Shown: positions 1 to 64,000 of the stretch, one piece after another
Layout: every line of letters starts with the position of its first letter
How positions within the stretch are numbered: the stretch's first letter is position 1
Origin: Frigoriglobus tundricola
GTDB lineage: Bacteria; Planctomycetota; Planctomycetia; Gemmatales; Gemmataceae
Length of the DNA: 64,000 bases
Direction of reading: 5' to 3'
NCBI RefSeq assembly: GCF_013128195.2
Contig: NZ_CP053452.2
Location: 4,154,001-4,218,000 of the forward strand
Notes under the pieces: generated by a model
What the model was told of the DNA's origin: nothing
Database searches by the model: none
Seen by the model: the letters and a program-made list of their open reading frames with translations, nothing else
Program-made: the position numbers and the translations under genes

Positions 1-539
1 CGAAGCCGTGCGCCCCGGGCCTGAAAACCGGCTACGCGATCCTGCCGCCGGACCTGATGGCGCCGATCCTGCACCTCAAGGGGAGCCACGATTTCGGCTC
101 GGCGAACCTGTCGCAACACATCGCGGCGCGGCTGATCGCGTCGGGCGCCTACGCCCGCCACGCCGAAGAACTCCGCGCCGTGTACCGCCACAAGCGGGAC
201 GTGATGCTGAACGCGTTGGGAGCGGAGTTCGCCGACTTCCCGGCCGCGAGCTGGACCGTCCCGGACGGTGGCTTCTACGTGTGGCTGACGCTCGACGGGA
301 TCGACACGGGGCCGAACGGTCCGCTGGTACCGGCGGCGCTGGAGGCCGGCGTGCTGTACGTGCCGGGCGAGTTCGGTCACGTTCCGGACGAGAGCGGGTC
401 CAGCCCGAGCAACGAGTGCCGGCTGTGCTTCGGAGTCGCCACAACGGAGCAGGTGACGGAAGGCATCCGCCGCTTGCGGAAAGCGTGCGCCGCGGTCAGC
501 GCGAGTAAGGGCGCGAAGAAAGTACCCGCGGGCGTGTGA
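1..539 (+). CDS. PLP-dependent aminotransferase, class I/II (C-terminal part)
   Basis: The reading frame is open from the window edge, so only the last 178 or so residues are present. The visible start contains APGLKTGYAILP, which matches the conserved stretch just after the PLP-lysine of fold-type I aminotransferases (2-aminoadipate/MocR-type: S-K-x-x-x-P-G-x-R-x-G-Y). The rest has the expected small domain, including an HIAARLIASGAYARH helix and GGFYVWLTL, the usual G-G-x-F-x-W core strand. A transaminase acting on an amino acid is likely; the substrate cannot be told. It ends convergently with the small minus-strand gene that follows, overlapping its end by some 40 bases. Confidence 0.85.
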   Translation, partial: KPCAPGLKTGYAILPPDLMAPILHLKGSHDFGSANLSQHIAARLIASGAYARHAEELRAVYRHKRDVMLNALGAEFADFPAASWTVPDGGFYVWLTLDGIDTGPNGPLVPAALEAGVLYVPGEFGHVPDESGSSPSNECRLCFGVATTEQVTEGIRRLRKACAAVSASKGAKKVPAGV

Positions 540-798
540 AGATGACCGGTCGCGGGGTGGCCGAGATGGGCCACCCCGCGACGGTGAACGGCCGGTTGTC
601 GCCCTTCGGCCCGTCTTCGGTGAGAAGTGCCTTCAACTCCGCGGTCGGTTCCGGTGGGTGCTCCAGCAGTTCCACGAACTTTTCCCAATCCACCTTCGAG
701 AGTGCGATGGTGGCCGGTTCGTCGGTCAGTGGAACCACTTTTGTCGTTCGGCTCACGATCCCGTTATCTCCGCGAATTTCGGTTTCGTCGTTGAGCAT
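496..798 (-). CDS. DUF1778-like C-terminal fragment, 100 aa hypothetical
   Basis: Residues 25-65 (TIALSKVDWEKFVELLEHPP then EPTAELKALL) resemble the C-terminal half of DUF1778 antitoxins (x-L-S-x-x-D-W-E-x-F-x-E-x-L-x-x-P-P-x-P). The N-terminal ribbon-helix-helix that should bind DNA is missing, and no GNAT toxin gene is next to it, so it may be a remnant. It starts about 10 bases after the most likely stop of the upstream hypothetical gene, suggesting one transcript. The last 35 residues look unconstrained and overlap the end of the convergent aminotransferase gene. Confidence 0.45.
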   Translation of the reverse strand: MLNDETEIRGDNGIVSRTTKVVPLTDEPATIALSKVDWEKFVELLEHPPEPTAELKALLTEDGPKGDNRPFTVAGWPISATPRPVIFTRPRVLSSRPYSR

Positions 799-807
799 TT
801 TGGTGCT

Positions 808-1321
808 TCAAGACAGGGCTTCCGTGTCCTCGTCGTCGAGTGCCACCACGATTGTACGCCAACGATCGGGCCGCGCGAACCCGTCTGCTGCGGGCCAGAC
901 ATTGCTCGGCCCGCAAATCGTCAAAGATTCCGTGTAACGAGACGCGAGCTCCGTACCGGGCCAGGACCGTCACATAACCAGCAATACCCACTGCGTCACC
1001 GGCGATGTAAGTGGATTTTGCGATCAGTTGAACGACGTCCGTCATGGGCAGACCGAACTCGTCCTCTCGCTCAAGTTCTCGTTCGAGTGCGTCGAGTGCC
1101 TCTAATTCCGCAAGATATCGTTCGCTTTCGGTCAACAGACCGTCCGCGTATATCTCGGCGGCATCCAACACCTCGTGCGGGGCGGGGCCCGCAACCATGT
1201 CCCAAACCTGACGGCAGCAAAAAAGCCCGAAAAGTCCCAGCTTCCGTTCGCTGGCGCGTTCTCCCATCGCTCCGAGAAGGAGCAGCGGATCGTCGGCCGT
1301 GTCCCACTCGACGTCCGTCAT
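808..1321 (-). CDS. Gemmataceae-type hypothetical protein, probable frameshift near its end
   Basis: The start MTDVEWDTADDP and the segment ERASERKLGLFGLFCCRQVW match a hypothetical family that recurs in many copies in Gemmata genomes (recalled pattern: M-T-E-x-E-W, then S-D-R-K-L-R-L-F-A-x-x-C-C-R-x-x-W). Function is unknown. As read, the frame runs to 764 but ends in an Arg/Gly-rich tail typical of an out-of-frame shadow. One frame over, from about position 930, the DNA encodes NVWPAADGFARPDRW, RTIVVALDDEDTEALS and a stop at 808-810, just 10 bases before the next start. I infer a one-base frameshift and a true end at 808. Confidence 0.55.
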
Positions 1322-1429
1322 TGCCGAGCCCTCTCACGTTTCGCCACACATTGTAACCGCCACCAGGCTTGAGGTTTGGGCCGCGGCGCAGATAATGCCC
1401 TTCCGGATTTCTCCCGCGCGCCACTCTCC

Positions 1430-4400
1430 ATGACCGTCACCTGCCCCCGCTGTCGCCGCACGCTGTCGTCCGTTTCCGCGGACACGCCGCCGCTGTTTTG
1501 CATGTATTGCGGGCAGAAACTCGCCGAGTCCTCCCCGACCGCCGAGACGTACACCCAGACGTTCACGCCCCAGACGGGCGAGGGCCTGTCCGGTTCGTCC
1601 GAAGACGACGCACCGGTCGCGCCCGAACAGCCCCCCCGCGAGGTCGGCGGGTACCGGCTCCTCCGGATGCTCGGCGCCGGCGGCATGGGCACCGTGTACG
1701 AGGCCGAAGCGCCCGGCTCCGGCACCCGCGTCGCGCTCAAGTTGCTGTCGGCGCGGCTCGCCTCCAACCCGGCGTCGGTCGAACGGTTCCGCCAGGAGGG
1801 GCGGCTCGCCAGCCAGCTCGCGCACCCGCGGTGCGTGTTCGTGCTGTCGGCCGACACCGACAACGGGCGGCCGTACATCGTCATGGAGCTGATGCCGGGC
1901 CGCACGCTCAAAGACCTCGTGGACGAGCGCGGGCCGATGGCCCCGCACGAGGCCATCGCCCGCGCCCTCGACGTGATCGACGGCCTCGCCGAAGCGCACC
2001 GCGTGGGCCTGATCCACCGCGACGTGAAGCCGTCCAACTGCTTCCTCACGGCCGACGACCGCGTGAAGATCGGCGACTTCGGCCTGTCGAAGTCGCTCGC
2101 GGGCAGCCGCGGCAACAACCTCACGCAGACCGGCACCTTCCTCGGCACGGTCCTGTTCGCGTCCCCCGAGCAGATCCGGGGCGAGCCGCTGGACTACGGC
2201 TCCGACGTGTACTCGGTCGCGGCCACGCTGTACTTCCTCCTGTGCGGCGAGGCCCCGTTCCACCACGAGAGCCCCGCCGCGGCGCTGGCGCGGGCCATTT
2301 CCGATCCGCCCCCGCGGCTCCGCAAGAAGCGCAAGGACGTGTCCGCCCGGCTGGAGTGGATCGTCGCCAAGGGGCTGGAGCGGGACCGCACGCGCCGGTG
2401 GCAGACGCTCGACGACCTCCGGGAGGCGCTGGTCGATCTGCTCCCGGACCGGCAACGCCCGGCGCGGCCCCGCGTGCTGGTGGGCGCGTACTGCCTGGAC
2501 GTGATCCTGACCACCGTCGCCCTGTTCATGCCGTGGGAGATGCTCCAGAAAGCGTTCGGGTCCCTCCGGGTGCCCGTGGTCGGCGTGAACGTCGACTTCG
2601 TCGCCTGGGGGATCACCACCGCGTACTTCGCGCTCTGCGAGGGGCTGCTCGGCACGACCGCGGGCAAGGCCCTGCTCGGCCTGCGCGTCGCGCGCGTGGG
2701 CCAGACCGGGCCGCCCGGCGTGCCCCGGGCCGCGCTGCGGGCGACCGTCTTCGCCCTCATCTGGATGTGGATACTGGACGGCTCGCGGCTGGCGGTGCTG
2801 CTGGTCGAGTCCGCTGCGGGCGCGGTCGGCGGCGGGTTCAGCCTGTTCATCCTCGCCACCGGGTTCGCCGCGCTCGCGGTGCAGCTGCGCAAGTCGTGGG
2901 GTTCCGCGGCCTCCACGACTTCGCCAGCGGCTGCCACGTCACGCAGCGGCCGCTGCCGCCGCGCGGAGCTCCGGCTGCCGGTCCACCGGCCCACGCCGCT
3001 CGAAACGGTCCTGCCGCCGGCCGAAGCGCTCCCGGAAACCGTCGGGGGTACGTCGCCCGCGGGCGCCTGTCGGCGGACCCCACCGGCGAACAGGTGTGGC
3101 TCGCGGAGGACCGGTCCCTCGGGCGCACGGTGCTGCTGTGGCTGCGGCCGTGGGGGAGCCCGGCGCTCACCGACCCGGCGCGCCACACCCGCTTGCGGCG
3201 GCTCGGGGCCGGGACCGTCGCCTGGGGCGGGGCCGCGTACGACTGGACCGCGTTCGCCGCGCCGCTCGGCGGGCCGCTGGCGGAAGCGATCCGGCCCGGC
3301 GCCCCGCTCCCGTGGGCGGACGCGCGGTTCCTGATCGAACAGTTGGCGGAGGAGTTCCGCGCCGCCGAGGCCGACGGTTCGGTCCCGCCGCGGCTGGCCC
3401 TCGATCACGTCTGGGTGGAGCCGAACGGCCGGGTGCAGGTGCTCGACTTCCCGCTGTGCGCCGCCCGCTCCCGGCCCGGCGCCCCGCTCGTCGTCCTCCG
3501 CGAGGCGGCCGCGCTCGCCCTGGAGGGGCGCCCCAGGGCGTCGAGCGACGGGGTCGCCGCGCCGCTGCCCGCGCACGCCCGGCCGGTCATGGACCGGCTG
3601 TTCGCGACCGACCCGCCGCTCGCGGAGTTTCAGAAGGAGCTGGCCGAGACGCACGCCCACCGGCCGGAGGTGACACCCGCCGTGCGGACCGCGCACCTCG
3701 GCTTGGAGGCGGTCATCCTGGGCGCCCCCCTCGCGATCCTGTTCGTTCTCGCGTTCATGATCGGCGTGGGACTGGCGCTCGAAGCCGAGATCCGCGCGGA
3801 GCAAGCGCAACGGGCGAGCGCCGTTCTGGCCGACCCGGCCGAACGCGCGAAGCTCGGAGCCGACAAGGCTCTGGAAGAGGCGCTGGCCGGTCCACGCTTG
3901 CAGGTGCGCGTGAACGATCTGGCCACGCGCACGCAGGCCGAAGCCCGCGTGCGCCGCGCCCACCTGTTCCGCCCCCAGCGCCGGATTCTGGAAACGCTCG
4001 AACAGACCGCCGCAGACGTGACCGGCCGCGACGACGGCTACCCGACCGAAGTGCGCGAAATCGTGGCGTGGGCGGGGGCGCCGGATAGTGCGGCGGCCGG
4101 GCGGGCGGATTCGCCGTGGGTCAGCGGGGCGTGGCAAACGTCGGCCGTGTTTCTGGTGGTGCTGCTCGGGCTGGTGGTGCCCGCGGCGGGGCTGCGGGGC
4201 GGGTTCTCGCTGCTGCTGGCGGGCATCGCCATCGTCCGCGCGGACGGGCGCCCGGCCTACCGCCGCCAGTGTGCGGCCCGCTCACTGGTGGTGTGGGTCC
4301 CCGTCACCGGGTTACTGTTCGGCTCGGTGCTGCTTCAAACCTTCGCGCCGTCGCAGTCCTACCTCGCGGCCGGGCTGTGGCTCGTGGCGGCCGTCCTGCT

Positions 4401-4485
4401 GTCGGTGTACGCGGTGCTCGCCGTGCGGCTCCCGACCCGTCCGCCGCAGGACCGGATCGTCGGTACGTACCTCGTGCCGGTGTGA
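1430..4485 (+). pseudogene. Ser/Thr protein kinase with RDD membrane domain and second, degenerate kinase half; frameshifted
   Basis: Residues 5-27 form a CxxC...CxxC zinc ribbon. A linker leads to a complete kinase domain (about 75-335): GAGGMG glycine loop, K104, HRDVKPSN with D198, DFG at 216-218, and SPEQ. An RDD-type membrane region follows (LDVILTTVALFMPW; TTAGKALLGLRVARVG). The frame then breaks: conserved GLHDFASG is in the next frame near 2905, RLPVHRPTPLETVLP is back in the first frame near 2970, and GYVARGRLSADPTGEQVWLA is again in the other frame from about 3048. From there the gene runs intact to 4485 with a kinase-like segment lacking catalytic residues (LDHVWVEPNGRVQVLDFPL in place of HRD and DFG) and more membrane helices. 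Two of three shifts are missing bases in G runs, so sequencing error is plausible. The complete product would have about 1,018 residues. Start ATG at 1430 precedes the zinc ribbon. Confidence 0.8.
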
Positions 4486-4566
4486 AGGCGGGGCGCCCTG
4501 CCGGCCGCTGTCGGTCGCGACTTGGCGACGAGGCCCGACGGCAGACGTGCGCGGATCGGCGCAGGC

Positions 4567-4648
4567 CGCGCGCGAGCGGCGCGGCGTGAGCCCGCCGGTG
4601 GTCGGCCGCGCGAAGCACTGGCGGGCTCACGCCGCGCGCTCGCGCGCG
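4567..4648. repeat. Long GC-rich inverted repeat between convergent genes
   Basis: The arms lie at 4567-4596 and 4620-4648; they are near-perfect complements (one indel) around a 23-base spacer and include the core GGCGGGCTCACGCCGC. Transcripts of both flanking genes would end in this stem. There is no T-run, so it is not a standard rho-independent terminator, but a shared 3'-end stem-loop or a dispersed palindromic element is likely. Confidence 0.7.
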
Positions 4649-4661
4649 GGGTTGACCGCTT

Positions 4662-5111
4662 TCAGCCGTTCGGCACTTCGACGGCGAAATCGAAGACGTG
4701 ATCCTTACCGACCTGCACCTCGCGTTCGAGGCCCGACAGGTCCGGACGCGCGAGCTTCGCCGGAAACACCGGCTCCGGATTTTCGGACAGCGGGCCGGGC
4801 ACGAGCGGCGCGGGCGCGAGCGCGATTCGGTACCACCCGACGGGGATGTGGGGGAGGCCCCGAGCTGAAGGGCGAAGCGGCCGTCGGGTCCGGTTTCGCC
4901 GCGGGCCGGCTTGCCCGAGCCGCCGCGCTGCGGGTCGGGGGCGAACACCACCAGGCCCCCGACCACCGGCCGGCCGTTGAACGACCCGCCCGCGGACCGT
5001 TGACGGTCCGGGCGGCGGCGCGCTCGACCCGCAACCGCCCGAGAGCGACGTTCCCGCGATCCCGACGACCAGTGACACAACTGGAGCGACGAACCGCAGA
5101 CTCACCTTCAT
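4662..5111 (-). pseudogene. Small secreted lipoprotein with carboxypeptidase-regulatory-like fold; two compensating frameshifts
   Basis: The start MKVSLRFVAPVVSLVVGIAG has a Lys/Arg start and hydrophobic core, followed by SLSGGC, a plausible lipobox. The protein then continues STVRGRV, but the expected SFNGRPVVGGLVVFAPDP, RGETGPDGRFAL part is in a second frame (about 4990-4860), and PHIPVGWYRIALAP to the stop is back in the first frame. The sum is a typical planctomycete lipoprotein of the pattern V-x-G-x-V-x-F-x-G-x-P-V...G-x-V-x-F, T-x-x-D-G-x-F, which may sit on the periplasmic face of a membrane. The second shift is one missing C in a run of C. Role unknown. I read the product as one gene of about 150 residues. 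Confidence 0.65.
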
Positions 5112-5651
5112 AGCCAAATATCCCTTGGGCCGAAACCAGCCACACCTTACATCGGCGGTACGATTGGCGTCGGTTGAATAGTATGCGCCCGGACGACGTG
5201 ATTCGCCCCTGGCGTTGCAGTCTATCGCCGGGGTCGTGAGAACGAGGTAGTAACAGAAGATGACGGAACAGCGGACGGATTCGTGCCGGCAAAGTGACTT
5301 CAGTAAAACGGACCAATCGCGGCGGCTGTCATCCTGGCAGCTTTTCACGTCCCCTAGGGCCGGAATTGTACAAAAGGTCTCCTGGCCAAAAGTCGAAGTG
5401 ACTCAATCACTTTCTGCTTCATCCCGACCGTCCCGGCCACACGTGTCGTCGTGCGGCACGCGGCTTGCTTTTTTGGTTGCGCGAGGGCACCGGGCCACAC
5501 GGCACCACGACGGAGACCGTGAATCCTTCTCTCCTACCGGGCCCTCGAAGCGGTGAGCCGATTCGCACGCTCGCACTTACGGGTACGGCCGGACCGCCTC
5601 TTATGCCGTCGCCCCGGCCGTACTCGCACCCTACCGAGAAAGGAGGACCGT
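5112..5651. other. Intergenic region upstream of the hsp20 cluster
   Basis: This 540-base divergent gap carries no convincing gene; frames here show neither family motifs nor the third-position GC bias of the neighbours. It is the AT-richest stretch of the first 9 kb and should hold the promoters for the lipoprotein gene and for the hsp20 cluster. I could not identify a CIRCE element (no 9-base inverted repeat of the TTAGCACTC type) or a clear promoter. Confidence 0.5.
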
Positions 5652-6089
5652 ATGTTCGCCAACCGCCTCATCGAGCAGATGGACCGCTTCTTCGGTTCGG
5701 TCGGGCTCGACAGCCCGGACCTGTCGCCGCCCGCGCCGTCCTACCCGCCGCTGAGCGTGTGGGAGGACGAGGACGCCCTGTACGTCGAGGCCGAGGCCCC
5801 CGGGCTCAAGGCCGAGGACATCGGGGTGTCGGTGGCCGCGGGCGACCAACTCACCATCGCCGCCGAGCGCACCCCGCCGACCACCGACCGCGGCGTGTGG
5901 CTGTATCAGGAGCGCGGGTACGGGGGGTTCACCCGGACCATCACGCTCCCGGTGGCGGTCCGCCCGGACGCGGTCGAGGCCAAATACGAGGCCGGGGTGC
6001 TGACGGTCACCCTGCGCAAGGCCGAGGCCGCCAAGCCCCGCCGCATCGCCGTGAAGGCCGGGACGCCCGCGCTGGCGGGCGCGGCGTAA
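5652..6089 (+). CDS. Hsp20/alpha-crystallin small heat shock protein 1
   Basis: The product (145 residues) is an alpha-crystallin-domain chaperone: PPLSVWEDEDALYVEAEAPG opens the domain, GVLTVTLRKAEAAKPRRIAV closes it, including the G-V-L-x-V-x-L-x-K signature. Such proteins form oligomers in the cytoplasm that hold unfolding proteins. The ATG at 5652 follows an AGGAGG at a good distance. It is the first of three adjacent hsp20 genes that differ clearly in sequence, so they are not recent duplicates; stress-induced co-expression is inferred from context. Confidence 0.92.
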   Translation: MFANRLIEQMDRFFGSVGLDSPDLSPPAPSYPPLSVWEDEDALYVEAEAPGLKAEDIGVSVAAGDQLTIAAERTPPTTDRGVWLYQERGYGGFTRTITLPVAVRPDAVEAKYEAGVLTVTLRKAEAAKPRRIAVKAGTPALAGAA

Positions 6090-6140
6090 CCCGGCGAGCG
6101 GCTCTTAAACTCTTCCCACCAACCCGAAAGGAGGTCACCC

Positions 6141-6548
6141 GTGAACAGCGAACTGCAACGCGCCGAGTCCCAAGGGGACCAGGTCGCCCGGACCGAGACC
6201 GCCAAGCCCCGCCCGGGCGGCGGGACGTACACCCCGCGGGTGGACGTCGTCGAGACCGAAGACGCGCTGGTCCTGTACGCCGACCTGCCGGGGGCCGAGC
6301 CGGAGGACATATCGCTCACCTGCAAAGGCGACGAACTGGTCCTCCGCGCCGCCTGCGCACCGCGGCACGCGGGTAAGAAGCGGCTCTACGCCGAGTACGG
6401 GGTCGGCCAATACTATCGCGCGTTCAAGATCGCCGAACAGGTCGAGACCGGCGGGACCGAGGCATCACTCAAGGACGGTGTGCTGACCGTCCGTGTGCCC
6501 AAGGCCGAAGCGATCCGGCCCAAGCGGATCGCCGTGAAAGGCGGATGA
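6141..6548 (+). CDS. Hsp20/alpha-crystallin small heat shock protein 2
   Basis: A 135-residue member with a GTG start preceded by AAAGGAGG. TPRVDVVETEDALVLYADLP opens the domain; DGVLTVRVPKAEAIRPKRIA closes it with the G-V-L-T-V-x-x-P-K motif. The middle part (RLYAEYGVGQYYRAFKI) carries the usual Y-R-x-F segment. It sits 51 bases after the first hsp20 gene and 73 before the third, in the same direction. The divergence between the three suggests mixed oligomers or different client ranges, which is inference. Confidence 0.92.
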   Translation: MNSELQRAESQGDQVARTETAKPRPGGGTYTPRVDVVETEDALVLYADLPGAEPEDISLTCKGDELVLRAACAPRHAGKKRLYAEYGVGQYYRAFKIAEQVETGGTEASLKDGVLTVRVPKAEAIRPKRIAVKGG

Positions 6549-6621
6549 GCGGCCGATGAAACGATGTCCCGGGCGCGGCGCGGCCCGGGTTTCTCACAGC
6601 GAAACGGAAAGGAGGAGCACC

Positions 6622-7053
6622 ATGTTCGGTTTGGTTCCGTGGAAGAAAAGCGGGTCCGCGCTGGCGAGCCAGAACGAGCACCCGCTCAGTCACTTCCGTA
6701 ACGAGTTCGACACCCTGTTCGACCGGTTCTTCGGCAACTGGCCCGATTGGGCCGGGATGGGACTGGAGGCGGAGGAGACGGACAAGGCCGTGACGGTGGC
6801 GATGGACGCCCCCGGCTTCGAGCCGGGTGACTTCGACATCCAGGTCAGCGGCGATACCCTGCGTGTCACCGCCGAGCGCAAGGGCCAGAAGGGCAGCGGC
6901 CGCATCGAGCGACGGTTCCAGCGGGCCGTGGCGCTGCCCGGCGCGGTGGACGCGGAGCGGGTGGAGGCAGAGTACAAGAACGGCGTTCTGGAGCTGACCC
7001 TGCCAAAGACCGAGCAGGCGAAGTGGAAGAAGATCGCGGTCCGGGGCGGCTAA
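6622..7053 (+). CDS. Hsp20/alpha-crystallin small heat shock protein 3
   Basis: A 143-residue protein. MFGLVPWKKS and HFRNEFDTLFDRFFGNW form the N-terminal arm typical of bacterial Hsp20 (x-F-D-x-L-F-D-x-F-F). The alpha-crystallin domain follows (VTVAMDAPGFEPGDFDIQVS) and ends at NGVLELTLPKTEQAKWKKIA. The ATG at 6622 is chosen because AAAGGAGG lies just upstream. It closes the hsp20 trio and is followed, after about 280 bases, by a PDZ protein in the same direction. Confidence 0.93.
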   Translation: MFGLVPWKKSGSALASQNEHPLSHFRNEFDTLFDRFFGNWPDWAGMGLEAEETDKAVTVAMDAPGFEPGDFDIQVSGDTLRVTAERKGQKGSGRIERRFQRAVALPGAVDAERVEAEYKNGVLELTLPKTEQAKWKKIAVRGG

Positions 7054-7335
7054 CCGCTCTGCCGGGGCGGTCCGCCCGGTGGCCCCTTGGCAATCTTGCC
7101 GCCGCGTTCGGCGCGCGCGACCGCCCCTCCCGTACGTCAGGCGAGCAACGACGACAGCCCGGCCCCCGCGATTATCAGGCCTCGAACCACACTCGCCCGT
7201 TGAAATAAGGCCCGCGCACCGGTTCGGTTGCCCTTTTCGTCGCCGGGACCGGTTCCACTCACTTTGTGACCACGCCCCGGCGGTCGGGGCTGAAGATGTG
7301 TGTGTCATACACATTGGTAAGGAGGTTTTGCAGCC
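7054..7335. promoter_or_regulatory. Leader of the PDZ gene with short inverted repeat
   Basis: No gene is seen in this gap. Near 7296-7314 the sequence ATGTGT-7 bases-ACACAT forms an inverted repeat just upstream of the AAGGAGG ribosome binding site of the PDZ gene. Its position fits an operator or a translation-control hairpin. This is inference from position only. Confidence 0.35.
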
Positions 7336-8262
7336 ATGTCCGGGCTCGGAAAGCGAATCGTCGCGGCCGGTACCGTGATCGGTACCGCCGCAATGGTCGT
7401 CACCATCGGGGTCTCGGTGTCCAGCGGCGACGAGCCGAAAGCCCCGAAGCCCCAGAACACGCAGCCCGCTCCGCAGCTCCCGTTCGCCGTCCCCGACCCG
7501 GGGGAGTTCGGCAAGACGCAAGAGCAGTTCCGGCGGGCGCTGGAGTCCATGACCAAGAACCCGAACGACCCGGCCTCGCGGAAGATGTTGAACGATCTCT
7601 GGGTCGAGATGATGAAGGGGCTGCCCGGCGGGCTCCCGGGGTTCGTGAACCCGGCTCGCGCCCCCGAGCGGCCACGCCTGGGCGTGCGGATCGAGCCGCT
7701 GGCCCCGGTCGTCGCCGACCAGCTCGGGCTGGACGCGGGCGTCGCCATCGCCGGTGTGGTGGAAGGCTCGGCCGCGGAGAAGGCCGGGTTCAAGGCCCAC
7801 GACATCCTGGTCGAGTTCGCCGGCAAGGGGCTGTCCGACCCGGCCGATCTCGTGCGGCGGTTGAGCGACATGAAACCCGGCGAGAAGGTGGACGCGGTCG
7901 TCGTCCGCAAGGGGAAGCGGGTCGAACTGAAGGGGATCGATCTGCCCGGGGCCACCCCCCGGCCCGCGGCGCTGGGACCCCCGGTGGACCCCAAGGCGCT
8001 GGAAAATAACCGGTCCGTGACGTCCGTCTCCGTGTCGGTAACGGGCGACGCGTTCACCATTTCTGCGACCGAGGACGGTGTCCGCTACCTCGTCACCGGC
8101 AAGGTGGGCCCCGGCGGGGCATCGGCCGAAAAGGTGAGCGTCAAGGCGGGCGACGAGACGGTCGAGGCGGCCGACCCGGCGAAAGTGCCCGAGAAGTACC
8201 GTGGCACAGTGGAGAGGCTGTTAAAACTCGTCGGCACGCCACGAGGCAAGGTCACCGACTGA
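7336..8262 (+). CDS. Secreted PDZ-domain protein (HtrA-like, no protease domain)
   Basis: The 308-residue product begins with a signal peptide or membrane anchor (KRIVAAGTVIGTAAMVVTIG). Residues 115-200 are a PDZ domain: RLGVRIEPLAPVVADQLGL, GVVEGSAAEKAGFKAHDILV, then SDMKPGEKVDAVVVRKGKR. No serine protease triad is present, so it probably binds protein C-termini in the periplasm. A beta-rich C-terminal part (VSVSVTGDAFTISATEDGVR) is of unknown family. The start has a strong AAGGAGG. Its place after three hsp20 genes suggests a role in envelope stress; that is inference. Confidence 0.8.
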   Translation: MSGLGKRIVAAGTVIGTAAMVVTIGVSVSSGDEPKAPKPQNTQPAPQLPFAVPDPGEFGKTQEQFRRALESMTKNPNDPASRKMLNDLWVEMMKGLPGGLPGFVNPARAPERPRLGVRIEPLAPVVADQLGLDAGVAIAGVVEGSAAEKAGFKAHDILVEFAGKGLSDPADLVRRLSDMKPGEKVDAVVVRKGKRVELKGIDLPGATPRPAALGPPVDPKALENNRSVTSVSVSVTGDAFTISATEDGVRYLVTGKVGPGGASAEKVSVKAGDETVEAADPAKVPEKYRGTVERLLKLVGTPRGKVTD

Positions 8263-8292
8263 GTCACGCCCGAACAGATGGAACGTGTCGGA

Positions 8293-8320
8293 GCCCCGGT
8301 CCAACGCCGGGGCCTTTTTT
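8293..8320 (+). terminator. Rho-independent terminator after the PDZ gene
   Basis: GCCCCGG (8293-8299) pairs with CCGGGGC (8307-8313) across a 7-base loop and is followed by TTTTTT at 8315-8320. It lies 30 bases after the stop codon of the PDZ gene, so it closes the stress cluster. Confidence 0.9.
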
Positions 8321-8322
8321 GT

Positions 8323-8856
8323 TGACCGCCCGGAGCCCCATTGTGGAACTACCCGTCGAAGTGGTCGCCCGACCCGAAGCCGGGTTTGCACCGGTGCGGC
8401 AGTCTGTTCCCTAACCTGTCAGGATTCTACCCCACCGCCACCCATTTGCACCGGTCGGGCCTTCGGTCAGTTGTTTTGGCGTGATTCGCCGGGGCACCGG
8501 TTAAATATCCCTTCGGGACCGCCGAAATCGTGCCATAGGCGTGTGTTACGATCGGCGTTTACCCCGGGATTCGGGTCGGGTGCGGTCCGCTCGTTCCCAT
8601 TGACGCTCACTGAGCGATTGGGTATCTACGCTCGCCACGGCACCGAGGGGAACGGAGGCGGCTCCGGACGAAGCCCGGAACCCGACGGCCCAAAAGCGGA
8701 AAATGCCCTTGTGATTTGGGCAGCTCCGGCGGACGGGGGCGGTCGGAACCGAGCCGTTCGGACGCGCTCGACGGCGCCCGCGTCGCGGGCCGGTGTGTGC
8801 GCCTGTGAGGACCGGAACCCTCGCGGCGACCTGAGCGGACCAGAGGAGGGTTTGGA
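8323..8856. other. Intergenic region before the ompH-lpxC genes
   Basis: This 530-base gap shows no supported gene. The 11-mer TTTGCACCGGT occurs twice in direct orientation, at 8385-8395 and 8445-8455, spaced exactly 60 bases apart, which would fit a regulator binding site. The promoter of the downstream outer-membrane genes should lie here; I could not define it. Confidence 0.4.
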
Positions 8857-9630
8857 GTGAATCGCACGTTTGCGTTGTTGTCGGCCGCACTCGGCGTCGC
8901 CGGCGTGTTTCTGTTGACGAGCGCCGCCGGCGCTCAGCCGCCCGCCCCTGGCGCCCCCGGCGCGCCGGCCGCGGCCCCGGTCACGCGGCCGACGGTCGCC
9001 GTCTTCAACATGGCCGCGGTCATGCGCGACTTCGGCCAGGCCAAGTACCAAGTGTACGCGCTGAACAACAAAAAATCGGAGCTGTCCAAGAACCTGCTCG
9101 TCTGGCGGAGCGAGTACATCCAGCACCAGCAGGACCTCCAGAAGAACCCGCAGCACCCTGAAAAAGAGATCAAGCAGCAGCTGATGGTGAAGCTCGCCCG
9201 GCAGATCGAGGACGAGGACCGCCGCATCAACAAGCAGCTCAACGACGACGCCAGCGCGATCATCGGGGACCTGTACGACAAGATGAAGACGGTGGTGGAC
9301 AAGGTGGCCGAAATGAACGGCTACCACATCGTCTTCGCCTACCCCGACGCGGTCACCGCGGAAGAGCTGAAGAGCCCGTACATCAAGGAACTGAAGCTGA
9401 AACCGCCGGCGGCCCAGCCGTTCTACGTGGCCCCGCACGCGGACATCACCAACGTGGTGGTGATGACGCTGAACAAGTGGTACGAGCCGATCGACCCGAA
9501 GACCGGTCAGAAGATCGATGTGAGCAAGCTCGACAACTTGCCCACCCCGGGCGCTTCTCCGGCTCCGCCGGCCGGTGGTCCCGCCCCCGGCGGTCCGATC
9601 TCCGGAAGCGGGCTTCCCGGCGGGCGGTGA
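8857..9630 (+). CDS. OmpH/Skp-like periplasmic chaperone
   Basis: A 257-residue protein with a signal peptide (FALLSAALGVAGVFLLTSAAGA) and then the OmpH family layout: a beta-strand opening VAVFNMAAVMRDFGQAKYQV, a long charged coiled coil (about 65-150, rich in K, E, Q and D), and the closing beta part GYHIVFAYPDAVT. Skp-type chaperones carry unfolded outer-membrane proteins across the periplasm. The Pro/Gly-rich tail (TPGASPAPPAGGPAPGGP) is an addition. The GTG at 8857 follows AGAGGAGG. Placement before lpxC parallels the skp-lpxD-fabZ-lpxA cluster of Gram-negative bacteria. Confidence 0.82.
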   Translation: MNRTFALLSAALGVAGVFLLTSAAGAQPPAPGAPGAPAAAPVTRPTVAVFNMAAVMRDFGQAKYQVYALNNKKSELSKNLLVWRSEYIQHQQDLQKNPQHPEKEIKQQLMVKLARQIEDEDRRINKQLNDDASAIIGDLYDKMKTVVDKVAEMNGYHIVFAYPDAVTAEELKSPYIKELKLKPPAAQPFYVAPHADITNVVVMTLNKWYEPIDPKTGQKIDVSKLDNLPTPGASPAPPAGGPAPGGPISGSGLPGGR

Positions 9631-9657
9631 GCGAACGTGTGAGTAACATGTGAACCC

Positions 9658-9695
9658 GCGCGTCCGCGTTGCCGATAAAGGTGACGCGGACGCGC
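9658..9695. repeat. Stem-loop between ompH-like gene and lpxC
   Basis: GCGCGTCCGCGT (9658-9669) and ACGCGGACGCGC (9684-9695) form a perfect 12-base inverted repeat with a 14-base loop. No T-run follows. It may weaken read-through or stabilise the 3' end of the ompH-like mRNA. Confidence 0.6.
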
Positions 9696-9786
9696 CGCAG
9701 CCCGAACCGGCGCGCCAAACTCAAGTGCGCCGCAGACCCGCCGGACGGATCCGGCCGATTACGGTCACGCCAGGAAGGCCAACACC

Positions 9787-10692
9787 GTGCGCGTCATCGC
9801 ATACCGCAACCAGAGAACTCTTGCCGGGACGGCGGCCGTCGGCGGCGTCGGGTTTATTACGGGGGCGCGGGTTCTCGCCCGCTTCCACCCCGCCCCGCCG
9901 GGCACGGGCGTCGTGTTCCGCCGCGTGGACCTGCCCGGCACCCCGACGGTCCCCGCCCGTGCCGAGTGGGTGAGCGGGACCCAGCGCCGCACCACCCTCG
10001 GCCCGCCGGACGCCGGCGTCACGCTGGTCGAACACGTCCTCGCCGCCCTCGCCGGGAGCCGGGTCGATAACTGCATCGTCGATCTCGACGGCCCCGAACC
10101 GCCCGGCCTGGACGGTTCGGCCGTCGGCTTCGTTGAGGCGGTCGTCGCGGCGGGAATCGAGAACCAGTCCGCCCGGCGCCCGATCTACACGGTCACGGAC
10201 CCCGTGATCGTTCGGGCGCCCGGGGCGACGCTCGCGCTGCACCCGGCACCGGGAACCGATCTGCGGGTCAGCTACCGCCTCGACTACGGGCCGGGCGCGC
10301 CGCTCTCGCCCCAATCGCACACGCTGACCGTTCTCCCGGCGTCATTTACACGCGACCTGGCCGTGTGCCGCACCTTCCTCACAGAAGCCGAAGCGGCCGG
10401 GCTACGGTCCCAGGGGATCGGGCGGCACCTCACGGTCGCCGACCTGCTCGTGTTCGGCCGGACCGGACCCATCGGTAACACCGTGCGGTTCGCGGACGAG
10501 CCGGCGCGGCACAAGATCCTCGACCTGCTCGGTGACCTCGCACTCTGCGGCTTCGACCTCGCGGGGCACGTGGTCGCCTACCGCTCCGGGCACGCGCTGA
10601 ACGTGGAACTGGCCCGCGCGCTCGCGGCCGCGGCGTCGGGCCGGAAGGCACCGGTCCGGAAGGCCGTCCCGGCGGTCCGGCAGGCCGCCTGA
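9787..10692 (+). CDS. lpxC: UDP-3-O-acyl-N-acetylglucosamine deacetylase
   Basis: LpxC removes the acetyl group from UDP-3-O-acyl-GlcNAc, the committed step of lipid A synthesis. The zinc ligands are visible: H83 in LVEHVLAAL, and H242 and D246 in PARHKILDLLGDLAL; the catalytic H269 is in YRSGHALNVEL. The 301-residue length is usual for LpxC. The first residues (YRNQRTLAGTAAVGGVGFIT) match the x-Q-x-T-L-x-x-x-x-x-x-x-G-x-G-x-x-x-G opening, though the SGVGLHSG signature is degenerate. Start GTG at 9787. It supports a true lipid A outer membrane in this planctomycete. The downstream oxidoreductase starts 68 bases later. Confidence 0.93.
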   Translation: MRVIAYRNQRTLAGTAAVGGVGFITGARVLARFHPAPPGTGVVFRRVDLPGTPTVPARAEWVSGTQRRTTLGPPDAGVTLVEHVLAALAGSRVDNCIVDLDGPEPPGLDGSAVGFVEAVVAAGIENQSARRPIYTVTDPVIVRAPGATLALHPAPGTDLRVSYRLDYGPGAPLSPQSHTLTVLPASFTRDLAVCRTFLTEAEAAGLRSQGIGRHLTVADLLVFGRTGPIGNTVRFADEPARHKILDLLGDLALCGFDLAGHVVAYRSGHALNVELARALAAAASGRKAPVRKAVPAVRQAA

Positions 10693-10760
10693 CCTGCGGC
10701 GTGACGGCCACGGCCCTGCGGCGCGATCGAGAACTCCGACTACACGACTTAGAGGCAGAA

Positions 10761-11858
10761 ATGACTCGTTTGCGGATGGCGGTGATCGGCGTCGGACACC
10801 TCGGACAGCACCACGCCCGCATCCTCGCGAACATGCCGGACGTCGACCTCGTGGGCGTGGTGGACGCGAACCCGGACCAGGCCCGGACGGTCGCGGCGAA
10901 ACTCGGGACCGAGGCGTACGAACACTTCGAGCCGCTCATCGGGTGCGTCGATGCGGTGAGCGTCGTCACCCCGACGATCCACCACCACGCGGTCGCCTCG
11001 GCGTTTCTCAACGCCGGCGTGCCGACGCTCGTGGAGAAGCCGGTGTGCCGCACGCTGGCCGAGGCCGACGACCTGATCGCGCTGGCGGACGCGGCCGGTG
11101 TCCCCCTCCAAGTGGGACACATCGAGCGGTTCAACCCGGCGTTCGAGGAACTCGCCCGGCGCCCGATCCGCCCGAAGTTCGTTGAGGCCGAACGGCACGG
11201 GCCGTTCACCGGCCGGTCCATCGACATCGGCGCCGTGCTCGATCTCATGATCCACGACCTCGACCTGCTCCTCGCGCTCGTCGGCGGGCCGGTGACCCGC
11301 GTGGCCGCGGTCGGTGCGGCCGTGTTCGGCGGGTACGAGGACATGGTGAACGCGCGGCTGGAGTTCGAGAACGGGTGCGTGGCCCACGTCACCGCCAGCC
11401 GCATCACCCGCCACCCGAAGCGCCGGCTCCGCGTCTGGGCGCCGGAGGGCTACGCGGGCATCGACTTCGTCACGCGGAAGCTCACCCTGGTGCAGCAGAG
11501 CGCGGAACTGCGCGAACACGGCATCCGGGCCGAGCAGTTGGACGCCGCCGCGAAGGCGCGGCTCAAGGACGAGGTGTTCGGCCGGTACCTCCAGGTGCTG
11601 AACCTGGACGCCGACCGCAAGTTCGACCAGTTGACGGCCGAACTCAAGCACTTCATCTACTGCGTGCGGACCGGTCACGGGCCGCGCGTGAGCGGCCGCG
11701 ACGGGCGCGACGCGCTCGAACTGGCCGAACGCGTTCTGGCCGCTCTGCGGGCCCACCCGTGGGAAGGGTCCGCCGAAGGCCCACACGGTCCGAAGCCGCC
11801 GCGGCCCGCGGGGTGGCTGTTTCCGCCGATCCAGATCGCCCGGCCCGAAGCGGCGTAA
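10761..11858 (+). CDS. Gfo/Idh/MocA-family oxidoreductase, lipid A-linked
   Basis: RMAVIGVGHLGQHHARIL is the N-terminal nucleotide-binding G-x-G-x-x-G loop; LVEKPVCRTLAEADDLIALA is the family's E-K-P substrate/cofactor motif, and HDLDLLLAL falls where the family often has its catalytic His. The 365-residue length is normal. Genes of this kind often sit beside lpx genes; some are GnnA, which oxidises UDP-GlcNAc at C3 to make 3-amino sugars for lipid A. The GnnB aminotransferase partner is not in the window, so GnnA is only a hypothesis. The ATG at 10761 is preferred to an upstream GTG because family members begin at this point. Confidence 0.82.
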   Translation: MTRLRMAVIGVGHLGQHHARILANMPDVDLVGVVDANPDQARTVAAKLGTEAYEHFEPLIGCVDAVSVVTPTIHHHAVASAFLNAGVPTLVEKPVCRTLAEADDLIALADAAGVPLQVGHIERFNPAFEELARRPIRPKFVEAERHGPFTGRSIDIGAVLDLMIHDLDLLLALVGGPVTRVAAVGAAVFGGYEDMVNARLEFENGCVAHVTASRITRHPKRRLRVWAPEGYAGIDFVTRKLTLVQQSAELREHGIRAEQLDAAAKARLKDEVFGRYLQVLNLDADRKFDQLTAELKHFIYCVRTGHGPRVSGRDGRDALELAERVLAALRAHPWEGSAEGPHGPKPPRPAGWLFPPIQIARPEAA

Positions 11859-11902
11859 TCGCGGAATCGGCCGGGTCTTCATCCGGTCACGGGCCAGTAG
11901 GG

Positions 11903-11959
11903 CGCGAGTCGCGAGGTCGAAGACCGAAGTCTCTTCTGTCTTCGACCTCGCGACTCGCG
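11903..11959. repeat. Perfect 22-bp inverted repeat between convergent genes
   Basis: The arms (11903-11924 and 11938-11959) are exact complements with a 13-base loop; each arm includes GCGAGTCGCGAGGTCGAAGA. The repeat lies between the ends of the oxidoreductase gene and the MutS-like gene. No T-run follows on either strand. It may act as a shared transcript end and resembles the other composite palindromes in this window. Confidence 0.75.
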
Positions 11960-12030
11960 ACTCGCGGCGGTGTGCGGAACGAGTGGATCCTACAAATAGG
12001 TCACTGCTGAGGCGTGAATCGGCCGTTCGC

Positions 12031-13836
12031 CTACACCTTCAGCCCGACGGCGCGCATGAGCGCGAGGCCGTTGCCGTGCGGTACCACGCCGGGGCGCATG
12101 GTGTAGTCGAAGTGCAGTTCGCCGCCCTCGAGCCCGTCGCAGAAGTGAACGTTCACCGCGCCCGGAATCGTGTCGGTCACCGCGGTCAGACTCAGATCGT
12201 GTGTCGTCACGAACCCGATGGCCCCGTCCGCAAGCAGCGCACGCACCACGCCCTCGGCGCCCGCCACGCGGTCCGCCGAGTTCGTGCCCGCGAACAGTTC
12301 GTCCAGCAGGAACAAGAGCGGCGGGCCGCCTACGCGGGTGGCGATGTCGAGCAGCAACCGCACCTTCGTGACTTCCGCGAAGAACCGCGACCGACCGGCT
12401 TGCAGTGAATCTTGCACCCGCATTGTCGCCCCGACCGCGACCGGCGTGAGCGCGAAACTCGTCGCCCGCACCACGCCGCCCGCCAGTGCCAGCACGCAGT
12501 TCACCCCGACGGCCCGCAAGAGCGTGCTCTTGCCGCTCATGTTCGAGCCGCTGACGATCAGCACGCGCGGTCCGTTACCGCCCAAATTCACGTCGTTCCG
12601 CACGGCCTTTTCGCACGGCAACAGCGGGTGCCCGACGCCGGTGGCGGCCACGCGCACGGGACCGGTCTCCACCGTAGGGAAGATGTCCGTCGGGTTCTCG
12701 AACGCGTAACCCGCGAACGACGACAGTGCTTCCGCTTCGCCCACTGCGCGGAGCCACTGACCGACGGCCGCGCCGGACCGCCCCCGCCACGCTTCGAGCT
12801 TGAACGCGAACCGCACGTCCCACATCCGCAGCACCGCGACCGGCAAGAACAGCGGGTTCCGCCGCGAGTCGTACCACTGCACGATCTCGCGCAGTTCGCG
12901 AATCTGCTGCGACGCGGTCCGCCCGCCGGCCACCATCGCGGCCTGGAGTTCGGTCAACCGCGGCGCGGTGAACCGCTCGCGCTCCAGCCGGCCCAGAAGC
13001 GATTCGAACAGGGACAGCCGGTCGGCCGCGCGTTCGAGCGGCATGAGAACGCGCCGCGCCCATCCCAACAGCGGTACGGCGATCACCAGCGACGCGATCC
13101 CGAACACGATGACCGGCAGCGACGACGTGCCGGCGAAGAACCACCCGAACCACGCGAGCACGTTCCCCCAGCCAAGAGCCTCCACTGCCCACCGCTTCCA
13201 CACGGGCGCGGCGTCCGGCGGCGCCGCGCCCCACTCCACGAGCGGGTGATAGTCGGCGGCGGGCGCGTCGGCCCCGGCCACCGCGACCGCTTCACGCAGA
13301 TCGAGCCGCGCGGAGAGATCGGCTACGGCCTCCTGTCGCGTCGTCACCTCGGCAGGCGTGGCGGGCGCGAGCAGCCATGCGGCGAGTGTGTCCTCACCGG
13401 CCCGCGTGCGGCACGCGGTCAAGCGTTCGAACAGTGAGCCGGGGCCGAACAGATCGAGATCGTCCGAGTAAGGATGAGCGTCGGAGACGAACCGCGCGCC
13501 GTCACCGGTTCCGGATGGCTTGCCCGCGAGCCGTTCGAGGCCGCCGGCGTAGAACTTCGCGGCGCGCTCGGCCCACGCCTTCCGCCCGCGGGTGGCCTCG
13601 AACTTCGCGACCAGATAGAAGAACGCGGCCACCGGAACGAGCGTGAACCACGGGGAAACGAGGTCCGCGGCGAACCCCAGAGCGGCGACCAGCAGCCCGA
13701 CCAGAAACGCGCCGAGCCGCGCGTAGCTGAGGCGATCCAGGGTCGCTGCCAGGGAGGCCGCCGTGGCACGGCGGGCGGCCAGACGGTCGGCGTACACGGT
13801 GGCGGGTGCGGATCGTGACAGGGGAGCGCCACTCAC
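12031..13836 (-). CDS. Membrane-anchored MutS-like ATPase
   Basis: A 601-residue protein with only the MutS core and ATPase: a clamp/lever helical region, then ILIVSGSNMSGKSTLLRAVG-type Walker A (near residue 420), RVQDSLQAGRSRFFAEVTK (the MutS ST motif and lever), LLFLLDELFAGTNS (Walker B) and VTTHDLSLT (H-loop). The mismatch-recognition domain I is absent. Two hydrophobic segments (around residues 42-75: ARLGAFLVGLLVAALGF...; and 225-265: WGNVLAWFGWFFAGTSSLP...) suggest it sits in the membrane, so it is unlikely to be the replication mismatch-repair MutS. Start is GTG at 13836. Role unknown; such MutS-related membrane ATPases are scattered in Bacteroidetes, Acidobacteria and planctomycetes. 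Confidence 0.82.
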   Translation of the reverse strand: MSGAPLSRSAPATVYADRLAARRATAASLAATLDRLSYARLGAFLVGLLVAALGFAADLVSPWFTLVPVAAFFYLVAKFEATRGRKAWAERAAKFYAGGLERLAGKPSGTGDGARFVSDAHPYSDDLDLFGPGSLFERLTACRTRAGEDTLAAWLLAPATPAEVTTRQEAVADLSARLDLREAVAVAGADAPAADYHPLVEWGAAPPDAAPVWKRWAVEALGWGNVLAWFGWFFAGTSSLPVIVFGIASLVIAVPLLGWARRVLMPLERAADRLSLFESLLGRLERERFTAPRLTELQAAMVAGGRTASQQIRELREIVQWYDSRRNPLFLPVAVLRMWDVRFAFKLEAWRGRSGAAVGQWLRAVGEAEALSSFAGYAFENPTDIFPTVETGPVRVAATGVGHPLLPCEKAVRNDVNLGGNGPRVLIVSGSNMSGKSTLLRAVGVNCVLALAGGVVRATSFALTPVAVGATMRVQDSLQAGRSRFFAEVTKVRLLLDIATRVGGPPLLFLLDELFAGTNSADRVAGAEGVVRALLADGAIGFVTTHDLSLTAVTDTIPGAVNVHFCDGLEGGELHFDYTMRPGVVPHGNGLALMRAVGLKV

Positions 13837-13849
13837 GGGGGAAAAATGA

Positions 13850-13876
13850 ACCGAGGGCCGTCGGGCGGCCCTCGGT
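13850..13876 (-). terminator. Rho-independent terminator of ftsK
   Basis: On the minus strand, ACCGAGGGCCG and its complement (13866-13876 with 13850-13860) form an 11-base stem with a 5-base loop, followed by a T-rich stretch (five T opposite 13842-13846). It lies between the ftsK stop and the start of the MutS-like gene, so it should separate the two minus-strand genes. Confidence 0.8.
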
Positions 13877-13913
13877 GTCAGGATATGAAGAACGGGTGCG
13901 GCGGTGAACCGGC

Positions 13914-16346
13914 CTACACAGGGGCCGCTGCCCGTTTGCGCGCCTCCCAGTCCTCGTGCGACACGAGCACCTGTCGGGCGTTGCTGCCGTTGTACGCCCC
14001 GACGACGCCGTCCTCGGCCATGTAGTCGATGAACCGCGACGCCTTGCCGTAGCCGATGCCCAGGGCGCGCTGGAGCAGCGACGTGCTGCCGCGCTGCTCG
14101 CGGATGACGATCTCCACCGCCTGTTCGTACAGCGGGTCGCGCTCGCGGAGCTTCTCACCCACCTCGCCCCCGCCGGCCCCGGCCTCGGTCTGGTCGCGGG
14201 TCTTCAGGTTGAGGAGTTCGCTGTCGTAGTTCGGCGTGTCGGTGGCGATCGCGTTCACCACTCGCTCGATCTCCTCGTTCTCGACGTACGCGCCCTGCGC
14301 CCGCGTGAGTACGCCGGTCTGGAGGAACAGCATGTCGCCCATGCCGAGCAGGCGCTCCCCGCCCTTCTCGTCCAGCACCACGGCGCTGTCGGACCGGTTC
14401 GTGACGCGGAAGCAGATGCGGGCCGGCAGGTTCGATTTGATGAGGCCGGTGACCACGTCCACGGTCGGTTTCTGCGTCGCGAGAATCAGGTGAATGCCCG
14501 CCGCACGCGACTTCTGCGCCAGCAGGATGATGTTGCCTTCGATCTCCTTCTTCATCTTCATCATGAGGTCGCCGACTTCGTCGATGACGATGACGATGTA
14601 GGGCATTTTGCGAGGAATGGCGCGCAGTTCGTCCTCGGTGTCCGGGTTCACGCGGCGGGCGATCTCCTCGAACGGCAACTCGTTGTAAGATGAGATGTTG
14701 CGCACACGAGCCCGGTGCAGCCACTCGTACCGTTCCTCCATTTTCTCCACCGCCCAGCCCAGGATCGCGTCGGCCTTCTTGTCCTCCTTTACCACCGGCG
14801 TCATCAGGTGCGGGATCTGCGCGTAGTCGCTCAGTTCCACTTTCTTCGGGTCGATAAGGATCATCCGGCACTCGTCCGGCCGGCGCGTGAGCAGCAGGCT
14901 GACGATGATGGTGTTTAGACACACCGACTTACCGGTGCCGGTGCTGCCCGCGATGAGCAGGTGCGGCATGGTGGCGAGGTCGTAGGCGAGGGGCCGGCCC
15001 TCCACGTCCTTGCCGATGAACAGCGGCAACTTGAACTTGCCGAGCTTCGGTGTGGCCGCGAGCGCGGTGACGAGTTCCTTGAGCTGCACGGTCTGGCGGA
15101 TCTCGTTGGGCACCTCGATGCCGACCGTGTTGCGTCCGGGCAGCGGCGCGACGACGCGAACGCTCGCCACGCGCAGGTTGAGCGCGAGGTCGTCCGCGAG
15201 GTTGGTCACCTTGTTCAACCGCAGCCCGGTTTCGAGCGCGATCTCGTACTGCGTGATGACCGGTCCCGTGTGAATGCCGACTACTTTCACGTTCAGGCCG
15301 AAGTCCTGGAAGGTCTTCTCCAGAAGGACCGCCATGTCGCGGAGCTTCTGTTCGTGGTCCGCGACCGGGAACGGCTCGGGGTCGTTGAGCAGCGACAACG
15401 GCGGCAGTTCGTAATCGACGTTCGACGGCTGCTCCACCACCGTGGGCGCGCGCATCAGCGGCGCCGGCTTCGGTCCGGCGTGAACGTGGATCGGGATGTC
15501 TTCGAGCTTCACGTCGGGTAGAGACGTCTCGGCCGCCGTGGGGTCGGGGGCCGGAGCCAGCGGCGAACGGACCGGCGCCGGGGTGTCCGTCGAAACCGAG
15601 GCGGGTGCGGTGGCGGGCTTCGGTGCCTTTTCGGGGTTCGGCGCAGGAACCGGTGCGGGCGCGGCCCCGACCGGCTTGCGCGCGGGTATCGCCGCGACCC
15701 CCGCTTTGAGCGCGCGCCAGGACGCGCGCGCGACGGCGGTCGCTCCTCGCACGGCCCACATGATGGCCTGCTCCATTGCGTCCGCGACGCGGTCGTTCAC
15801 CCACACCGCGGCCCACCACGATACGCGTATGGTCGCTCCTATCACCCGCGCGCAACCGAGCATACTCCGGTTCGCCGCGAGGAACAGCCCGGTGAGAAGG
15901 GAGAGGCCGAACGCCGCGAGGGCCACTTCGGGTTGCGTCGCGTCCTCCAGCCCGAATCGGAGGTACGCGCCCAGCGACCCGCCGCGGCCCGCGACCGCCG
16001 GCGCGGGGAGGCCCATTCCGAACCAGTCCACACCGACCGCCGCGACAACGGTGAGAACGCTCCACCCCGCGACCCGGAGCGTGAGGGGCACCACCTTGCG
16101 GTTCGCGACCAGCACGCCCCCGACCGCGAACCAACCGACGAGCAGCACCGCCGCGCCCCAGCCGAGCGGTTCCGTTAGCCAACTGGCGGCGCGATCGCCC
16201 CACGCGCCGAACACGTTCGGGCCGCCGCTCAACGCACGCGACGAGCCGACCGCGACCGCGAGCAGGGCGCCGACCGCGAACAGCGTGATCGCGACCGCGT
16301 CGAGGCGCCACCGCGACTGAAGCACAGATGCATTCTTTCCCGCCAT
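13914..16346 (-). CDS. ftsK: DNA translocase FtsK/SpoIIIE
   Basis: FtsK pumps chromosomal DNA through the division septum. With the ATG at 16346 the protein has 810 residues. Hydrophobic helices occupy about 17-160, a Pro/Ala-rich linker 220-280, and the motor follows: alpha subdomain (KLRDMAVLLEKTFQDFGLNV), Walker A GSTGTGKS at 467-474, and Walker B YIVIVIDEVGDLMM near 580. The last 65 residues (YEQAVEIVIREQRGSTSLLQ, RALGIGYGKASRFIDYMAED) are the winged-helix gamma domain that reads KOPS sites. Planctomycetes such as Gemmata lack FtsZ and divide by budding or another route, which makes FtsK retention interesting. A start 43 codons upstream is possible but adds only Arg-rich sequence. Confidence 0.95.
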   Translation of the reverse strand: MAGKNASVLQSRWRLDAVAITLFAVGALLAVAVGSSRALSGGPNVFGAWGDRAASWLTEPLGWGAAVLLVGWFAVGGVLVANRKVVPLTLRVAGWSVLTVVAAVGVDWFGMGLPAPAVAGRGGSLGAYLRFGLEDATQPEVALAAFGLSLLTGLFLAANRSMLGCARVIGATIRVSWWAAVWVNDRVADAMEQAIMWAVRGATAVARASWRALKAGVAAIPARKPVGAAPAPVPAPNPEKAPKPATAPASVSTDTPAPVRSPLAPAPDPTAAETSLPDVKLEDIPIHVHAGPKPAPLMRAPTVVEQPSNVDYELPPLSLLNDPEPFPVADHEQKLRDMAVLLEKTFQDFGLNVKVVGIHTGPVITQYEIALETGLRLNKVTNLADDLALNLRVASVRVVAPLPGRNTVGIEVPNEIRQTVQLKELVTALAATPKLGKFKLPLFIGKDVEGRPLAYDLATMPHLLIAGSTGTGKSVCLNTIIVSLLLTRRPDECRMILIDPKKVELSDYAQIPHLMTPVVKEDKKADAILGWAVEKMEERYEWLHRARVRNISSYNELPFEEIARRVNPDTEDELRAIPRKMPYIVIVIDEVGDLMMKMKKEIEGNIILLAQKSRAAGIHLILATQKPTVDVVTGLIKSNLPARICFRVTNRSDSAVVLDEKGGERLLGMGDMLFLQTGVLTRAQGAYVENEEIERVVNAIATDTPNYDSELLNLKTRDQTEAGAGGGEVGEKLRERDPLYEQAVEIVIREQRGSTSLLQRALGIGYGKASRFIDYMAEDGVVGAYNGSNARQVLVSHEDWEARKRAAAPV

Positions 16347-16572
16347 TCGTTCGGCCCCCGACCGCGTGCTTCGCACAACCCCTATTGTCATTCGTCGGAC
16401 GCGCGACCAGAACACCACATCACGCTCCGCGCGGCCGGTTTTTGTGTTCTCTCCGCGGCGCCGTCGGTACAACACGACCGACCGCTACAAGCGGTACAGA
16501 ATCGCCCGCCGGGTGCCGATACATGGGGTCTCGGCGGGACAACTCGCGCTGCGAGCGGTGCCTCCAAAGTAG

Positions 16573-16593
16573 GCGACTCGCTCCGCGAGTCGC
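16573..16593. repeat. Short palindrome in the ftsK/trmL divergent region
   Basis: GCGACTCGC (16573-16581) and GCGAGTCGC (16585-16593) are perfect complements with a 3-base loop. It lies in the 320-base region between the divergent ftsK and trmL-like genes, which otherwise holds no gene. It could be an operator or a small dispersed palindrome; the GAGTCGC core recurs in the repeat at 11903. Confidence 0.5.
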
Positions 16594-16669
16594 GCCCCTC
16601 CCCATTTGGAGTCGGTAGAAGGTGTCACGCGCGGAGCGAGTGACCGACTTTCACCGGACGAGAGCCGAA

Positions 16670-17323
16670 ATGCTGCACGTCGCGCTGTGGGAGCCCGAGA
16701 TCCCGCCGAACACCGGGAACGTGGCGCGCCTCTGCGCCGCGACCGGCACGCGCCTGCACCTGATCGGCCGCCTCGGTTTCCGGCTCGACGACCGCTCCCT
16801 GCGTCGCGCCGGGCTGGACTACTGGCACGCGGTCGATGTGGTGCGCCACGTCACGTTCGAGGACTTCGAGCGCGCGATGAGCGAAGGACCTACCCCCCCG
16901 GTCCCCCTCCCTGGAGGGAGGGGGGAGAAAGAACCCACCCCCAGCCCCTCCCTCCAGGGAGGGGAGCAAGACCTCCGGAGTTCGGTTGCCTCGAGAGAGT
17001 CGCAGGAGGCTGATCGGCCCGTCACCCCCTCCCTTCAGGGAGGGGGCTGGGGGGTGGGTTGTCCTTCAGGGAGGGCGAACGGTCTCCGCCTCTGGTGCGT
17101 GGAAACCCCGGCCGAGCGGGCGTACACGCGGGCCAATTTCGCCGATGGTGATTGCTTGCTATTCGGAAACGAGTCGAGCGGGCTCCCGCCGTCGGTGCGC
17201 GAGCGGTACGCCGAGCGGCTGGTGGGCATCCCGATGCTCACCGGCGCCGTGCGAAGCCTCAACCTCGCTACGGCCGTCGGGATCGTTTTGTACGACGCTT
17301 TGCGCCGCCTACACGACTGGTAG
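16670..17323 (+). CDS. trmL: tRNA (cytidine/uridine-2'-O-) methyltransferase TrmL-like, with in-frame repeat insertion
   Basis: A SPOUT-fold methyltransferase for tRNA wobble nucleotide 34. Family motifs: MLHVALWEPEIPPNTGNVAR at the start, GLDYWHAVDV, LFGNESSGLP and the knot loop PMLTGAVRSLNLATAVGIVL. E. coli TrmL has about 157 residues; this has 217. The excess is one block after FERAMSEG that reads PTPPVPLPGGRGEKEPTPSP ... VTPSLQGGGWGVG, encoded by CCCCTCCCT/AGGGAGGGG palindromes at about 16893-17072. The family sequence resumes at NGLRLWCVETPAERAYTRAN. The insertion lies in a surface loop before the SAM-binding half and keeps the frame. ATG 16670 is chosen by homology over GTG 16622. Confidence 0.85.
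   Translation: MLHVALWEPEIPPNTGNVARLCAATGTRLHLIGRLGFRLDDRSLRRAGLDYWHAVDVVRHVTFEDFERAMSEGPTPPVPLPGGRGEKEPTPSPSLQGGEQDLRSSVASRESQEADRPVTPSLQGGGWGVGCPSGRANGLRLWCVETPAERAYTRANFADGDCLLFGNESSGLPPSVRERYAERLVGIPMLTGAVRSLNLATAVGIVLYDALRRLHDW
16893..17072. repeat. Composite palindromic repeat (CCCCTCCCT/AGGGAGGGG family) inside trmL
   Basis: Three hairpin cores of the type CTCCCT-NN-AGGGAG lie within 180 bases, joined by CACCCCCAGCCCC and GGGGCTGGGGGGTGGG arms. The stretch encodes PTPSPSLQGGE ... TPSLQGGGWGVG. The same arrangement, with a related spacer, occurs inside the winged-helix gene at about 34145-34285 and, without coding, at 53005-53130. This is a mobile or formerly mobile palindromic element. 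Confidence 0.8.
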
Positions 17324-17458
17324 AACCGGAACAGGTTCACCGGATTCCCGACCCGAACGGGCCGGGATCGAGGTGACACCGGCGGGGCAAAACGGTTGGA
17401 TAGGCGGAGTCGGGAGCGGCGTGCGGTTCGAGTGACCGGGTTCGGGTTCGAGGTGCGG

Positions 17459-17752
17459 ATGTCGCGAACGGTGGCTGCGTTCTCGGCCCTGGAGGAGTTG
17501 GCCGGATACGTTCACTCGGCGCTGTGCGACAAGGACGCGCTCGACCCGGCTCAGGCGCCGCTGTTCCGCACCCCGCTGCGGCGCGGCGGCCGGGTGTGCG
17601 GGCTCGTGTTCCACGTCGAAGGCCCCCGCCTCCTCCGCACGAGCGCCGTCTGGTCGGCCGACGACGCCCGCATCATCTTCTACGACTCCTCCGGCTTGCG
17701 CTTCCTGGAAGTGGCGCTGAGCGAAAGCCCGGCGCTCAAGGACGCGGCCTAG
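17459..17752 (+). CDS. Conserved planctomycete hypothetical, 97 aa
   Basis: A short soluble protein: AFSALEELAGYVHSALCDKD, LDPAQAPLFRTPLRRGGRVC, GLVFHVEGPRLLRTSAVWSA, IIFYDSSGLRF. The pattern (L-C-x-x-D-x-L-D-P-x-Q-x-P-L-F...R-x-G-x-x-C-G-L...G-P-R-L-L) is one I recall from other planctomycete genomes, with no known function. It has no signal peptide or membrane segment. ATG 17459 is chosen because conservation begins there. It ends convergently with the WD40 fragment two bases away. Confidence 0.65.
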   Translation: MSRTVAAFSALEELAGYVHSALCDKDALDPAQAPLFRTPLRRGGRVCGLVFHVEGPRLLRTSAVWSADDARIIFYDSSGLRFLEVALSESPALKDAA

Positions 17753-17754
17753 CG

Positions 17755-19206
17755 CTACCAGCCGAGCTTCAGATCCCCGAGTTCGGCCCGGAGCCGGTCC
17801 ACGTCCCAAACCCGCACCGCGTGTTCGGACGCGAGGAGCACCATGAGGCGGCCCCCGGCCGGATCGAACCGCAGCGCGGTCGCCACACTCGGCAGGTCGC
17901 TCACCGTAAAGAGCGTTTCGAACCGGTCGCCGGTCCGTTTCCAAACGCGGACGGCCCGGTCCCGCCCGCCGGTGACGAGCAGCGTGCCGGTCCGATCGAT
18001 CGCCACCGCCGTGACCCCGCCGGAGTGAGCGGCCGCGGCGGAGAGTTCGGTCCGGTCCGCGGTCCGGACCACCCGGAGTTTGCCGCTCTGCGTCCCCGCC
18101 AGAGCGAGCGCATCGTCCGGGGTGACGGCGGCCGCCAGCACCGGGTCGCCCACGTTCGGTGACGCGGAACCCGTCGGCCGACACGTTTGCGGATCGAGCA
18201 CATAGACCGCCCCGTCTCGACCCCCGGCAACGGCCACCCGCCGCCCGACCGCGAGCGCGTTCAAGCTCGAAAGCCCGGTCATGAAGCCGGCCATGTCGTT
18301 GCTCCAGCGCGCCGTTTCGACCTTCGTGACCGGGTCGTACCGGCAAACGCTGTCGGAATCGACCACCGCCCACAGCCCCGCGCCGTCCGGACCGAACTGT
18401 GGCTGGCGGCTGGAACGAGCCGTGAGCGCGACCGGAACCGGTGTGTCCGGGTTCCAGAGCCGGATACCGGGGCTTCCGGTTGTGATCGCGAGTCCCCCGA
18501 CCGGGTCGGCGGCAAGGGCCGCTTGCCCGTTCCCGCCCCCGTCGGCTAAAGACACGGTCCGCCTAGGTCCGCCCGCCGCGCAGCCGACGAGCAACGCGCG
18601 GGACCCGTTCCGGACCGAGCCGAGCGCCGCAACCGAACCGCCATGTACGACCGCGGCGGCCTCCAGCGGAAGGGCGGCGAAGCACACGAAGCGTTCCACT
18701 TCCGCCGGCGCGAACCGCCACCGTTCGACGCGCCCCTCGGTCGTAGCCAACAGGTACGTGCCGTCGCCGGACCACGCGATCATAATCGGCTCGGTGCCGG
18801 CACTCGTGACCGTGGTGACGAGCCGGCCGGACGCCAGCTCCCATACTTTCACCGTGCGGTCGTCGTGGTCGGCCGCGGTGGCGACGAACGCGCCGGACGG
18901 GTGAACCGCGATCGACCGGATGACCCCGTCGTGCGCGGCCCGGCGCAGGCTCGGGTCCACGAGCCGGGAGGCGGGTTCGAGCGTCGCGCCGTCGTACACC
19001 TCCAGCCGCGGGCCGTCGCTGACGAGCAGCACCGAGCCCCCGGCCGGCGCAAGCCGATCGCACGTCGCGTTCGGCACCGATCGCACGAGCGCGCCGGCCG
19101 CGTTCCACTGGTACAACTGGTGCCCGTTCCCGGCGAGCACGTCTCCGGACGGCAACACGGCGAACGACCGGATCGGCACGCGCTCTTTCGGCGCCCGGGC
19201 CGTTAT
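17755..19206 (-). pseudogene. WD40 C-terminal part of an IS-interrupted Ser/Thr kinase gene
   Basis: This 484-codon stretch holds WD40-type beta-propeller repeats (DDRTVKVWELASGRLV, GGRDRAVRVWKRTGDRFE, LLASEHAVRVWDVDRL). It is the 3' part of the kinase gene that resumes at 20368. The IS630 element at 19209-20367 separates the two. With the IS and one TA copy removed, the parts add up to 3,333 bases, an uninterrupted frame reading DTGRELL-ITARAPKERVPI at the junction. A start codon inside the IS end (ATG at 19245) could still allow expression of the WD40 part alone. Confidence 0.85.
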
Positions 19207-19208
19207 TA

Positions 19209-20367
19209 CCCCGGCAAATAATTTTATCATTAACCTGATGCGCAATAGTTTACTTTTGGATGGAGGAAGTAGCTCATCACATGTTTGGGTAGCATCAGGA
19301 GCTTGTGCATGAAGCGTTGGATTCGCGAGCGCAGGGTTTTGCTCGTGTCGGGCAAGCCGGCGTCATGCACCTGCCCCTTCAGGTCGTTGTTGAGATACTC
19401 GTCGGGGTTCAATTCGGGACTGTACCGGGGCAGATAAAACACGGCGAGCCGATCCTCATGCTGTTGGACCCAAGCGACGACCGCATCCTTGGCGTGGGCG
19501 GGCAAGTTGTCCACGATCACGAAGATCGTACCCGGCACGGTCGTCAGCAACTGCTTCAGGAACGTGATGAACCGCTCGGCCGTCATCGTGCCGGAATACG
19601 TCAGGAACCGCACATCGCCCGTGTTACTGATCCCGGAGACCATGTTCATCCGGATGTGCGGATCGGGAACCTCGATCGTCGCCCGTTGGCCCTCGCGGGC
19701 GTACCCGTAACCGGGATACGCGTCGGCGGCCGTCCCGGTCTCATCGCACCAGAACATGGTGGCCCGTTCCGCCCGAGCCAGCTTTTCAATGGCCGGATAC
19801 GTCTGCTCGAGCCACTCACGCACCTCGTCGGGATCTTGCTTGCGGGCGTGGCGGGACGGCTTCTTGGCCGTATAGCCCCAGCGCCGCAAGTATTCCCCCA
19901 CGGTGCGAATCGGCACCCGGAGCCCGTACTCGTTGAGGATCAGGTCGCGAACCGCGCGACGGTTCCACACGGGCGCGGCGATCCCCAGATCCGACGGGCT
20001 CTTGGTGTCGAGCAGTAGTTGCAGGTGGGCCCCTTGCTCGTCGGAGAGGGTGCGCCCGGTTCCCACCGGTCGCCCGGTGCGCTCCTGGGGCAGGGCCTGC
20101 AGCCCACCCGCCGTGTAGGCCGTCCACCAGCGCGACACGGTTTCACCCGCGACACCCAGCAACCGGGCCACATCGGCTTGCGAGAACCCGGACTCGATCC
20201 CGTGCAACGCGCGCAGGCGCAACGCCTGCAGGACTTCGTCGGACAGCCCACGAGAATCCGGCAATGTGATCGCCATGACGCAGCCGCTCAGCGGACGATG
20301 GTGAGACCGATCGGGGCCACTACGAGGCCCCTTTTATGTTACACCTTGAGCAACTTCCTTGCCGAGG
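19209..20367 (-). mobile_element. IS630-family insertion sequence, 1159 bp
   Basis: The ends are CCCCGGCAA (from 19209) and, on the other strand, CCTCGGCAA (from 20367), an imperfect terminal inverted repeat continuing for about 17 bases (CCYCGGCAANNAANTT). A TA flanks each side (19207-19208 and 20368-20369), the target duplication typical of IS630/Tc1-mariner elements. The outer flanks GTTAT and ATAAC show that the empty site was the palindrome GTTATTAATAAC. One intact transposase gene fills the element. It splits a kinase-WD40 gene in frame, so insertion looks recent. Confidence 0.92.
19230..20276 (-). CDS. IS630-family transposase
   Basis: The 348-residue protein starts with a helix-turn-helix (SQADVARLLGVAGETVSRWW), has the Leu/Arg-rich second DNA-binding region (WNRRAVRDLILNEYGLRVPI), and the DDE catalytic triad: D178 in FWCDETG, D256 in VIVDNLPAH, and E293 in SPELNPDEYLNNDLK. 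These are IS630 hallmarks (x-x-x-D-E, D-N-x-x-x-H, x-P-x-L-N-P-x-E). The gene appears intact from ATG to stop, so the element may be active. Confidence 0.95.
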   Translation of the reverse strand: MAITLPDSRGLSDEVLQALRLRALHGIESGFSQADVARLLGVAGETVSRWWTAYTAGGLQALPQERTGRPVGTGRTLSDEQGAHLQLLLDTKSPSDLGIAAPVWNRRAVRDLILNEYGLRVPIRTVGEYLRRWGYTAKKPSRHARKQDPDEVREWLEQTYPAIEKLARAERATMFWCDETGTAADAYPGYGYAREGQRATIEVPDPHIRMNMVSGISNTGDVRFLTYSGTMTAERFITFLKQLLTTVPGTIFVIVDNLPAHAKDAVVAWVQQHEDRLAVFYLPRYSPELNPDEYLNNDLKGQVHDAGLPDTSKTLRSRIQRFMHKLLMLPKHVMSYFLHPKVNYCASG

Positions 20368-22248
20368 TAATAACTCTCGCCCGGTATCCGCGTCCCACGC
20401 GCGGACGACCGTTTCGTACGCACAGAGCCCGTACACCGTCTTGCCGTCGGGGCTGACCGCGAGCCGTTCGACCGCGCCGGACGCCACCTTCCACGGAGGG
20501 GCCGGCTTCGCCTGGGTGCCGTCCAGATCGAACCGCATCACCTTCGAGCTGCGCGTGCCGACGTACAGGCGTTTGCCGTCCGGGCTGTACGCCAGCGATC
20601 GGGTGCCGTCCTGAACCGGATCCAACGGGCCGTTCTTGAAAACCCACGCCGCCGGGAACGTGAGCCGGCGCGGCGCCTCGACGTTCGCCGGATCGATCAG
20701 AAGCACCTGGCAATCGGTCCCGCCCCACGCCTTGAACTCACCGACCGCGACCCGCCCCGACTTGGGATCGGTCGCAAGGGCCGAGCCGGTCATCTCCTTC
20801 GCGACCGGGTCCGTGGGGAACAGGTCGTGCGCGAGCAGCGCCCCCGCGGCGGAGGAGCGGAGGGTTTCGACCGTGCCCGGGTCGCCGCCGGCGAGTGCGA
20901 CCGCCCGCGGCACCTCGGCGCGAGTCGCCGCGGTCCAGCCGAGCGGGCGGGCCGCGGCCCGGGTGCGGAACGCGTTCTCCAGGGCGAACAGCTCGCGTGC
21001 TTCGGCCAGCCGCTCGGCGACGAAACGGGCTTTGTCTGCTTCCGCTTCCGCTCTCCGGGCCGCGTCCTCTTTCTGCCGCGCCTCGTCGGCCACCGCGGCG
21101 CGCTGGTTCAACTGGCCCTGAACCCACACCGTGAGGGCCGGGACGACCAGCACCAACAGGGCACCGATGGCCACCAGTGCGGCCTGCGCCGGCTGCTTTT
21201 TCGCCCACCGGAGGACGCGCGCCGGCGCCCCGATCGGGCGCACGCTGACCGGCGCCCCGCGGCGGACCCGCGCGAGGTCGTCGGCCAGCGCCGCGGCCGT
21301 CGGGTACCGGTGGTGGGGCTCCTTTTCCAGGCACTTCAGGCAGATCAGTTCCAGGTCGCGCGGGACGCCCGGCGCCCGGCGCCGCGGCGGTTCGGGCGGG
21401 CTCTCCAGCACCTGTTGGATCAGCGCCCACGGCTCGGCCGCGTCGAACGGCAGGCGCGCGGTGAGGCACTCGTAGAGGACGACGCCCAGGGCGTACACGT
21501 CGGCCTGCGGGCCGACGAATTTCGCTTTGCCCCCGGCCTGTTCCGGGGCCATGTACGCCGGCGTGCCTATGACGGCCTGCGACAGCGTCGCGTCCGAAAG
21601 CAGCCGCTTGGCCAGACCGAAGTCGGACACTTTCGGGGTCATGTCAGCAAGTCGTAAAGTCGTAAAGTCGTAAGGCCCGTGATCGAGGCCTGTGACGTTA
21701 CGACTTTCGACGTTTTGACTTTCGACCCCAAGCAGGATGTTGCCCGGCTTCAGGTCGCGGTGAACGATGCCGGTGTCGTGGGCCGCTTGCACGCCCCGGG
21801 CGACGCCCTCGATCAGTGCCGCCGCGTCCAGCGGAGCGAGCGCCCCGCCGGTCTTGATGCGGCGGGCCAGGGTGCCGCCCGCGACGTACTCCATTACGAA
21901 ATAGGGGCGGCCGGGGACCTCTCCGAGGTCGTACACCTGCACGACGTTCGGGTGCCGCACCGCGGCCACCGCCTCGGCCTCGCCCACGAACCGCGCCACC
22001 TCACCGGCGGACGCGTGCTCGGCCATCAGGATCATTTTGATCGCGACGGCGTGGCGCAGCACGGTGTGCCGCGCCAGGTACACCACGCCCATTCCGCCGC
22101 GGCCCAGTTCGGATTCGATCGTGTAGTTGGGGATGTGTGGGAACCCGGCCGGCCCGGCGGCCGGGGGCGCCGCGGGCCGCGGCACACCGATACGCAGGTG
22201 CCTGAGGAGCGACTCGGCGGCGGACGGGAACGTGGGCGCGCCGTCCAC
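20368..22248 (-). pseudogene. Ser/Thr kinase N-terminal part of an IS-interrupted gene, with palindromic repeat in the kinase domain
   Basis: Reads from GTG 22248: kinase domain with GRGGMGVVY loop, AIKMILM lysine, HRDLKPGNILL, VSDFGLAK and GTPAYMAPEQAGG, then a membrane helix (ALVAIGALLVLVVPALTVWV) and the first WD40-like repeats (RSLAYSPDGKRLYVGTRSSK). Between NILL and the DFG segment it carries about 29 extra residues (GVESQNVESRNVTGLDHGPY...) encoded by an AAGTCGTAA palindrome at about 21650-21730; normal kinases have 3-6 residues there. The gene is cut by IS630 after DTGRELL; as it stands the frame runs 16 codons into the IS and stops at 20320. The whole gene would encode 1110 residues. 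Confidence 0.85.
21650..21730. repeat. AAGTCGTAA-family palindromic repeat inside the kinase gene
   Basis: Three direct copies of AAGTCGTAA(A/G) lie on one side of a GGCC-9 bases-GGCC centre, and complementary units (TTACGACTTTCGACGTTTTG) lie on the other. The palindrome is in frame within the kinase domain. The same unit builds the intergenic palindromes at 44829-44911 and 50870-50955. Confidence 0.75.
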
Positions 22249-22347
22249 TTGTGACGTGGGGGGGGCGAACGGGTCGCGCCCGCATCGGGCTCGATCGCCG
22301 GCCGATCATCCCGGGAGTTCATGGGTCCGACTCCGCACGGTGGCGGG

Positions 22348-22794
22348 CTATTTTACCCGGCGCCGGCGGCGGAACCAACTCGCGGCCGAAATCCCGAGCA
22401 GGAGGCCCGCCCCGATCGCGAGCGCGACCGGCTTGCTCATGCGCTGCCCGGTGAACGCGACCGGCGCCCCCGGCGAACCGTCCACAGTGAACGCGACCGT
22501 CGTGCCGTGCCCGACGGACTTCGCGGCGAGCGTGTACGCTCCGGGAGCGGGCCGCGGGAACGTCCACACCCCGCGCTCGTCCGTCCTACCCGATGCGATC
22601 ACGTTACCGGCCGCATCCGTCACCTGGACCTCGGCCGACTCGGCCGGCGTGTCGTCGTCGAAGTACGCGTCCACCCGCACCGCGTCGGCCACGGTCACCA
22701 CCGCGCGCAGGTCGTGGGCACGGGCCGCGGCCGGGACCAACGGCACGCCGGCGGTCGCGAGGGTCACTAGAACGAGGAAGCGGAAACCACGCAT
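22348..22794 (-). CDS. Secreted carboxypeptidase-regulatory-like protein with C-terminal anchor
   Basis: A 148-residue protein. Signal peptide: RFLVLVTLATAGVPLVPAAA. The mature part (DLRAVVTVADAVRVDAYFDD, GRTDERGVWTFPRPAPGAYT) is a one-domain beta sandwich of the carboxypeptidase-regulatory or NikL/DUF4198 type. It ends in a hydrophobic helix (KPVALAIGAGLLLGISAASW) and RRRRR, so it is anchored with the fold outside. Similar proteins occur with CbiM/NikM metal uptake genes, but none is here. It is divergent from uppP. Confidence 0.65.
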   Translation of the reverse strand: MRGFRFLVLVTLATAGVPLVPAAARAHDLRAVVTVADAVRVDAYFDDDTPAESAEVQVTDAAGNVIASGRTDERGVWTFPRPAPGAYTLAAKSVGHGTTVAFTVDGSPGAPVAFTGQRMSKPVALAIGAGLLLGISAASWFRRRRRVK

Positions 22795-22844
22795 CGTCGC
22801 GCTCCGTGGGGCGGACGGATCATCATACCGAACGGGGAAAAGGA

Positions 22845-23719
22845 ATGCCCATTTGGGAAGCGGTCCTGCTGGGTGTGATCCAGGGGGTCACCGAGTTTCT
22901 GCCGATCAGCAGCACCGCGCACCTGCTCATCGCGCGCTCGCTGCTCGACCACCAGAACCCGGAAGACGCGTTCACGGTCGTGATCCAGCTCGGCACGCTC
23001 GCCGCCGTGTTCGTGTACTTCCGCGCCGACATCGCACGCATGCTGAACGGGCTGTGGGCCGACGTCCGGGCGCGGCGGCTCGCCTCGACCCCGGACTCCC
23101 GCCTCGGGTGGCTCATCGTCCTCGGCACCGTGCCCGCGGTGGTGGTCGGCTTCCTCTTCAAAAAGCAGTTGAAGGCCACGTTCTTCAACCCGGCCTCGAT
23201 CGCGACCGTGTCGATCGCGTTCGCGCTCCTGATGCTGGCGGCGGAGTGGTGGGCGCACCGGCGGGCGCGCACCCGGCCGCCCCCGCGGAGGCCGACGTCA
23301 CCTGGCTCGACGCGCTGTGGGTCGGCGCGTGGCAGGCGTGCGCGCTCATGCCCGGCGGGTCGCGGTCGGGCACCACCATCACCGGCGGGCTGTTCGCGGG
23401 ACTGGCGCGCCCCGCGGCGGCGCGGTTCTCGTTCCTCCTGTCCCTCCCGGTGATTCTCGGGGCCGGCCTCAAGGAACTGTACGACGAGTACAAGCAGTTC
23501 GTTGCCCCGGACCCCGCCAAGCCGAAGAGCCTGTTCGCGTCCAGCGATGAGGTGGCCGCGCTCGTCGTCGGGACGCTCGTCTCGGCTGTCGTCGGCTACT
23601 TCGCCATCGCGTTCCTGATCAACTTCCTGAAGCGCTACAGCACCGAAGCGTTCGTCGTGTACCGGCTGCTCCTCGCCGCGGTCATCTTCGTGCTGCTCGC
23701 GCAGGGGTTGCTGAAGTAG
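22845..23719 (+). pseudogene. uppP: Undecaprenyl-diphosphatase UppP/BacA, one-base frameshift
   Basis: UppP recycles the undecaprenyl carrier for cell wall and glycan export. The first half reads MPIWEAVLLGVIQGVTEFLP and ISSTAHLLIA, with E16 and the S-S-T-A-H-L motif. The second half reads WVGAWQACALMPGGSRSGTT, the P-G-x-S-R-S-G-x-T motif, and further membrane helices. The halves are in different frames; the break is at about 23270-23285, where ACCCGGCCGCCCCCGCGG lacks one base for the frame TRPAAPAEADVTWLDAL. As this enzyme is important for growth, a sequencing error in the C run is likelier than a true loss, unless another copy exists. ATG 22845 follows AAAAGGA. Confidence 0.88.
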
Positions 23720-23822
23720 AGTGAGAATTCCCATAACAGGGCACACATTGTCACGGTCGCCCGGTTCGTAGAACCGATTTTGCTGTTCCCTCGATCGGGC
23801 CTCGTTGGTATTGCGTTGCGCC

Positions 23823-24770
23823 ATGAGGCCGAAGTCCCGCGCGACACTTGTCGCTTTCCGCCGAGCGGTCTGGGCGTCCGTCGCCCTCCATGCCGTCGTG
23901 GCGTGCGGCCTCGTCCTGTACTTGCAAGCCCCTGAAAAGCACGTACCCGCCGCACCGGGCCTCGATACGCGCGTCCGCATTTCCCTCACAGACGACGCGC
24001 CGATGAGCGCCGAAGTGGGGCCACCGGAAAGCACGCCCGCCGAAAGCGCCCCGCCCCCCGACGTGCCCGCGCCGCCGGTTCCCAGTGGGCCATTGGCGCA
24101 GGCGGTGCCGCAGACGCTTCCCCCGGAACTCGTTGCGCTCATTCGCAAACCGACACCCGCGCCCGTTGGCGCGGAGGTTGTAGAAGTCCCGCTTCCCACA
24201 CAGGAACCGCCACCCCGAGTCGATCCGAACGTGCGCCCCGCCGGCGGTCCCACGGGTGCGACCGCTCCGACCGCTCCGACCACAGGTGCGCCGAGTGGCC
24301 CGCCCGTTCGCGCGATCCACGGTGCGCTCGCTCCGGGCCAAACGGTGGTGTACGTCCTCGACTGTTCCGGCAGCATGGGGGCGGCGGGCAAGTTCGACAC
24401 GGCCCGTGCGGCGCTCGTTGCCACGCTCAAGCAGCAACCCGCGACGGTGCGGTTTCAAATCATCTGTTACGCGGGGACCGCCGGCCCGCTGCTCGCATCG
24501 GACAGAAACGCCCTCCTGGCGAATGAAGCCAACGTGCGCGCCGCCATTGAAAAGCTCGCGACACTGGAACCGCGCGGGCTGAGCGACCACTTCGGTGCGA
24601 TCCGCGCGGCGCTCGTCTTCCGCCCGAGTGTGGTTCTCATACTCTCCGACGGGGACGACATCCGCCCCGCAACGGTCAAATCGGTCGTAGATCGATCCGG
24701 TCAGAGCGTACCCGTCTGCCTGGGACGGGTGACGGCCGAGGGCGTACAAAATGTACGCGAGCTGAAGTGA
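23823..24770 (+). CDS. von Willebrand factor A-domain protein with TonB-like N-terminus
   Basis: A 315-residue protein. The N-terminus (RRAVWASVALHAVVACGLVLYL) is a membrane helix in the S-x-x-x-H style of TonB proteins, followed by a Pro-rich spacer of about 130 residues. Residues 170-310 are a VWA domain: VVYVLDCSGSMGAAGKF holds the MIDAS motif D-x-S-x-S, and LILSDGDDI the second metal-site aspartates. This layout, inner-membrane anchor plus periplasmic adhesion domain, recurs in planctomycetes. Its partner is unknown. ATG 23823 is chosen over a TTG/GTG six codons upstream. Confidence 0.75.
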   Translation: MRPKSRATLVAFRRAVWASVALHAVVACGLVLYLQAPEKHVPAAPGLDTRVRISLTDDAPMSAEVGPPESTPAESAPPPDVPAPPVPSGPLAQAVPQTLPPELVALIRKPTPAPVGAEVVEVPLPTQEPPPRVDPNVRPAGGPTGATAPTAPTTGAPSGPPVRAIHGALAPGQTVVYVLDCSGSMGAAGKFDTARAALVATLKQQPATVRFQIICYAGTAGPLLASDRNALLANEANVRAAIEKLATLEPRGLSDHFGAIRAALVFRPSVVLILSDGDDIRPATVKSVVDRSGQSVPVCLGRVTAEGVQNVRELK

Positions 24771-24785
24771 CCGGAGGCGCGTGTT

Positions 24786-25562
24786 ATGGCCGGTGGACCG
24801 AAATCGTGGCCCCGCCCGCACTTCACCCCCGGCGGCGGTAACCCGCTGCTCTTTTTCGCCGTATTCGGCGCGTTCGACCTGAACGACCCGTTCCATCGCT
24901 CAAAGTATCGCTCGAACGGCCCCGGCGACTGGCTCGCCGTCAACCATTTGACCCGGGCCGAATCGCCCGAAGTGTTTGCCAGTTACCAGTCCGGGCCGAT
25001 CTGGAAAATGTTCGATCAGGACGTGCCGGTTACTGCCGCCGAGGCGCTTCAGGTGCCCGAAGCGGTCGCGGTGCGCGGCGAAGTGACCGACCCCGATACG
25101 CTCGACTACTTCCGCGACGCGATCGGCGTCGTGACCTGGCTGCTCGACCGGGGCGGGGTTTCGATTTACGACCCCCAGCGCTTCTGGTTGTGGTCGGCGG
25201 ACGAGTGGCGCGACGAGATCTTCGCTCCGGGCGAGCCGCAGCCGCAGGAACACACGGTGATCCTCGTGTCCGAGGACGAGGGCGAAGCCACGTGGTTGCA
25301 CACGCGCGGGATGCGACAGTACGGGCGCCCGGATTTGAGCGTCCACGGGGTCGGGGCCACGCACATCGACGCCGTAACGCAAATGATCGAGCGGTTCATT
25401 GAGTTGCAGGCGTACGGCGGGGTGATCCCCGACGGCGAGGAGATCCGCACGCGCGGGCTGCCGCCGGGCGGGGTGTGCCGGCACCGGGGCAACTTGGAAG
25501 ACCCCGATTTCAACAACGTTCACATCGCAATCGAATGGCAAGACGGTGGGATCAGCGACTGA
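24786..25562 (+). CDS. Hypothetical protein, possibly DUF4261-like
   Basis: A 258-residue soluble protein with no signal peptide. It starts MAGGPKSWPRPHFTP and includes VYDP/WLWSADEWRDEI-type central strands and the C-terminal stretch TRGMRQYGRPDLSVHGVGAT, which resembles the end of DUF4261 proteins (G-M-x-x-x-G-x-P-D...). The resemblance is partial and from memory. It starts 15 bases after the VWA gene, so they probably share a transcript. Function unknown. Confidence 0.55.
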   Translation: MAGGPKSWPRPHFTPGGGNPLLFFAVFGAFDLNDPFHRSKYRSNGPGDWLAVNHLTRAESPEVFASYQSGPIWKMFDQDVPVTAAEALQVPEAVAVRGEVTDPDTLDYFRDAIGVVTWLLDRGGVSIYDPQRFWLWSADEWRDEIFAPGEPQPQEHTVILVSEDEGEATWLHTRGMRQYGRPDLSVHGVGATHIDAVTQMIERFIELQAYGGVIPDGEEIRTRGLPPGGVCRHRGNLEDPDFNNVHIAIEWQDGGISD

Positions 25563-25744
25563 TCGGAACCGATCTGTCGGGCGCCGGCCTCGAGTGCGGT
25601 CTGCTGGCTCGCCGCGGGACGCGCCGACCGAAAACGGTTGGGCCAGAGCGCCGGCCGTTCGGCATACCCCTTTTTCCTCCTTGAACCTCACGTTGCGTCG
25701 GGCCGTACCATGCCCGCGTCGAAGGTCGCTTGCGAGGGCTTGCC

Positions 25745-26506
25745 GTGCCGGAACGGCTCTGGAAGGTCGGTGAACTGGCGGCGCGCACCGGTTTGACGGT
25801 GCGCGCGCTGCACCACTACGACGCCATCGGGCTCGTGTCGCCGTCCGGGCGCACCCGGTCGGCACACAACTCCGGTCACAGGCTGTACACGACCGCGGAC
25901 GTGGCCCGTCTGCACCAGATCATTTGTCTCAAGCAACTCGGCTTCGGTCTGGAGCAGATCAAGGAGCACATGACGCGGGCCGACTACGACCCGCGCGCGG
26001 TGGTGCGACTCCACCTCGCAGACGTGCGCCGGCGGGCGGCCGAACTGGCGGAACTCGGCGACCGGCTCGAAGCCCTCGCAGCGACCCTCGACGCGGCGGG
26101 CACGGTGTCCCCCGACACGTTCCTCGAAACGATTGAGGTGATGACCATGATCGAGAAGCACTACACGCCCGAGCAACGGGAGCAGCTCAAACAGCGCAAG
26201 GAGCAGGTGGGCGACGCCCGCATCAAGGAGGTCGAAGCCGAATGGCCGCGGCTCATGGCCGAAGTCCGGGCGGCGATGGCCGCGGGCACCGACCCGGCCG
26301 AGCCGAAAGTGCGGGACCTGGCCCGCCGGTGGGTGGGGCTGGTGAACGAATTCACCGGCGGCGATCCCGGCACCTTCCAATCGCTGAGCACTCTGTACCA
26401 GAAGGAGGACCGCGTCGCCGGAACGGACGCGCCCGCGATGCGGGAGATGTACGACTACGTCGGTAAGGCGATGACCGCGGCGGGCATCACCTTCGGTGGG
26501 CGGTGA
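25745..26506 (+). CDS. MerR-family regulator with TipAS-like C-terminal domain
   Basis: Residues 5-75 are a MerR winged helix (LWKVGELAARTGLTVRALHH, YDAIGLVSPSGRT, GHRLYTTADVARLHQI). A coiled-coil dimer helix follows (VRRRAAELAELGDRLEALAA). The C-terminal part (about 125-254: EKHYTPEQREQLKQRKEQVG ... ARRWVGLVNEFTGGDPGTF) is a TipAS-type antibiotic/ligand-binding domain. TipA-type regulators twist the promoter spacer and switch on genes on binding thiopeptides or other drugs. GTG 25745 is chosen; a TTG five codons upstream is also possible. No obvious target gene is adjacent. Confidence 0.85.
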   Translation: MPERLWKVGELAARTGLTVRALHHYDAIGLVSPSGRTRSAHNSGHRLYTTADVARLHQIICLKQLGFGLEQIKEHMTRADYDPRAVVRLHLADVRRRAAELAELGDRLEALAATLDAAGTVSPDTFLETIEVMTMIEKHYTPEQREQLKQRKEQVGDARIKEVEAEWPRLMAEVRAAMAAGTDPAEPKVRDLARRWVGLVNEFTGGDPGTFQSLSTLYQKEDRVAGTDAPAMREMYDYVGKAMTAAGITFGGR

Positions 26507-26544
26507 TGCGGAGGGAGCGTGACGCGCACCCGCCACACGTCATG

Positions 26545-27243
26545 CTACCCCTGAGCCGCGGCGAGGAACGCGGTGACGAGCGCGTGGCGCTCGCCCCGGA
26601 GCGCCGACCGCTCCGGCTGAAACAACGTGGCGACAAAGAACGGGTGGCCCTCCAGTTCCACCGCGCGCACTGCGCCGACCGTATCGCGGGCGGAGACCCG
26701 CAGGGCGGAACCCGCGAACGCGGCCTCGAACGCCGGGTTCAGTCCGTACCGACAGTGGTACCCTTCAACCACTTCGGGCCGCCCGTACCACCCGCGGAGC
26801 CGGCTCCCGTCCAGCAGGAACACCTTCCCGGCCTGCTCGACCAGCGAGCAGGTGAGCGGCGTGATGAGAGGGGTCGCGGCTTCCGGGTCGGTTTCGGCGT
26901 GGGCGGCGTCACGCATTCCGAGTACGGCGTGGGCGTACTCCAGGAGGGCGTGCTGGAACCCGCCACAGGTGCCGAGGAACGGCCGGCCGGCTTCGCGCGC
27001 AAAGCGGACGGCGGCCAGCGCGCCGGCGGTGTCGGCGTACGGACTGGCGGGCACGCACCACACGCCCGCGACGTCGGCGAACCGGGCGGCCGGATCGCCA
27101 CCGACGGTGGTGGTGTGAACCCACACCGGTTCCACTGTGACGCCGAGGTGCCGCCCGGCCAGGGCCAGGGCTTCCGGGATCGCCCGGTGGGCAATAACGG
27201 CCGGGTTGTGGTCGCCCACGAGGGCAATGCGAACAGGTGACAT
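26545..27243 (-). CDS. CTP synthase C-terminal-region-related GATase-like protein
   Basis: A 232-residue stand-alone relative of the PyrG glutaminase domain. RIALVGDHNPAVIAHRAIPE opens the fold; PFLGTCGGFQHALLEYA carries the nucleophile-position C93. The family's C-terminal signature GHPFFVATLFQPERSALRGE is present, but the catalytic His of PyrG (H-P-E) is Q here (F-Q-P-E). I recall this subfamily being named CTP synthase C-terminal region-related (seleno)protein, since some members have selenocysteine. It therefore may not be a glutaminase. It ends convergently with the MerR gene and begins 16 bases after a DUF488 gene in the same direction would end. Confidence 0.75.
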   Translation of the reverse strand: MSPVRIALVGDHNPAVIAHRAIPEALALAGRHLGVTVEPVWVHTTTVGGDPAARFADVAGVWCVPASPYADTAGALAAVRFAREAGRPFLGTCGGFQHALLEYAHAVLGMRDAAHAETDPEAATPLITPLTCSLVEQAGKVFLLDGSRLRGWYGRPEVVEGYHCRYGLNPAFEAAFAGSALRVSARDTVGAVRAVELEGHPFFVATLFQPERSALRGERHALVTAFLAAAQG

Positions 27244-27258
27244 CGGATTCGCGGTTCC

Positions 27259-27684
27259 CTATTCGATGTGCGTGAACGTCCAACCTTTTGTCTTCTCCAA
27301 ATGTACGGCGATGTGTCGGCGGTGGCACTCGCACACCTTCTTCTCGGCGCACATCAGGCACACCGGCCCGGTGATCGCTTCGAGCCGGTCGAATAGCACG
27401 GGGGCGGCGAGCGCGAGGAACTTCTCGTACCGCTCGGGCCAGTCGCCGTAGTCGAGGAACAGGTTGCCCAGTTCCGGTAGCGACGCGTACCCGACGCCCG
27501 CTTTGGCGAGGAGCCCCGCGATGCCCTTGTCCGGTTCCTTCGCCTTCGCGTAGGTGCCCACACTCGCGCGGTCGGGCCGCAACCGCACGTCTACGAGCGT
27601 CTTCACGCCGCGGTCCGTGAGAAGTCTGGCGAACTCGTCCGGCTTCCGCCCGCCGTAGCCGATGGTGAACGCGGGTTGTGACAT
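27259..27684 (-). CDS. DUF488 family protein
   Basis: A 141-residue protein with the DUF488 pattern: FTIGYGGRKPDEFARLL, the VDVRLRPDRASVGTY strand (V-D-V-R-x-x-P-x-S), PELGNLFLDYGDWPERY, and the cysteine motif VCLMCAEKKVCECHRRHIA (C-x-x-x-x-x-x-C-H-R). The function of this widespread family is not established. ATG 27684 is preferred to a start 12 codons upstream, since MSQPAFTIGYGG matches the family start. It precedes the GATase-like gene in the same direction by 15 bases, so the two form an operon. Confidence 0.85.
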   Translation of the reverse strand: MSQPAFTIGYGGRKPDEFARLLTDRGVKTLVDVRLRPDRASVGTYAKAKEPDKGIAGLLAKAGVGYASLPELGNLFLDYGDWPERYEKFLALAAPVLFDRLEAITGPVCLMCAEKKVCECHRRHIAVHLEKTKGWTFTHIE

Positions 27685-27915
27685 GATGCGCTCGATGGTG
27701 CACGGATTGTCGAGTGGCACGGCGAGCCGGTGCCGCCTGATTGGGGATCGTAACCGGTTTCAAGACCGCCGTCGTAGGATAAGGTCCGCAACGATCAGAA
27801 TCACAGCGAGCGGGCCGCCGATGGCCGTCATGAGAACGTGATTGAGGTATATCATCTCCCGCTGCTCGAGCGTCAGCGCGTGCAGACCCGAGCCGATCAG
27901 CAGCCCCCAAAAGAG

Positions 27916-29126
27916 GGTGGTGGGCTACCTGCATTGCACCGCTGGCAGGGTCAACCATTCGGATAGCGCCCACACCCGATCGGTCAGTCCCGCGGCCATT
28001 GCCGGTGTTCTCTGGTGCCAGCGCCCGTCGGCACCCTTGTGGCGGAGCGTGCGGACCGGCCAGCAGAAGTTGTAGCTGAAGTAGCTGAAGGCGGTGGCCG
28101 CACGGTGCGTGTCCCAGTCCTTCGAGAACCCATAGCTCTTGCGCACCTTGCGGCTGCACCGATTCCGGTCCGTCCCGTTGTGTCGCTCCACGAAGCACGT
28201 GTTGACCGCCGTGCTCACCGCCGAGGCGAGTAGCGCGGCCGTGACCGCCACCACCGCCCCGAACACCACCCGCGTGCTCACCGCCACCACCCGGTTGTTC
28301 TCCCGCTCCTTGTGGACGGTCGCATAGGTGACCTCGGGCGGGATGACCCGGTGGGCCTTGCGCGGCCGACCGGGTCGCCCGGTTCGCGGCGGGGTCACCA
28401 AGTGCCCGTAGGTGTCCCGGATCGCCGAGGCGTACACCGGGTACTCGTCGGACGTCATGAGCCGCATCACTCGGCCCCCGGTGCGCCGGTGGAAGTCACG
28501 GACCAGGGCGTGGGTCGCGTCCTCGGTCCGCTTACCGACCAACAGGCTCACGACCAATCGGCTCTCGGGATCGAGGGCCACGTGGTCCCAGCAGTCCCCG
28601 CGCCGGGTCTCGTCGGGGCCGCAGTTCTTCTCCTTACGGCCCACGAAATCCCACTTCTCATCGAACTGCACTTCGCGGGTCGTCGGGGGAAAAAGCCACG
28701 AGCTCGTCGTGCAACGCGCGGGCATGTTGGCCGGCCCGTCGGATGTACCGGGTCACCGTATTGGTATGAACCCCGGTGAGCCGTGCGGTCTTGCGGGTCC
28801 CGATCCCTTCGGCCACGTGAGCCAGAACCGCGGTCACCCGCGCGGCCGGCAGTCGGGCGTCGAACAGTGGGGTGCCCTTGCGCTCGGAGAACCGGGCCTT
28901 GCAGGTCCGGCACCGGAGCACCCGCGTCTTGTTCGGCCCATAACGGGCCGGCACGGTCAGGTTCCCGTGGTTCCGTTTCCCATGGTCGGGACAATGGGCA
29001 TTGAGGCAACAGAAGCGGCTCAGGTCGTCCATGACGGATCTCAATCCGTGGGAGCAAATGCCAACCGAGAAGCGGAATCCCTTACCATACCTCCGGTAAC
29101 TCGTGCAAGGCTAAGAAGACACCACC
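27916..29126 (-). mobile_element. IS1-family-like insertion sequence, 1211 bp
   Basis: The left end reads GGTGGTGGGCTACCTGCATT and the right end, on the other strand, GGTGGTGTCTTCTTAGCCTT; both then carry TTGCAC or GCAC, giving an imperfect inverted repeat of about 24 bases. The 8-base sequence CAAAAGAG lies directly outside both ends (27908-27915 and 29127-29134), the duplication length expected of the IS1 family. Two overlapping transposase frames fill the element. Confidence 0.9.
27925..29044 (-). CDS. IS1-family-like transposase in two overlapping frames
   Basis: The first frame (29044-28658) has a zinc-finger-like start (CCLNAHCPDHGKRNHGNL ... LRCRTCKARFSERKGTPLF) and a helix-turn-helix (GTRKTARLTGVHTNTVTRYI). 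The second (28725-27925) has the catalytic part: REVQFDEKWDFVGRKEKNC, LMTSDEYPVYASAIRDTYG, and NTCFVERHNGTDRNRCSRKV with the last Glu. The frames join only by a +1 (or -2) step near 28680, at a TTTTTCCCCC run. Classical IS1 uses a -1 step, so this is either a different programmed shift, a mutation or an extra base in the run. Confidence 0.85.
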
Positions 29127-29295
29127 CAAAAGAGCAGGCCGAGCGAAAAGAGAAGGTCGCCCCACAACCGCCCGATTTCGGACTGGGTTCGCGCGTCTGC
29201 CACGAAGAAATGATACCACCAAACGCGAACCGGGAGCCGTCCGGCCCCCGGTTCGGTGTGGTTCGCCGGGCGAACCGGTGCCCCCCCCCCGAAAC

Positions 29296-30585
29296 TCAGA
29301 GCAGTTCCTCGACCTTGGCGCGGTCGTCGAGGATGTACATGGGGCGGCCGGCGCCGTTGGTGAAGGTGTACGCCGGGTCGATGCCCATCGCGTGATAGAT
29401 GGTGCTGAGCAGGTGCGGCACCTTGTACGGCCGGTCCTTCGGGTACTCGCCCTTCGCGGAGCTGGCGCCGATCGCCTGACCCATCTTCAGCCCGCCGCCG
29501 GCGATCAGGGCGCTCATGACCGGCGACCAGTGGTCGCGGCCCGCGTCCGTGTTGTTGACCTTCGGGGTGCGGCCGAACTCGCCCCACATGACCGTCACCA
29601 CGTCGTCGGCCATGCCGCGGTCGTGGAGGTCCTGGATCAGGTTCGCGACGCCGCGGTCCACCTGCGGGAGCTGCTGCTTCAGCTGCTTGAAGTTGCCCGA
29701 GTGCGTGTCCCAGCCGCCGATGCTGAGCGTGACGCAGCCGACGCCGGCCTCGACCAGCCGGCGGGCGGTGAGGAACTGCTCCACGCCCTTGTACCGGTCG
29801 CGGGTCTTCGGGTCCTCGTTCTTCAGGTCGAGCGCGCGGCGGACCGTGCCCGACGCGATCATGTCGAACGCGCGGCCGGAGAACGCGTCCATGCCCTTCA
29901 TGGTGCCGCTGGCGTCGATCTCGCGCCGGGCGGTGTCGAACTTGCCGAGCAGGTCCTTGCGGTCGCCCATGCGGTCGCCGGTCACGCCGCTCGCCAGCCG
30001 CAGGTTCTCCATGCCGGCCCCGCTCGGGGTGAACGGCCGGTGCGCGACGCCCAGGTAGCCCGGTTCGGTGCCGATGCTGCCGCCGCCGCGGAGGCTGACG
30101 AACGGCGGCACGTCGTTCGGGCCGTCGCCGCGGAGCTTCGACACGACCGAACCGAAGCTCGGGTGCGCCGCGGTGCGGTTCGTGTTCTCGCTGTACCCGG
30201 TGCTCACGAGCGAGTCGGAGTGCTCGTCGGTCGCGACGAGCGAGCGGACACAGGCGAGCTTGTCCCACATGCGGGCTTGCAGCGGCATGTGTTCGCAGAT
30301 CTGGACGCCGGGCACGTTCGTCGGGATCGGTTTGAACTCGCCGCGGAACTCCACCGGCGCTTCGGGCTTGAGGTCGTACATGTCGATGTGCGACGGGCCG
30401 CCCGGCAGGTAGATCATGATCGCCGCTTTTTGCGCCGTCTTTTGCGGGCCGGCCGGGTCCTGGGCGGCCTTCACGCGGAGCATGTCCGCGAGGGTCAGGC
30501 CGGCGCCGAACGCGCCGATTTGGAGGAAGTTCCTTCGGCTGATACCGTCGCAGTACCGTTGGCGATTGCCCCAGAAAGTCAACAT
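29296..30585 (-). CDS. DUF1501 family protein, Tat-exported
   Basis: A 429-residue protein. The N-terminus SRRNFLQIGAFGAGLTLADM is a twin-arginine signal (S-R-R-x-F-L). The body follows the DUF1501/sulfatase-like alkaline phosphatase fold: AIMIYLPGGPSHIDMYDLKP, LGVAHRPFTPSG, CVTLSIGGWDTHSGNFKQLK and VTVMWGEFGRTPKVNNTDAG, GRDHW. These belong to the planctomycete set usually paired with DUF1549/DUF1553 cytochrome-like proteins; here no partner is adjacent, as in only some copies. Function is not established. Confidence 0.92.
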   Translation of the reverse strand: MLTFWGNRQRYCDGISRRNFLQIGAFGAGLTLADMLRVKAAQDPAGPQKTAQKAAIMIYLPGGPSHIDMYDLKPEAPVEFRGEFKPIPTNVPGVQICEHMPLQARMWDKLACVRSLVATDEHSDSLVSTGYSENTNRTAAHPSFGSVVSKLRGDGPNDVPPFVSLRGGGSIGTEPGYLGVAHRPFTPSGAGMENLRLASGVTGDRMGDRKDLLGKFDTARREIDASGTMKGMDAFSGRAFDMIASGTVRRALDLKNEDPKTRDRYKGVEQFLTARRLVEAGVGCVTLSIGGWDTHSGNFKQLKQQLPQVDRGVANLIQDLHDRGMADDVVTVMWGEFGRTPKVNNTDAGRDHWSPVMSALIAGGGLKMGQAIGASSAKGEYPKDRPYKVPHLLSTIYHAMGIDPAYTFTNGAGRPMYILDDRAKVEELL

Positions 30586-31130
30586 GACGCGCTCCGAATG
30601 GAGGACCGGCGGGGGAGGGAGGGTCGGCAGGGCGGAAAAGCGGATTCTGGCAGCGTGGTCTCAACGTCCCAATACTAGCTTGGGTGCGCAACGGTCGCAA
30701 TCGGAAACTTCGGAATGTACGGACCCGGTTGCGAGTGGGCGCATGTGCGCTGTTCTGCCATGAAGTCTATCTCCGTGTTCCCGTAAAAGGGAAAGTGCCG
30801 TGACAGTGTCACGGCAATGAGACCGGAATGGCTTCATCGCTCCCGTTTCGCTCAAAAACCAACTCCAACGCGACTCTCATACCGGGACGGACCGAGGGAG
30901 CGGTGGAGCGTCCGCACGCCTCATGCACGAACCCGATGATGGGTGCGCATCTTCTCTGGAGGGCGCAGGTGTCACCCCGTAACACCCGACTCCGGCAGGC
31001 GACACGGCCCAACCGGAGCCGCGCCCGCACAGGAAATGGGGGACCACCGGCAGGTTCGCACCAGGCGCTGCCGGCGACATTGACCCCGCCGGCTCCGCTC
31101 GGCTGCACTGCCGATCCAGCAGACACCGCA
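30586..31130. other. Intergenic region upstream of the DUF1501 gene
   Basis: About 545 bases without a convincing gene. A short palindrome TGCCGTGAC-AGT-GTCACGGCA lies at 30796-30816, a good candidate operator or transcript hairpin. Frames across 30828-31241 are open but show no family motif and run into the palindrome at 31131, so I do not call a gene. Confidence 0.45.
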
Positions 31131-31198
31131 GATAGCGCCGAGAGCGCGGACGAGAACAAGACAACTGTCTTGTTCTCGTCCGCGCTCTCGGCGCTATC
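31131..31198. repeat. Perfect 33-bp inverted repeat with 2-base loop
   Basis: The arms at 31131-31163 and 31166-31198 are exact complements, each including GCGCCGAGAGCGCGGACGAG. Such a long palindrome with almost no loop could extrude as a cruciform or form a 33-base-pair RNA hairpin. It lies 33 bases after the stop of the minus-strand ATPase gene, so it probably forms that transcript's 3' end. Confidence 0.85.
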
Positions 31199-31231
31199 TC
31201 CAGCTCTTTGCTCTTCTGTTTCTCCGAAATC

Positions 31232-33853
31232 TCAGCCCTGAACCGGCATGCACACCTGTTCGAGCAGCTTCTCGCACTTCTCCTGAATCACGTCGGCGAG
31301 GTTGGGCAGCGGCGCGCCCTCCGGTAGCGCCTCGTGGACGGCGGCCAGCCACCGCGGGAACGCGTACAGTTGGGCGAACCCGTCGAGCGACACCGGTTCC
31401 AGGCGCGTGTGCTTTCCGCGGCGCTCCGAGTCCTGGAGCAGCGTCTTGCTCTTGCCCGTGGTCCCGAAATCGTCCTCGGGGCGGAGCAGAACGAGCAGAT
31501 CGACCATCGCCGGTTCGGTCTCTAGGACCGCCAGCTTCACTTCCAGGTCCTTCGGCTTGCCGGCGCCGCGGGCGAGGAACAGGCCCAGCCCCATCCGCCA
31601 CGGCTGGCCGTCCTTGCACGCCCAGTGCGCGATCGTGACGACGCCGTAGGTCGGGTGGTCGCCGTAGGACCACTCGTTCACGACGTGCTGGAGCCGCCAC
31701 GGCCCGACCTTCACACCGTGTTCGTGGCACAGGCTGAGGAACGCCCCCAACCCGGCCTGGAGCTCGCGCGTGGCGCCCGTGAGCGCGCCTTCGGGTTCGA
31801 GCTTGCGCCGCGCCGAGCGCTGCTCCTGTTCCCACAGTTCGACCAGCGCCCCCCCGGTCAGTTTCACCACAGGGGAAGACGGAACGAACTCGGATACCGG
31901 CGCCGGAAAGGGCACCACCGCGGGCACCTCCGGGGCCGCCGGGGGGAGGGCCGGGAGGCAGGCAATGGGGTCGAGCAGGTACGGCTCCGGCGGCAGGGCG
32001 TCGGCACCATCGAGAGCCGCCGGGGCGGCGTCTCCCGCGGCGCCCGGCCCGGCGGCCTCGGCTTCCGGCACCGGGTCGGTCGGGGCGTGGCCCTCTTCCA
32101 CGGCCACCGCCATCGGCACGTCGTCGTTCATAGTGGGTAGCGGTGGCGGCACGTCGGCCGGCGGGTCGGCCGGCATTTCCACCATCTCGACGTGCTTGAA
32201 GCTCAACTGCCGCGGCGGCGGGGCGGTGTCGTCCCCGAGTAGGGCCGCGATCCGGCTCGTCGGAACGCCCTCCTGCGGTTCCGGCGCCGGCTCGCTCAAG
32301 GGGTCTTCGGCCGGCGCCGGCGGCAGGGCGGCCATCTCGGCCACCACGTCGAACCGGCGCTCGGGAAGTTCCAGCGCCGGCTCGGCCGGTTCCGGGCGGG
32401 CGGCCGCTACGGGAGCCGTCTCCGTTTCGGGACCGTCCGCCGCCGGCGCGGCTTTTTGTTCCCGAACTTCGGGCTTAACGCCGGCGTCCTCCGGCCCGTA
32501 CACGACGTGGTCGAACAGGTGGCGGAACTGCTGGAGCATGTCGCGGAGGGTCGGCTCGGTCCGCGCGATCCGCGTCACCTGCTCGTCCCCGAACGGGAAG
32601 ATCTCGGGCACCGGGTCGCCGCCCGGCGGCAGCTCGCCGAGGCACGGCCGCAGCCGGGCCTCGACCACCCGACGCACGAGGTCGGCCGCGGGGGCCTCCA
32701 GGCGGATGGCCTTTACGGTGCCGTGCTTCGGCACGTGAACCGGGTTGTTCAGGCGGTCCTGGATGTAGCCGTCGAGCGACGGCACGAAGCGGTTCCACAG
32801 CCCGCGCTCGGCGAAGATCAGGAAGCACAGCCCGTCGATCTGGTGCATCACCTGCACGATGCCCGCGAAGAACGCCTCCGCGGTGCGGTGCGCGTCGTCC
32901 GTGCGGCGGGCGAGGAGCAGGTCCTCGAGCTGATCGAACGCGACGACGACCGGCGTCTTCAGGCTGCGGAACACGTCCGTCAGCACCTTGAACAGGGCGA
33001 GGACGAGGTCCTGCCGGGTCGGGCGGACGTGGAACTCCAGTTCCGCGAACCCGTAGGTGAGGAAGTTGGCGAGTTCGGACTCGTCGCGGAGCAGCGCCGC
33101 CTTCGCGAACCCCTGGAAGATGTGCCGGCGCATGAGGCCGGCGGTGTTGTGCGCCTCGTTCTTCTGCACGTGCGCGGAGACGAGGTCGAACGCCTTCTGC
33201 GGCGTCAGCCCGGCGTCGGCGAGCGACTGCCCCAGCGGCGTCGGCACGCGCGCGAAGTTCGAGTAGCCGCTGAGGTTCTCGGCGAGCCACTCGCCCCGCT
33301 CGCGGGCCTGCTGGGTGCCGAGGCCGAGCCGCCGCGCCCACCGGCCCAGGCCGGGCGGCGGGAACAGTTCCACCCGCTCGTCGTCGGACAGCTCGCGGAG
33401 CGCGACGCCGAGCTGCCGCCGCACGAGCTGATCGCCCACGTAGTCGAGGGGGCGCACGCCCTTCTGCTTCCCGCCGCCCAGGAGGGTGTCGATGATCTGG
33501 AACAGCAGGTACTCGAGGAAGTCCGAGTCGCGCTGGTACACGCCGGGCGTGACCAGGAGCTGCCACTGCCCGCCCTGGCCGTGCTTGATCGAGTGCAACA
33601 GGTGCGTCTTGCCGGCGCCCTTGTTACCGAGTACCGGCACGACCTCGCTGTGCGTCTGCGGGTCGTAGCGGTACAGGTCGATGATCGCGTGCAAGAGGTC
33701 GCGTTCCGCGGCGAACAGTTCGGGCACGTGGAACCGCGCGCAGACCTCGTCGTCCGGGTTGCGCGCGAAGTAGTTGCGGAACGGGTTACCGGCCCGCTTC
33801 AGCACGTCGCGGGTCCGGTCGGTCAGCGGGCGATCCGTCACAGATGCAGTCAT
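31232..33853 (-). CDS. Large P-loop ATPase with C-terminal unknown domain
   Basis: From ATG 33853 (GGAGG upstream) the product has 873 residues. Residues 25-480 are an AAA/STAND-like P-loop domain: PVLGNKGAGKTHLLHSIKHG (Walker A) and TPVVVAFDQLEDLLLARRTD (Walker B, with Q-L-E-D instead of D-E). The centre (500-690) is acidic and Pro-rich, probably disordered. The last 180 residues (VNEWSYGDHPTYGVVTIAHW ... MGLGLFLARGAGKPKDLEVK) form an uncharacterised alpha/beta domain. The gene follows the winged-helix gene by 17 bases, a clear operon. Coupling of a nucleotide-binding regulator to an ATPase suggests a sensor or defence machine, unproven. Confidence 0.7.
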   Translation of the reverse strand: MTASVTDRPLTDRTRDVLKRAGNPFRNYFARNPDDEVCARFHVPELFAAERDLLHAIIDLYRYDPQTHSEVVPVLGNKGAGKTHLLHSIKHGQGGQWQLLVTPGVYQRDSDFLEYLLFQIIDTLLGGGKQKGVRPLDYVGDQLVRRQLGVALRELSDDERVELFPPPGLGRWARRLGLGTQQARERGEWLAENLSGYSNFARVPTPLGQSLADAGLTPQKAFDLVSAHVQKNEAHNTAGLMRRHIFQGFAKAALLRDESELANFLTYGFAELEFHVRPTRQDLVLALFKVLTDVFRSLKTPVVVAFDQLEDLLLARRTDDAHRTAEAFFAGIVQVMHQIDGLCFLIFAERGLWNRFVPSLDGYIQDRLNNPVHVPKHGTVKAIRLEAPAADLVRRVVEARLRPCLGELPPGGDPVPEIFPFGDEQVTRIARTEPTLRDMLQQFRHLFDHVVYGPEDAGVKPEVREQKAAPAADGPETETAPVAAARPEPAEPALELPERRFDVVAEMAALPPAPAEDPLSEPAPEPQEGVPTSRIAALLGDDTAPPPRQLSFKHVEMVEMPADPPADVPPPLPTMNDDVPMAVAVEEGHAPTDPVPEAEAAGPGAAGDAAPAALDGADALPPEPYLLDPIACLPALPPAAPEVPAVVPFPAPVSEFVPSSPVVKLTGGALVELWEQEQRSARRKLEPEGALTGATRELQAGLGAFLSLCHEHGVKVGPWRLQHVVNEWSYGDHPTYGVVTIAHWACKDGQPWRMGLGLFLARGAGKPKDLEVKLAVLETEPAMVDLLVLLRPEDDFGTTGKSKTLLQDSERRGKHTRLEPVSLDGFAQLYAFPRWLAAVHEALPEGAPLPNLADVIQEKCEKLLEQVCMPVQG

Positions 33854-33870
33854 GGAAGGAACCTCCGTGT

Positions 33871-34710
33871 TTAACCGCGAAGCGAAGCGTAGTAGGCGAT
33901 CCCGTGGCCGATGAGCAGGGCGTATTGCGGTTCCGGCAGGGCGTAGAGCGGCCCGGTCCACGCGGGCAGCGAGACCGCGCCGTCGGCGCACAACTGCCGG
34001 AGGCAGTCGTGGAACTCGCCGATCGTGAGCGCGGTGTCCCGCGCGAGGGCGCGGAACAGGTCCGGGAGCGTGCAGTCCGTGGGGCCGTTGTGGCCCGCGA
34101 GGTGCGCGCGGACCGCCGGCGCGAGGTCGGGTGCGGGAAGAAGACCCACCCCCCGGCCCCCTCCCTGAAGGGAGGGGGTGAACTCGCGCGACGCCTCCCT
34201 TGGCCCCACGCAGGTACTCGAGTTCCGGGGGTCGGGCTCCCCTCCCTTTAGGGAGGGGCTGGGGGTGGGTTCTTCGGGGCCCGGGGGGGTGGGCCTCGCG
34301 ACCCGCGCCGCGGTCACGTTCGGCAGCACGCGGGCCACGGCGTCCTTGAGCCCGTGCAGGCCGTCCGCCATGCGGCGGGCGGTGGCGAGGAGTTCGCTCA
34401 CCTCGCCCTGGCGCGCCTCCAGCACGCGCACGAAGTCTTCGAGCACCTGCTTCGGGTTCACCGCGGCGAGCAGGAACTCCCAGCCCTTGTCGGACAGGCC
34501 GTACAGGTCGCGCGGCGCCTTCCCCCTGGTGTCGGCAGCGACCACGCGGACGAGATCGTCGGCGAGGCACTTCTGCGCGGCGGGCTTGGCGGCGGCGGCA
34601 TTGGGGAACAGGCCGGCCTCGGTCTTCGTGCCGTAGAGCGGCAGGCCGTTCGGCTCGGCGGCGACGCGGGTGAGGGCGTCGAGGATCAGGTGCGTGAATT
34701 TGTCGGCCAC
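33871..34710 (-). CDS. Winged-helix-like protein with in-frame palindromic insertion, partner of the P-loop ATPase
   Basis: A 279-residue protein with GTG start at 34710. Residues 1-75 contain a winged-helix-like module (KCLADDLVRVVAADTR, RDLYGLSDKGWEFLL), then a helical/coiled segment (VLEARQGEVSELLATARRMA). Residues about 142-185 read PTPPGPEEPTPSPSLKGGEP ... EFTPSLQGGGRGVG, the translation of the same CCCCTCCCT/AGGGAGGGG composite palindrome found in trmL. A second module follows (FRALARDTALTIGEFHDCLR, LPAWTGPLYALPEPQYALLI, GHGIAYYASLRG). It is co-transcribed with the ATPase. No known function. Confidence 0.65.
   Translation of the reverse strand: MADKFTHLILDALTRVAAEPNGLPLYGTKTEAGLFPNAAAAKPAAQKCLADDLVRVVAADTRGKAPRDLYGLSDKGWEFLLAAVNPKQVLEDFVRVLEARQGEVSELLATARRMADGLHGLKDAVARVLPNVTAARVARPTPPGPEEPTPSPSLKGGEPDPRNSSTCVGPREASREFTPSLQGGGRGVGLLPAPDLAPAVRAHLAGHNGPTDCTLPDLFRALARDTALTIGEFHDCLRQLCADGAVSLPAWTGPLYALPEPQYALLIGHGIAYYASLRG
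34145..34285. repeat. Composite palindromic repeat inside the winged-helix gene
   Basis: Two hairpin cores (CCCTCCCTGAAGGGAGGG near 34170 and CCCTCCCTTTAGGGAGGG near 34250) are joined by a spacer that encodes EPDPRNSSTCVGPREASREF, related to EQDLRSSVASRESQEADRPV at the same place in trmL. So the two intragenic copies share one composite structure and are read in the same frame. Confidence 0.8.
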
Positions 34711-34844
34711 GACTTCCGCTTCCGTGCGGGCGGGTGGAACGGTTCGGGAGAGATGTTAGGCGCAACCGAGCCGCGGTTGCAACCCCGACCCGGGCGCGTC
34801 ATGATTGGCGCTGTGATCCCACGGACCTTCGCAGGAGTACGGAA

Positions 34845-35705
34845 ATGACCAGGACGCTGGCGGCCCTCGCCCTCGCAACGGTGCTGGGCGCGACCGCGCG
34901 CCCCGCCCCCGCGGCCGACGACCCCAAGCTGCCGGACGCCAGGGTGTTCGATAAGCTCGTGATCGACACGCTCCGCGCGGTCCACAACCGGGGCGCGGAC
35001 CTCTACAACACGTCGCGCGATTTCGCGGGCGCCTACCGCATGTACGAGGGCGCGCTGGTGACGGTCCGCCCGCTCCTGGCCCACCGCCCCGACGCGCAGA
35101 AGATCATCGACGCCGGCCTGGACGCGGCCGAGAAAAAAGCGGACATCGACCAGAAGGCGTTCGTGCTGCACGAGACCATCGAGGGCGTGCGCAAGAACCT
35201 GAAGGTCTCCATCAGCGAGAGCAAACCGGTCGAGAAGAAGCCGGTCGAAAAGAAGCCCGCGGACACGAAAAAGGCCGACGACAAATCGCCCGATCCGAAC
35301 AAGCCGGACGAGCCGAAGAAGGCGGTGGACCCGGTGAAGAAGCCCGCGGACCCGAAGAAGCCGGACGTCGCGCCGCCGCCGAAAGCGGTTAAACCGAAGG
35401 ACGGCAAAACGGACGCGCCCCCGGCGGACGGGGCGACGGTCGCCGGCACGGTGACGTTCGCGGGCAGGGCCGTCGCCGACGGCGAGGTGGCGCTCGTGTC
35501 GCGCAACCTGCCGAAGCCGAAGGCGTTCACGGCCGCGATCCAAGCGGACGGCTCGTACAAGGTCGCGGAAGCGGTCCCGCCCGGTCAGTACAGCGCGATG
35601 GTGACCGGCACCGGCGTGCCGGCCAGATACAACCTCGCGAACACGTCTCCTCTGGTGGTCGAGGTCGCCGCGGGCGCGAACGCCCTCGATCTCGAACTGA
35701 AGTGA
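34845..35705 (+). CDS. Secreted protein with Lys/Pro-rich linker and carboxypeptidase-regulatory-like domain
   Basis: A 286-residue protein. Signal peptide: RTLAALALATVLGATARPAPA. Residues 25-125 form an alpha-helical module (RAVHNRGADLYNTSRDFAGA ... LHETIEGVRKNLKVSI) that resembles a helix-rich unit found in planctomycete secreted proteins. A low-complexity Lys/Pro/Asp linker (KPVEKKPVEKKPADTKKADD) spans about 127-200. The C-terminal 85 residues (VAGTVTFAGRAVADGEVALV ... ADGSYKVAEAVPPGQYSAMV) are a beta-sandwich of the carboxypeptidase-regulatory type. AGGAG precedes ATG 34845. Confidence 0.7.
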   Translation: MTRTLAALALATVLGATARPAPAADDPKLPDARVFDKLVIDTLRAVHNRGADLYNTSRDFAGAYRMYEGALVTVRPLLAHRPDAQKIIDAGLDAAEKKADIDQKAFVLHETIEGVRKNLKVSISESKPVEKKPVEKKPADTKKADDKSPDPNKPDEPKKAVDPVKKPADPKKPDVAPPPKAVKPKDGKTDAPPADGATVAGTVTFAGRAVADGEVALVSRNLPKPKAFTAAIQADGSYKVAEAVPPGQYSAMVTGTGVPARYNLANTSPLVVEVAAGANALDLELK

Positions 35706-35718
35706 TCCGCACGGATCG

Positions 35719-38052
35719 CTACTCCAGCTCCGCCACCACCATCGCGTGGACGGCCAGGGCGGGCACCGTCACCCGGTCCTCGTTCGCGACGCGTTCGACC
35801 TTGAGCGCGTGACCCGCGGGTTGGAGGGTGACGCGCTTGATCCCGTAACCCGGATCGAACGCGACCGCGATGTCGTGGATCGGAACGACCTCCTCCCGCA
35901 GCGGCACCTCCTCGGCCGGGTGCCCGTGGCCCGCCGTCGTGTTCAGGTCGTTGAACAGGTGGACGATGAGCCGCCGCCCGGCCTTCTCCTGCCGCACCGG
36001 CACCGCGTGGACGCACATCGGGGCGGCGACCCGCACCCGGGGCGCGGCGGCGGGCGCGGCCCGCATCGCCTGTGCCAGAAGGGCGCGGTAGTACGGGTAC
36101 GAGAGCGCGTAGTGCGCGGCGTCGATGCCGGCCGCGAAGTAGACGACCCGCCCGGCCCCGTACGTGTGCGCCACCACCGCGGGCAGCTCCTCGGCCTTCG
36201 CGTTGTCCTTCGCCCGCACGGTCGCGTGGGCGACGGCCCCCTTGAGCGGTTCGACGCGCGCCACCGGCCCCTTGAAGGTGACGGGCCCCCGGCCGATCAG
36301 TTCGGTGAGCTTCTCGGTCGCGAAGAGGGGATCGGGCGCGTCGAGGCGCTTGAAGTCCCACACCCCTTTGCGCTTCTGCCAGTACTCGGGCGGGAGCGTC
36401 CGGGCGAAGTTCTCGTCGAGCGTGTCGCCGATCGCGCCGGCGGTCGCGCCGGCGGTCGCGCCGCCCCGGTGCCTCACGCCCAGGACCGCGGCCAGGGCGG
36501 GCGCTTTCCGCGGGGTGCCGAACTCGTCGCACAGGCCGGTGTCCAGGCTCGCGACCAGCCCGCCGCCCCGGGCCACGAACTGCTCGACGGCGGCGCACTG
36601 CCGGTCGTCGAGGCACGCGGCGTTCGGCAGCACCAGCAACTTGTACGGCGCGAGGTCGTCGGCCGTCAGGTTCCAGTCGTTGACGAGCGTGACGGGGAGG
36701 TGCTCCTCCAGCGCGGCCCGGAAGAAGCCGAACACGTTCGCCAGGTAGCGCTCTTCCACCTGACCCGCCGAGCGCCCGTAGAAGACGCGGGTGTTGTCGC
36801 TCACCAGGATCGCGCCCCAGGGCTCCGGCCGCTTGTGCGTCAGCCACGGGGCCCGCTTCTTGATCCCCGCCAGGGCGTGCGCGATCGCGGGCTTCAGGTG
36901 GTCCGGCTGTTGGACCGCGAGGCTCGGGCCGGCACCGTGCGTGAGTGCGAGCATGACCCGCCGCTCGACCTCGTGCGCCGGGAAGCTGTCCTTGCCGTAG
37001 GGGTTGCCGCGGCTCATCAGGTACGGCTCGGCGAACGCCGTCCGGTGGTTGCTGACCGCCCACACGTAGGCCGCGCCGAACGCCGGGACGATGCTCGACC
37101 CGCGGTTCGTTTCGTCCATCCAGAACTCCTGGTCCGGGGCGTCGAACAGCAGGTTCATCCGGGCGGACATGTTCCGCGGGACGTCGAGCAGGTGGCCGAA
37201 CCGTCCGGCGTTGGTGGTCCAGGTCACGAGGGCCACGTCCGGGTTGATGGCCTTCAGGCGCGCCTGCATCCGCCGGACGAGGTCTTCGAGCGTGCGGTCG
37301 GCCCAGTGGAGGTAGGTGCGGAACGCCTCGCTCTGCATGTCGCGCTTGGGGATCGCGTTCCCGGTGTCCCTCTTGTAGTCGGCGCGGCAGTGCGTGCAGT
37401 AGCACCCGCCGCCGTGGTGCAGCCCGTCGAAGCTGAACGCGCTGACGGCCGGAAATTCGGTCACAATTTCCGCGAGCACATCGATAACGAAGTCACCGTA
37501 GGGGCCGAGCGGGCAGAGCATGCCGCCGTGGGGGTACTTCTTCAGGTCGATCTCGGGGACCTGGTCGGTGTCGGCGGCCACCCGGCGCCAATCGGGGTGC
37601 CGCTCCCACACCTCCGCCTGGAGCGTGGGCGGGTACACGCCGAGAACCCGCACGCCGAGCTTCTGGTACTCCTCGACCTCCTTCTTCACGCGGTCCGGCG
37701 GGACGTGCGGGTTGCGGCGGTTCAGGAGCTTGCTGTCGTAGTACGCGTAGAACGGGTCCACGAACCCGACCTCGCTGAGGGTCACGCCCGCCGCGGCGGC
37801 GTCCTTCCGCTGCGCGGAACTCATCACCGAGAGCGTGTACCCCACGCCGGTGGTGCCCTGGACCCACGCCGGCACCTTCACTTCGCGAAACGGGATTTTA
37901 TCGAACGGCTGTGCGAGAACGGCCCGGCCCCAGATGTCCGGTTCCTTCGCGTCGGCCGCTTCGACGTTGGAACGAGCCGCTCCTTCAGTGGCGGCAGCAC
38001 CGGTTGCGGCGACGGCGGTACACACGAACTCGCGACGCGAGGGGAGAGACAT
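35719..38052 (-). CDS. Tat-exported glycoside hydrolase-like protein (GH42-type layout)
   Basis: With ATG 38052 the protein has 777 residues. N-terminus LPSRREFVCTAVAATGAAA is a twin-arginine signal. The first half is a TIM-barrel-like region (VRVLGVYPPTLQAEVWERHP, VSAFSFDGLHHGGGCYCTHC), and residues about 440-640 match a beta-galactosidase trimerisation/GATase-like domain (YKLLVLPNAACLDDRQCAAV, EQFVARGGGLVASLDTGLCD, VAHTYGAGRVVYFAAGID). Proteins of this layout are annotated as hypothetical glycosyl hydrolases in planctomycetes; the substrate is unknown. It is divergent from the kinase gene at 38215. Confidence 0.75.
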   Translation of the reverse strand: MSLPSRREFVCTAVAATGAAATEGAARSNVEAADAKEPDIWGRAVLAQPFDKIPFREVKVPAWVQGTTGVGYTLSVMSSAQRKDAAAAGVTLSEVGFVDPFYAYYDSKLLNRRNPHVPPDRVKKEVEEYQKLGVRVLGVYPPTLQAEVWERHPDWRRVAADTDQVPEIDLKKYPHGGMLCPLGPYGDFVIDVLAEIVTEFPAVSAFSFDGLHHGGGCYCTHCRADYKRDTGNAIPKRDMQSEAFRTYLHWADRTLEDLVRRMQARLKAINPDVALVTWTTNAGRFGHLLDVPRNMSARMNLLFDAPDQEFWMDETNRGSSIVPAFGAAYVWAVSNHRTAFAEPYLMSRGNPYGKDSFPAHEVERRVMLALTHGAGPSLAVQQPDHLKPAIAHALAGIKKRAPWLTHKRPEPWGAILVSDNTRVFYGRSAGQVEERYLANVFGFFRAALEEHLPVTLVNDWNLTADDLAPYKLLVLPNAACLDDRQCAAVEQFVARGGGLVASLDTGLCDEFGTPRKAPALAAVLGVRHRGGATAGATAGAIGDTLDENFARTLPPEYWQKRKGVWDFKRLDAPDPLFATEKLTELIGRGPVTFKGPVARVEPLKGAVAHATVRAKDNAKAEELPAVVAHTYGAGRVVYFAAGIDAAHYALSYPYYRALLAQAMRAAPAAAPRVRVAAPMCVHAVPVRQEKAGRRLIVHLFNDLNTTAGHGHPAEEVPLREEVVPIHDIAVAFDPGYGIKRVTLQPAGHALKVERVANEDRVTVPALAVHAMVVAELE

Positions 38053-38214
38053 TTGGGCTCCGGTCCGGGCGAGGACTTCGCGGGGCCTATGGTACCACAC
38101 GGGCGCCGCAGCAATTATTGAACAATGATCGTTTCGGTTACAATTGCGTTCCGTGTGATACACTGGAATTCGCAATCAGGCACGAGAGACGTCAGGGTGC
38201 CGTGGGGGGGAGCG

Positions 38215-40206
38215 ATGAGTGGCGCAACGGGAACCGGCCAGCGGGCGTGCCCGGACGTGGCCGAATTGGCGGCGTTCCTCAGCGACAAATTGCCGCCGGA
38301 CACAATGGACGAGATCGGCGCCCACGTTTCGAGTTGCCGCCACTGCGACGCCGCCGTCCGCCGGATGGACGGGGTCACGAGCGGCACTCTCGACTCGCTC
38401 CCGGGGCGCGGCGGGGCCGACGCCCGCGTGCTCGTCCCGACGAAGTGCTTGCCCGCGGGGCCGCTGCCGAGCGCCCCGCCGCCCCCGGTGCAACTGGGGC
38501 AGTACCGGATCGGGGAGCGGCTGGGCCAGGGCGGGATGGGGGCCGTGTACCGGGCCGAACACGTCCGGCTGAAGAAGAGCGTCGCGGTCAAGGTCCTCGC
38601 GCCGGGCCAGGTGCGCGACCCGCGCGCGGTCGCCCGGTTCCAGTTGGAAATGGAAGTCGTCGGCCGGCTGGACCACCCGAACATCGTCCGCGCCACGGAC
38701 GCCGGTGAGGCCGACGGCACGCACTTCCTGGTGATGGAACTCATCGACGGGGTGAACCTCGCGCACCTGCTCTTACAGCGCGGCCCGCTGCCGGTCCCGA
38801 CGGCGTGCGAACTGGTCCGCCAGGCGGCGCTGGGGCTCCAGCACGCCCACGAACACGGACTGGTTCACCGGGACGTCAAACCGTCCAACCTGATGCTGAC
38901 CCCGTCCGGGCAGGTGAAACTGCTGGACCTCGGGCTGGCGCTGCTCCGCAACGCCCGCCCCCTCGGAGGGGACCTCACGGGCGTCGGCGAGGTGATGGGC
39001 ACCGCCGAGTACATGGCGCCCGAGCAGTACGCGGAGACGCGCTCGGTGGACACCCGCGCCGACGTGTACAGCCTGGGCTGCACCCTGTACGCGCTGCTCA
39101 CCGGCGACCCGCCGTTCGCCGGCGCCGGGCGGAACTCGTTCCTGCGGATGATGTGGGCGCACCAGCACGAGGGCGCCCGCCCGGTCGCGGAACTCCGCGC
39201 GGACGTGCCGCCCGCTCTGGGCGATCTGCTGGCCCGGATGCTGTCCAAGAACCCCGACGACCGGCCGGCCACGCCCAGCGCGGTCGCCGCGGCGCTGGAA
39301 CCGCTGGCCGCCGGGGCGCATCTGAGCGGCCTGTCCGCGTCGGTCCCCGTGCAGCCGGGGGCGACCGACCGACACACGCCGGTGCGCGCGACGCCGCGCC
39401 TCCAGGCTCGGTCCGACGGGCCGCCCGCAACCGGTCCCCGGCGCCGCTGGCGCGGGGGCTACGTGGCGGGTCTTGCCATCGGTGCGGCCGTGATCGGCGC
39501 CGGCGCGTACTTCGCGGCCCCGGTTCCTCCCCGCTCGAATCAGGAGCCCGAGCCGTCAGCCGAATTGCCCCCCGAACCGGGGAAATGGCACGTGTTACTT
39601 TCCAAACGTCCGGTCGAACGACTGTGGGTGCCCACGACGGAATCGTTCATCCACTACCAACAGGACAAAGAACTGCTGACCGTTCAGTCCGCGCGCCACG
39701 CGCTGATTCGCCTGGGAGAAACTTCGGCCAAAGGGTACAAGCTCCAGGTCGGGTTCCGGCAGATACCGTGGCAAGGCGGGTTCGGCATCTATTTTGGGGG
39801 GCGTCCGAACGCGGCCCGGAACGTGTTCGAGTTCCAGACCCTTTTTCTCCTCCCGATGCGCCCCTCGACTCCGGAGCGCCAGTTCAGTCTGAGACGGGGA
39901 CGCGGCGAGTTCGCGCTGGATCACGGCGGCGAACTGGCAAAGGCCGGAGTCTCTCGTCACGAATTCGCCACGAATTTCTTTCCGGCGATGGATGTTGGAG
40001 AACATTTATTAGAACTAGAGGTCAGATCGTCAAATATTTTTAAAATTCGCTGGAGCGGAGTGGATTGTGAAGACCTCATTAACCTGGCGGCTGAGAATCA
40101 CGCACGAAACCTATTCCCGGACAAACAAATTGCAGGAGAATTTGGAATTTACTGCAACGGATCGACTACGACAGTCACAACCGCCCGGTATATTTCGATC
40201 GAGTGA
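38215..40206 (+). CDS. Ser/Thr protein kinase with zinc-finger-like N-terminus and extracytoplasmic domain
   Basis: A 663-residue protein. The start (CPDVAELAAFLSDKLPPDTM, HVSSCRHCDAAVRR) is a zf-HC2-like module (H-x-x-x-C-x-x-C), as in anti-sigma factors. The kinase domain is complete: LGQGGMGAVYRAEH, AVKVL, HRDVKPSNLM, LLDLGLALL (DLG for DFG) and GTAEYMAPEQYAE. A membrane helix (YVAGLAIGAAVIGAGAYFAA) separates it from a C-terminal domain of about 210 residues of unknown fold (WQGGFGIYFGGRPNAARNVF). The last 200 bases are AT-richer than the rest. ATG 38215 is set by the conserved start of the zinc motif. Confidence 0.88.
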   Translation: MSGATGTGQRACPDVAELAAFLSDKLPPDTMDEIGAHVSSCRHCDAAVRRMDGVTSGTLDSLPGRGGADARVLVPTKCLPAGPLPSAPPPPVQLGQYRIGERLGQGGMGAVYRAEHVRLKKSVAVKVLAPGQVRDPRAVARFQLEMEVVGRLDHPNIVRATDAGEADGTHFLVMELIDGVNLAHLLLQRGPLPVPTACELVRQAALGLQHAHEHGLVHRDVKPSNLMLTPSGQVKLLDLGLALLRNARPLGGDLTGVGEVMGTAEYMAPEQYAETRSVDTRADVYSLGCTLYALLTGDPPFAGAGRNSFLRMMWAHQHEGARPVAELRADVPPALGDLLARMLSKNPDDRPATPSAVAAALEPLAAGAHLSGLSASVPVQPGATDRHTPVRATPRLQARSDGPPATGPRRRWRGGYVAGLAIGAAVIGAGAYFAAPVPPRSNQEPEPSAELPPEPGKWHVLLSKRPVERLWVPTTESFIHYQQDKELLTVQSARHALIRLGETSAKGYKLQVGFRQIPWQGGFGIYFGGRPNAARNVFEFQTLFLLPMRPSTPERQFSLRRGRGEFALDHGGELAKAGVSRHEFATNFFPAMDVGEHLLELEVRSSNIFKIRWSGVDCEDLINLAAENHARNLFPDKQIAGEFGIYCNGSTTTVTTARYISIE

Positions 40207-40321
40207 AACAATGCGCGGTGGAAAAGGGCGGGGCGTTGCCGCGCCGACGGCCGCCCGCGGTCAGCCAAAACTCTAAATACGGTTGCGGTTCAAAACGATT
40301 TCCAGTGAAACGGAGGCGACG

Positions 40322-40699
40322 GTGGAAATTCTGTGCCCATCGAGTGGGATGAACGTCCTGGTTACCGGGGCGACCCCGGGAGTCTTCTGCGTGTGCGGTA
40401 CTATCACGGTCCAAGGCGGCGGCGATTGCACGCTCCCCCCGACGGTCGTGCGGGTGCGGGTGCTGGCCGGTAGCGTGAGCCCGCCGCTACCGCCAGCCGC
40501 TCCGCAGCAACCGGGCGATGTCAATGTCACACCCACAGGTAATACGTGGACGGCACAAAACGTACCCGTACCTGCTTCCACCCCGAGTGGGGGAGCCATG
40601 ACCGTGCTCGCCTGGCAAGCATCGCAGGGCGTTTGGGGAACACCGCAGGTCGTCGTGTGCAACGCCGGTGGTACGGGCGCGACCAGTTGCTGTGGGTGA
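40322..40699 (+). CDS. Small Cys-containing hypothetical protein, 125 aa
   Basis: GTG 40322 follows CGGAGG at a proper distance and gives VEILCPSSGMNVLVTGATPG, VFCVCGTITVQGGGDCTLPP and a Pro/Thr-rich second half ending GATSCCG. It has no signal peptide or helix and no recognised family. The gene lies 116 bases after the kinase gene and could be co-transcribed. GC and composition differ from flanking genes, so confidence is moderate. Confidence 0.45.
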   Translation: MEILCPSSGMNVLVTGATPGVFCVCGTITVQGGGDCTLPPTVVRVRVLAGSVSPPLPPAAPQQPGDVNVTPTGNTWTAQNVPVPASTPSGGAMTVLAWQASQGVWGTPQVVVCNAGGTGATSCCG

Positions 40700-40877
40700 T
40701 CCGGACGCGCACTGCTTGTGCGCAACGCAATTCGTTCCATCAGGCGAGACGGTCACAACATTCGCGTGCGGTGAACACGACCTCGGCCCGTGCGGTGAAA
40801 ACGGGCCGTTCGAGGATGGGTGAGCCGTTGGTCTTCCTCACGACTTCACCGCACCGCTTCGTGATGCCTTCCTGAAC

Positions 40878-41819
40878 TCACGCTAATTTTCCCAACTTCC
40901 GTTTGAAGAACTCGAGGGTGCGCTTCAGCCCCTCGTCACGCCCGACCTTCGGCTCCCAGCCGAGCAGTTGCCGCGCGCGGGTGATGTCGGGCTGCCGCAC
41001 CTTCGGGTCGTCCTGGGGCAAGGGCCGGAACTCGATCGCGCTCGTGCCGCCCGCGAGCTTCAGGATCTCCTCGGCGAACTCCCGGATCGTGATTTCGGAC
41101 GGGTTGCCCAGGTTCACCGGGTCGTGGAAGTCCGTGAACAGCAGCCGCCAGATCCCCTCCACCAGGTCGGACACGTACTGGAAGCTCCGCGTCTGCTTGC
41201 CGTCGCCGTACACGGTGAGCGGTTGACCCATCAGCGCCTGGTACATGAAGTTCGGCAGCACGCGGCCGTCGTTCAGGCGCATCCGCTCGCCGTAAGTGTT
41301 AAAAATGCGAATGATCTTCGTGTCGACGCCGTGGACGCGGTGGTACGCCATCGTGATGGACTCGGCGAACCGCTTGGCCTCGTCGTACACCCCGCGGATG
41401 CCGATGGGGTTCACGTTGCCCCAGTAGCTCTCCTTTTGCGGGTGCTCGAGCGGGTCGCCGTACACCTCGCTGGTGCTGGCGAGCAGGAACCGCGCGCCGT
41501 GCGCCTTCGCGAGGCCGAGGGTGTTGTGCGTGCCCAGCGCGCCGACCTTGAGCGTGGGGATCGGGTGCTCGAGGTAATCGACGGGGCTGGCCGGGCTGGC
41601 GAAGTGCAACACGTTGTCGAGCTTCTCGCGCACCTTCAGCGGGTTGGAGATGTCGTGCCCGATGAACCGGAACCGCGGGCTGGTGCGCAGGTGGTCCAGG
41701 TTGGAGAGGTCGCCGGTGATCAGGTTGTCCACCGCGATCACCTCGTGCCCTTCGGTCAGAAACCGCTCGCAGAGGTGAGAGCCGATGAACCCGGCTCCGC
41801 CGGTGATGAGGGTGCGCAC
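40878..41819 (-). CDS. uxs: UDP-glucuronate decarboxylase (UDP-xylose synthase), SDR family
   Basis: A 313-residue enzyme that converts UDP-glucuronic acid to UDP-xylose. GTG 41819 starts the Rossmann fold [20 protein letters not shown] (G-x-x-G-x-x-G). Family signatures: [60 protein letters not shown] (catalytic Y-x-x-x-K) and [20 protein letters not shown]. These residues match UXS more closely than UDP-glucose epimerases. Product feeds cell-surface glycans. An upstream extension of 64 codons in the same frame is not family-like and was rejected. Confidence 0.92.
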
Positions 41820-42184
41820 GCCGAGGCTCCTTCGTGACAGGCTGAGAGTAATTCGGTCGGCACGGGGCCACCGGCGCGTGCGGTTGCGCTCGCGACCCCG
41901 TTCCGGGGCGAGCAGCGGCAACACGCAACGCAACCTCGCCATCGTAGGTGCGAATGGCCGCCAGCGGCAACGGCGCCGCGGCGCCCGGCCGGCGCCTGCA
42001 CGGAACCCCAACGGATTCCACTTGAACGGGTCGTGCGTGGCGGACCGGTCCGGCGGGATCGGTGGCGTGGGCGAGGGGCGAATCGCGGGTCAACTGCGCC
42101 ACCGGGCTCTGCTCCCGATCGGAACGCGCTTACTATTCTGTCGCCGGGCCGTCCGCGCCGGGTGCGAAACGGGAGCAAGAAGCG

Positions 42185-42478
42185 ATGGACAAGGCGAGCG
42201 CCTTCAAGAGCCGTGTGATCACCTTCCCGCCCCACCCCATTCGGGGCCGCCCCGGTGTTTACCGCGTGTGGTTCATGGCGAACAGTGCGTACCCGCTGGA
42301 CCCCCCCGGGCCGCTCCCGCGTGTCGAGCTGGCGGAGGCCATGCTCGTCGTGGATTCGGCCGGTGAGGGGACCGTTATCGACCATCAGAAACTCGACCCG
42401 CCGGTTCCCGAACTCGAACCGCTCGATTTCGAACAGAAGGCGCTGGAACTGGTCCGCGAGAAGGTGCGGGCGGCGTGA
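42185..42478 (+). CDS. Conserved small hypothetical, 97 aa
   Basis: Starts ATG 42185: MDKASAFKSRVITFPPHPIR, GRPGVYRVWFMANSAYPLDP, then a helix/strand part VELAEAMLVVDSAGEGTVID and a charged end LDFEQKALELVREKVRAA. It has the codon bias of a real gene. No family is recognised. It is divergent from the uxs gene. Confidence 0.55.
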   Translation: MDKASAFKSRVITFPPHPIRGRPGVYRVWFMANSAYPLDPPGPLPRVELAEAMLVVDSAGEGTVIDHQKLDPPVPELEPLDFEQKALELVREKVRAA

Positions 42479-42831
42479 ACCAGCGGGTGCCGGACGGCGA
42501 AAGGCGCCACCGGCGCCGTTCACTTGTCCCTGGGCGCGTTCGGCCCCGGTTTCTTGTCGTGCCGGTTCACGTCACATTTCCACGAGCCCTCCGTCACTGC
42601 GATCGTGATCTCATATTCAGCGAACCGCACCAGTGATCCGCACAATGAGAATATCCGGCCCCGGATTCTCTGTTGGAAACACCAACGGGTCGCCAACGAG
42701 CGGCCCGTTCGGCCGTTACGCTTTTTGAACGGAGCGGAACGGAACATTCGGCCGGTGCTGGACAACCGACCGGACGGGCGACTAAGGTGGATTACCTGTC
42801 GCCCCGCCGCACCGCCCGCCGGACCCGCCGC
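42479..42831. other. Gap before the ECF sigma gene
   Basis: About 350 bases. A possible 36-residue minus-strand gene lies here (see 42520). Otherwise nothing is supported; the promoter of the sigma/anti-sigma operon should be in the last 150 bases. Confidence 0.4.
42520..42630 (-). CDS. Possible tiny protein, 36 aa
   Basis: GTG 42630 to the stop at 42520 encodes VRFAEYEITIAVTEGSWKCD and VNRHDKKPGPNAPRDK. The residue mix is protein-like rather than shadow-like, but there is no clear ribosome binding site or family, so this is tentative. Confidence 0.25.
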   Translation of the reverse strand: MRFAEYEITIAVTEGSWKCDVNRHDKKPGPNAPRDK

Positions 42832-43476
42832 GTGACCCGTGAATCGGTGCCACCCCTCCCGCCGGACGGGGAGGGAGACCCCTCTGGGGGGGCTCCCAAT
42901 CCCCTCCCGTCCGAGGAGGCCGAATGGATACGGGACGCCCAGGCGGGCGATCGGTCCGCGTTCGCGCGCCTGGTCGAGCGCTACTGGGACCGTCTGTACC
43001 GCTGGCTGTACCACCTGACCCGCGACCGGCACGCCGCCGAAGACCTGACGCAAGAAACCTTCCTGCGGGCGCTGGCCGCGTTGAAGACGTTCCGGCCCGG
43101 CAGTAACTTTCGGGCCTGGGTGTTCCGGATCGGGCACAACAATTTTGTGAACCAGAAGCGAGCCGACCGGCGGACGAAGCAGCAGCTCCCGGAGGACGCG
43201 CCGGCCCCCGAAGGGGCGACCGCCGAGAGCACCGCCGAGAACCGCGAGGCGCTGGAAGTGGTGGAACGGGCCGTGGCCGACCTGCCCACCCCCTTCCGCG
43301 CGGCCCTCATGCTGGCGGTTCACGAAGGGCTGTCGTACCGAGAAGTCGCGAAGGTACTGGGCACCACGGAAGAAACGGCCCGGTGGCGGGTGTTCAAGGC
43401 CCGCCAGAAGCTGATGAAGGTGCTCTCGCCGGAACTGCTCCCGCCGGGAGCGGTTTCGGAGGAAGTGAAAGAGTAA
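42832..43476 (+). CDS. ECF-type RNA polymerase sigma factor
   Basis: Region 2 is clear: DRSAFARLVERYWDRLYRWL, DRHAAEDLTQETFLRALAAL, FRPGSNFRAWVFRIGHNNFV; region 4 follows: VADLPTPFRAALMLAVHEGL, SYREVAKVLGTTEETARWRV. The length is usual (about 214 residues). The start is uncertain: GTG 42832 is chosen, but starts at 42796 or 42673 are possible as the N-terminus is poorly conserved. It is followed after 10 bases by an anti-sigma gene, so together they form a membrane-signalling switch. Confidence 0.9.
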   Translation: MTRESVPPLPPDGEGDPSGGAPNPLPSEEAEWIRDAQAGDRSAFARLVERYWDRLYRWLYHLTRDRHAAEDLTQETFLRALAALKTFRPGSNFRAWVFRIGHNNFVNQKRADRRTKQQLPEDAPAPEGATAESTAENREALEVVERAVADLPTPFRAALMLAVHEGLSYREVAKVLGTTEETARWRVFKARQKLMKVLSPELLPPGAVSEEVKE

Positions 43477-43486
43477 TGGTGCCGAG

Positions 43487-44296
43487 ATGAAGTGCCAGGC
43501 CGTTCAGAACCAGATCCTCGCCCTGCCGGACCCGCGGGAGCTGCCGCCCGCGCTCCGATCGCACGTCCTCGCGTGCGCGGCGTGTCAGGCGTGGGCGCGG
43601 CAGGCGGCGCGGCTGGAAGGGCTGCTCGAACAGATGTTCGTGCCCCCCGCGCCGGCCGAAAAGAAAGAAGCGCTCCTCGGCGAACTGATGGCGGCCGATC
43701 CGGTCATTCGGTCGATGGCGACGCCGGCGACCCGACCCACTTTCGGGCCCGCCGCCGTGCGCTTCCTCGGCCGGAACGCGAGCTACGTCGGCGGCCTCGC
43801 CGCGGCGGTGCTGGTCGCGTTCGGTGCGTACCTGCTCGTGGGGAATCGGAGCCCCGGTACGAAGGAAACGGCCCTGACCCACAAGCACCCGCTGCTGGAA
43901 AAGCTCGTCGCTCGCGATGTGGCGATGGCCCGTGCGGACACGCCCGCGAAGCAGCTCGAAGTGCTCACCGGCATGGCCGATGACATCGCGAGCGACACCC
44001 GCGGGATGGCCCGGCTCGCGTCGGGGGCGGAACTGAAGCAAATGGCCGGGTGGTACGAGAAGGTGGTCGCCGAGGGGATCGTGCCGCAGGCCCGGGGCCT
44101 CCCGACGGAGATGCCCGCGGCCGATAAGGCGCGGTTGATCGACGGGTTGGCCGCAAAGTTGGACGCGGAGGCGGTCGAGGCCGAGAAGGTGGCGCGGGAA
44201 GCGCCGCCGGACGCACAGACGGCACTCAAGCGGATGGCGGACGCCGCCCGCGACGGGGAAAAGTTACTGCGGGCCGCGGCCCCTGGGGGTAAGTGA
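43487..44296 (+). CDS. Anti-sigma factor, zf-HC2 type with one membrane helix
   Basis: A 269-residue protein. MKCQAVQNQILALPDPRELP and HVLACAACQAWARQAARLEG form the zinc anti-sigma module (H-x-x-x-C-x-x-C), expected to hold the adjacent sigma factor. A single membrane helix lies at about 101-120 (YVGGLAAAVLVAFGAYLLVG). The extracytoplasmic C-terminus is mostly helical (EVLTGMADDIASDTRGMARL, LDAEAVEAEKVAREAPPDAQ). Stop and next start are two bases apart. Confidence 0.85.
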   Translation: MKCQAVQNQILALPDPRELPPALRSHVLACAACQAWARQAARLEGLLEQMFVPPAPAEKKEALLGELMAADPVIRSMATPATRPTFGPAAVRFLGRNASYVGGLAAAVLVAFGAYLLVGNRSPGTKETALTHKHPLLEKLVARDVAMARADTPAKQLEVLTGMADDIASDTRGMARLASGAELKQMAGWYEKVVAEGIVPQARGLPTEMPAADKARLIDGLAAKLDAEAVEAEKVAREAPPDAQTALKRMADAARDGEKLLRAAAPGGK

Positions 44297-44297
44297 G

Positions 44298-44807
44298 ATG
44301 GCCCGCTGGGCGTTCCTGTTGACCGCGTTCGTCGCCCTCGCCGCCTGGGCCGGTGCGCAGGGACCGGTGCCGCCCGCGCCGCTCTCCGCCGAGGACAAAC
44401 TGCGGTTGCTCCGGGCCAACCACGCGCTCATCGAGAACCTCGTTCGCGACGGTGTTGAAATGTCGAAGGCGGGCAGGCCTGTGGACCGCGCCGCCCACTG
44501 CCGGTTGGCCTCTCGGTCGCTCGTGAACGCGATCCGGGAGGCCGCGCGAACCGAGGACGCGGAGCGCGTGGCCGAACTAACCGGGCTGTACCGCACGGTC
44601 GTTCGAGACGGGCTGCTGCCCACCCTCGCGGACGCGAAACGCGGCGTCACGCCCAATTCACCGGCCGATGTGGCGTTGCGTAAGGTCCGCAGCGATTCCG
44701 TGGAAGACGTGAAGGATCTGAAGACCGCGCTCCCCGCGGTCGGCAACAACCAGCGGGTGAAGGACGCCCTCAAGCAGCTCGACGAACTCGTCGAAGCCCT
44801 GAAATAG
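44298..44807 (+). CDS. Secreted helical protein of the sigma/anti-sigma operon
   Basis: A 169-residue protein with signal peptide (RWAFLLTAFVALAAWAGA). The mature part is helical (LLRANHALIENLVRDGVEMS, DAERVAELTGLYRTVVRDGL) and resembles the extracytoplasmic half of the upstream anti-sigma protein in style (both contain a G-L/I-x-P turn after a helix pair), hinting that the two interact. It starts two bases after the anti-sigma stop. Role: possible periplasmic sensor or target of the switch; inference. Confidence 0.65.
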   Translation: MARWAFLLTAFVALAAWAGAQGPVPPAPLSAEDKLRLLRANHALIENLVRDGVEMSKAGRPVDRAAHCRLASRSLVNAIREAARTEDAERVAELTGLYRTVVRDGLLPTLADAKRGVTPNSPADVALRKVRSDSVEDVKDLKTALPAVGNNQRVKDALKQLDELVEALK

Positions 44808-44828
44808 ACACGAAGAAATTCGCGTCGT

Positions 44829-44911
44829 AAAGTCGTAAGGCCGAACGTCACAAAGTCGAAGCCCCGGGTTGCTCCCGGCTTCGACTTTGTGACGTTCGGC
44901 CTTACGACTTT
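44829..44911. repeat. Perfect 35-bp AAGTCGTAA-family inverted repeat between convergent genes
   Basis: The arms at 44829-44863 and 44877-44911 are exact complements with a 13-base loop; each arm contains AAGTCGTAAGGCC and its complement GGCCTTACGACTT. It lies between the ends of the secreted protein gene (44807) and the glycosyltransferase gene (44917). The unit is shared with the palindrome inside the kinase gene at 21650 and with 50870. Confidence 0.85.
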
Positions 44912-44916
44912 TGACT

Positions 44917-45924
44917 TCAGCGGATCGGTACCAGGTTGTCCAGGAACTGCTGCGTGCAGCGTTCCCAGGTGTACCGTGCGCCTTCTTCCCGGCACGCGGC
45001 GGGGTTCCCATTGACGAGCGCGCGCTGCACGGCCCGGCCCAAATCGGTGTCGAGCGCACCGAGTTCGTCCCGCGTGATGATGTCCATCGGTCCGGTGACC
45101 GGGTACGCCGCGACCGGCAGCCCGCTCGCGAGCGCCTCGATGACCACGATGCCGAACGTGTCGGTGCGGCTCGGGAACACGAACAGATCGGCCGCCGAAT
45201 ACACTTCGCCGAGCGCCTCGCCTTTCCGGTAGCCGAGGAACACCGCCTCGGGGTACGTCCGCTCCAGTTCGGCCCGCGCCGGGCCGTCGCCGACCACGAG
45301 TTTCGTGCCGGGCGTGTTCAGCTTGAGGAAGTCGTCGATGCCCTTCTCGTGTGACACGCGGCCGACGTAGAGCAGAACCGGCCGCGGGTAGTTCGTCGCG
45401 GTCCCGGCCCGCGGGCGGAAGGTGCCGACATCGACGCCCCGCGACCACCGGCGGATCGGGGACCGGAACCCGCGGCTGAACAGTTCCTTCTCCAGGCTCG
45501 GCGTCGCGACCATCATGCACGACGAGGCGCCGTGGAACCACTTGAGGAACCGGTAGGTGACGCCCTCCGGCACGCGGGCGAGCTGCTTCAGGTATTCGGG
45601 AAAGCGCGTGTGGTACGAGGTGTTGAACCGCCACCCCACGCGGCGACAGAACCGGCGCACCCAGAAGCCGATCGGGCCTTCGGTGGAAATGTGAACGTTG
45701 TCGGGGCGGAACCGGAGGATGCGCTCGTACACGCGCCCGGTCCGCATCACGCACAACGGGATTTCGGGGTAGAACGGCGTGGGGACCGACGGGAACGCGG
45801 ACGGTTCGATGACTTCGACCGCGTGCCCCCACGCGCGGAGGAGTTGCGCGGTCGTCTCCAGCGTGCGAACAACGCCGCTCACCTGCGGGTGCCACGCGTC
45901 GGTCGCGATCAGGATGCGCGCCAT
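44917..45924 (-). CDS. GT4-family glycosyltransferase
   Basis: A 335-residue GT-B enzyme: ARILIATDAWHPQVSGVVRT at the start (D-x-x-x-P-x-x-x-G-V-V-R-T), SYHTRFPEYLKQ (acceptor-side H), SRGVDVGTFRPR, VLLYVGRVSHEKGIDDFLKL (UDP/GDP pocket) and TFGIVVIEALASGLPVAAYP (E-x-x-x-x-G-x-P). This matches the alpha-mannosyl/digalactosyl-lipid class (MgtA/GtfA-like). The substrate is unknown; a surface glycolipid or glycan is likely. Convergent with the sigma operon. Confidence 0.88.
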   Translation of the reverse strand: MARILIATDAWHPQVSGVVRTLETTAQLLRAWGHAVEVIEPSAFPSVPTPFYPEIPLCVMRTGRVYERILRFRPDNVHISTEGPIGFWVRRFCRRVGWRFNTSYHTRFPEYLKQLARVPEGVTYRFLKWFHGASSCMMVATPSLEKELFSRGFRSPIRRWSRGVDVGTFRPRAGTATNYPRPVLLYVGRVSHEKGIDDFLKLNTPGTKLVVGDGPARAELERTYPEAVFLGYRKGEALGEVYSAADLFVFPSRTDTFGIVVIEALASGLPVAAYPVTGPMDIITRDELGALDTDLGRAVQRALVNGNPAACREEGARYTWERCTQQFLDNLVPIR

Positions 45925-46088
45925 GAGATCAGTGTGGCGTCTTCCGTAGTCGGTTTCAAGGCGACCACAAGATCGCAGGGAATTGCCTGATAAACACTGT
46001 CCGAAAGAGAAGATGTGGTGAAGCCTCTGACCGTAGTCATCACGCTCCGCCCTTCCGCTCCCTCATACGCCACCGCTAACGCAAACGG

Positions 46089-46119
46089 CCCCCGCAGAGC
46101 GCCCTGGGCTCTGCGGGGG
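46089..46119. terminator. Hairpin between the GT4 gene start and the AAA ATPase end
   Basis: CCCCCGCAGAGC (46089-46100) pairs with GCTCTGCGGGGG (46108-46119) across a 7-base loop. It lies 28 bases after the stop of the minus-strand AAA gene. A run of G/C, not T, follows, so the stem may act as a rho-dependent end or as mRNA protection. Confidence 0.55.
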
Positions 46120-46146
46120 GGGCCGGACCAGAACGGTGCGTGAGCG

Positions 46147-47070
46147 TCACACCGGCTGGTCTTCCTGGTCTTCATATTCCCGGCTCTCGGCGCTCGCGTC
46201 GCCGTCCGGCGGGGTGTTGGCGAACTCGGCGCTCGACGGGTTGTGGGCGTCGATCGACCGGAGCAGTTTGGCCGTCTCCTCCAGCTCGTTGCCCATGCAG
46301 CACACGCTGATGACCAGTTCGGCCAGCGCCGCGAACGGCAGCCCGTCGCTGAGCGCCACCCACCGCGCCAGTTCGGCCGCGGTCAGCTCGGGCACCTTGC
46401 GGCCCAGGTACGCTTCCCGCAGCCGCGCGTCCGGGGCGTCGATCCGGAGGATGCGGTCGAACCGCCGCGGGCGGGAGACGATCCGCCGGTCGAGCTTCTC
46501 CGGGTAGTTCGTCGTCGCCAGGTTGACCGCCTTGTCGACTTGGTGGTTGCCGTCGAGCCACTGGAGCAGGTCGGAATCGCCGTAGTTGGCGATGATGGCG
46601 TCGATGTCTTCGAACACGCACACCATCGGCCGCTGCGGTTCCACGTCGCGGAACTTGCGCATGCACTCGATGAAGTGGCCGGGGTACTGGCAGTAGAACG
46701 CGAGGTGCCCGTCGGCGATCACGTCCGCGATGATCTGGTTCACCAGGGACGACTTGCCGCACCCCTGCTTGCCGTAGAGCAGGTAGCCGCGGCGGTGCAG
46801 GTAGCCGTACCGCGCGAACCGCTCGCCGGTGGCCCAGAACGTCTTGATCTCGTTCTGGACCTGGGCCGGCAGGCTGTCGGGGAAGTGGATCAGCTCGTCG
46901 GCCTGGACGTCGCGGCCGACGTAGTTGGGGTGGCCGCAGTTGTCGAGGAACACCGTGTACGCGCCGGCGGGGAGGGCGTCGGTCGTGCGCCCGCACACCT
47001 GAAACTTGTTCGGGCCGGTGATCATCCACTGGTAGCCGTACTCGTTGCGGACCGGGAGGCGGTTCACCAT
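46147..47070 (-). CDS. AAA+ ATPase, Bcs1/MoxR-like
   Basis: A 307-residue protein. An N-terminal domain of about 95 residues (MVNRLPVRNEYGYQW) precedes the AAA module: RGYLLYGKQGCGKSSLVNQI (Walker A), PMVCVFEDIDAIIANYGDSD (Walker B), the sensor NLATTNYPEKLDRRIVSRPR with arginine finger positions, and a helical lid (AAELARWVALSDGLPFAALA). The layout is that of Bcs1/AAA_2-like chaperone ATPases. Target unknown. ATG 47070 is chosen for its GAGG-like site; an ATG-like start 21 codons upstream is possible. Confidence 0.82.
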   Translation of the reverse strand: MVNRLPVRNEYGYQWMITGPNKFQVCGRTTDALPAGAYTVFLDNCGHPNYVGRDVQADELIHFPDSLPAQVQNEIKTFWATGERFARYGYLHRRGYLLYGKQGCGKSSLVNQIIADVIADGHLAFYCQYPGHFIECMRKFRDVEPQRPMVCVFEDIDAIIANYGDSDLLQWLDGNHQVDKAVNLATTNYPEKLDRRIVSRPRRFDRILRIDAPDARLREAYLGRKVPELTAAELARWVALSDGLPFAALAELVISVCCMGNELEETAKLLRSIDAHNPSSAEFANTPPDGDASAESREYEDQEDQPV

Positions 47071-47375
47071 TACGTCCTCGACAGGTTGACGGGTGAAAGT
47101 GAGACCACGTAATACAGTTCGTGGTTCGCGCAAAGAAATTGGAAGTGAGCGAGTTGTAACCGGGCGTGGGCAGATGTGCAGTGTCGGTAGTGCGGCAATC
47201 GCCGGGGATTGGTGCCGGCCCGGCGGGTCACGTGATCAACGGTGACTCACCGCGGTTGGTATCGGTTTCAAGCACGACAGACGCATTGTGTCCGGCTTGA
47301 CCCGTTCGCCGGATTGCGCCGCCGGCCCGCCACGGAGCGGCGCAGATCAGCAGAGCGCGGTTCGGAGAGGGTGAA
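47071..47375. other. Intergenic, nothing identified
   Basis: About 300 bases between the AAA gene start and the P-type ATPase stop; both genes lie on the minus strand. No gene, terminator or repeat is clear here. The AAA gene promoter should be within it. Confidence 0.4.
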
Positions 47376-49271
47376 CTATCTGGTCGTCTTGAAATCCGTG
47401 AGCACGCGCGGCGTCAGTGACGCCCGCAAGGCGTTAAGTACCGCGCCCACGTCGATGACTTCCTGAGCAACCGCACCGGCGACCGGTGGGAGATAGCCCC
47501 CCGCGGCCAGGAGCATCCCGATCAGGCTCAGCGCCATGCCACCGATCGCGGTTTGCAGCGCGATGGCGCGCATCCGCTTGCCGATGTGCAGGAGTTCGTC
47601 CACCCGCTCCAGCGAGCTTTCCAGAATCACGGCCCCGGCGGCTTCCGCGGTAACATCACTGCCCTGGCCGAAGGCGATTCCGACCGTCGCGGCCGTCAGC
47701 GCGGGCGCGTCGTTGATCCCATCACCCAGGAACACCGTGCCCGCCTTCTTCGTCTCCTCGCGCACGAGCGCCAGCTTCTGCTCGGGGCTCTGCCCGGCGC
47801 GAACCTCCGTGATCCCGACCTTCTCGGCCAGGTACCGGACCTCCGATTCACGGTCCCCGGAGACTAACAGGACGCGATCGAACCCGTGGTGCGGTTTCAG
47901 GTGCCCGATGAACGCCTTCCCTTCCGCCCGCGGTTCGTCACGGTACCGGAACGTCGCCCCGTACTGACCATCGATCTGCGCGACACACTCCAGTCCGCCC
48001 GATAGTGGAGGAAGCGTGGCGGCGAAAGTCGGCGACTGAGCGACGAGTTTCTTGCGACTGGTGACCTGAACCGCCCGGCCGCCGATGGTGCCCCGCAGCC
48101 CTTCGCCCGGTCGCTCGCTCACTTCCGCGGCGTCCGCGAGCTTCAGACCGGTTTTCCCCGCAGCGGCGATGGTTGCCGTCGCGAGCGGGTGGCGCGAGTA
48201 CCGCTCCAGGCTCGCGACGGCGGCCAGCACCTCGTCCCGGGTGAACCCGTCGCCGGGGAGCACCTCCGTTAGTTCCGGGTGCCCGTAGGTGAGTGTGCCG
48301 GTCTTGTCGAAGATCGCCGTGCGGCACGTGTCGATCTTTTCCAGTACCGCGGGGTCTTTGATGATGATCCCGCGGCGGGCCGCGAGAGAGACGGACCCGA
48401 TGATCGCCACCGGGATACCGATGAGCAGCGGGCACGGGGTGGCGACCACCAGCACCGCCAGGAACCGCTGGGCTTCGCCACTCGCGGCCCAGGCGATCAG
48501 GGCCAGGGCCACCGCCAGCGGCGTGTAAACGGCCCCGATCTGGTCGCCCAGGCGCCGCAACGCGGGCCGGCGCTGTTCCGACTCGCGCATCACCTGCATG
48601 ATCTTCGCGTACCGGGAATCGACCGCCGTCTTCTCCGCGCGGATCGTCAGCGCCCCGTTGCCGTTGATGGCCCCGGACAGCACCGCCGAGCCCACGACCT
48701 TGGACAGCACGTACGGTTCGCCGGTGAGATACGATTCGTCCATCGTGCTGTGCCCCTCCGCGACGACGGCATCGACCGGGCACGTCTCGTGCGGGAACAC
48801 GACGAGCAGATCGCCCACCGCGACGGACTCGAGTGGGATCTCGGTGACCGCACCGTCCTGTTTGCGGTGTGCCCGAGACGGCATCCGCCGGGCGAGTGCC
48901 TCCAGCGCGAACGAGGCCCGGCGCACGGCATAGGCCTCCAGCGCCTGCCCGCCGGAGAGCATGAGCACGACGAGCGTCCCCGCAAGGTACTCCCCGAGGA
49001 CCGCCGATGTCACGATGGAAACGCCCGCCAGCAGGTCGGCGCTGAACTCCCGTCGCGCCAGATGGCGTGCCAGACCCAACAACAGGGGAACGCCACCGGC
49101 CAGCGCGACGAAGAGCGGGACCGCGTGCGCCGGGAAGCCGAGGACGGTATCGATCGCCCCGGGACCGAACCGCAGAATCAGGTGGAGGCCGATACCCACG
49201 AGGGCAATCGCGGCGATGACGACTTCTTTCGTGCAAAAGACGGCTACGAACGTCGAGGGCGGGCGGTTCAT
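47376..49271 (-). CDS. P1B-type heavy-metal-translocating ATPase
   Basis: A 631-residue pump. Features: no N-terminal metal-binding domain, six or more helices, [17 protein letters not shown] (actuator T-G-E-P), [20 protein letters not shown] (transmembrane metal motif TPC), [20 protein letters not shown] (phosphorylated D-K-T-G-T), [14 protein letters not shown] (H-P of P1B enzymes) and [13 protein letters not shown] (hinge G-D-G-x-N-D). The TPC motif instead of CPC/CPx suggests a metal other than Cu(I), for example Ni or Fe; substrate is inference. Start ATG 49271. A long N-terminal extension in the same frame was rejected. Confidence 0.92.
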
Positions 49272-49436
49272 GTGACCTGCTTGTTGGGCGGATTCGCGAG
49301 GGCGGGGGTGGCAGGTCAGCACTTCTCACGCCGAGTGGTCGGAAAGGCGGTGCGAGGGCGAAAGCCTCCGTTCCGCCACCGTTCAGGTGTGGGACGGGCG
49401 ACCGGATCGGTGGCTGCTCGGACGCCTGCCGACCAC

Positions 49437-50585
49437 TCACGGCTTTTTCCGCGTCTTGATGTCGAACAGCAGGTCCTGGTTGATGCGGCCGTACAGCTTC
49501 CAGCCGTCGGCGCCGCCCGCGTACACGGCGTCCTGGACGTGCGTGTCCATGAACTTCGGTCCGAGGTACAGGAGCCCCTCCGAGACGTTCTTGTCCACCC
49601 ACACCGGCACGTCCTTGAGGACGAGGTCCTTCTTCTCCTTCAGCCCCGGCCCGGTGGCGAACCCCAACCGGAGTTCCTTGATCTTGCCGGGGACCATCTC
49701 GGACTTCCCCTCCGCGCCGGTGGCGGTCGCGCCGGGCATGCCGACGTTCGTTTCCACCTTGCACCCGCGGGCCAGCCCGACGGTGACGACGACACCCGTG
49801 TCCCAGTTCGAAATCGACGCCACCACGACGTTCACCGGGACCGTGGTCCCGCTCGCCAACTTGTACGACTCCTGCCCGTTCACCGCGGCGTACGAAAAGA
49901 CCGGGAGCCCGTTCCGGAGCGTCGTCGCGCCCACGGCCGGAGCGAGCTTCGCGTCCGTGCTCGCGGTCGCCGGCGGTGTCGGGAAGTTGTCCGTGCCCGG
50001 CCGCTTGACGATCGCTGATGGTACAGTCAGTTCCAGATACTTGTCCCCGAACGACAGGCGCGGTTCCATCGCCCGCTCACCGTTCTGGTAGAGCGTGCTG
50101 GATGACAGGCTCATGTCGGAGAAGAAGATGGTGTCGTCGCCGCTGGCGGGGGTGTCCACCACGGTGAGTCGGATATTGGTCAGTCGGACGACCGCGTCGG
50201 TTCCGCCCTTGGCCGGCTTGGGTGCGACCTGGGCCGCGGGGACCAGCAGCTCGGGAAGCACGAACTCCTTGTTCTTGGGCACGACGTAGCCCCAGCTCTC
50301 CAGCTTCTTCGCGGTCACGTACGACGGGTTGGGCATCGAATCGAGCGCCACGAGCACGTCAACCAGTTCGGTTTTTTTGCCCCCCTTGGCCACTTTGGGC
50401 ACCTGGGCGGTTAACTGCATCGTTTTGGGGTAACCCGGCGTGAGCGGCGCACGGACCCGTACCTGGTTGCCTTGCGGCGCGACCGGTTTAAGGAGCGGGG
50501 GCGGGTCGTCGGCCGCCGAAGCCGCGAGCGCGGCGGAAAGCGCGATCGCCAGTCCAAACAACGCGATACGACCGGGGACACGCAT
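49437..50585 (-). CDS. Secreted hypothetical protein, 382 aa
   Basis: Signal peptide RIALFGLAIALSAALAASAA, then a Pro-rich start (PPPLLKPVAPQGNQVRVRAP) and a beta-rich body with regular strands (DGWKLYGRINQDLLFDIKTR at the end; NVGMPGATATGAEGKSEMVP). No known fold. It is probably located in the periplasm or outside. Good codon bias confirms a real gene. Confidence 0.65.
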   Translation of the reverse strand: MRVPGRIALFGLAIALSAALAASAADDPPPLLKPVAPQGNQVRVRAPLTPGYPKTMQLTAQVPKVAKGGKKTELVDVLVALDSMPNPSYVTAKKLESWGYVVPKNKEFVLPELLVPAAQVAPKPAKGGTDAVVRLTNIRLTVVDTPASGDDTIFFSDMSLSSSTLYQNGERAMEPRLSFGDKYLELTVPSAIVKRPGTDNFPTPPATASTDAKLAPAVGATTLRNGLPVFSYAAVNGQESYKLASGTTVPVNVVVASISNWDTGVVVTVGLARGCKVETNVGMPGATATGAEGKSEMVPGKIKELRLGFATGPGLKEKKDLVLKDVPVWVDKNVSEGLLYLGPKFMDTHVQDAVYAGGADGWKLYGRINQDLLFDIKTRKKP

Positions 50586-50635
50586 GACAAACCTCGGTGT
50601 TGGGAAGGCGATGAGATTTTAGGACGATCGGACAG

Positions 50636-50775
50636 AACCCCTCCCCAACCCCTCCCCGCGTGCTCCCCGGCCCGGTCAGCGGAGCTTCTCGCGGGCCGGG
50701 GCGGGGAGAGGGGCTGCCGAACGCAGGCTTTCTTCCCTTTCCCTCTTAGGGTAGGGGGGCTGGGGGGTTAGGTTC
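50636..50775. repeat. CCCCTCCCC/GGGGAGGGG-type palindromic repeat, degenerate
   Basis: The stretch has CCCCTCCCCAACCCCTCCCC near its start and GGGGCGGGGAGAGGGG further on, with a CCGGCCCG/CGGGCCGG hairpin between, and a trailing GTAGGGGGGCTGGGGGGTTA. It resembles, but does not match, the family in trmL; likely an older copy. Confidence 0.55.
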
Positions 50776-50869
50776 TGTCTGCTGGTCCTTAGGATACTTC
50801 ACCCGGGGACGACACGAAACACGCGATCCGGCGCCGCCGCATCTGCTAAACTCACTAGCGGAGTCACAA

Positions 50870-50955
50870 GTCGTAAGGTCACCAGTCGTAAAGTCGAAAA
50901 TCCCGACCGGCTCGGTCATTGGCTTTACGACTGGCGCTCTTACGACTTGTAACTC
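50870..50955. repeat. AAGTCGTAA-family inverted repeat, imperfect
   Basis: CACAAGTCGTAAGGTCACCA and GTCGTAAAGTC on the left face CTTTACGACTGGCGCTCTTA and CGACTTGTAACTC on the right; about 27 of 32 arm bases pair. It lies upstream of the secreted coiled-coil gene, in its leader, so it could form a hairpin in the 5' untranslated mRNA. Confidence 0.7.
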
Positions 50956-50987
50956 CACGAGTACCGTCTCCGTTGGAGGTCCGCAGC

Positions 50988-52976
50988 ATGCTCCGCCGCA
51001 CGCTCGTCGCCGTCGTGGCCGCACTGGCGTTCGTATCTCCCGCCCGCGCCCAGCTCGACGCCGAACCGAAGCAGCCGTACCTGTGGCGCGTGGTGCTGGC
51101 AGCGAAGCCGCACCCGCTCGTCACTCCGGAGTTCCGCGAGCGCCTGAAGCGCGACATTCTGGCGGCGCTCCAGACCGGTCTCGGCCCGCTCGGCACCGTC
51201 GAGGTGATCGATCTGGCCGAGGTGCCCGAGCAGGCGGACCCGCTGGTACAGCAGTTCATCGGCAAGGGGTTCGCCGCGCTCGACGCCCCGCGCGACCTCA
51301 CCGGGGCGAAAACGCACTTCTTGCGGGTCGAGTACCGCGACGGCCGGTTCCACCTCGAATCGCGGCAGTACGACGGGTTCACCGGGCTGTCGTCGCCGGT
51401 CGTGCGGTCCGAGGCCGTGCGCGCCCCCGATCAGGTCGGCCGCACGGCGGGGCTGATGCTCGACCGCGACTTCGGGCTCGCGGGCACCGTCGAACCCGTG
51501 CCCGGCAAGGCCGACGAGGTGAAGGTGCTCCTCCGCGGCGCGGCCCTGGGACCGGTGACCGGCCTCGTGCAGCCCGGGGACGTGTTCGCGGTGGCCGCGG
51601 TCCGGAAAACGAACCGCCCCGCTCCCGCGCCGGTGCGCACCGCGACGGGCAAGATCGTCGCCCCACCGCCCGGTTCCGTTCCGCCGCCCGGCCTGACCTC
51701 GACGCCGCGCGCCTTCACGCTGCTGCGGGTGACCGACACCGGCCCCAACGGCACCCTGCGGTGCGCCGTTCTGTTCGCGAACCCGGCAAAGGCCATGCCG
51801 GTGACCGGTGACGTGCTCGGCTACCGGTGCATGAAACTGGGAACGGTGAAAGGGCCGGTCGCGGTCCGGCTGGTGGGCAGCGACGGGGCCGTCTACCGGA
51901 CGGCGTCCAACGTGAGCGTCCGGGCGTCGGACGCCGGGTTCGGGAACCCGACCGCTCCCGAGCCCAAAGACGCGTGCGCGTTCCACGCGCCCACCGCGCA
52001 GTTCCGCAGCCAGCGGCCCCTCGCGTACGTGGCGTGTCTGACCGTCGTGCAGGGGTCACAGGCCAAGCTGTTCGCCGTCCCGCTCGTGAGCGACCAGCCG
52101 ATCACGCTGCCGTTCGACATGGACGAGGCGAAGGAGCAGCGGGCGGCCTTCGAGCGCGCGGTCGTCGCCGCCGCGTCCGCCGCGGCCGACGCCCGGCTCG
52201 CGCAGACGGTCTGCTTCGAAACGGTCGCCAAGCTGATCGACAAGCAGAAGAACTCCGAAGCGCTTTCGCGCGCGAAGGGGGGCCGCGACGCCGCCGAAGC
52301 CGCCGACCAGGGGCTGACCGACGAGCTGGCGCGGCTCCGCGAGCAGGCCAAGACCGTGCAGAACGCGGCCGGTGCGGAGGCGATGCTCAACAAAATCGCG
52401 CAAAACTTGGACGCTCTGCGGAAATACAACACGCAGCTCAAGGACCACATCACGAAGATCGAAGAGGTGGTGAAACGCGAGAACGATCCGGCCGCGGCGG
52501 CGCGCGACGTGCAAGCCCAGGCGCTCAACGCTCGCATCACCGTTCTGCTCAGTAGCGGCGAGGTGGACCAGGCGCTCGCGGCCTACGACCAACTGGTCGC
52601 GCTCGTGCCGGAAAACGCCGACGTCAAGGCGCGCCGGGAGAAGCTCGCCGGCGAATGGAAGGTGAAGGACGATGCCCACCAGAAGGCCCGCGACTACCTG
52701 CTGAAAACGTGGCCCGCGGTGGCGACCGTTCAGGACTTCAAGGACAACCTGCCCCAGCTCCGCGTAGCGGTGGACACCTGCAAGAAGAACGGCGACAAGT
52801 GGACGCTCCGGAAGCTCCTGACCGGGTTCAGCACGGTGGGGGTGAAGCTGAACGAGTTGGTGGCGGCCCTCGACCCGGCCAACGAGGCCGATCGCAAACT
52901 CCTGGCGGAAGCGAGCACGGCCGGTAAGGTGCTGGCGGAACTGGAAAAGGAGCTGCACGGGTTCGTCGCGGAGTGA
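50988..52976 (+). CDS. Secreted coiled-coil/TPR-like protein, 662 aa
   Basis: Signal peptide LRRTLVAVVAALAFVSPARA. The first 350 residues form beta-rich domains of unknown family (LWRVVLAAKPHPLVTPEFRE, VEVIDLAEVPEQADPLVQQF). From about 380 a coiled coil begins (DEAKEQRAAFERAVVAAASA; LARLREQAKTVQNAAGAEAM) and helical TPR-like hairpins end the protein (LSSGEVDQALAAYDQLVALV). ATG 50988 follows TTGGAGG. It is probably a periplasmic stress-, scaffold- or envelope-related protein; no function can be assigned. Confidence 0.75.
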   Translation: MLRRTLVAVVAALAFVSPARAQLDAEPKQPYLWRVVLAAKPHPLVTPEFRERLKRDILAALQTGLGPLGTVEVIDLAEVPEQADPLVQQFIGKGFAALDAPRDLTGAKTHFLRVEYRDGRFHLESRQYDGFTGLSSPVVRSEAVRAPDQVGRTAGLMLDRDFGLAGTVEPVPGKADEVKVLLRGAALGPVTGLVQPGDVFAVAAVRKTNRPAPAPVRTATGKIVAPPPGSVPPPGLTSTPRAFTLLRVTDTGPNGTLRCAVLFANPAKAMPVTGDVLGYRCMKLGTVKGPVAVRLVGSDGAVYRTASNVSVRASDAGFGNPTAPEPKDACAFHAPTAQFRSQRPLAYVACLTVVQGSQAKLFAVPLVSDQPITLPFDMDEAKEQRAAFERAVVAAASAAADARLAQTVCFETVAKLIDKQKNSEALSRAKGGRDAAEAADQGLTDELARLREQAKTVQNAAGAEAMLNKIAQNLDALRKYNTQLKDHITKIEEVVKRENDPAAAARDVQAQALNARITVLLSSGEVDQALAAYDQLVALVPENADVKARREKLAGEWKVKDDAHQKARDYLLKTWPAVATVQDFKDNLPQLRVAVDTCKKNGDKWTLRKLLTGFSTVGVKLNELVAALDPANEADRKLLAEASTAGKVLAELEKELHGFVAE

Positions 52977-53004
52977 CGCGGGCCGGGTACGCATGAGTCG
53001 AAGA

Positions 53005-53130
53005 ACTCACCCCCAGCCCCTCCCTGAAGGGAGGGGAGTCAGACGAAGAGCCCACCCCCAGCCCCTCCCTGAAGGGAGGGGAGTCAGAAGGCTCCCCTCC
53101 CTTCAGGGAGGGGCTGGGGGTGGGCTCTTG
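53005..53130. repeat. Three copies of the CCCCTCCCT/AGGGAGGGG palindrome, intergenic
   Basis: CACCCCCAGCCCCTCCCTGA plus AGGGAGGGGAGTCAGA occurs twice in tandem (starting near 53008 and 53053), followed by an inverted copy (CTCCCCTCCCTTCAGGGAGG ... CTGGGGGTGGG). The unit is the same as in trmL and the winged-helix gene. It lies just after the secreted coiled-coil gene and could also end its transcript. Confidence 0.88.
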
Positions 53131-53279
53131 GCTCCGCTCACTCTTCCGCGCACGCGGCTCGAAACGAGCGGTTCGGCACATCGATTGCAACACTTCTTAT
53201 TGGCCAGTCAACGACGGCACACGATCCCGATCGCTCGCCCCAAATTTACTCTGACTTCACTCCAACCGGAGATCGAGAT

Positions 53280-53408
53280 ATGACCCCGCAAGACGAATCG
53301 AACACGCGCTGGGGAAAGATCCGCTACGGGCTGGCGGCGCTGCTGCTCGGCCTGCCGCTGCCGGTCGTCATCATTGCCTTCCTGGCCCCGGGCTGCGGGC
53401 ACAACTGA
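53280..53408 (+). CDS. Tiny membrane protein 1, 42 aa
   Basis: ATG 53280 (GGAGAT upstream) to TGA: MTPQDESNTRWGKIRYGLAA and LLLGLPLPVVIIAFLAPGCG then HN. A charged start, one hydrophobic helix and a P-G-C end. The gene is too short for usual gene finders. It is followed 51 bases later by another tiny membrane protein with AAGGAG site, suggesting a small-protein operon. Confidence 0.6.
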   Translation: MTPQDESNTRWGKIRYGLAALLLGLPLPVVIIAFLAPGCGHN

Positions 53409-53459
53409 GCCGGCCGCGCGGGACCGAAACCACCCAAGTACGTTCGCAAGGAGTGAGCT

Positions 53460-53570
53460 ATGGACCGGCCCCTGGAACCCGCCACAGACGGGCGCCGAAT
53501 GCCGCTCATCGTAGTCGCGATTCTCGCCGTTCTGGTGAGCCTCGGATTCATGTTCGCGTGGCCGTGGTAG
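53460..53570 (+). CDS. Tiny membrane protein 2, 36 aa
   Basis: ATG 53460 follows CAAGGAGTGAG. The product MDRPLEPATDGRRMPLIVVA and ILAVLVSLGFMFAWPW has a polar start and one membrane helix ending in a Trp/Pro anchor. The ribosome binding site is one of the strongest in the region. No family is known. Confidence 0.6.
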   Translation: MDRPLEPATDGRRMPLIVVAILAVLVSLGFMFAWPW

Positions 53571-53596
53571 GCCGCGAACGAGTCGCCGGATTAACG

Positions 53597-53657
53597 AGCG
53601 GGCCGCCGGGAAAAGGGAAGTCGACTTCCCTTTTCCCGGCGGCCCGCTGGCGTTTTT
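53597..53657. terminator. Perfect 26-bp palindrome with T-run, bidirectional terminator
   Basis: Arms 53597-53622 and 53623-53648 are exact complements with no spacer (centre AAGTCGACTT), and TTTTT follows at 53653-53657. It lies between the tiny membrane genes (+) and the end of the kinase-TPR gene (-), so it can end transcripts from both sides. Confidence 0.9.
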
Positions 53658-53660
53658 GCT

Positions 53661-56600
53661 CTACGGCCGCTTCAACTCCCGCGGCGGCGGCGCGGTTCGG
53701 TCGCGCCGGGCCTTCTCCTTCAAAACGCCCCCGAGGTTGGCCTTCGCGATGGCGTGGTCGGGGGCGATCCGGAGGACCTCGCGGTACTCGGCGATCGCAC
53801 CGTCCAGGTCGTCCGAGTTGTCCAGCACGTAAGCCAGGTTGGTCCGGGCGTTAACGTGTTTCGGATCGATCGCCAGAAGTTCCCGGTACGCGACGATGGA
53901 CCCGGTCGCGTCGCCGGCCGCCCACAGCGCTTTCCCCAGGTTGTAGCGCGCCGGGAGGTACTTCGGGTCGAGCCGGATCGCTTCGCGGTACTCGGCCACC
54001 GCCCCCGTCAGATCCTTCTGCTGGGCCAGGAGGAGCCCGAGGTTGTTACGGTAGGCGGGCACCTTCGGCGCCAAGCGAACCGCTTCCCGGAACGCGGTCG
54101 TCGCGCCGTCGCGATCGCCCTTGTCCCACAGCGCGTTCCCCAGGTCGGCGTGGGCGGCGGCGTTCTTCGGGGCGCGCCGGAGGGCCTCGCGGAGCGCGGC
54201 GACCGCGCCGTCCGGATCGCGCTTCATCAGGAGCGCACGCCCCAGGCCCGCGTGCGCTTCAGCGAAGTCCGGATCCATTTCGGTTGCCGCGCGGAAGTAC
54301 GGGATCGCCGCGTCCGGGTTCCGCTTCCTCAGCAGGGCGGTGCCCATGTTCCCGTGGGCGGAGGCGGATTTCGGGTCGAGTCGGAGGGCCGTCCGGAAGT
54401 TGTCGATCGCGCCGTCGAGGTCGTTCTTGTCTCCGAGGGCGGTGCCGAGGTTGTTGTAAAGGGCCGTTTCGGAACTGTTCGGATCGATGCGGAGGGCCTC
54501 GCGGTACGCGGCGATGGCCCCGTCCGGGTCGCCCTTGGCCCGGAGCACCATCCCCATGTTGACGAGGGCGTTGGTGCTCCGCGGGTCCCACCGGAGGGTC
54601 GCCCGAAAGGCGGTCAGCGCCTGGTCGTGCTGCTCGTTTTCGTGCAGGGCGAGCCCGAGGTGGAGCCAGGCGGAGACGTTCCGCGGGCGGGTCGCGACCG
54701 CCGCCTGGAACCACCGCACCCGCTCGGCCGCCCCCTCGCGCCGGCCGAGCGGGTAGGTCTTGCCGAGCGCCATGCACACGCCCAGGTCGGCCGGCGCGCG
54801 GCCCCATGTGGTGTTGAGGACCGCGCGCCTCAGTTCCGCCGGGAGCACCCGGTCGGGGGCGCTGCCGAGGGCGATCGCGAACCGCGGCGGGAGGTCGCGC
54901 AGCGCCGGCCCGAGCGCCAGGTCCTGGACCCGTTCGCGGACCAGGGTCCAGTCCGACCGACCGACCGCCGTTCGGATCGGGTCCCGGACGGGGTCCGGGT
55001 CGGCCGCGTGGAGGAGCGCCACGAGCCCCTCGGTCGGGAGGGACAGGTTCCACAGGTCGAGCGTCAAGAGGAGCCGGTCCCGGATCAGCGACGCGGCGAT
55101 CCGCCGGCCGAGTTCGAGCGGGGGCGCCGCACCGGGGACAGCCCCGTACCCCTCGAACGCCGCGACCCACTTCGATGCGACGGCCGTTACGGGCGGGAAC
55201 TTGCCGTTGACGAGCGTCCACCGGAAGGTTTCCGCCGCGTCGAGGCGGGTGAGCATCGCGTGGTCCGTGCGGCACAGGGCGATGCGGGCGCGGAACTCGT
55301 CCGCGCCGGCCCGCGACTCGCGGCGCGCGATCTCGACCAGGGCGGCGGCCGCCGTGTCGGCGTCGTCGGCCCGTAGCGCGGTCTCGCACCGCTTGACCTC
55401 TTCGACCAGCGCGCGCCGGTTGGCGGCCGCGGCCTCATTGTCTTTCGCTTCCTGGCGGAGCTGCGCCTCCCGCTTCTCCCGCTCGGCCTGCTCCGCCTCG
55501 GCCTGGCGCTGGGCTTCGGCCGCAGCGTCTTTCATTTGGTGCCGGAGCGCTTCCTCTCGCTTCTCGCGGTCGTACCACCAGCCGAACGCCCCGCCGCTGA
55601 GGACCACGAGCACCACCGTGCCGGCCAGCGCCGCCTGCACCCGGCGGCGCTTCCGCTGTTCGACGGCTTGCACCTCGGCCGCGGCCCGCTCGCGCTCGGC
55701 CGCGCGCAGCCGCCGTTCGACGCCGGCGCGGTACGCCGCGACCGCGTCCGCGACGGCCTTCCCGTCCGCCGGGCGGTCGGCCGCGTGCGGCTCGAGACAG
55801 TGCTGCGCCACCGCGACCAGTTCCGGGTCGGCCCCGCACGCGGCGAGCCGGGTGCGGGCGTCGGACACGTCGCCGGCCGCGGCGCGGGCCACCACCTCGG
55901 CCGACGACTTGCCCGAAAACGGCCGCGCGCCGGTGAGGATCTCGCACAGGATGCCGCCGAGCGCGAACACGTCGGCGCGGCGATCAACGGGTTCGCCGCG
56001 GGCCTGCTCCGGGGGCATGTAGGCCGGCGTGCCCATCACGGTCCCCGCCCGCGTTACGCCGGCGCCGCCCTCGGCCGCGTCGCCCTCGGCCGCGTCGCCC
56101 TCGGGCGCGGCGCCCGCGGGGGCGTGGGCCCTTCGTTCAGGAGGCGGGCCAGCCCCCAGTCCATCACCTGAACTTCGCCGAACGCCCCAACCATGATGTT
56201 CGCGGGCTTGAGGTCCCGGTGGACCACGCCCTGCGAGTGCGCGAACCCGACCGCCAGGCACACCTGTTCGAACGCCTGCACGAACCGCGACAGGTCGTCG
56301 CCCGGGGCGCCGCGCTGCTCGAGCAGCGCGGCGAGGGTGCGGCCCGCGACCAGTTTCATGACCAGGAAGGGCGAACCGTCGCCGAGGGTGCCGAGGGCAT
56401 AAACCGGCGGGACGTTCGGGTGCGGGAGCTGGGCGGTGACCTTCGACTCGGTGACGAACCGCCGGGCCGCGTCAGCAGTGTCGCCGCCGGGGAGCAGCAC
56501 CTTGATCGCGACGTCGCGGTCGAGCACGAGGTCGCGGGCGGCGAGCACGCAGCCCATCCCGCCGCGCGCGATCTCGTGGGTCACGCGGTAGCCGGGTACG

Positions 56601-56803
56601 GCGGGCAACTGGGGGGGCGACCGGTAGAGCGGGTGGTCGGTCGAGAGCCCCGCGACCGCGTCGGTGGACGCGGCGCCGGAGCGGACGCGGGTCAGTTCCG
56701 GATCGGTGTCGGGCGCGGGCAGTCGGGTCACGGGCAGGTCGTCGGGCACCGGACGAGTCTCCTGAGAACGTCGCCAGATGATACCCGAATTCCGCGCGCC
56801 CAT
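53661..56803 (-). pseudogene. Ser/Thr protein kinase with C-terminal TPR array, one-base frameshift
   Basis: ATG 56803 overlaps the uvrB stop (TAATG). The first part reads [41 protein letters not shown] and [10 protein letters not shown] (DWG for DFG). Near 56120, in a G/C run, one base is missing: the activation loop and rest continue in the next frame as [17 protein letters not shown], then the kinase C-lobe, a membrane helix ([20 protein letters not shown]), a helical region and about ten TPR repeats ([19 protein letters not shown] type). A 15-base tandem repeat (56065-56105, encoding AEGDA units) sits just after the break. The restored protein would have about 1,046 residues. Confidence 0.85.
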
Positions 56804-58887
56804 TACCCTTTCTTCCACTTGCCCTTCTTCTTTCCGCCGGTCGGCTGACTCACGGTCACGCCCTTGCCGCCCAGCACGCTCGGCGGGGCCGCGTCGCCGT
56901 GCTTCTTCTTCAGCTCCGCTTCCAGCTTCACGATCTGATCGCGGAGCGCCTGGGCGCGCTCGAAGTCCAGCAGCTTCGCGGCTTCGAGCATCTCGGCGTA
57001 CAGGTTCTGGACGTATTCGACCGTAACGTAGTCCTCGGCCGCCGCGGTGCTGCCCGTGGCCGCGGCCTGTGCGAGCTGGTGGGCCTCGATCTCGTCCTCG
57101 ATCTCGTTCTTGATTGCCGTCTTGACGGTCGTGGGCGTGATGTTGTGTTCCACGTTGTACGCGAGCTGGATCACGCGCCGGCGGTTGGTCTCGTTCATCG
57201 CCCGGTTCATCGACTCGGTCACGGTGTCGGCGTACAGGATCACCTCCGCGTTCACGTTCCGCGCGGCGCGGCCCATCGTCTGGATCAGCGACTTCTCGGA
57301 GCGGAGGAACCCCTCCTTGTCCGCGTCGAGGATCGCGACCAGCGACACTTCGGGAAGGTCGAGCCCTTCGCGGAGCAGGTTCACGCCCACGAGTACGTCG
57401 AACTGGCCCTCGCGGAGTTCGCGCAGCACCTGGATGCGCTCGATCGCGTCCAGTTCCGAGTGCAACCACTTGCACCGCAGGCCGGCGTCGCGGAAGTACG
57501 TCGTCAGGTCCTCGGCCATGCGCTTCGTGAGCACCGTGACGAGGGTGCGTTCTTCCTTCGCGGCCTTGGCCCGCACCTCGGCTTCGAGGTCCTTGACCTG
57601 CCCGCGGGCCGGCTTGACGTGGATGATCGGATCGACCAGCCCCGTCGGGCGGATCACCTGTTCCACCACCTCGCCGCCGGTCTTTTCCAGCTCGTACGGT
57701 CCCGGTGTGGCCGAGAGGCACAGGCACTGCTTCATCCGCTTCTCGAACTCGTCGAACTTGAGCGGCCGGTTGTCGAGGGCGCTGGGCAGCCGGAACCCGT
57801 GCTCGACGAGGGTCTCCTTGCGGCTCCGGTCGCCGAAGTACATCCCGCGGACCTGCGGCAGGCTGACGTGCGACTCGTCCACGACCATCAGGAAGTCGTC
57901 GGGGAAGAAGTCGATGAGCGTGTAGGGGGCCTCGCCCGGCGCGCGGCCGGAGAACCACCGGGCGTAGTTCTCGATGCCGGAGCAGTAGCCGACCTCGCGG
58001 AGCATGTCGAGGTCGTACCGGCACCGGGCCTTGAGGCGTTCGAGTTCGAGGATCTTGCCCTCGTTCTTGAACTGCTCCAGCCGGTCGGCGAGTTCCCCCT
58101 CGATGCCCTTGATTGCGGCCTGCACGCGGTCCTCGGGCGTGACGAAGTGCTTGGCCGGGTAGATGTACAGGTCGTCGAGCGGCCGGATCGTCTCGCCGCT
58201 GGTCGGGTGGATGACGGAGAGCGCGTCCACCTCGTCGCCGAACAGCTCGATGCGGTACGCGAACTCTTCGGACGCGGGCCACACGTCGATGGTGTCGCCG
58301 CGGACCCGGACCGTGCCGCGCTCGAACGCGATGTCGTTCCGCTTGTACTGGATGTCGATGAGGCGGAGGAGCAGGTTGTCGCGGTCGATGACCTCCCCCT
58401 TGGGGACGTACACCATCATGCGCTTGTAGTCGGACGGGCTGCCGAGGCCGTAAATGCACGACACGCTGGCGACGATGATGACGTCCTCGCGGCTGACGAG
58501 CGCGGACGTGGCGGCGAGCCGGAGCCGGTCGATGTTCTCGTTGATCGAGGAGTCTTTTTCGATGTAGATGTCGCGCTGCGGGATGTACGCTTCGGGCTGG
58601 TAGTAGTCGTAGTAGCTGACGAAGTAGTGGACGGCGTTGTTCTTGAAGAAGCCCTTGAACTCCTTGTAGAGCTGGGCCGCGAGCGTCTTGTTGTGGGCGA
58701 GGACCAGCGTGGGCTTCTGGAGCTTCTCGATCACGCAGCTCGCGGTGAAGGTCTTCCCGGTGCCGGTGGCGCCGAGGAGCACCTGAATGTTTTTGCCGCT
58801 GGCGAAGCCCTGGGTGAGCTGCTCGATGGCCTTGGGCTGGTCGCCGGCGGGCGCGTAGCTGGTGGTGAGCTGGAACTTGGCGGCCAT
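56803..58887 (-). CDS. uvrB: Excinuclease ABC subunit B
   Basis: UvrB is the damage-verifying helicase-like core of nucleotide excision repair. The 694-residue protein shows Walker A GATGTGKT (39-46), the beta-hairpin region [34 protein letters not shown] (D-E-S-H), [13 protein letters not shown], motif [26 protein letters not shown] (Q-x-x-G-R-x-x-R) and the UvrC-interacting C-terminal domain ([20 protein letters not shown]). Complete and in one frame. Its stop overlaps the start of the kinase-TPR gene, so the two are translationally coupled. Confidence 0.98.
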
Positions 58888-58973
58888 CGGCGCGTCTCCG
58901 GTGGATGGCGAACGAAATAACTGGTAGCGTAACGCTATCAGAGCGGGGAACGGAAGGTCAGTAGGGGCGCGCG

Positions 58974-60143
58974 ATGATCCACCGGGCGAAGTTCCAGAAC
59001 TTCAAGGCGCTACGGGACGTGGAGGTCACGTTCGACTCGCGGCTGACGGTCCTCGTCGGGCCGAACGGGAGCGGGAAGACCAGCGTGTTGCAGGGGATTC
59101 ACTCTTTGTCGCAACTCGCTGTTCTCTCTGGGAGCGATCCAGAGTACCCACTCACGACCTTCAAGGAATACCTCTCGCTGGGAATCACTAGCGCTGAGCT
59201 AGAAGTGGAGATGGAAGGATCGCGGTCGGAATCGGAGAACTACAGCACCACAGTAAGTTGGAGCCCGAATAAGCCAATCAGCAGCACACTCTCGATCAAC
59301 ACCGATAACACTCCGAAGCATCTATGGCAAATGTTTCCAGATAGCGAAAGGCAATATTTTGCTGTATTGTATAAATACACAAATGAGCAATGGAGTCGTT
59401 TGGGCCGAGTGGAACAGGTGCCTCCAGACGACGCAAGGCGGTTCGACTTCACCGCGTTCATTCGCTTCAGTGCGGGTCAATTAGCCGCACCAACACTCAT
59501 CCGCTCCTATCCGCCACAGGTGGCAAAAGACGGGCTTGGATTGGCCGCGACGCTGAGCCACATCAAGTCAAAGTACCCCGAGCGATTTGATGCCATCATC
59601 GACGCCTTTCGGCGCGTGATCCCAAATGTGAAGGGCGTGCGGTTCGATAAAGCGCGAGTGCCCCAGTCGGAGTTCTATGGCGATATTCTGTTAGTAGATT
59701 ATACAGGCGTGAACGGTGTGAAAGCTTCGCACGTCAGCAGCGGAACACTATTCGCGCTCGGATTGTTGACTGTCGCCTTGGGCCAAGATGCCGCCAATGT
59801 GATCCTTCTTGACGACCTCGATCACGGATTGCATCCGAAGGCGCAGATGGAACTGATTTCAGTATTTCGGAATCTGATCGAACAAAACTCGGATTTGCAG
59901 ATCATTGCGACCTCGCACTCGCCGTACATTCTCCAACAACTTGAGTGGAACGAAGTACGGGTGAGCGAATTACGCGACGATGGCTCGGTCATCTGCGCAC
60001 GGCTCGAAGATCACCCCGAGGTCGAGCGGTGGCGCGAAGCCATGACGCCGGGTGAGTTCTGGAGCCACACCGGCGATGACTGGGTGAAGAAACTCGACAG
60101 GCCCAAACCCGAACAACCGCAACCCGCCGCGACCGCCCCATGA
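58974..60143 (+). CDS. ABC/AAA15-type ATPase of a two-gene TOPRIM system
   Basis: A 389-residue SMC/OLD-related ATPase: [14 protein letters not shown] opening, Walker A GPNGSGKT (29-36), signature [11 protein letters not shown] (255-264), Walker [15 protein letters not shown] (277-290; second acidic residue is D where E is usual), and the H-loop ATSHSP (312-317). No coiled coil is inserted, only about 200 residues of variable sequence, so it resembles AAA15/AAA21 ATPases of defence systems. Its stop overlaps the start of the next gene (ATGA). The central part is AT-richer than the flanks, with A/T third positions, a sign of transfer. ATG 58974. Confidence 0.85.
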
Positions 60144-60865
60144 GTTGGTCTATCGCCGTCGTCTGCGAAGCCCCGGCCGATCGTGAAACCGCCGTCGCCC
60201 TCGCGACCCGCGCCGTGTGCGAACACGAGTCGGTGCGCGAATGGATGGAGCCGGAGTATTTGCATTTCCGCGGCTATCGCCCGGATGATCCGCACCTGCT
60301 CTGGCGGGAGGTCAAGGCGACCGCTGTTGCCAACCGCGTGTCCGTCGTCGGGTTCATCAACGGGCTGCCGGCGTCGCCCGACGCCCACAACGCGCTTCGG
60401 GCACTCAACTTGTTCAACCGCCTCGATCCGCGACCCGATGCCGTGGTACTCGTTCGCGATTCCGACGGCGACCTCAGCCGCCGCACCGGTCTTCAACAGG
60501 CCCGCGACGCCGAACCGTGGCCGTTTCCCGTTGTCGTCGGTTTGGCCCACACCAAGCGCGAGTGCTGGCACATCGCGGGCTTCGAGCCGAAGGACGGGGA
60601 CGAACACGAGAGGCTCGAAAACGAGAGAAGGCACCTCGGATTCGATCCGCGGAAGCAATCTCACGAGTTGACCGCCAAGCACGACGAAAAGAACGACAAG
60701 CGGAGCGCAAAGCGGGTACTGACTGTTTTGACCGCGGACGATCTGATACGAGAAGCGGAGTGCCTCGCCGTGATCGTGATACTCCTCGAACGCGGCGAAG
60801 AAAACGGGCTTCGCGCGTTCCTTCAAGAAATTGCTACTCTTCTCTTGCCGCTGTTCACTCGCTGA
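60140..60865 (+). CDS. TOPRIM-like nuclease partner (DUF4276/RloB-like)
   Basis: A 241-residue protein. TOPRIM-type acidic residues are visible: IAVVCEAPADRETAVAL with E10, and DAVVLVRDSDGD with D107/D109/D111. The segment GLAHTKRECWHIAGF fits the x-x-x-x-x-E-x-W position of DUF4276/RloB proteins. Such proteins pair with AAA15 ATPases in PARIS (AriA-AriB) and AbiL-like phage defence, where ATPase sensing releases the nuclease. Here the start overlaps the ATPase stop by ATGA, so both should be made in fixed ratio. Assignment by motif only. Confidence 0.7.
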   Translation: MSWSIAVVCEAPADRETAVALATRAVCEHESVREWMEPEYLHFRGYRPDDPHLLWREVKATAVANRVSVVGFINGLPASPDAHNALRALNLFNRLDPRPDAVVLVRDSDGDLSRRTGLQQARDAEPWPFPVVVGLAHTKRECWHIAGFEPKDGDEHERLENERRHLGFDPRKQSHELTAKHDEKNDKRSAKRVLTVLTADDLIREAECLAVIVILLERGEENGLRAFLQEIATLLLPLFTR

Positions 60866-60926
60866 TCACTTCACCGTCCCGTCCGACGGCACACCTCCGT
60901 GCCACGGCCCCGCGCCGGCGCCGCGT

Positions 60927-62147
60927 TCACATCCCGTCCGTGCGGCCGAGGCCGTCGAGAATGGCGGTCAGTTCCGCGCGGGTGAGCGGCGTGAGGAAGG
61001 TGCAGCCGTGCGTCCAGTGGCCGAAGTTGTCCTTCCGCACCCGAACCACCCGCACCGGCAGGCACCGGCGCACACCGGCCGCGTCGGACGCGACCTCCAC
61101 GGACAGTTCCGTTCCCGGCTCGCAGCGCCGCGCGAGCAGCAGGCCGATACCGGTTGCGGACACGTCCTGAACCACCAGCGGCCACACCTCGGCCGAGCCC
61201 GGCGCGTCCGGCAGGTCGAACACGGACGAGTGGATCGTGCAGTTGCTCCCGACGCCCAGGGAATAGCGGACGCACGCGCGGAGGTCGGTCCCCGTGGCGG
61301 CCGGCGTTCGGGCGTCCGATTTCTTCGTGCCCGCCGCGGCCGAACGGGTGCGGAGCAGCTTCAAGAACTCCAGGCACGACGCCGGTCGGCGCACCACGTT
61401 CGGGTCCGTCGCCCGGCGCACCGCGCGCTCCGCGCGGTCGGTCAGCCCGAGGGCGCGCGGGGCCGCGCGGCGCCGCTTTCGGCCGACCGGTTCCACCGGC
61501 GGGACCCATTCCGAGCCGGTGAGCGCTTCGTGGAGCGTCGTGCCGAGCGAGAACATGGCGTCCACAAATGGGACCCGCGCGGCTTTCGGATCGGCCGCGA
61601 TCTCGGCCGCGAATTCCGGTTTCAAGAGGGCCGCCATCCGGTCCCGCGTTCCGGGGCCGGCGGCGTCCGGGAGCGCGAACGGGATCAGCTTGGCCAGCCC
61701 GTCGCTGCGGACCAGCACGTTCCCCGGCGTGACCCGGCACGGCGCGAAGCCGCCCGTGCGGGTGTGGTCGATCGCCTGCCCGACCTGGGCGAGATAGCGG
61801 ATGACGTTCGCTTCGGGCAGCCGCCCGTGCGTCTCGATCATGCGTGCAAGGGTGGCGCCCTCGACCCACTCGGTCACGAGGTACTCGAACCCGCCGTCGC
61901 GGCCGAAATCGAGGGCGCGCAGCACGTTCGGGTGGTCGATTCCGGCAACGGCCTCGAACGCGCTGCGGGCGCCGGGTGCGGTCCGGGGCGCCCCCGCGTC
62001 GTCACACGGGGTCAAATACACCGCGACCGGGTGACCGCTCTCGTCGCGGGCGCGGTGGACGTCCGGGATGCCGATGTTGGCCCGGCCGGTGATCTCAAAG
62101 CGGCCCAGCGAGAGGGGAACGGATTTTGCGCGCGATTGGGCGAGCAC
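60927..62147 (-). CDS. Pseudokinase-PilZ fusion protein
   Basis: A 406-residue protein. Residues 15-265 follow the bacterial Ser/Thr kinase fold (GRFEITGRANIGIPDVHRAR; VEGATLARMIETHGRLPEAN; FVDAMFSLGTTLHEALTGSE), yet the catalytic sites are lost: K is Y44 (VAVYLTP), HRDLKPxN is CRVTPGNV (137-144), and DFG is IPFALP. Residues 290-395 are a PilZ domain: RACVRY (R290, R294) and DVSATGIGLLL (328-338, D/N-x-S-x-x-G). PilZ domains bind cyclic di-GMP. It may act as a c-di-GMP-responsive scaffold. No enzymatic activity is expected from the kinase part. Confidence 0.85.
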   Translation of the reverse strand: MLAQSRAKSVPLSLGRFEITGRANIGIPDVHRARDESGHPVAVYLTPCDDAGAPRTAPGARSAFEAVAGIDHPNVLRALDFGRDGGFEYLVTEWVEGATLARMIETHGRLPEANVIRYLAQVGQAIDHTRTGGFAPCRVTPGNVLVRSDGLAKLIPFALPDAAGPGTRDRMAALLKPEFAAEIAADPKAARVPFVDAMFSLGTTLHEALTGSEWVPPVEPVGRKRRRAAPRALGLTDRAERAVRRATDPNVVRRPASCLEFLKLLRTRSAAAGTKKSDARTPAATGTDLRACVRYSLGVGSNCTIHSSVFDLPDAPGSAEVWPLVVQDVSATGIGLLLARRCEPGTELSVEVASDAAGVRRCLPVRVVRVRKDNFGHWTHGCTFLTPLTRAELTAILDGLGRTDGM

Positions 62148-62318
62148 GGCAGAGCCTCCGGGGCTACGGTGCGGGCGATCGTTCCCGTCGATTCATCTGC
62201 GGCGTGAACGTGCGGACTTGCAGCGAGATTACACTGACTATGCAACGAGTAACAGGCCGCGTCAACATAAACCCCGCAGCCTGTCGGGAGTGTCGGAAAA
62301 ATCGATCGAAGGGCCCCG

Positions 62319-62927
62319 TCACCCCACTCGCTCTGCCCAGCGGCACATGACGTCCGTGCGCATCACGTACTTCCGCCCGGCGGCGACCGGCGCGCCGCGG
62401 TGATAAATGCGGTGCGGGAACACGAGCGCCTTGCCCGCCTCCGGCCGCACGCGGACGATCGGGTCGTCGTTCTGCGTCGCGCCGCGGGAGCGCAGGTTGA
62501 ACTCCGTCGCGCCGCCGGCCACCCCACCGTTCAAGTAGATCATGAACGTGAACGCGCTCCGCTCCAGCGGCGACCGCTCGTAGGCGCCGTCGAAGTGCCA
62601 GTCGAACTGCTGGCCGGGGTCGTACCGGTAGAACCGCCACCGCTCGTTCAGGCCCACCGGGAGCCAGAACGGCACGCGTTCGGGGAAGAACGGCTTCAGC
62701 CGCGCCCACATCGTTTCCGCGATCCGCGGGTCGTCGATCATCACGCGGTCGTTGTTGCGGATGTCCTTACGAATCACCGGCCCGCTCATCGTCGTGATCG
62801 GCGCGTCACCGAACCCGCCCGCCTCGCTCATGGTGGTGTAATATTCGCACTCGTCCGGCGACAGGAAATTGAGGACGACGAACAGGTCGTCGCGTTCGGC
62901 GAGCAACTCTTTGCGTGGTTCAGACAC
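62319..62927 (-). CDS. 2-oxoglutarate/Fe(II)-dependent oxygenase, prolyl-4-hydroxylase type
   Basis: A 202-residue double-stranded beta-helix oxygenase. Iron ligands: H and D in QFDWHFDGAYERS and the distal H in VFPHRIYHRGAPV; the 2-oxoglutarate Arg/Lys falls in GRKYVMRTDVMCRW. FVVLNFLSPDECEYYTTMSE matches the opening helix of P4H-type enzymes. It may hydroxylate proline or another residue of a protein; substrate unknown. It stands alone, with about 170 bases on one side and 80 on the other. Confidence 0.85.
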   Translation of the reverse strand: MSEPRKELLAERDDLFVVLNFLSPDECEYYTTMSEAGGFGDAPITTMSGPVIRKDIRNNDRVMIDDPRIAETMWARLKPFFPERVPFWLPVGLNERWRFYRYDPGQQFDWHFDGAYERSPLERSAFTFMIYLNGGVAGGATEFNLRSRGATQNDDPIVRVRPEAGKALVFPHRIYHRGAPVAAGRKYVMRTDVMCRWAERVG

Positions 62928-63009
62928 GGCGGACCCTCTGCGCGGTGGGAACGTGGGAGGGACGCGCTGCGGGCGGAGCTGGTTCGGGCCCGGACGGCCG
63001 GGACGCGAT

Positions 63010-63834
63010 CTACTTCGCGTCCTTCAGATACGTTTCGTAGAACGCGCGGATCGCGTCGGTCAGGTCCTTCGCCGTGGTCGCGTACGTGTCTTTGGCGCGG
63101 AGGTAGCTGCCGAGTTCCAGTTGGATCGCGTCGATGGCGTAGCCGGTGTGACTGCCGTACGTGCTGACGATGTGGCCGCCGGTGAACTTCGACTCTTCTT
63201 TCGTCTTGTCGTCCGCGTCGCCCGGCGGGATGATTTTGTACCCGAGTTTCTCCATCCGGCCGAGGACGCTGTTCCGGCCGCGGATCGCGGGCATCCCGTC
63301 GCGCGCTTTGAGGAGCGAAACCGTTTTGAGGTTCTGCGTGCCGCGGCAGATGGCGTTCGGGTGAACGCCGTTCCCGTGGACGTCGAGCAGCAGGCCGCGG
63401 CCGAACTTCTCCTTCACGGCCTTGCACGCGGCGGCGAGCGCGGCGTGGTACGCGTCGTAGTACGGTTTGGCCTTCTCGCTCTCGTAGCCCTCTTCGGGCG
63501 CCCGGTTCACGTCGAGGTACTTCCGCTCGAACCGGGCGATGACGAGCCACGGCTTGCCGTCGAGTGCCTTTTCCAGGTCCGCGACGAGGGCTTCGGCGAG
63601 TTCGGCGGTGTTCTCGTCGCGCACCGTCTGGAAGTTCGTGAGCCCGGTGCCAACGCGCTCCGGGACGTCGGGCACCTTTTTCTTCCCGCCGTGCGGCGCG
63701 GAGATGATGATCGGCAGCGTGCCCTTTTGCACTGTGATGAAGTCGGCCGGTTTGGGCGCGTCGGCCGCCGCCGGCGCGAGGGCCGCGAGCGCGGGCACCA
63801 GGAGCACGGTTGCGGCCGAGAGCGGGCGGGGCAT
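63010..63834 (-). CDS. Secreted N-formylglutamate amidohydrolase-like protein
   Basis: A 274-residue protein with signal peptide (RPLSAATVLLVPALAALAPA). Family motifs: LPIIISAPHGG (metal/His loop S-x-P-H-x-G), RFERKYLDVNRAPEEGYES (D-x-N-R), LLLDVHGNG (D-x-H-G), and the end HTGYAIDAIQLELGSYLR (Q-x-E). Zinc amidohydrolases of this family release formate or trim N-acyl amino acids or peptides. Since it is exported, the substrate may be extracellular. ATG 63834 is chosen because GAGG lies just upstream; GTG 63846 is an alternative. Confidence 0.82.
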   Translation of the reverse strand: MPRPLSAATVLLVPALAALAPAAADAPKPADFITVQKGTLPIIISAPHGGKKKVPDVPERVGTGLTNFQTVRDENTAELAEALVADLEKALDGKPWLVIARFERKYLDVNRAPEEGYESEKAKPYYDAYHAALAAACKAVKEKFGRGLLLDVHGNGVHPNAICRGTQNLKTVSLLKARDGMPAIRGRNSVLGRMEKLGYKIIPPGDADDKTKEESKFTGGHIVSTYGSHTGYAIDAIQLELGSYLRAKDTYATTAKDLTDAIRAFYETYLKDAK

Positions 63835-63846
63835 GGGGAACCTCAC

Positions 63847-63965
63847 GGGCTAGACGAACCAACGGCCGGCACGTTCGCGGCGCGTTCCTCCGTCGGACGG
63901 CTCCATTATATCACGAGGCCGGAGCCGTTCGTTACCCGTCGCGGGCGTGCACAACGGCACGCGGG
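63847..63965. other. Intergenic, nothing identified
   Basis: About 120 bases between two minus-strand genes. An AT-rich patch (ATTATATCAC near 63905) could belong to the promoter of the amidohydrolase gene. No further signal is seen. Confidence 0.3.
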
Positions 63966-64000
63966 TCACCCGTTCACCGGCTCGACCTTGCCGGTGGCCA
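63966..64000 (-). CDS. C-terminal end of an unknown gene (partial)
   Basis: The minus strand from the window edge reads ATGKVEPVNG then TGA at 63966-63968. Codon use fits a real reading frame, but only ten residues are visible, so no family can be given. Confidence 0.35.
   Translation of the reverse strand, partial: ATGKVEPVNG

Follow-up and report, generated by a model that had tools for sequence, protein, structure and literature searches.

Palindromic repeats known from within genes

The best-known in-frame palindromic inserts are the Rickettsia palindromic elements (RPE), reportedly described by Ogata in 2000 and 2002. According to the parts of a 2024 MITE review that deal with them, these are ~150-bp palindromic repeats of several families that are found in frame in unrelated genes and code for a peptide in one frame; the same parts call a Rickettsia-like process in other prokaryotes conceivable (PMC10969869). 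Three further types of repeat are relevant: (i) REP dimers, which occur within ORFs of several genera, with different REPs located at nearly one position of recB in two species of Xanthomonas (PMC3733652); (ii) REPINs, which consist of two inverted palindromes and a spacer and are present in many copies per genome (PMC3116915); and (iii) enterobacterial RU elements, which are MITE-like repeats with open frames that are located inside genes (PMC2759123).

The element described here was found in a window of 64,000 nucleotides from the genome of Frigoriglobus tundricola (G000; other genomes of the genus are designated accordingly). An earlier note on this DNA had likened it to the RPE, and the likeness holds for behavior. 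As far as the review passages describe the RPE, both are palindromic, lie in frame in unrelated genes, and can code for a peptide in one frame; the G000 elements belong to another phylum and probably differ in sequence. The same passages contained no report of unlike palindromes filling one loop in different species. The G000 elements resemble the intragenic REPs, as these are presented in the passages cited, in sitting inside ORFs, and the unlike REPs at about one recB site are a further parallel. However, the GTAG or CGTC ends that define the REP superfamilies in those passages of PMC3733652, which do not mention Gemmata, are not found in the G000 consensus ends GAAGAACCCACC and GGTGGGTTCTTC. 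REPIN-like features in G000 are the pair of inverted REP-like palindromes separated by a spacer and the many copies, whereas the search for a RAYT (Y1_Tnp) gene with the repeats on either side was negative. RU elements, judging by the passages on them, share the MITE-like nature and the open frames in genes but differ in sequence and host. Among the matches listed in searches of the open-licence PMC literature, we found neither inserts of such a kind in Gemmataceae nor unlike palindromes that share protein loops. In-frame palindromic inserts are a known kind, represented by the RPE and the intragenic REPs; new here are their scale in free-living planctomycetes, where they are now seen in many conserved enzymes, and the repeated occupancy of loops by unlike families. 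Related species act as natural replicates in which the enzyme and the loop are the same and the insert is different, and two questions can now be tested: what kinds of loop accept long insertions that are disordered, and whether the formation of new protein segments from small mobile elements is a regular process.

The insert in TrmL

The trmL ORF of the window (16670 to 17323, forward strand) encodes 217 residues and is open across the insert. Alignment with the insert-free TrmL of G004 (151 residues), to which its flanks are 92% identical, revealed 66 extra in-frame residues (residues 72 to 137; nucleotides 16883 to 17080), in agreement with the approximately 60 reported in the earlier note. 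The enzyme is thus split into an N-terminal half (residues 1 to 71; 16670 to 16882) and a C-terminal half (residues 138 to 217 and the stop codon; 17081 to 17323). The TrmL profile TIGR00185 matches both sides in two stretches (E value of 6.8e-45), of which the first covers residues 1 to 71, and the C-terminal half has a SpoU/TrmL match. The total score of 152.7 bits is below the curated cutoff of 190.6 since the insert splits the match. Residues that are invariant across an alignment of 30 TrmL sequences were kept on both sides, and the methyltransferase motifs are intact, as had been claimed. No second TrmL was present among the G000 matches listed, the others falling on the insert part.

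The insert contains the three exact CTCCCT-NN-AGGGAG cores noted previously (16907 to 16920, 16948 to 16961, and 17029 to 17042) and, in addition, a half-core at 17063 to 17075. Its palindromic nature is real, but instead of a single element with three hairpins we found a composite: (i) a partial copy that comprises a 5' end, matched at 16888, and the first hairpin (16883 to 16927, forward strand; GAAGGACCTACCCCCCC...AGGGAGGGGGG); (ii) a complete two-hairpin element of 137 nt (approximately 16928 to 17064, forward strand), whose two cores are 81 nt apart and whose closest copy elsewhere in the genome is 89% identical over 132 nt; and (iii) a 3' remnant with the half-core CCTTCAGGGAGGG (17063 to 17080, forward strand; repeat family D2). 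The corresponding RNA folds very stably (-130.5 kcal/mol, z score of -4.0), and the comparison with noncoding RNA families gave only chance-like matches below the gathering thresholds. The insert peptide alone had no match on plasmids at an E value of 0.01 with the low-complexity filter on and none among PDB chains; the whole TrmL matched 61 plasmid records, which judging by their names are mostly ordinary TrmL.

A structure model based on the 30-sequence alignment predicts a normal TrmL fold in which the insert forms a low-confidence loop. Averages over ten-residue blocks were 79 to 98 outside the insert, 68 at residues 71 to 80, and 41 to 57 (pLDDT) at residues 81 to 140, and the segment is placed between a helix (63 to 72) and a strand (141 to 144). 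The best PDB matches of the model were TrmL/YibK-type methyltransferases (5co4_A, 4jal_A, and 1j85), with a TM score for 5co4_A of 0.92 by target length and 0.65 by query length. The insert is accordingly predicted to be a disordered stretch. The model, one of the checks proposed in the earlier note, agrees with its expectation that the protein would still fold with a loop insertion.

Alignment with insert-free relatives was another of these checks, and among the 19 genomes of the genus in which TrmL was compared, the insert is absent from 10 (G004, G005, G008, G009, G011, G012, G013, G014, G015, and G017). In four genomes (G000, G001, G003, and G006) this loop contains an insert that keeps the frame. 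Counting against the earlier reading, the G010 insert causes a frameshift and introduces a stop; this may be an assembly fault, as the G010 assembly contains N runs within the QueG and KdtA inserts, but there is no N in its TrmL insert. Elsewhere, the contig of G018 stops within trmL, with an element adjoining the C-terminal half, G002 has a longer loop that is nonpalindromic, and no TrmL was among the matches listed for G007 and G016. A metagenome-assembled genome of the Gemmataceae (L172, JAIEQN010001020.1), drawn from 80 of 589 relatives, adds a fifth in-frame case, in which a different hairpin-bearing insert (LPSPLEGEGG...PLPSREGG) occupies the same loop; self-complementarity over this whole insert was not significant, being reached by 7 of 200 shuffles. 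The G006 insert has full-length relatives of up to 94% identity in its own genome, whereas outside G006 the ~44-bp ends are 93 to 100% and the full length 70 to 74% identical; that of G001 has full-length relatives of 74 to 84% in G001, G004, and G016 and of 73 to 75% in G003 and G018 (all among the matches listed). The TrmL, QueG, and KdtA defects of G010 (L008, L313, and L337) reflect either gene disruption or misassembly of C-rich hairpins.

The element family and its reading frame

The core CTCCCTNNAGGGAG has 153 sites in G000, compared to 0 for a reversed control pattern, which excludes chance. Enrichment within the window is weaker, with 8 sites (up to 2 mismatches) versus 2.7 expected and 1 of 100 shuffles reaching 8. 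Neighboring cores are spaced by 78 to 84 nt in 28 of 47 cases, and 23 full copies were found, 20 of which could be oriented, giving a consensus of 137 nt from GAAGAACCCACCCCC to GGTGGGTTCTTC. The element thus consists of two hairpins in inverted orientation over ~137 bp, with the ends GAAGAACCCACC...GGTGGGTTCTTC. Its pattern matched 2 of 61 family genomes (G000 and G002), and 4 of these 61 belong to the genus. With regard to a target site duplication, as in MITEs, no flanking consensus was visible beyond the element's own GAAGA.

To classify 84 sampled element clusters of G000, we used a codon model trained on the ORFs of that genome. Coding sequence on the same strand was found on both sides of 29 clusters, on one side of 39, and on neither side of 13, and another 3 lay between opposite strands. 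The 29 flanked clusters comprised 19 that were in the same frame and open, 4 in the same frame with a stop, and 6 in a different frame. Conservation of the frame in 23 of 29 exceeds the expected one-third (P = 5e-7), as does the figure of 19 of 29 (P = 4e-4). With looser limits, 29 clusters were in frame and open in 27 G000 ORFs. Except for TrmL, which was not counted, 18 of these ORFs were scanned, and 17 matched a known family, including QueG, KdtA, Lnt, GlpK, NifS-like desulfurase, aldehyde dehydrogenase (ALDH), SbcC, FwdB, HpnE, PxpC, TreY, and Pnkp; three paralogues with a PSD1 domain are interrupted at about the same position. The exception, with no NCBIfam match, is a second ORF of the window, delimited by the codon model (33874 to 34713, reverse strand), which contains an element in frame and open at 34139 to 34276 (cores at 34161 and 34242). 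In the relatives, the clusters in frame and open amounted to 12 of 27 in G001, 13 of 17 usable in G006, 6 of 11 usable in G004, and 1 of 20 sampled in G002, which has the same element type. When the four were pooled, 34 of 41 were in the same frame (2 with a stop) and 7 in a different one (P = 9e-11). Judged from the sequences, with TrmL insert-free in 10 genus members and in-frame elements in 27 G000 ORFs, these data support the earlier reading that planctomycete genomes host a protein-tolerated palindromic element.

The matched ends of the in-frame copies in G000 share one phase, EEPTP...GVGS (19 of 19 5' ends and 15 of 15 3' ends, both lists including one gene twice). Among the 20 full copies, the frame used is open in 18 and the other five frames in 10, 10, 10, 6, and 4. 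Copies outside the in-frame list are open about as often (12 of 14), indicating that openness is a property of the element. In G006 the frame used is open in 25 of 26 strand readings, compared to 2 and 1 for the others. A second phase is also used in G001 (3 of 9 matched 5' ends) and G004 (2 of 6). Stop codons thus account for a large part of the phase, although perhaps not entirely in G000. Strict targeting of a codon phase was also considered and was judged to be at least partly a stop codon effect.

Shared loops and the origin of their inserts

In addition to TrmL, 7 of 13 sampled in-frame genes of G006 have a G000 insert at about the same place, namely, KdtA, Pnkp, GlpK, ALDH, Lnt, QueG, and the 2085454 ORF, with offsets of up to ~20 residues. 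A rough estimate of what chance would give is ~0.05, assuming some 7,000 genes. Further loops are shared by G000 and G001 (HpnE and SMC), G000 and G004 (an ABC ATPase), G004 and G006 (one gene), G001 and G002 (one gene), and G001 and G004 (two genes). At the loops common to G000 and G006, each insert belongs to the family of its own genome. The inserts at two G001-G004 loci are related by descent (scores of 199 and 215 versus 75 to 178 and 80 to 171), and not every shared loop therefore represents a new landing. The QueG loop, searched in 12 genus genomes and readable in ten, contains the general element type in G000, G001, G004, G006, G008, and G010 (with stops and an N run) and unlike palindromes in G002, G009, and G011, and is empty in G005. 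For KdtA, the anchors were found in 13 of 19 genomes (G001, G004, G012, G015, and G017 were unread, and G016 had no match); the loop is filled in G000, G003, G006, G008, G013, and G010 (N run, different frame), holds unlike palindromes in G009 and G014, and has little or no insert in G002, G005, G007, G011, and G018. The five unlike occupants (L316, L320, L318, L342, and L344), with arms such as GCGGAATTC, GGGATTC, and GACACGGGG, are strongly self-complementary (reached by 0 of 200 base shuffles), in contrast to two empty loops; the KdtA inserts of G003, G008, and G013 and the QueG insert of G008 also exceeded 200 shuffles.

We consider it probable that the trmL insert is a tolerated, nonautonomous palindromic element that entered trmL and that, with others, lands repeatedly on tolerant loops. 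The evidence at the sequence level consists of the repeat family, the frame, the insert-free orthologues, the intact TrmL motifs, the many in-frame copies, and the reuse of loops. A REPIN/MITE-like element of a family private to the lineage would have entered trmL, probably by transposition, and would have been retained because it can be read through without a stop, because its length puts the downstream half back in frame, and because a loop can accommodate a hydrophilic, disordered segment with little damage; the insert would then be translated within a working enzyme. Such elements would land widely, selection purging the copies that break the frame and retaining in-frame copies in tolerant loops, and whichever family is active in a lineage would land repeatedly on this limited set. 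The composite inserts of TrmL, KdtA, and Pnkp in G000, in which an older-looking 5' hairpin lies beside a full G000-type element, suggest that landing sometimes occurs in or beside an older copy. Several findings speak against this reading: of the 29 flanked clusters, 6 are in a different frame and 4 contain a stop, most of the 84 clusters lack coding sequence on at least one side, the TrmL of G010 is broken, only 1 of 20 sampled G002 clusters is in frame and open, no mobilizer could be linked to the elements, and two of the G001-G004 inserts are inherited. A more far-reaching version, which we put forward tentatively as possible rather than probable, is that a limited number of protein loops in this genus repeatedly receive palindromic mobile elements that have several unrelated origins and are near-palindromic linkers with the same readable frame on both strands, and that each lineage refills these loops with its own family. 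Loop insertions in housekeeping enzymes would then be replaced in the manner of transposons, with the enzymes still in use, and the sites may be chosen, through a target or an older copy, and not merely spared by selection.

A serious rival, which we judge plausible but on balance doubtful, is that each loop was colonized once, in an ancestor, and that gene conversion or reinsertion later swapped in the family active in the lineage. The older-looking hairpins in the three composites and the descent of the G001 and G004 inserts at two loci would fit it, as would the slightly higher similarity of the orthologous G000-G006 inserts when gene flanks were left untrimmed (P = 0.0024). However, this similarity vanishes once the flanks are trimmed (P = 0.41 for 7 of the 8 pairs; ALDH was excluded since trimming of its G000 insert was not possible), the QueG and KdtA loops are occupied by unlike palindromes in G002, G009, G011, and G014 and are empty in other members, and the tree, with its many weak nodes, provides a hint only and is too weak for a decision. 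It is unlikely that sites are picked at the DNA level by their sequence instead of by protein tolerance: the recurrence of the same loops, the three PSD1 paralogues, and the element-end-like GAACCTACCCC at the site in the insert-free G013 TrmL are in its favor, but the flanks show no consensus besides GAAGA, and one loop is common to unlike palindromes. Inactivation of trmL, with a frame open by chance, is still less probable. GC-rich DNA is often open and the TrmL of G010 is broken, but the window TrmL retains flanks 92% identical to an insert-free homologue, has no second copy among the matches listed, and shows an in-frame pattern that recurs in many conserved genes. Least credible of all is that the ribosome skips the insert or that the RNA loses it; the very stable hairpins might permit this, but neither the kept length nor the open frame, both of which are seen, would then be needed.

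Several other observations concern the element and its surroundings. The GAACCTACCCC in the insert-free trmL of G013 (L006) lies at the insertion point and may be a deletion scar or a target. A three-core cluster at 53000 to 53130 of the window (cores at 53020, 53065, and 53097) has coding sequence on one side only, and the ORF at 19230 to 20276 (reverse strand) may encode an IS630-type DDE transposase. A Y1_Tnp/RAYT protein as mobilizer was unsupported, with an element within 1.5 kb of only 1 of 7 Y1_Tnp loci in G000 and no Y1_Tnp match in G008, which has related repeats. In G002 (C1:1396500-1443500; L297 and L298), palindromic cores are densely arrayed over ~45 kb, far more densely than elsewhere in that genome among the sites listed.
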